Assembly (NCBI GenBank): GCA_002710765.1
Contig: PALK01000058.1
Location: 1-13,917 of the forward strand
DNA: 13,917 bases
Origin: Rickettsiales bacterium
GTDB lineage: Bacteria; Pseudomonadota; Alphaproteobacteria; Methylaequorales; Methylaequoraceae
Direction of reading: 5' to 3'
The notes below the pieces were generated by a model, which did no database searches, was not told the DNA's origin, and saw only the letters and a list, made by a program, of their open reading frames with translations. A program made the position numbers and the translations under genes. This document shows, in pieces, positions 1 to 13,917 of the stretch. Within the stretch, counting starts at the first letter, position 1, and each line of letters opens with the position of its first letter.

Positions 1-249
1 GAGAGACTGGGTGGTGTGCGGGGGGGGGAGTGTCACACCACACATCGAAAAAAAATGACTTCTTTTCCGGTACTTCTTTTCTACCCTGCTTAAGTACTGA
101 TATATAATTTATGTACTTTACTCTATTAAATATGTAAAGCGGTATATTGTTGTACAATCTCACACTGGACGTGGAATTTCTTTGTTTTTTCTTCACGTGT
201 GGCTTTGTGTCTCACTCCCACTCCCTTTTACATTTATCCTTCGCCGACT
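1..249. other. Non-coding AT-rich leader region
   Basis: I see no convincing gene here. The only ATG-started frame noticed (near 55) closes after about 12 codons. The region holds a G-rich hairpin at 11-41, an AT-rich core (TATATAATTT, 101-110) bracketed by the inverted hexamers AAGTAC (92-97) and GTACTT (113-118), and a TATATT element near 142. One of the last two could drive the gene at 250. It probably combines the end of an upstream transcription unit with a promoter. Confidence 0.5.
11..41. repeat. Inverted repeat with G9 loop
   Basis: GTGGTGTG (11-18) is exactly complementary to CACACCAC (34-41). The 15-nt spacer contains nine consecutive G (20-28). The transcript could form a hairpin, for example at the 3' end of a gene left of the window, and the G run is prone to slippage. 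No function can be shown from the sequence. Confidence 0.45.
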
Positions 250-585
250 ATGCGTACACCGAAGCGCTCGCACGAGCGAAAGATTGAGCCTGGGGCCCCG
301 AGTCGGCTGAGGCGCTCGGCGTCTGCTCGTCAGCGCACTCGCTTGGCTCGATCGTTGATGAAGTTGAGCCCGCAAAGCCCGCGAACGCGGCTGCTGCGAT
401 CGTTTGGTATTTCCTCACGGCGCAAGGGGAAACGCGCTCGGCGTCTGGCCCTGTTGGCAAAGCTTCTGCGACTCAATCGTTGCAAGCCAAAAGTGCGGGC
501 CTTGATCACGGAGCTGTTCATCGACCATCCCGGCAGCGAGGACATGCTTATTGGGTTTCTTGCGGCCCATCGCCAGTGCTTTTAG
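250..585 (+). CDS. Hypothetical small basic protein
   Basis: 111 aa from the ATG at 250; the frame is open further upstream only through a GTG, so the ATG is preferred. Residues 1-80 are very rich in Arg, Lys and Ser, with patches such as RRKGKRARR, which suggests nucleic-acid binding or nuclear targeting. The last 30 residues are more ordinary and look like a short helical segment (ALITELFIDH). No family is recognised. The 3' end overlaps the convergent twin-CX9C gene by 38 bp. Antisense frames are also open here, so the coding call rests on the ATG, the AT-rich upstream region and the natural-looking C-terminus. It could be a small virion DNA-condensing protein, but that is a guess from composition alone. 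Confidence 0.55.
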   Translation: MRTPKRSHERKIEPGAPSRLRRSASARQRTRLARSLMKLSPQSPRTRLLRSFGISSRRKGKRARRLALLAKLLRLNRCKPKVRALITELFIDHPGSEDMLIGFLAAHRQCF

Positions 586-814
586 GGGTCGAATCCACGA
601 AGAAGCTGCTTAGAGTGGTGACTCCCTGTGCAGAAAAAGGCGGTGAGAATATCCGGTGCCACTTTTGGAGTTTGCACTCTTCCAGAGCTTGTTCGTAAGG
701 GGTGCATACGTTTTGCTCTTTCTTACATCTTTTGAGCATGAACTCGATGTAAGCGCACTTTGATTTGCGGTCGGACCATCTGTTTTTGTCCTCTATGGTG
801 TGTAGTAATGACAT
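548..814 (-). CDS. Twin-CX9C (CHCH-like) small protein
   Basis: 88 aa with ATG at 814. Residues 20-47 contain Cys20-X9-Cys30, a six-residue loop, then Cys37-X9-Cys47, which is the twin CX9C signature of the CHCH fold: two antiparallel helices stapled by two disulfides. Cellular members (COX17, COX19, CMC and CHCHD families) are imported into the mitochondrial intermembrane space and oxidised by Mia40/Erv1. There is no obvious membrane segment. The C-terminal 40 residues are Ser/Thr/Pro-rich and look unstructured. The loop is short compared with the CHCH proteins I remember. A TATAAG element lies about 33 nt upstream (847-852). In a viral setting the protein could be a substrate of a virus-encoded Erv1-like oxidase or could target mitochondria; neither is shown. 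The motif is clear, the function unknown. Confidence 0.72.
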   Translation of the reverse strand: MSLLHTIEDKNRWSDRKSKCAYIEFMLKRCKKEQNVCTPYEQALEECKLQKWHRIFSPPFSAQGVTTLSSFFVDSTPKSTGDGPQETQ

Positions 815-846
815 GACACCGCGCCAGAGTGGGTAGACAGAGTTTA

Positions 847-852
847 CTTATA
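847..852 (-). promoter_or_regulatory. TATA-like element for twin-CX9C gene
   Basis: The minus strand reads TATAAG here, about 33 nt before the ATG at 814, inside an AT-rich stretch between this gene and the stop codon of its neighbour. The spacing matches other promoters in the window. Confidence 0.4.
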
Positions 853-864
853 TTAAAATTAAAA

Positions 865-1557
865 TTAAGATTTTTTTTCGTTGGCCTCTTTTAACTCGCG
901 TTCTTTTGATAATTGATGGAAAAACTTCAGCGCGTCCATTTTCCCCTTTGACAGGCGACAGAGCTCGCTGGCAGTTCTCGAGGAAAGCACCGTCGTTCCC
1001 TCGTCGTCTACATCTGTCAAGTTTGTGCGCAGCAAAGTCTCCGCTTCTTCAAACATGCGAATGTCCTGGGAAACGCTCCGCATGGGTGATATTCTGCACT
1101 CATTGTAGTGTTTATGCAACCAGTACCTCGTGATTTTTGGTATGTTTGTTCTCCCCTCCCACCGTAGAGGTGCGACTCTCTTTTCGAATATTTTTAATTG
1201 CATGGATGTTACGTGTTGTTGAGATGCTCTTCCCGCGAGTTTGTCGGCTAGAGTCGTTAGATCTCGAACAATTTCGCTGGTCGCGTGTTCGCATAGAGGG
1301 CAGATTTGTCCTTCGGCGGTGTCTTCCTCCTCGTCTTCTGATTCAAACTCTTCTGTGGTAGCTTCTGCAACGTCCAAGCAAAAGCGTTTTGGCGATCCCC
1401 CCTCCTCCTCCTCTTCGCTCCCCGACAAGGAATCATTGGGGGATGAGTTGGGGGGGCGCGCGTTAAGTCGTTGTTCTATTTCTTCTGTTGTCACAATTTC
1501 AAAATATGGATCTCGCGGTCTCTTCGTCCCAATCGTCGTTTGATCTTCGTCCGACAT
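865..1557 (-). CDS. Acidic CPLC protein, putative Zn-binding
   Basis: 230 aa with ATG at 1557. Residues 1-85 are low-complexity and acidic (EEEEE at 49-53, EDEEED at 74-79) with KRPR and PKR basic patches. Residues 86-89 are CPLC, followed by a helical stretch and then LHKHYNEC (147-154). The paired CxxC and HxxxC could form one zinc site. The C-terminal 70 residues are charged and helical (ELCRLSKGKMDALKFFHQL). I do not recognise the family. An acidic N-terminus with a small zinc module would suit a viral transcription or chromatin-associated factor, but that is inference. The gene diverges from the 75-aa gene at 1619 across 61 bp containing a shared TATA-like element. Confidence 0.75.
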   Translation of the reverse strand: MSDEDQTTIGTKRPRDPYFEIVTTEEIEQRLNARPPNSSPNDSLSGSEEEEEGGSPKRFCLDVAEATTEEFESEDEEEDTAEGQICPLCEHATSEIVRDLTTLADKLAGRASQQHVTSMQLKIFEKRVAPLRWEGRTNIPKITRYWLHKHYNECRISPMRSVSQDIRMFEEAETLLRTNLTDVDDEGTTVLSSRTASELCRLSKGKMDALKFFHQLSKERELKEANEKKS

Positions 1558-1580
1558 GATTTAAGAAGAATTAAAACGTG

Positions 1581-1590
1581 TTTATATAAT
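1581..1590. promoter_or_regulatory. Bidirectional TATA element
   Basis: TTTATATAAT on the plus strand reads ATTATATAAA on the minus strand, so one element offers a TATA box in each direction. It lies about 30 nt before the ATG at 1619 (+) and about 25 nt before the ATG at 1557 (-), and is the only such element in the 61-bp divergent spacer. With a TBP gene in the same window, a shared bidirectional promoter is plausible. Confidence 0.55.
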
Positions 1591-1618
1591 TGTAATGTAT
1601 TTTCCTTGTTAGTGCCAA

Positions 1619-1846
1619 ATGTTTACTTTTGGATCCAACCAAGATGCTGCGCCGAAAGAGGCCCCGTCTAAACCGGCGGCAGCAAACTGGACCCAACTCG
1701 TTCAAATCGACGAACCACCGCAAAAGATTGAAAAGACTTCCGTGTACGATTGGTGCAATACCGTAGTATCCAACCTGCACGACGAAGACGCGAAAGAGCT
1801 TGTGAAAGCTCTTGTTTTCCTTACCACCCGGTCCACTGAACTCTAA
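1619..1846 (+). CDS. Hypothetical 75-aa protein
   Basis: 75 aa with ATG at 1619 and TAA at 1844-1846. The first 35 residues are rich in Pro, Ala and Lys and likely disordered. The last 35 (from VYDWCNTVV to the end) look helical, with acidic and hydrophobic residues alternating. There is no signal peptide, membrane segment or known motif. Its stop codon overlaps the stop codon of the converging gene (1843-3033), which fits tight viral packing. Promoter and spacing support it as a real gene; no function can be assigned. Confidence 0.65.
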   Translation: MFTFGSNQDAAPKEAPSKPAAANWTQLVQIDEPPQKIEKTSVYDWCNTVVSNLHDEDAKELVKALVFLTTRSTEL

Positions 1847-3033
1847 TGCAACGCAGAGTCTAGCATGCTACCATATTGATTTCTCAGATTCACGGTAGTG
1901 GCCTCGCAATTGCGCACGAAAGCCTCCGCCTTTTCTTTTGTGTTTAAATACTTGTTGAGAACCTCTCGAATATGATTCATGGTTTTTGTCAAAAAGTTTT
2001 GCTGTGTGGGAGATGACGAATCTTCATAAAACGACCAAAGACACTTCATAAACTGTTCACAAGAGCTGGGATGAGGCAACAAAAAGCCAATATTGGCAAA
2101 CTTGGGTATAACTTGAGCCCCGTGAATTTTCACTCCGCGGCCAGTGGAGTAGAGAAAACTGACAGCAAACGATAGAAAACCCTTGAACAGAATTTGTTCG
2201 GTGTCTAGAAAGTTACAGCATTTGTAAAAAGCCACTATGAGCGGGCAAATATTTTGAACGACGGCGGGTGCGTCTTGCGCCCTGACGACCGTTTCATAAG
2301 TGCAATTACTGAACCACCCCATATCGATGGCTATTGTGGATAGTTGGTGGACAAAACACGGTTTGTTTTCTCGCTTGCAGCGTTTTATGTATTGCTGCGT
2401 TTTGTTCAGGATCTGGCGGTATTTTGCGCGTCTTGTATTATAAAACAATTCTTGGCGCAGCGTTGAAAACAAGCAGTCCACGACGCATCTCTGCGCGGAC
2501 TGCATCATTTTCAAATCAACGGTGTTGTGGAGCAGCCCTACTTGCCTAGAGTCGTTTGAATTTATGATCAAACCAGAAGCCCCTGGGTCAGGCAGCCTTG
2601 TTTTGCGTGGAGCAAAGGCCCCTTTCTTCTTTTCCCTCCAATCATACTCCCTTGTGATCTGAACCACGCGTCCGCTTATTCGACACACTTTGTTGCCGTT
2701 CTGGTTTTCTACTAACAAGCCGTTTTCTCCGCTGTTGCAATGATTGCAACTGCACAAATGCGTGTGCCCGCGTTTACACACATAAATGCAGCTGTAAGAA
2801 CGCCCTTCTAACTTCTCATACGACCCCTTTGGCCACGGCGGGCGCACCATTTTCCACGCCAAGCGCTCCTCGCCCGTGGCGTTGTGTTTCCACACCTGGA
2901 TCGGGATTGTGGCGCTGTGTCCACAAGTCTCGGGCGAACACGGTTCCCTTGTGTGCGCGGCCCCGTTCATAGAGTACCAGTCTGCGATCCAGGCGTACAC
3001 CAACGCGTCGTCTTTGGGGTCGATGATGGACAT
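1843..3033 (-). CDS. Cys/His-rich protein, possible viral transcription factor
   Basis: 396 aa from the ATG at 3033; the frame continues 6 codons further only to a TTG. Residues 82-121 carry a dense Cys/His cluster: Cys82, Cys86, His90, His92, Cys94, Cys96, His98, Cys99, then about 17 residues later VCRISGRVV (116-124). The layout, a metal-binding cluster followed by xxGNKVCxxSGRVV, resembles the N-terminal ribbon of TFIIB (ICPECGLVV), but the last Cys is Ser here, so it is not a standard ribbon. From memory, similar cluster-plus-VCxxSG proteins occur in large DNA viruses of protists; I cannot name the family. Residues 165-396 look mostly helical, with a hydrophobic helix at 283-296 followed by GVKIHGAQVIP. 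A role in transcription is inferred from the ribbon likeness and the nearby TBP. It converges on the 75-aa gene with overlapping stops. Confidence 0.8.
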   Translation of the reverse strand: MSIIDPKDDALVYAWIADWYSMNGAAHTREPCSPETCGHSATIPIQVWKHNATGEERLAWKMVRPPWPKGSYEKLEGRSYSCIYVCKRGHTHLCSCNHCNSGENGLLVENQNGNKVCRISGRVVQITREYDWREKKKGAFAPRKTRLPDPGASGLIINSNDSRQVGLLHNTVDLKMMQSAQRCVVDCLFSTLRQELFYNTRRAKYRQILNKTQQYIKRCKRENKPCFVHQLSTIAIDMGWFSNCTYETVVRAQDAPAVVQNICPLIVAFYKCCNFLDTEQILFKGFLSFAVSFLYSTGRGVKIHGAQVIPKFANIGFLLPHPSSCEQFMKCLWSFYEDSSSPTQQNFLTKTMNHIREVLNKYLNTKEKAEAFVRNCEATTVNLRNQYGSMLDSALH

Positions 3034-3143
3034 GACCCTCCCCCTGCACAACTGTGTTCTTTATTTCTACTACAAATGAGTTACATATAATGAATCATTT
3101 TTAAAAAAAACCATTATGGCGCGAATTTATCCCTTTGTGACAG

Positions 3144-3149
3144 TATAAA
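3144..3149 (+). promoter_or_regulatory. TATA box for Pro/Ser-rich gene
   Basis: TATAAA in the context CAGTATAAACC, about 27 nt before the ATG at 3172. It is the best TATA match in the 3034-3171 divergent spacer, which also has a weaker minus-strand CATTATATG near 3083-3091 that may serve the gene starting at 3033. Confidence 0.5.
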
Positions 3150-3171
3150 CCATTCATTTAATCATCCAACC

Positions 3172-3849
3172 ATGTCCAGTCTTCTCTTCGACTGCGACTC
3201 TCGACCACAGTGGTCCGAACCCTCCGATAACCAATGCGAGGGTTTCTTTCCGGGTGGCATGAGCCCCTTCACACCGTTTAAAGAACTCGGCGGGGCTGCT
3301 GCGGCGGGGGAGCACCCCCGTGCCATCCAGCTGGGTCCGCGGGGTCCCGTGCCCACAATGGATTCCGATACTGCAATATCGCTCCTGAGTATTTTGCCCG
3401 CGTCGTCGGCAGGCACCCCAATGGGCACCCCAATGGGCACCCCAATGGGCACCCCAATGGGCACCCCAATGGGCACCCCAAAATCAATGCCTGTCGCATC
3501 TCCAAATTGGGGTCAGGGGTTTTTAGGTCCGACGTCCCCCGAACCTTTGCACCTCAACCCCTCGCATAGCCGTGCAGCTTTTCTTCCGCCGGAATTTTAT
3601 CTTGACGGCGCGTTGGCGGCCCCCGACCCTGCCCAACAAACACCCCCCTCTGCGATGAGTCGCGAGCCAAGCCACAAGCGGAGCAGATCTCCTTTGACCA
3701 AACAGGGTCACTTTCTTAACGCGTCTAGTTTTTCGTTGCCACACCGCGCACAGCCTTACATTGAATGCAACGCCTCTGAAGCAGCGGTACAAGCCTTGGG
3801 GCTTCTGGAAGAAGAAATAACACAAAAGCTGGGGGTTATTTCAATTTAG
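3172..3849 (+). CDS. Pro/Ser-rich protein with GTPM repeats
   Basis: 225 aa with ATG at 3172. The protein is low-complexity and probably mostly disordered. Residues 81-104 are six Gly-Thr-Pro-Met/Lys repeats encoded by a 12-bp DNA tandem repeat. Many Ser/Thr-Pro pairs (SPFTPF, TSPEP, the GTPM run, SPLT) could be targets of proline-directed kinases. A basic HKRSRSP segment (about 164-170) could act as a nuclear signal. The C-terminal 30 residues (EAAVQALGLLEEEITQKLGV) look like an amphipathic helix that may bind a partner. No family is recognised. It ends two bases before the stop of the converging membrane-protein gene. It could be a regulatory or tegument-like protein; unproven. Confidence 0.78.
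   Translation: MSSLLFDCDSRPQWSEPSDNQCEGFFPGGMSPFTPFKELGGAAAAGEHPRAIQLGPRGPVPTMDSDTAISLLSILPASSAGTPMGTPMGTPMGTPMGTPMGTPKSMPVASPNWGQGFLGPTSPEPLHLNPSHSRAAFLPPEFYLDGALAAPDPAQQTPPSAMSREPSHKRSRSPLTKQGHFLNASSFSLPHRAQPYIECNASEAAVQALGLLEEEITQKLGVISI
3412..3483 (+). repeat. 12-bp tandem repeat (GTPM), six units
   Basis: GGCACCCCAATG is repeated five times without change (3412-3471), with a sixth unit ending AAA (3472-3483). Each unit encodes Gly-Thr-Pro-Met in frame. Identical units indicate recent slippage or expansion, so copy number may vary between isolates. Confidence 0.95.
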
Positions 3850-3851
3850 TG

Positions 3852-4112
3852 CTAGCCGTCCAAACTCTTGTATCGCATTCTTTTGCAGCAACCACGACAC
3901 ACACAAAGCCCGCTTTTCCAAAAACACATGCAAATTTGCAGCGCGGGGCATACGTAGCACCCAAGAACAACCAGTACGACGGTGGCAATTCCAATCCAAA
4001 TGAGCCAGTTTGAATTTTCATCGACGAAATCAATGAATGAATTCACCCCATTGTCCACGTCGCTGATGGCTGCGCTCAACTTATGAAGGGTTGTCTCATT
4101 GGAAGAGCTCAT
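3852..4112 (-). CDS. Small Cys-rich single-pass membrane protein
   Basis: 86 aa with ATG at 4112. Residues 1-34 are polar, with an N-glycosylation sequon (NET, 5-7). Residues 36-58 form one hydrophobic transmembrane segment (LIWIGIATVVLVVLG onward). The tail (52-76) carries eight Cys at 52, 55, 61, 63, 70, 72, 75 and 76, followed by a basic KRMRYKS end. There is no cleavable signal peptide, so it is probably anchored with the tail cytoplasmic or inside the virion. The Cys could be palmitoylated, bind metal or form disulfides. Small one-pass proteins of this sort are typical of viral inner-membrane components, but no family is recognised. A TATAAAT lies about 33 nt upstream. Confidence 0.78.
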   Translation of the reverse strand: MSSSNETTLHKLSAAISDVDNGVNSFIDFVDENSNWLIWIGIATVVLVVLGCYVCPALQICMCFWKSGLCVCRGCCKRMRYKSLDG

Positions 4113-4144
4113 AGTATTGTAGACATAAGTAAAGAATTATTATA

Positions 4145-4152
4145 ATTTATAG
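4145..4152 (-). promoter_or_regulatory. TATA box for membrane-protein gene
   Basis: The minus strand reads CTATAAAT, about 33 nt before the ATG at 4112, within the AT-rich divergent spacer 4113-4224. The TBP gene on the other side has a weaker GTATATCC near 4179-4186. Confidence 0.45.
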
Positions 4153-4224
4153 TTTTTTTTCTTTTTTTTTGAAAAAAAGTATATCCCCCTCGCTTTGTTT
4201 ATTGTTGCACTCGCACAGGGGCAC

Positions 4225-5004
4225 ATGACTAAGAGATTGCGCGAGAATGAAAACCCGGACCTCTTTGCTCGTTCACAGACCAAGAAGCGCAGAAGTATCA
4301 GTACTGTTCCAGAAGACGGCGCGGACACAAGCACGTCGCTGCCATTACCAGAGAAAATGCCCCAACCTATCATCTCAAACGTCGTCTCCACTTTTAAGAG
4401 CAGCAACGGAGAGCGCAAACTGAATTTGCTCCGCTTCTCACAGGTTTATGGTTTTGAGTTCCAACCATCGCGGTTTGCAGCGTGTTCAATAAGAATACGT
4501 GATGTCAAAAGCCAGGCAAGAAGCACCGCGCTCGCTTTTACAAGCGGTAAGTTCGTAATCACCGGCTGTCGCAGCGAACAAGAAAGTCTTCTGTGCAGTC
4601 GGCGCTACATCTACATGCTGAACCGACTCGGCGAAAAACTCAGCTTTCGAGGGTTTGTAACCCAAAACATCGTATCAAGTGTCAATATTGGCCACCCGCT
4701 GCAGCTTCACTTGATGCAGAGAGACAACACGTGTGAGATGGCATGGGAACAAAGAAAGTTTCCAGGGCTTGTTTGGAGAGACCAACAGAGCAAGCTTGTT
4801 CTTCTTTGCTTTAGAAGTGGTCGCATCGTGATCACCGGAGCCAAGTCCAGAAAACAGATTGACCTGCAGTGGCCCAGGCTGTTTAAAATCATCTGGGCTT
4901 ACATTGACACCGAAGAGTCAGCAACAAAATGCAGCAGAGACTACGCCGCAAAACTGCGGAGAGACGAAGAAAGGCAACCCTTCGAACTCGAAAGTATGTT
5001 CTAA
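4225..5004 (+). CDS. TATA-box-binding protein (TBP)
   Basis: 259 aa from the ATG at 4225; upstream the frame opens only through a TTG. Residues 50-230 form the two-repeat saddle of TBP. All four DNA-kinking phenylalanines are present: Phe84 (PSRFAA), Phe105 (ALAFTSGK), Phe179 (KFPGL) and Phe196 (LLCFRSGR). So are the two minor-groove asparagines, Asn52 (SNVVST) and Asn148 (QNIVSS), and the signatures FTSGKFVITG and FRSGRIVITGAKS. A polar N-terminal extension of about 48 residues contains KKRR (20-23), a likely nuclear signal. The C-terminal 30 residues are charged and extend beyond the usual core. TBP bends TATA DNA and nucleates transcription initiation. Several large DNA viruses encode divergent TBPs; this one probably directs transcription from the viral TATA-like promoters seen here. 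The spacers to both neighbours are short. Confidence 0.93.
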   Translation: MTKRLRENENPDLFARSQTKKRRSISTVPEDGADTSTSLPLPEKMPQPIISNVVSTFKSSNGERKLNLLRFSQVYGFEFQPSRFAACSIRIRDVKSQARSTALAFTSGKFVITGCRSEQESLLCSRRYIYMLNRLGEKLSFRGFVTQNIVSSVNIGHPLQLHLMQRDNTCEMAWEQRKFPGLVWRDQQSKLVLLCFRSGRIVITGAKSRKQIDLQWPRLFKIIWAYIDTEESATKCSRDYAAKLRRDEERQPFELESMF

Positions 5005-5032
5005 AAACTATAAATAAGTCAATATTCTTTTT

Positions 5033-5344
5033 TTAAAAATGCGTTGTATTCACTGCGGCGTGCCCTCTTCGTACTACAGCTCTGCAGAACACTCCAAACG
5101 GCCCTCCTGTCTTGTGTCCCCCGACAAACGGCACTCCTTTCACTCGGATTTTTGGTTCTGGTTCTTCAAAATTTGTTGTGCTTCGTACAAGGGACCCAAC
5201 TTCTCCAGACACAGACGGTTGAGAGACCCCTGAACGCGCAAGGATAACGTCCAAAAGGCTCGGTCCCGCATCTGGGTGAAGCGCCTCGAGCGTCTCCATC
5301 GCGAAGGCGAAGGTGTTCTTTGCGTTGGCGCTGTAACTTGCCAT
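5033..5344 (-). CDS. Hypothetical 103-aa protein
   Basis: 103 aa with ATG at 5344, preceded by an AT-rich leader (TTAAATTTAAAAAGG). The first 50 residues look like a small helical region (TFAFAMETLEALH, SLLDVILA). The C-terminal half is Gly/Val/Arg-rich and basic. No membrane segment or known motif is visible. Short plus-strand frames overlap it but start without a promoter-like context. It converges on the TBP gene with a 28-bp gap and lies beside the palindrome-rich intergenic region. The function is unknown. Confidence 0.58.
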   Translation of the reverse strand: MASYSANAKNTFAFAMETLEALHPDAGPSLLDVILARSGVSQPSVSGEVGSLVRSTTNFEEPEPKIRVKGVPFVGGHKTGGPFGVFCRAVVRRGHAAVNTTHF

Positions 5345-5380
5345 GCTCCCTTTTTAAATTTAAGACCAAAAGGTCTTGGG

Positions 5381-5402
5381 CAAGACGAAAATTTTCGTCT
5401 TG
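5381..5402. repeat. Perfect 22-bp palindrome
   Basis: CAAGACGAAAA followed immediately by its exact reverse complement. It abuts the left arm of the long inverted repeat and shares its core with the imperfect palindromes at 5568-5599 and 5617-5636. A site this symmetric could bind a dimeric protein or extrude as a cruciform. Confidence 0.9.
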
Positions 5403-5562
5403 AAAGGTCCAAATTTTGCCAAAAAAATACATTTATTTCACTATATAATTTTATATTATCTCAAAACATCCAACATATTCGATTAATTAAATGATATATT
5501 GCGAATGACTACATATTATACAGTGAAATAAATGTATTTTTTTGGCAAAATTTGGACCTTTC
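5402..5562. repeat. 48-bp inverted repeat with 65-nt AT-rich loop
   Basis: Bases 5402-5449 are the reverse complement of 5515-5562 with one mismatch (5443 against 5521). The 65-nt loop (5450-5514) is strongly AT-rich. Arms of this length and fidelity are not expected by chance and suggest a terminal-inverted-repeat element, an origin dyad or a maintained hairpin. No target-site duplication was identified. Confidence 0.92.
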
Positions 5563-5567
5563 GAGAA

Positions 5568-5599
5568 CCTTTCAAGACGAAAAGTTTCGTCTTGAAAGG
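5568..5599. repeat. 15-bp-arm palindrome
   Basis: CCTTTCAAGACGAAA (5568-5582), two unpaired bases, then the exact complement (5585-5599). It contains the same core as the palindrome at 5381. A third, smaller copy (AAGACGAA, four A, TTCGTCTT) lies at 5617-5636. Confidence 0.88.
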
Positions 5600-5755
5600 G
5601 GCATATTTGAACAGGCAAGACGAAAAAATTCGTCTTTTCCCTTTACTAGCTTTAACTACTAAGAACATGTACGGATTCTCTAGGAAGGTTCTCGAAGGTT
5701 TTTTTTTAAAAAAAAAACATTCTCACTCCCACCCACACTTACCCCATCCACAGTC

Positions 5756-6940
5756 ATGCCAGCTTCCCTAAAGCGTGTCAAGACGAGCAGCGGCGCCGCC
5801 GCCGCCGCCAAGACTCCCTCGCCCAAGAAGAGTCTTCTGCCGAAGGGCGGGCGTAGCACCGATGGCAAGGTTGGACAAGCCGGCGCCGCAGGCGCCGCGG
5901 GCGCCACCCCCGGCACCAAGCGTAAATCCCCCCCGACTAACGGCGCCTCTTTGGTGGCCCCCCAGTTTGGTGTGAAGAACACAAAGGATGACCAGTACGC
6001 GCGCAAGTTCGTCGCGAAGGCGTTTGGCTACAACGTGGACGGAAGCACCGCACAGCCCATCACCTACTTCAACAGGACCAAGGGCAAGCAGCAGCGCAAG
6101 ATCATCTGGTCCATCGTCGCGGCGAACCTTCAAGGGGTCCAAGTGAAGTACTCTGACCCGGATAAGTTCAACGCGAACAAGCACACCCTTAAGTTGATCG
6201 TGGAATCCGAGACCGGACGCCGCTTGCAGCACCTCATCAAGTGCTACTTCCGCATGTTCTGGGAGTACACGGACGAGGGCAAGAGCTTCACAGTGGACGG
6301 CGACGGCGACCCCGAAGACTGGCGCGCCGCCGTCGAGCGCCAGTTTGAGAAAATCCACCCCGGGAAGCCCATGGCGGACACGCTCCAGAACATGTGGCAG
6401 AATAACTTTGGGAAAAACAGCGAAGACATGCCCATGCCTGACTTGTTCGATTTGATCTGGGAGTTCCGCGAAGACCCTGGTTTTCACAAGAAGAAGGCGA
6501 ACAGTAACCCGTCTACTCTGTTTGCGGAGCGCATCAAGTTTCAGCCCGAGGAGGACAACTGGGTCATGGAAGTGAAGGTTGATCCCAGCACCGAGTTTGA
6601 CTGGCCCCACCTGGACAACGACGGGAAGTTCGTAAACGAAAAGGTCAGCGTCCAGGACATTCGCCGTGGGGATACCTTTCACCAGATGCGGTTTCTCATA
6701 AGCGCCAACATGGTCGCCTCGACGGGGGCTCCGTCCGCCAACTTCGTCGCCATTCTCAACCACGACGAGGTGCCGTGGTTGCTGAGCGCCAACCGTGGCA
6801 AGCTCTGGATCCCCCGTGACCAAGAAACCGACGAGCAGCGCGAGGCGCGCGAGGCGCAGGAGGCCTCTGAGAAGGCCGCCAAGGCGGAGGCCGTGAAGGA
6901 GCTGCGCGAAAAACAGGTTCGCGCCTGCGCGGGTCTGTAA
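5756..6940 (+). CDS. Unknown GC-rich protein with histone-like tail
   Basis: 394 aa with ATG at 5756. Residues 1-65 are Lys/Ala/Pro/Gly-rich with TPSPKK (20-25) and TKRKSPP, resembling histone H1-type SPKK tails that bind AT-rich minor grooves. Residues 77-355 form a globular domain rich in aromatic residues (KIIWSIVAANL, KCYFRMFWEYTD, FDLIWEFRED, FLISANMV, EVPWLLSANRGKLWIP). Residues 355-390 are a charged Ala/Glu/Lys helix. I do not recognise the family. The coding sequence is much more GC-rich and strongly biased toward C or G in third positions compared with its neighbours, as expected for a very highly expressed gene. An abundant DNA-packaging, single-strand-binding or structural protein is plausible but unproven. 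Upstream lie a T9A10 block and a pyrimidine-rich leader. Confidence 0.88.
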   Translation: MPASLKRVKTSSGAAAAAKTPSPKKSLLPKGGRSTDGKVGQAGAAGAAGATPGTKRKSPPTNGASLVAPQFGVKNTKDDQYARKFVAKAFGYNVDGSTAQPITYFNRTKGKQQRKIIWSIVAANLQGVQVKYSDPDKFNANKHTLKLIVESETGRRLQHLIKCYFRMFWEYTDEGKSFTVDGDGDPEDWRAAVERQFEKIHPGKPMADTLQNMWQNNFGKNSEDMPMPDLFDLIWEFREDPGFHKKKANSNPSTLFAERIKFQPEEDNWVMEVKVDPSTEFDWPHLDNDGKFVNEKVSVQDIRRGDTFHQMRFLISANMVASTGAPSANFVAILNHDEVPWLLSANRGKLWIPRDQETDEQREAREAQEASEKAAKAEAVKELREKQVRACAGL

Positions 6941-7082
6941 AGCGGACTTGCCGTATAAATCACACGCGCTCGTTCATTACGAGACAAGGAAACTCAAAAG
7001 AAAAACACACTGAAAAGATAAACACACTGAAAAGATAAACACTTAACGAGAAATACTTAACAAGAAATACACGTTTCCTTTA
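6941..7082 (+). promoter_or_regulatory. Promoter and repeat-rich 5' leader
   Basis: TATAAAT at 6954-6960 is a good TATA box but sits about 125 nt before the ATG at 7083, farther than elsewhere in the window. Between them are two tandem repeats: a 17-bp unit, AACACACTGAAAAGATA (7004-7020, 7021-7037), and a 14-bp unit, ACTTAACRAGAAAT (7041-7054, 7055-7068). The leader is A-rich, so it may be an unusually long untranslated region or hold a second, TATA-less start. Confidence 0.5.
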
Positions 7083-7631
7083 ATGCGCGCGCTCGGCGTG
7101 CTGCTGCTTATTGTAACGAGCGTTGCAGCTCTGACAGCGCTGGCGTTCGGCGTCATGACCGCCGGGACGTTTCACGAACGCTACGCGCACCATACGAGAG
7201 AGAGAGAGAGAGCCAGCGAGTACCTGAAGTCGTCTCACTGCAGAAGAGGCAGCTCCTCTCGATCCAAACTGGGTGATTTCCAGCTGTGCGACAAGAGCGA
7301 GCGCATTCTGGCGGGATCGCCCTTTTGGTTCAGCATTTTAGACGTGTCGCACACGCTCCCGCCCGTGCTCGCGACCGTGGCGGAAAGCGCCCGCCAGGAC
7401 ATCTTCAGAGTCGTGTGCACGCTGGGCGGGCTCGGGCTGCTGTGGTCGTGGGTGCGCAAGTACACGGGCGCGCAGGCCCAGCAGTGGGCGCACGGTTTGG
7501 ACGGCATGGGCACCGGGGGACCCATGGGCGGGGGAGTGGCGGTGATTCACGAGGAGGATCCCATGTGGGGGTACAAGGCGGGGAGCCTGCCCAGATGGCA
7601 GGCCAGACGCCGCAGACTCAGCAATTTTTAA
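7083..7631 (+). CDS. Two-segment membrane protein, putative virion protein
   Basis: 182 aa with ATG at 7083. Residues 3-27 are a strong hydrophobic segment (signal peptide or signal anchor). A second, weaker one is at 107-124 (IFRVVCTLGGLGLLWSW). Between them is a roughly 80-residue domain with Cys53 and Cys69 and the conserved-looking stretch LGDFQLCDKSERILAGSPF, which could form a disulfide-stabilised external domain. The C-terminus is Gly-rich (GMGTGGPMGGG) and ends with a basic RRRR patch. A GA microsatellite encodes RERER (39-43). The architecture suits a viral membrane or entry-related protein, but no family is recognised. It ends 20 bp before the stop of the converging capped-family gene. 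Confidence 0.75.
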   Translation: MRALGVLLLIVTSVAALTALAFGVMTAGTFHERYAHHTRERERASEYLKSSHCRRGSSSRSKLGDFQLCDKSERILAGSPFWFSILDVSHTLPPVLATVAESARQDIFRVVCTLGGLGLLWSWVRKYTGAQAQQWAHGLDGMGTGGPMGGGVAVIHEEDPMWGYKAGSLPRWQARRRRLSNF

Positions 7632-7651
7632 TAGAATTTATTTTTATTTTT

Positions 7652-10516
7652 TTACATTCGCAGCGTTCCGTACTTGTCCGCGCCCTCCAGCCGCATTTGC
7701 TGGAGCCTCTCCCACAACTTTCTTCTCTGCCTCTTCCTGGCGGATGCTGCGTCACTCTCACCGTCGTCGTCTTTGTCCATAGACATCAGGGGTGAATCCG
7801 ACATCTCCTCTTCTTCGGAATCAGATCGACCGCGCTTGTTGCTTGGCCTCTTCTTACTTTTGCGGGGGGGCTGAGGAGGTGCGGCTGCAGCTGCCGACGA
7901 GCTGGAAGAGCTGGAGCTCCAGGCAGCCTGAGCCGATCTTGCTATTATGGCTGCTGGGCTCCAATTTTTCCAATCGGTCCAGGGTACATAAATGTCCCAC
8001 AGCCTACCTTTCGTAAGAGCCCCATCAGCAAGCGTATCTCGCCACCCAGGTTCTTTCTTCTCCAATTCGTCCCGCAACCCCAAGTACAACGCAGTAATGT
8101 CATCGCTCAGCTCACCGTCTTTCATTCCATTCTCAATTTTTAGAATTCGCATTAGTTTAGATTTCTTAAACCAAGGCTTTCCCTCACCATCCCAATCCAC
8201 TGTGCGCTTCCTCAAACGGTGGTGCGGGTGCCATAACGGCAAGTTGGATTCCATCACTTTAATTAAATCATCTTCAGGCACATCTAGGAGTCTTCTACCG
8301 GGAGGCACATTGAGCATAGATAATTCCTTCTCACTTTCCAAATCGTAAAATTTTTTGGTGCCGTACCGCAATCTGCGTGTAATGCCATAAATCTTTGGAG
8401 CCGAAGAGGCACTAATATCGCGTCGGAGTTGAACCACATCATCTTTTTCAAAATAAAAGTCAGTCCAAGCCTTAGCCGCAGCAGCCGAGGCTGAGCTGGA
8501 AGAGCTGGAAGAGCTGGAAGAGCTGGAAGAGCTGGAAGAGCTGGAAGAGCTGGAAGAGCCGTCGCCCATGTCCTCGTCTACGACCTTCACCCAGGGCTCG
8601 AATTTATCCATGCCGGTTTTCCCGGGATCGAATTGATTAAGTTGACCATACTCATTCTTGCTTAGATATTCTTCCCGTTCTTTGCTTATTTGATTTTTGG
8701 CATAAATTTTTACTTCCGACTTACCCCCCCAAGAGTTATCCCCCCAAGACTTTACAACATATTCACCATCACTATCTCTTTCGATTGGTAGTTCAAAAGA
8801 TTTGTTCTTCGCGACCATGGTTACCTTGCCGTCTCTTAATTTAATTACTTTACAAATGGCACCAAAGAAGCTGCCGTGGTAATACTTTCCCACCTCGAAT
8901 TTTGGGAGTGTCGCCGCCGGTGCCGCAGCACCCGACGAGCTGGAAGAGCTGGAGGATGCCGCCGGTGCGGCAGCTGCTCCTCCGCCGCCCATGTCCTCGT
9001 CCTCCGAGTCGGAGATCGGAATGACTTCTTTGGCAGCACCCCCTGTGCCTCCGCCTGCTCCTCCGCCGCCCTCGTCCTCCGAGTCGGAAATCTCAATGGC
9101 GTTTTTAGCACCCTCTGCAAATAGCTGATCAAAGGTCTTCTCTCCTACTTCCTCCACCCCGTCGTCCTCCAGGGTTGGTGCGGCGTAGAGTTGGTAACCT
9201 CTGTAGAAGGCCCTGATGCCGTTATCGAATTGCACCGTGTAAGTACCACCCGCACCCGTCCGAACCTGAGTGATTTGACCTACCATATTTGCTCGTGCCG
9301 CGTATTCGGAAGCATACTTCTCAGCATGACCGTTGCTAAATGGTTTTGGGTGTTGTCCGATAAGGGGAGATATTTTATTAGGGAGCGGCAGTTTCAATCG
9401 TGCTATTTTCACACGATCGCCGATCTTGAAAGAGGGGCGCACGGCTACAAGACGTTTTGGTACCCATATCCATGCCGCGATTGTTACCAACCCGTCTCTC
9501 ATATTTTGCGTTGCCACCCTTACAACAGCCTGTCCGCGTTTCACTGTGGCTTTGTAAACGGTTCCAATTTGTCCTGACTCCAGTTTAAGGATGGTGCCTC
9601 TCCACACGCTCCTTCCGTTTCTGTCTCGGACGGGATAACCCACGCCCCGATGCCGAGGTGCAAGGGGGTCGCCCTCCTCCCATCTTTGGCGATAAGGAGA
9701 CAGCGGCTGTGGCGCGGCGGCTGCTGCCGGTGCTGCTGCTGCCGGTGCGGATGGTGCCGCGGCTGCTGCTGCCGAGCTGGAGGAGCTGGAGGAAGCCGGT
9801 GCGGCTGCTGCTGGAGCTGTGGCGGCGAGTATGTCTCCGTCCGAAGGATTATCCAGCGAAAAAAACACATACTCACGTTTGTTTTCAATTTGAACCAATC
9901 TTCGGAATTGCCTGACCCGCCCTCGATTTCTTCTCTCAAGCCATACAAATATTCCCTCGCGGCTGGTGATCCGGCTGGTGATCTTATACCATTTCCCGTC
10001 GGCACTTTTGTAAAACTTACCGCTCTCGAATCTTTCCCATTCGGGTGCGGCTGCTGCTGCTGCCGGTGCTGGAGCTGCCGCGGCTGCTGGAGCTGCTGCC
10101 GAGCTGGAGGAACTGGAGGAAGCCGGAGCTGGTGCTGCTGGAGCTGCTGCGGGTGGTACAAAAGATACGTGGGGTGGCGGATTACCAACAGCAGATGCGT
10201 ATAATTTAACTGGCACGCCCCCCTGAAAATACATAATCGCGTACTCAACCCCATTTTCGGTGTAAACCCCTTTTTGCTCCGCGAACGACAAATCCTCGAG
10301 GATCTCAAAATCCTGGTGAAGGAATTTTATCAGTGCTCCTGTGCGGCTGGTGACCCGATACCATTTCCCGTTGACCCAATTTTTGTAAGATTTACCCACC
10401 TCGAATTTTGAACCAGCCGCCGCCTCCTCCCTTTTCTTTCTTGCCGCGGCAATTTTACGCTCAATCTCCGCCTGTTGTCGGAGGAGCTCCTCCAAATCTT
10501 CGCCGCCCTGAGACAT
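7652..10516 (-). CDS. Capped multidomain protein with SH3-like modules and SIMs
   Basis: 954 aa with ATG at 10516. Order: N-terminal cap (1-33, MSQGG plus coiled coil with LLRQQAEIERKIAA); module A (about 36-107, FEVGKSYKNW, GKWYRVTSR); Ala/Pro/Ser linker; module B (about 161-232, FESGKFYK, GKWYKITSR); linker; a beta-rich SH3/KOW-like region (about 300-445, FKIGDRVKI, GQITQV, YTVQFDNG); two SUMO-interaction-like motifs (about 473-508); Ser linker; module C (about 538-608, FEVGKYYHG); a run of over 20 Ser (about 654-676); a unique domain (about 688-867, with FEKDDVVQL); basic and acidic patches; and a C-terminal tag (about 926-954). The caps match the neighbouring LRR genes. It is probably a cytoplasmic or nuclear scaffold or virion protein; there is no signal peptide or membrane segment. 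The function is unknown. Confidence 0.88.
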   Translation of the reverse strand: MSQGGEDLEELLRQQAEIERKIAAARKKREEAAAGSKFEVGKSYKNWVNGKWYRVTSRTGALIKFLHQDFEILEDLSFAEQKGVYTENGVEYAIMYFQGGVPVKLYASAVGNPPPHVSFVPPAAAPAAPAPASSSSSSSAAAPAAAAAPAPAAAAAAPEWERFESGKFYKSADGKWYKITSRITSREGIFVWLERRNRGRVRQFRRLVQIENKREYVFFSLDNPSDGDILAATAPAAAAPASSSSSSSAAAAAAPSAPAAAAPAAAAAPQPLSPYRQRWEEGDPLAPRHRGVGYPVRDRNGRSVWRGTILKLESGQIGTVYKATVKRGQAVVRVATQNMRDGLVTIAAWIWVPKRLVAVRPSFKIGDRVKIARLKLPLPNKISPLIGQHPKPFSNGHAEKYASEYAARANMVGQITQVRTGAGGTYTVQFDNGIRAFYRGYQLYAAPTLEDDGVEEVGEKTFDQLFAEGAKNAIEISDSEDEGGGGAGGGTGGAAKEVIPISDSEDEDMGGGGAAAAPAASSSSSSSSGAAAPAATLPKFEVGKYYHGSFFGAICKVIKLRDGKVTMVAKNKSFELPIERDSDGEYVVKSWGDNSWGGKSEVKIYAKNQISKEREEYLSKNEYGQLNQFDPGKTGMDKFEPWVKVVDEDMGDGSSSSSSSSSSSSSSSSSSSSSSASAAAAKAWTDFYFEKDDVVQLRRDISASSAPKIYGITRRLRYGTKKFYDLESEKELSMLNVPPGRRLLDVPEDDLIKVMESNLPLWHPHHRLRKRTVDWDGEGKPWFKKSKLMRILKIENGMKDGELSDDITALYLGLRDELEKKEPGWRDTLADGALTKGRLWDIYVPWTDWKNWSPAAIIARSAQAAWSSSSSSSSAAAAAPPQPPRKSKKRPSNKRGRSDSEEEEMSDSPLMSMDKDDDGESDAASARKRQRRKLWERLQQMRLEGADKYGTLRM
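8493..8558 (-). repeat. 9-bp tandem repeat encoding polyserine
   Basis: GAGCTGGAA repeats about seven times on the plus strand, read on the minus strand as TTCCAGCTC in a Ser frame (AGC-TCT-TCC). Shorter relatives of the same unit occur near 7901-7920, 8937-8955, 9774-9795 and 10103-10125, each in a linker. The linkers therefore look seeded from one repeat. Confidence 0.88.
8990..9097 (-). other. Two SUMO-interaction-like motifs
   Basis: Within the 954-aa protein, IEISDSEDE (9071-9097) and VIPISDSEDED (8993-9025) each pair a short Ile/Val core with Ser-Asp-Ser and an acidic tail, the pattern of phospho-regulated SUMO-interaction motifs. The serines sit in casein-kinase-2-like acidic contexts. 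The two copies share nearly identical DNA, so one probably arose by duplication. Confidence 0.5.
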
Positions 10517-10555
10517 GGTTTTCTCAGAGATCTTTACCAGTACAATGAGTGAGGT

Positions 10556-10564
10556 CTATTATAG
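10556..10564 (-). promoter_or_regulatory. Promoter of 954-aa capped gene
   Basis: CTATAATAG on the minus strand, about 40 nt before the ATG at 10516, preceded by a run of A/T. The same element and leader recur before the next family member (12866-12874), so it is a conserved promoter. Confidence 0.5.
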
Positions 10565-10600
10565 TAAAAAAAAAATCAATTCTTACAGGTCTTACAGGTC

Positions 10601-12826
<2,226 letters not shown>

Positions 12827-12865
12827 GATTTTCTCAGAGATCATTACCAGTACAATGAGTGAGGT

Positions 12866-12874
12866 CTATTATAG
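12866..12874 (-). promoter_or_regulatory. Promoter of LRR gene
   Basis: CTATAATAG on the minus strand, about 40 nt before the ATG at 12826, in a leader nearly identical to that of the 954-aa gene. The two differ by a T/A change beside GAGATC and by one base in the A run. Confidence 0.5.
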
Positions 12875-12911
12875 TAAAAAAAAAAATCAATTCTTACAGG
12901 TCTTACAGGTC

Positions 12912-13917
12912 TTACAGTCGCAGCGCCCCGTACTTGTCGGCGCCCTCCAGCCGCATTTGCTGGAGCTTCTTCTCCCACAACCGCATTCTGCGTCGCTTGG
13001 CGGATGCTGCGGCACCCTCGTCGTCGTCTTTGTCGTCTTCGAACGCTCGCTTGTTGCCGCCAGCGCCCATGTCCTCGTCGTCGTCGCTGTCGTCCTCGAA
13101 GAATTCTACTCGTACGTTGCTCCCAAAAGCAGAATCGCCCAGCTGCGTGTTTTCGGACAAACGCACCGAGGTGAGCCCGCTGCACCATTGGAATGCACGT
13201 TTTCCGATGCTGCTCAACCCTTCTTCCGGAAAGGTCACCGAGGTGAGCCCGGTGCACCTGTAGAATGCTTCCCCTCCGATGCTGGTCAACCCTTCCGGAA
13301 AGGTCACCGAGGTCAGCCCGCTGCACCCTTGGAATGCATTCCATCTGATGCTGGTCAACCCTTCCGGAAAGGTCACCGAGGTCAGCCCGGTGCACCTCAA
13401 GAATGCACTCCATCCGATGCTGCTCAACCCTTCCGGAAAGGCCACCGAGGTGAGCCCGGTGCACTCATAGAATGCATACCCTCCGATGCTGGTCAACCCT
13501 TCCGGAAACCTTACCGAGGTGAGCCCGCTGCAGTTACCGAATGCATTGTCTCCGATGCTGGTCAACCTATCCGGAAAGGTCACCGCGGTAAGCCCGGCGC
13601 ACCATTGGAATGCCCAGTCTCCGATGCTGGTCAACCCTTCCGGAAAGGTCACCGAGGTGAGCCCACTACACTCACAGAATGCACCGTTTCCGATGCTGGT
13701 CAACCCTTCCGGAAAGGTCACCGAGGTAAGCCCACGACACTCATAGAATGCCCACTCTCCGATGCTAGCCAACCCTTCCGGAAAGGTCACCGAGGTGAGC
13801 CCGGTGCACTCATAGAATGCCCGCGTTCCGATGTGGGTCAACCCTTCCGGAAAGGTCACCGAGGTCAGCCCGCTGCACCTAGAGAATGCACTCGCCCCGA
13901 TGCTGGTCAACCCTTCC
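12912..13917 (-). CDS. Capped BspA-like LRR protein, 5' end outside window
   Basis: Partial: the frame runs off the right edge without a convincing start, so only the C-terminal 334 or so residues are visible. These are about 11 BspA-type LRR units of 23 residues, then an acidic segment (FEDDSDDDEDMGAGGNKR) and the family tag (KRRRMRLW, RLEGADKYGALRL). One unit has an extra Glu (PEEGL), making it 24 residues. It is very similar to the LRR gene at 10601-12826 and shares its 3' end, triple stop and downstream leader. An N-terminal MSQGG cap is expected outside the window. Cellular role as for its paralogue: a protein-binding scaffold of unknown target. Confidence 0.9.
   Translation of the reverse strand, partial: EGLTSIGASAFSRCSGLTSVTFPEGLTHIGTRAFYECTGLTSVTFPEGLASIGEWAFYECRGLTSVTFPEGLTSIGNGAFCECSGLTSVTFPEGLTSIGDWAFQWCAGLTAVTFPDRLTSIGDNAFGNCSGLTSVRFPEGLTSIGGYAFYECTGLTSVAFPEGLSSIGWSAFLRCTGLTSVTFPEGLTSIRWNAFQGCSGLTSVTFPEGLTSIGGEAFYRCTGLTSVTFPEEGLSSIGKRAFQWCSGLTSVRLSENTQLGDSAFGSNVRVEFFEDDSDDDEDMGAGGNKRAFEDDKDDDEGAAASAKRRRMRLWEKKLQQMRLEGADKYGALRL
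13110..13917 (-). repeat. 69-bp tandem repeats (second LRR array)
   Basis: About 11 more units of the same 69-bp repeat, continuing past the window edge. One unit carries a 3-bp insertion near 13224. Sharing the same framework as the 10831-12262 array makes recombination between the two genes likely. Confidence 0.9.

What the first reader, a model, noticed from the sequence alone, without database searches (positions are those of the whole stretch)
7652..13917. Tandem family of proteins with fixed end caps and swapped middles
Three adjacent minus-strand genes end in the same C-terminal tag (basic patch, LW, then QMRLEGADKYG). The two complete genes also begin with the same MSQGG coiled-coil cap. 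Between the caps one carries SH3-like modules with Ala/Ser linkers and SUMO-interaction-like motifs, while the others carry BspA LRR arrays. Constant ends around unrelated middles suggest the caps do a shared job, such as virion loading, assembly on a common scaffold or nuclear import, while the middles diversify. I know of no described viral system of this form.
Basis: partly seen in the sequence, partly recalled or inferred. Interest (0 to 1): 0.85.

Follow-up and report, generated by a model that had tools for sequence, protein, structure and literature searches.

The report
Viral repeat genes sharing one tail
A piece of DNA, probably from a large virus of a single-celled eukaryote, carries neighbouring genes that share one protein tail; their shared front end is most simply a by-product of a recent DNA duplication, while the tail is older and may do a real job.

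Summary
Genes A (954 aa), B (741 aa) and C (334 aa, cut by the contig end) share a C-terminal tail; A and B share a 24-codon N-cap; B and C carry BspA LRR arrays, A does not. The N-cap lies in a DNA block that also covers the 84-85 bp spacer and the upstream gene's end (89% identical over 352 bp). The cap has changed no less than the spacer, shows no deficit of amino-acid changes, and stops matching at codon 24. One tandem duplication joining A's first codons to an LRR gene explains it; the nearest relative, P0015, has LRR module and tail but no cap. The tail is older and kept in P0015, so it is the candidate for a shared job (nuclear or particle targeting, inferred). SH3 and F-box readings were not confirmed. 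Unasked: four codons per LRR unit are hypervariable in a framework nearly identical at silent sites; the point estimate exceeds all eight control arrays, with overlapping intervals for some. The source is a misbinned contig with a TATA-binding protein, likely viral, unproven.

The parts
7652..10516 (-). Gene A, 954 aa: N-cap, four F-x-x-G-(K/D) modules (SH3-like by eye), Ala/Ser/Pro linkers, two SUMO-interaction-like strings, basic region, shared tail
   Evidence: ORF; no Pfam family at E 0.1; modules at residues 38, 163, 363, 540
10601..12826 (-). Gene B, 741 aa from the MSQGG start (ORF open from 12844): N-cap, F-box-like stretch by eye, conserved pre-LRR domain, about 20 LRRs, acidic run, shared tail
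   Evidence: ORF; Pfam LRR_5 7.8e-192; relatives P0015-P0018
12912..13916 (-). Gene C, 3' part only (334 aa, cut by contig end): BspA LRR array, acidic run, shared tail
   Evidence: ORF open at 5' end; LRR_5 7.5e-99; tail matches P0015 at 71 of 79 aligned residues
10445..10516 (-). N-terminal cap of A (24 codons)
   Evidence: similarity to B stops at codon 24-25; 16 identical, 1 synonymous, 7 nonsynonymous codons
12755..12826 (-). N-terminal cap of B (24 codons)
   Evidence: as above
10517..10600 (-). B/A spacer, 84 bp: CCTGTAAGA repeat, T-run, TATA-like ACTATAATAG
   Evidence: 2 substitutions and 1 gap from the C/B spacer
12827..12911 (-). C/B spacer, 85 bp, near-identical to the B/A spacer
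7652..7756 (-). C-terminal tail of A (basic patch, LW, LQQMRLEGADKYGTLRM)
10601..10699 (-). C-terminal tail of B
12912..13010 (-). C-terminal tail of C
10892..12258 (-). LRR array of B, 69-bp units, 19.8 copies
   Evidence: tandem repeat score 1499; four hypervariable codons per unit
13164..13917 (-). LRR array of C, 69-bp units, 10.9 copies seen
   Evidence: tandem repeat score 870
12593..12700 (-). F-box-like stretch of B by eye (residues 43-78), kept in P0015
   Evidence: 26 invariant columns between B (46 aa) and P0015 (47 aa); no F-box hit
12269..12601 (-). conserved pre-LRR domain of B (about residues 76-186)
   Evidence: shared with P0015-P0018
8996..9022 (-). SUMO-interaction-like string IPISDSEDE in A
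   Evidence: pattern; motif recalled
9071..9097 (-). SUMO-interaction-like string IEISDSEDE in A
   Evidence: pattern; motif recalled
4225..5004 (+). TATA-binding protein (context: viral lineage)
   Evidence: Pfam TBP 1.7e-30; best PDB match a eukaryotic TBP, 8.5e-30
1843..3033 (-). 396-aa zinc-ribbon-like (by eye) protein of an unnamed family (context)
   Evidence: 14 clusters in the protein collection, its own included; 13 of them aligned

Best explanation
The locus is a small tandem family of repeat-protein genes, most likely in a large DNA virus of a single-celled eukaryote. Shown: the end of an LRR gene with the tail, the spacer after it, and the first 24 codons of the next gene exist in two near-identical copies. 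Inferred: one tandem duplication copied [LRR gene, spacer, first ~24 codons of A], and its junction joined A's start codon, promoter and cap in frame to the duplicated LRR gene, giving the order C-B-A. The N-cap is therefore a hitchhiker of promoter and start capture. The tail is an older shared element that I think directs otherwise unrelated proteins to one place: a basic patch next to acidic stretches suggests the nucleus or nucleus-assembled particles (inferred). The LRR arrays diversify at four exposed codons per unit and probably bind changing host proteins (inferred).
For: Junction C/B against B/A is 88.9% identical over 352 bp, running through upstream tail, spacer and downstream cap. 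The spacer has 2 substitutions and 1 gap, the cap 9 of 72 differences (Fisher p 0.024 for substitutions only, 0.067 with the gap counted), in 1 synonymous and 7 nonsynonymous codons, as expected without selection (77% nonsynonymous). Similarity ends abruptly at codon 24. P0015, a relative with B's F-box-like start, pre-LRR domain, LRRs and a C-like tail, has no cap; its first Met falls where B's homology begins. Tail: A against C 83.7% over 129 bp, A against B 81.0% over 121 bp, so probably older; core kept in A, B, C and P0015. LRR: codons 16, 17, 20, 21 have 2.9-3.2 bits of amino-acid entropy while codons 18 and 19 are GCA in 25 of 26 and TTC in 26 of 26 units; pN at those codons over framework pS is 3.06 (B) and 5.08 (C), against 1.11-2.21 in eight controls.
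Against: Gene C's start lies outside the window, so its predicted lack of a cap is unseen. P0015's start is a gene prediction whose DNA I could not read, and it is a single relative. Gene conversion between two capped genes would give much of the same pattern. Divergence differs along the duplicated block (spacer 2 of 84 substitutions, cap 9 of 72, LRR part lower still in identity), which one event without selection or conversion does not predict. The counts are small, and the cap/spacer difference is not significant once the gap is counted. Intervals of four of eight control arrays overlap that of B, and two overlap that of C. The tail function rests on composition alone; neither tail nor cap is significantly amphipathic. 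No virion hallmark gene was seen in the window.
Confidence: 0.55

Rival explanations
1. Both caps are functional modules under constraint (assembly or virion loading), and the middles are swapped between them.
For: Both complete genes carry both ends; the cap is predicted helical (residues 6-28 of B in the model, low confidence); the tail is shared by proteins with unrelated middles.
Against: The cap has changed no less than the non-coding spacer beside it and shows no deficit of nonsynonymous changes; the relative P0015 lacks the cap.
Confidence: 0.15
2. B and C are LRR/F-box substrate adaptors for the host SCF ubiquitin ligase, working like poxvirus ankyrin/F-box proteins, and A is a SUMO-binding partner.
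For: Residues 43-78 of B look like an F-box by eye and are kept in P0015 (26 invariant columns); LRRs are among the usual partners of F-boxes (passage of PMC9414399); A has two SUMO-interaction-like strings.
Against: No F-box match to B's N-terminus or P0015 in Pfam at E 10 (although HMMER's filters drop most matches above 0.1), none in the window in the bin-wide F-box search, none among PDB sequences; the model of this part is poor (mean pLDDT 41); 34 of 1000 shuffles give as many SIM-like strings.
Confidence: 0.2
3. The identical ends are kept alike by ongoing gene conversion (concerted evolution) within the array, whatever their function.
For: Patches of near-identity alternate with diverged stretches in the tails: one difference in a 38-nt core of A against C, many differences just upstream.
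Against: The sharp end of similarity at codon 24 and the position of P0015's start fit a duplication junction more directly.
Confidence: 0.3
4. The contig is eukaryotic nuclear DNA, not viral.
For: Eukaryote-like TBP; BspA LRRs occur in large numbers in some protists (PMC2843621); P0016-P0018 share the pre-LRR domain without the tail. Nothing related was found in IMG/VR.
Against: Twelve ORFs taken as genes cover 86% of the contig, on both strands, with gaps of 2-411 bp; the 396-aa family lies on metagenome contigs, one of 270,808 bp. No systematic intron search was made.
Confidence: 0.2

Closest known systems
Poxvirus ankyrin-repeat/F-box (PRANC) proteins
   Same: Viral protein family: a repeat array joined to a fixed end domain (PMC9414399, abstract and passages seen).
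   Different: LRRs, not ankyrins; here the shared end is a short basic tail, and no F-box was confirmed; one member has no repeats.
Trichomonas vaginalis BspA-like (TpLRR) family
   Same: Same LRR type; paralogues sharing short conserved C-terminal ends or cytoplasmic tails; suggested positive selection (PMC2843621, passages seen).
   Different: Cellular proteins, many inferred to sit at the surface; here a probably viral contig, and the tail also sits on a non-LRR protein. I did not test the window proteins for signal peptides or anchors.
BspA-type LRR proteins of haptophyte-infecting giant viruses
   Same: BspA LRR protein and TATA-box binding protein are both listed for these viruses (PMC11953307, passages seen).
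   Different: No tandem family with a shared tail in the three passages seen.
Mirusviruses (Mirusviricota)
   Same: TATA-binding protein is a core gene, 59% of genomes against 0% in Nucleocytoviricota (PMC10132985, passages); planktonic hosts; predicted nuclear phase (PMC12768974, abstract and passages).
   Different: No hallmark gene was seen in this 13.9-kb contig, so membership is open.

Membership tests
BspA-type LRR proteins (Pfam LRR_5) | Tandem 23-residue LRRs above the Pfam cut-off | tested here: met
   B 627.5 bits, C 326.9 bits, cut-off 27.7
BspA-type LRR proteins (Pfam LRR_5) | LRRs in gene A | tested here: not met
   0 families for A at E 0.1
F-box substrate adaptors (poxvirus ANKR/F-box kind) | F-box domain | tested here: not met
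   No F-box in Pfam scans of B's N-terminus and P0015, bin-wide PF00646 search has one hit, on another contig and below cut-off, none in PDB sequences; resemblance is by eye only
F-box substrate adaptors (poxvirus ANKR/F-box kind) | Binding to Skp1/Cullin-1 | not testable with these tools
   needs a binding assay
SH3-domain proteins (gene A) | SH3 profile above cut-off | tested here: not met
   best SH3_15 13.1 bits against 24
Mirusviricota | TATA-binding protein gene (core, not diagnostic) | tested here: met
   1.7e-30
Mirusviricota | HK97-fold capsid and herpesvirus-like morphogenesis module | tested here: inconclusive
   Not searched by its own profiles; none among the Pfam hits of the 10 window proteins; the contig is only 13.9 kb
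Nucleocytoviricota | NCLDV major capsid protein | tested here: inconclusive
   PF04451: no match in the bin at E 0.1, but the window may be the only contig of this source in it
Diversity-generating retroelement targets | Adenine-specific changes from a template repeat | tested here: not met
   Hypervariable codons vary at all three positions, including positions where the commonest base is G or T; no reverse transcriptase among the Pfam hits

The most novel reading that the evidence does not exclude
The tail is a portable address tag of an uncultured protist virus: a set of unrelated binding modules is sent to one compartment or into the particle by it, and new members arise when tandem duplication gives the promoter and start of one tagged gene to another, while the LRR members keep changing four exposed codons per unit on a homogenised framework, as in a receptor repertoire.
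Probability: 0.2. Interest if true: 0.7.

Novelty: new variant of a known kind. Interest (0 to 1): 0.42.

Why it matters
It separates two things that look alike in a sequence: ends that are the same because they were copied recently, and ends that are the same because they are needed. If the tail is an address tag, it gives a handle for listing the effectors of a poorly known virus group. The LRR arrays are a case of strong diversification at defined exposed positions, which would make virus-host recognition in a microbial eukaryote testable.

Tried and rejected
Relatives in public contigs: the tail pattern gave 0 matches in IMG/VR. Scans of IMG/VR with TBP, the 394-aa protein, the 402-aa protein, alignments A1 and A3 and gene A gave no confirmed relative, nor did genome contigs with A1 and A3 or 398 genomes drawn from the bin's phylum with A1 (only the window itself). 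These tools warn that records very near the window may be left out. An LRR DNA pattern gave 0 in IMG/VR. The 394-aa protein and P0007 gave no match in the phage collection. A search with A's last 75 residues gave none of 110 candidates at E 1; it did not return the window's own A and could not reach P0015 (412 aa, below its length limit), so it is a weak negative. The search that found P0015-P0018 (4 of 2825 candidates at E 10) did not return the window's own B either.

Rejected ideas: diversity-generating retroelement; viral lineage from the fold of the 402-aa protein (mean pLDDT 66.8; 0 BFVD matches at E 0.001); F-box by profile; a TATA-box signal before the genes (7 of 11 upstream stretches against 5.1 expected). 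The fold of B's N-terminus was too poor to search. Alignment A1 used 13 of the 14 proteins (P0006, a 293-aa piece, left out). Confidence was lowered from 0.60 to 0.55 after counting the spacer gap.
Full report
What is there. The window is the whole contig C58 of a low-quality bin (G000, 1.63 Mb, 61 contigs, 68% complete). It does not seem to belong to that bin: its GC is 52.5%, and the tetranucleotide profile of its first 10,500 bases correlates at 0.36 with the mean of 20 sampled contigs, 17 of which correlate above 0.9 with the mean of the others. BspA LRRs match at E 0.001 in only 3 of 200 genomes of the bin's phylum, the bin itself included. Twelve ORFs taken as genes cover 86% of the contig on both strands. 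One is a eukaryote-like TATA-binding protein; another is a 396-aa protein with 13 further clusters at 46-83% identity in the protein collection, one on a 270,808-bp contig (13 of the 14 aligned). None of this family was found in IMG/VR or in GTDB genomes. A TATA-binding protein is a core gene of mirusviruses (59% of genomes against 0% in Nucleocytoviricota, passages of PMC10132985; also PMC12768974), but a paper on haptophyte viruses lists TBP and BspA LRRs too (passages of PMC11953307). I call the source a large DNA virus of a single-celled eukaryote, likely but unproven.

The ends. Three adjacent genes share the C-terminal tail, and the two complete ones share an N-terminal cap. Comparing the two junctions C/B and B/A as DNA gives 88.9% identity over 352 bp, from the upstream gene's tail through the spacer into the downstream gene. 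The spacers differ by 2 substitutions and one gap, the caps by 9 of 72 nt. The difference is nominal (Fisher p 0.024 for substitutions, 0.067 with the gap); the point is that the cap is not better kept than the spacer. Its changed codons are 1 synonymous and 7 nonsynonymous, where 77% nonsynonymous is expected without selection, so there is no sign of constraint, on small numbers. Similarity between A and B then stops at codon 24 (10 of 12 nt identical in codons 21-24, 3 of 12 in codons 25-28).

A relative shows the other side of the junction. Protein P0015 is like B without the cap: it starts at the F-box-like stretch, has the pre-LRR domain, LRRs and a tail matching C at 71 of 79 aligned residues. 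Of the four relatives found, 1 of 4 has the tail and 0 of 4 have the cap. The simplest history is one tandem duplication of [LRR gene, spacer, first ~24 codons of A], whose junction made B. It predicts that gene C, whose start lies outside the window, has no cap. P0015's start is a prediction that I could not check in DNA.

The tail. A's tail is 83.7% (against C, 129 bp) and 81.0% (against B, 121 bp) identical as DNA, so this sharing is probably older than the cap duplication. The core LxxMRLEGADKYGxLR recurs in A, B, C and P0015, with one residue lost in P0015. Since A's middle is unrelated to the LRR genes, the tail is the element that could do a shared job. It has a basic patch beside acidic stretches, which resembles nuclear targeting signals (recalled, not tested). 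Gene conversion within the array could also keep tails alike.

The middles. B and C carry 69-bp LRR units (19.8 and 10.9 copies). Across 26 regular units (18 of B, 8 of C), codons 16, 17, 20 and 21 (the x positions of GxxAFxxC) have 2.9-3.2 bits of amino-acid entropy and vary at all three codon positions, while the codons between them are GCA in 25 of 26 and TTC in 26 of 26. I picked these four after seeing the entropies; codons 13 and 23, which vary less, were left out of both classes. There, pN at the four codons over framework pS is 3.06 (bootstrap 2.32-4.15) for B (18 units) and 5.08 (3.22-9.10) for C (9 units); eight control BspA arrays, seven from plasmid records and one from a phage record, gave 1.11-2.21. 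The eight were chosen from the 30 rows listed, out of 51 and 64 matching records; the other 22 were passed over, one of them (H1) on purpose. Bootstrap intervals of four controls (L082, L084, L085, L086) overlap that of B and two (L084, L085) overlap that of C; control framework sites are also nearer saturation. So the window arrays have the highest point estimates but are not a class apart, and excess change at these positions is a general trait of BspA arrays. The strand that should form the concave LRR face (LTSVTF) is nearly invariant; the variable codons should lie on the convex side (from general LRR knowledge, not modelled here).

Gene A and the F-box idea. A has four stretches starting F-x-x-G-(K/D) (residues 38, 163, 363, 540) that could be SH3-like, but none passes a Pfam cut-off. 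B's residues 43-78 look like an F-box to the eye and are conserved in P0015, but Pfam, a bin-wide F-box search and PDB sequences give no support, and the model was too poor to search (mean pLDDT 41). I keep this as a lead only.

How it compares. Fixed ends on repeat proteins are known in poxvirus ankyrin/F-box proteins (abstract and passages of PMC9414399), and conserved C-terminal ends on BspA paralogues in Trichomonas (passages of PMC2843621). The listings of nine paper searches named no paper on a viral family with this tail; I read passages of five papers, none in full, and subscription journals and preprints are mostly not held. I rate it a new variant of a known kind.

Noticed in passing
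window 10892-12258 and 13164-13917: LRR units have four hypervariable codons on a framework nearly identical at silent sites; point estimate of the ratio higher than in eight control arrays, intervals overlapping in some.
   Followed up: partly
window 10556-10604 and 12866-12915 (minus strand): The two spacers hold the only strings of the pattern GTAAG...pyrimidine-run...YAG that my scan found on either strand of the window; they resemble a tiny intron but could equally be a T-rich, TATA-containing promoter.
   Followed up: partly
window 1843-3033: Unnamed zinc-ribbon-like protein family with 14 clusters in the protein collection, no PDB match, no Pfam match over cut-off, no viral-fold match at E 0.001; a possible marker gene of this virus group.
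   Followed up: partly
window 4225-5004: Eukaryote-like TATA-binding protein on a probably viral contig.
   Followed up: partly
window 3412-3481: Perfect 12-bp tandem repeat GGCACCCCAATG, 5.8 copies, inside a 225-aa ORF.
   Followed up: no
L036 (G000:C57, whole contig) and L056 (G000:C27:1-5000): Further contigs of the bin with foreign composition; by eye C57 carries bacterial genes (transporters, sulfatase).
   Followed up: partly
P0016, P0017, P0018: Proteins with the same pre-LRR domain and LRRs but without cap or tail, possibly from hosts or other viruses.
   Followed up: no
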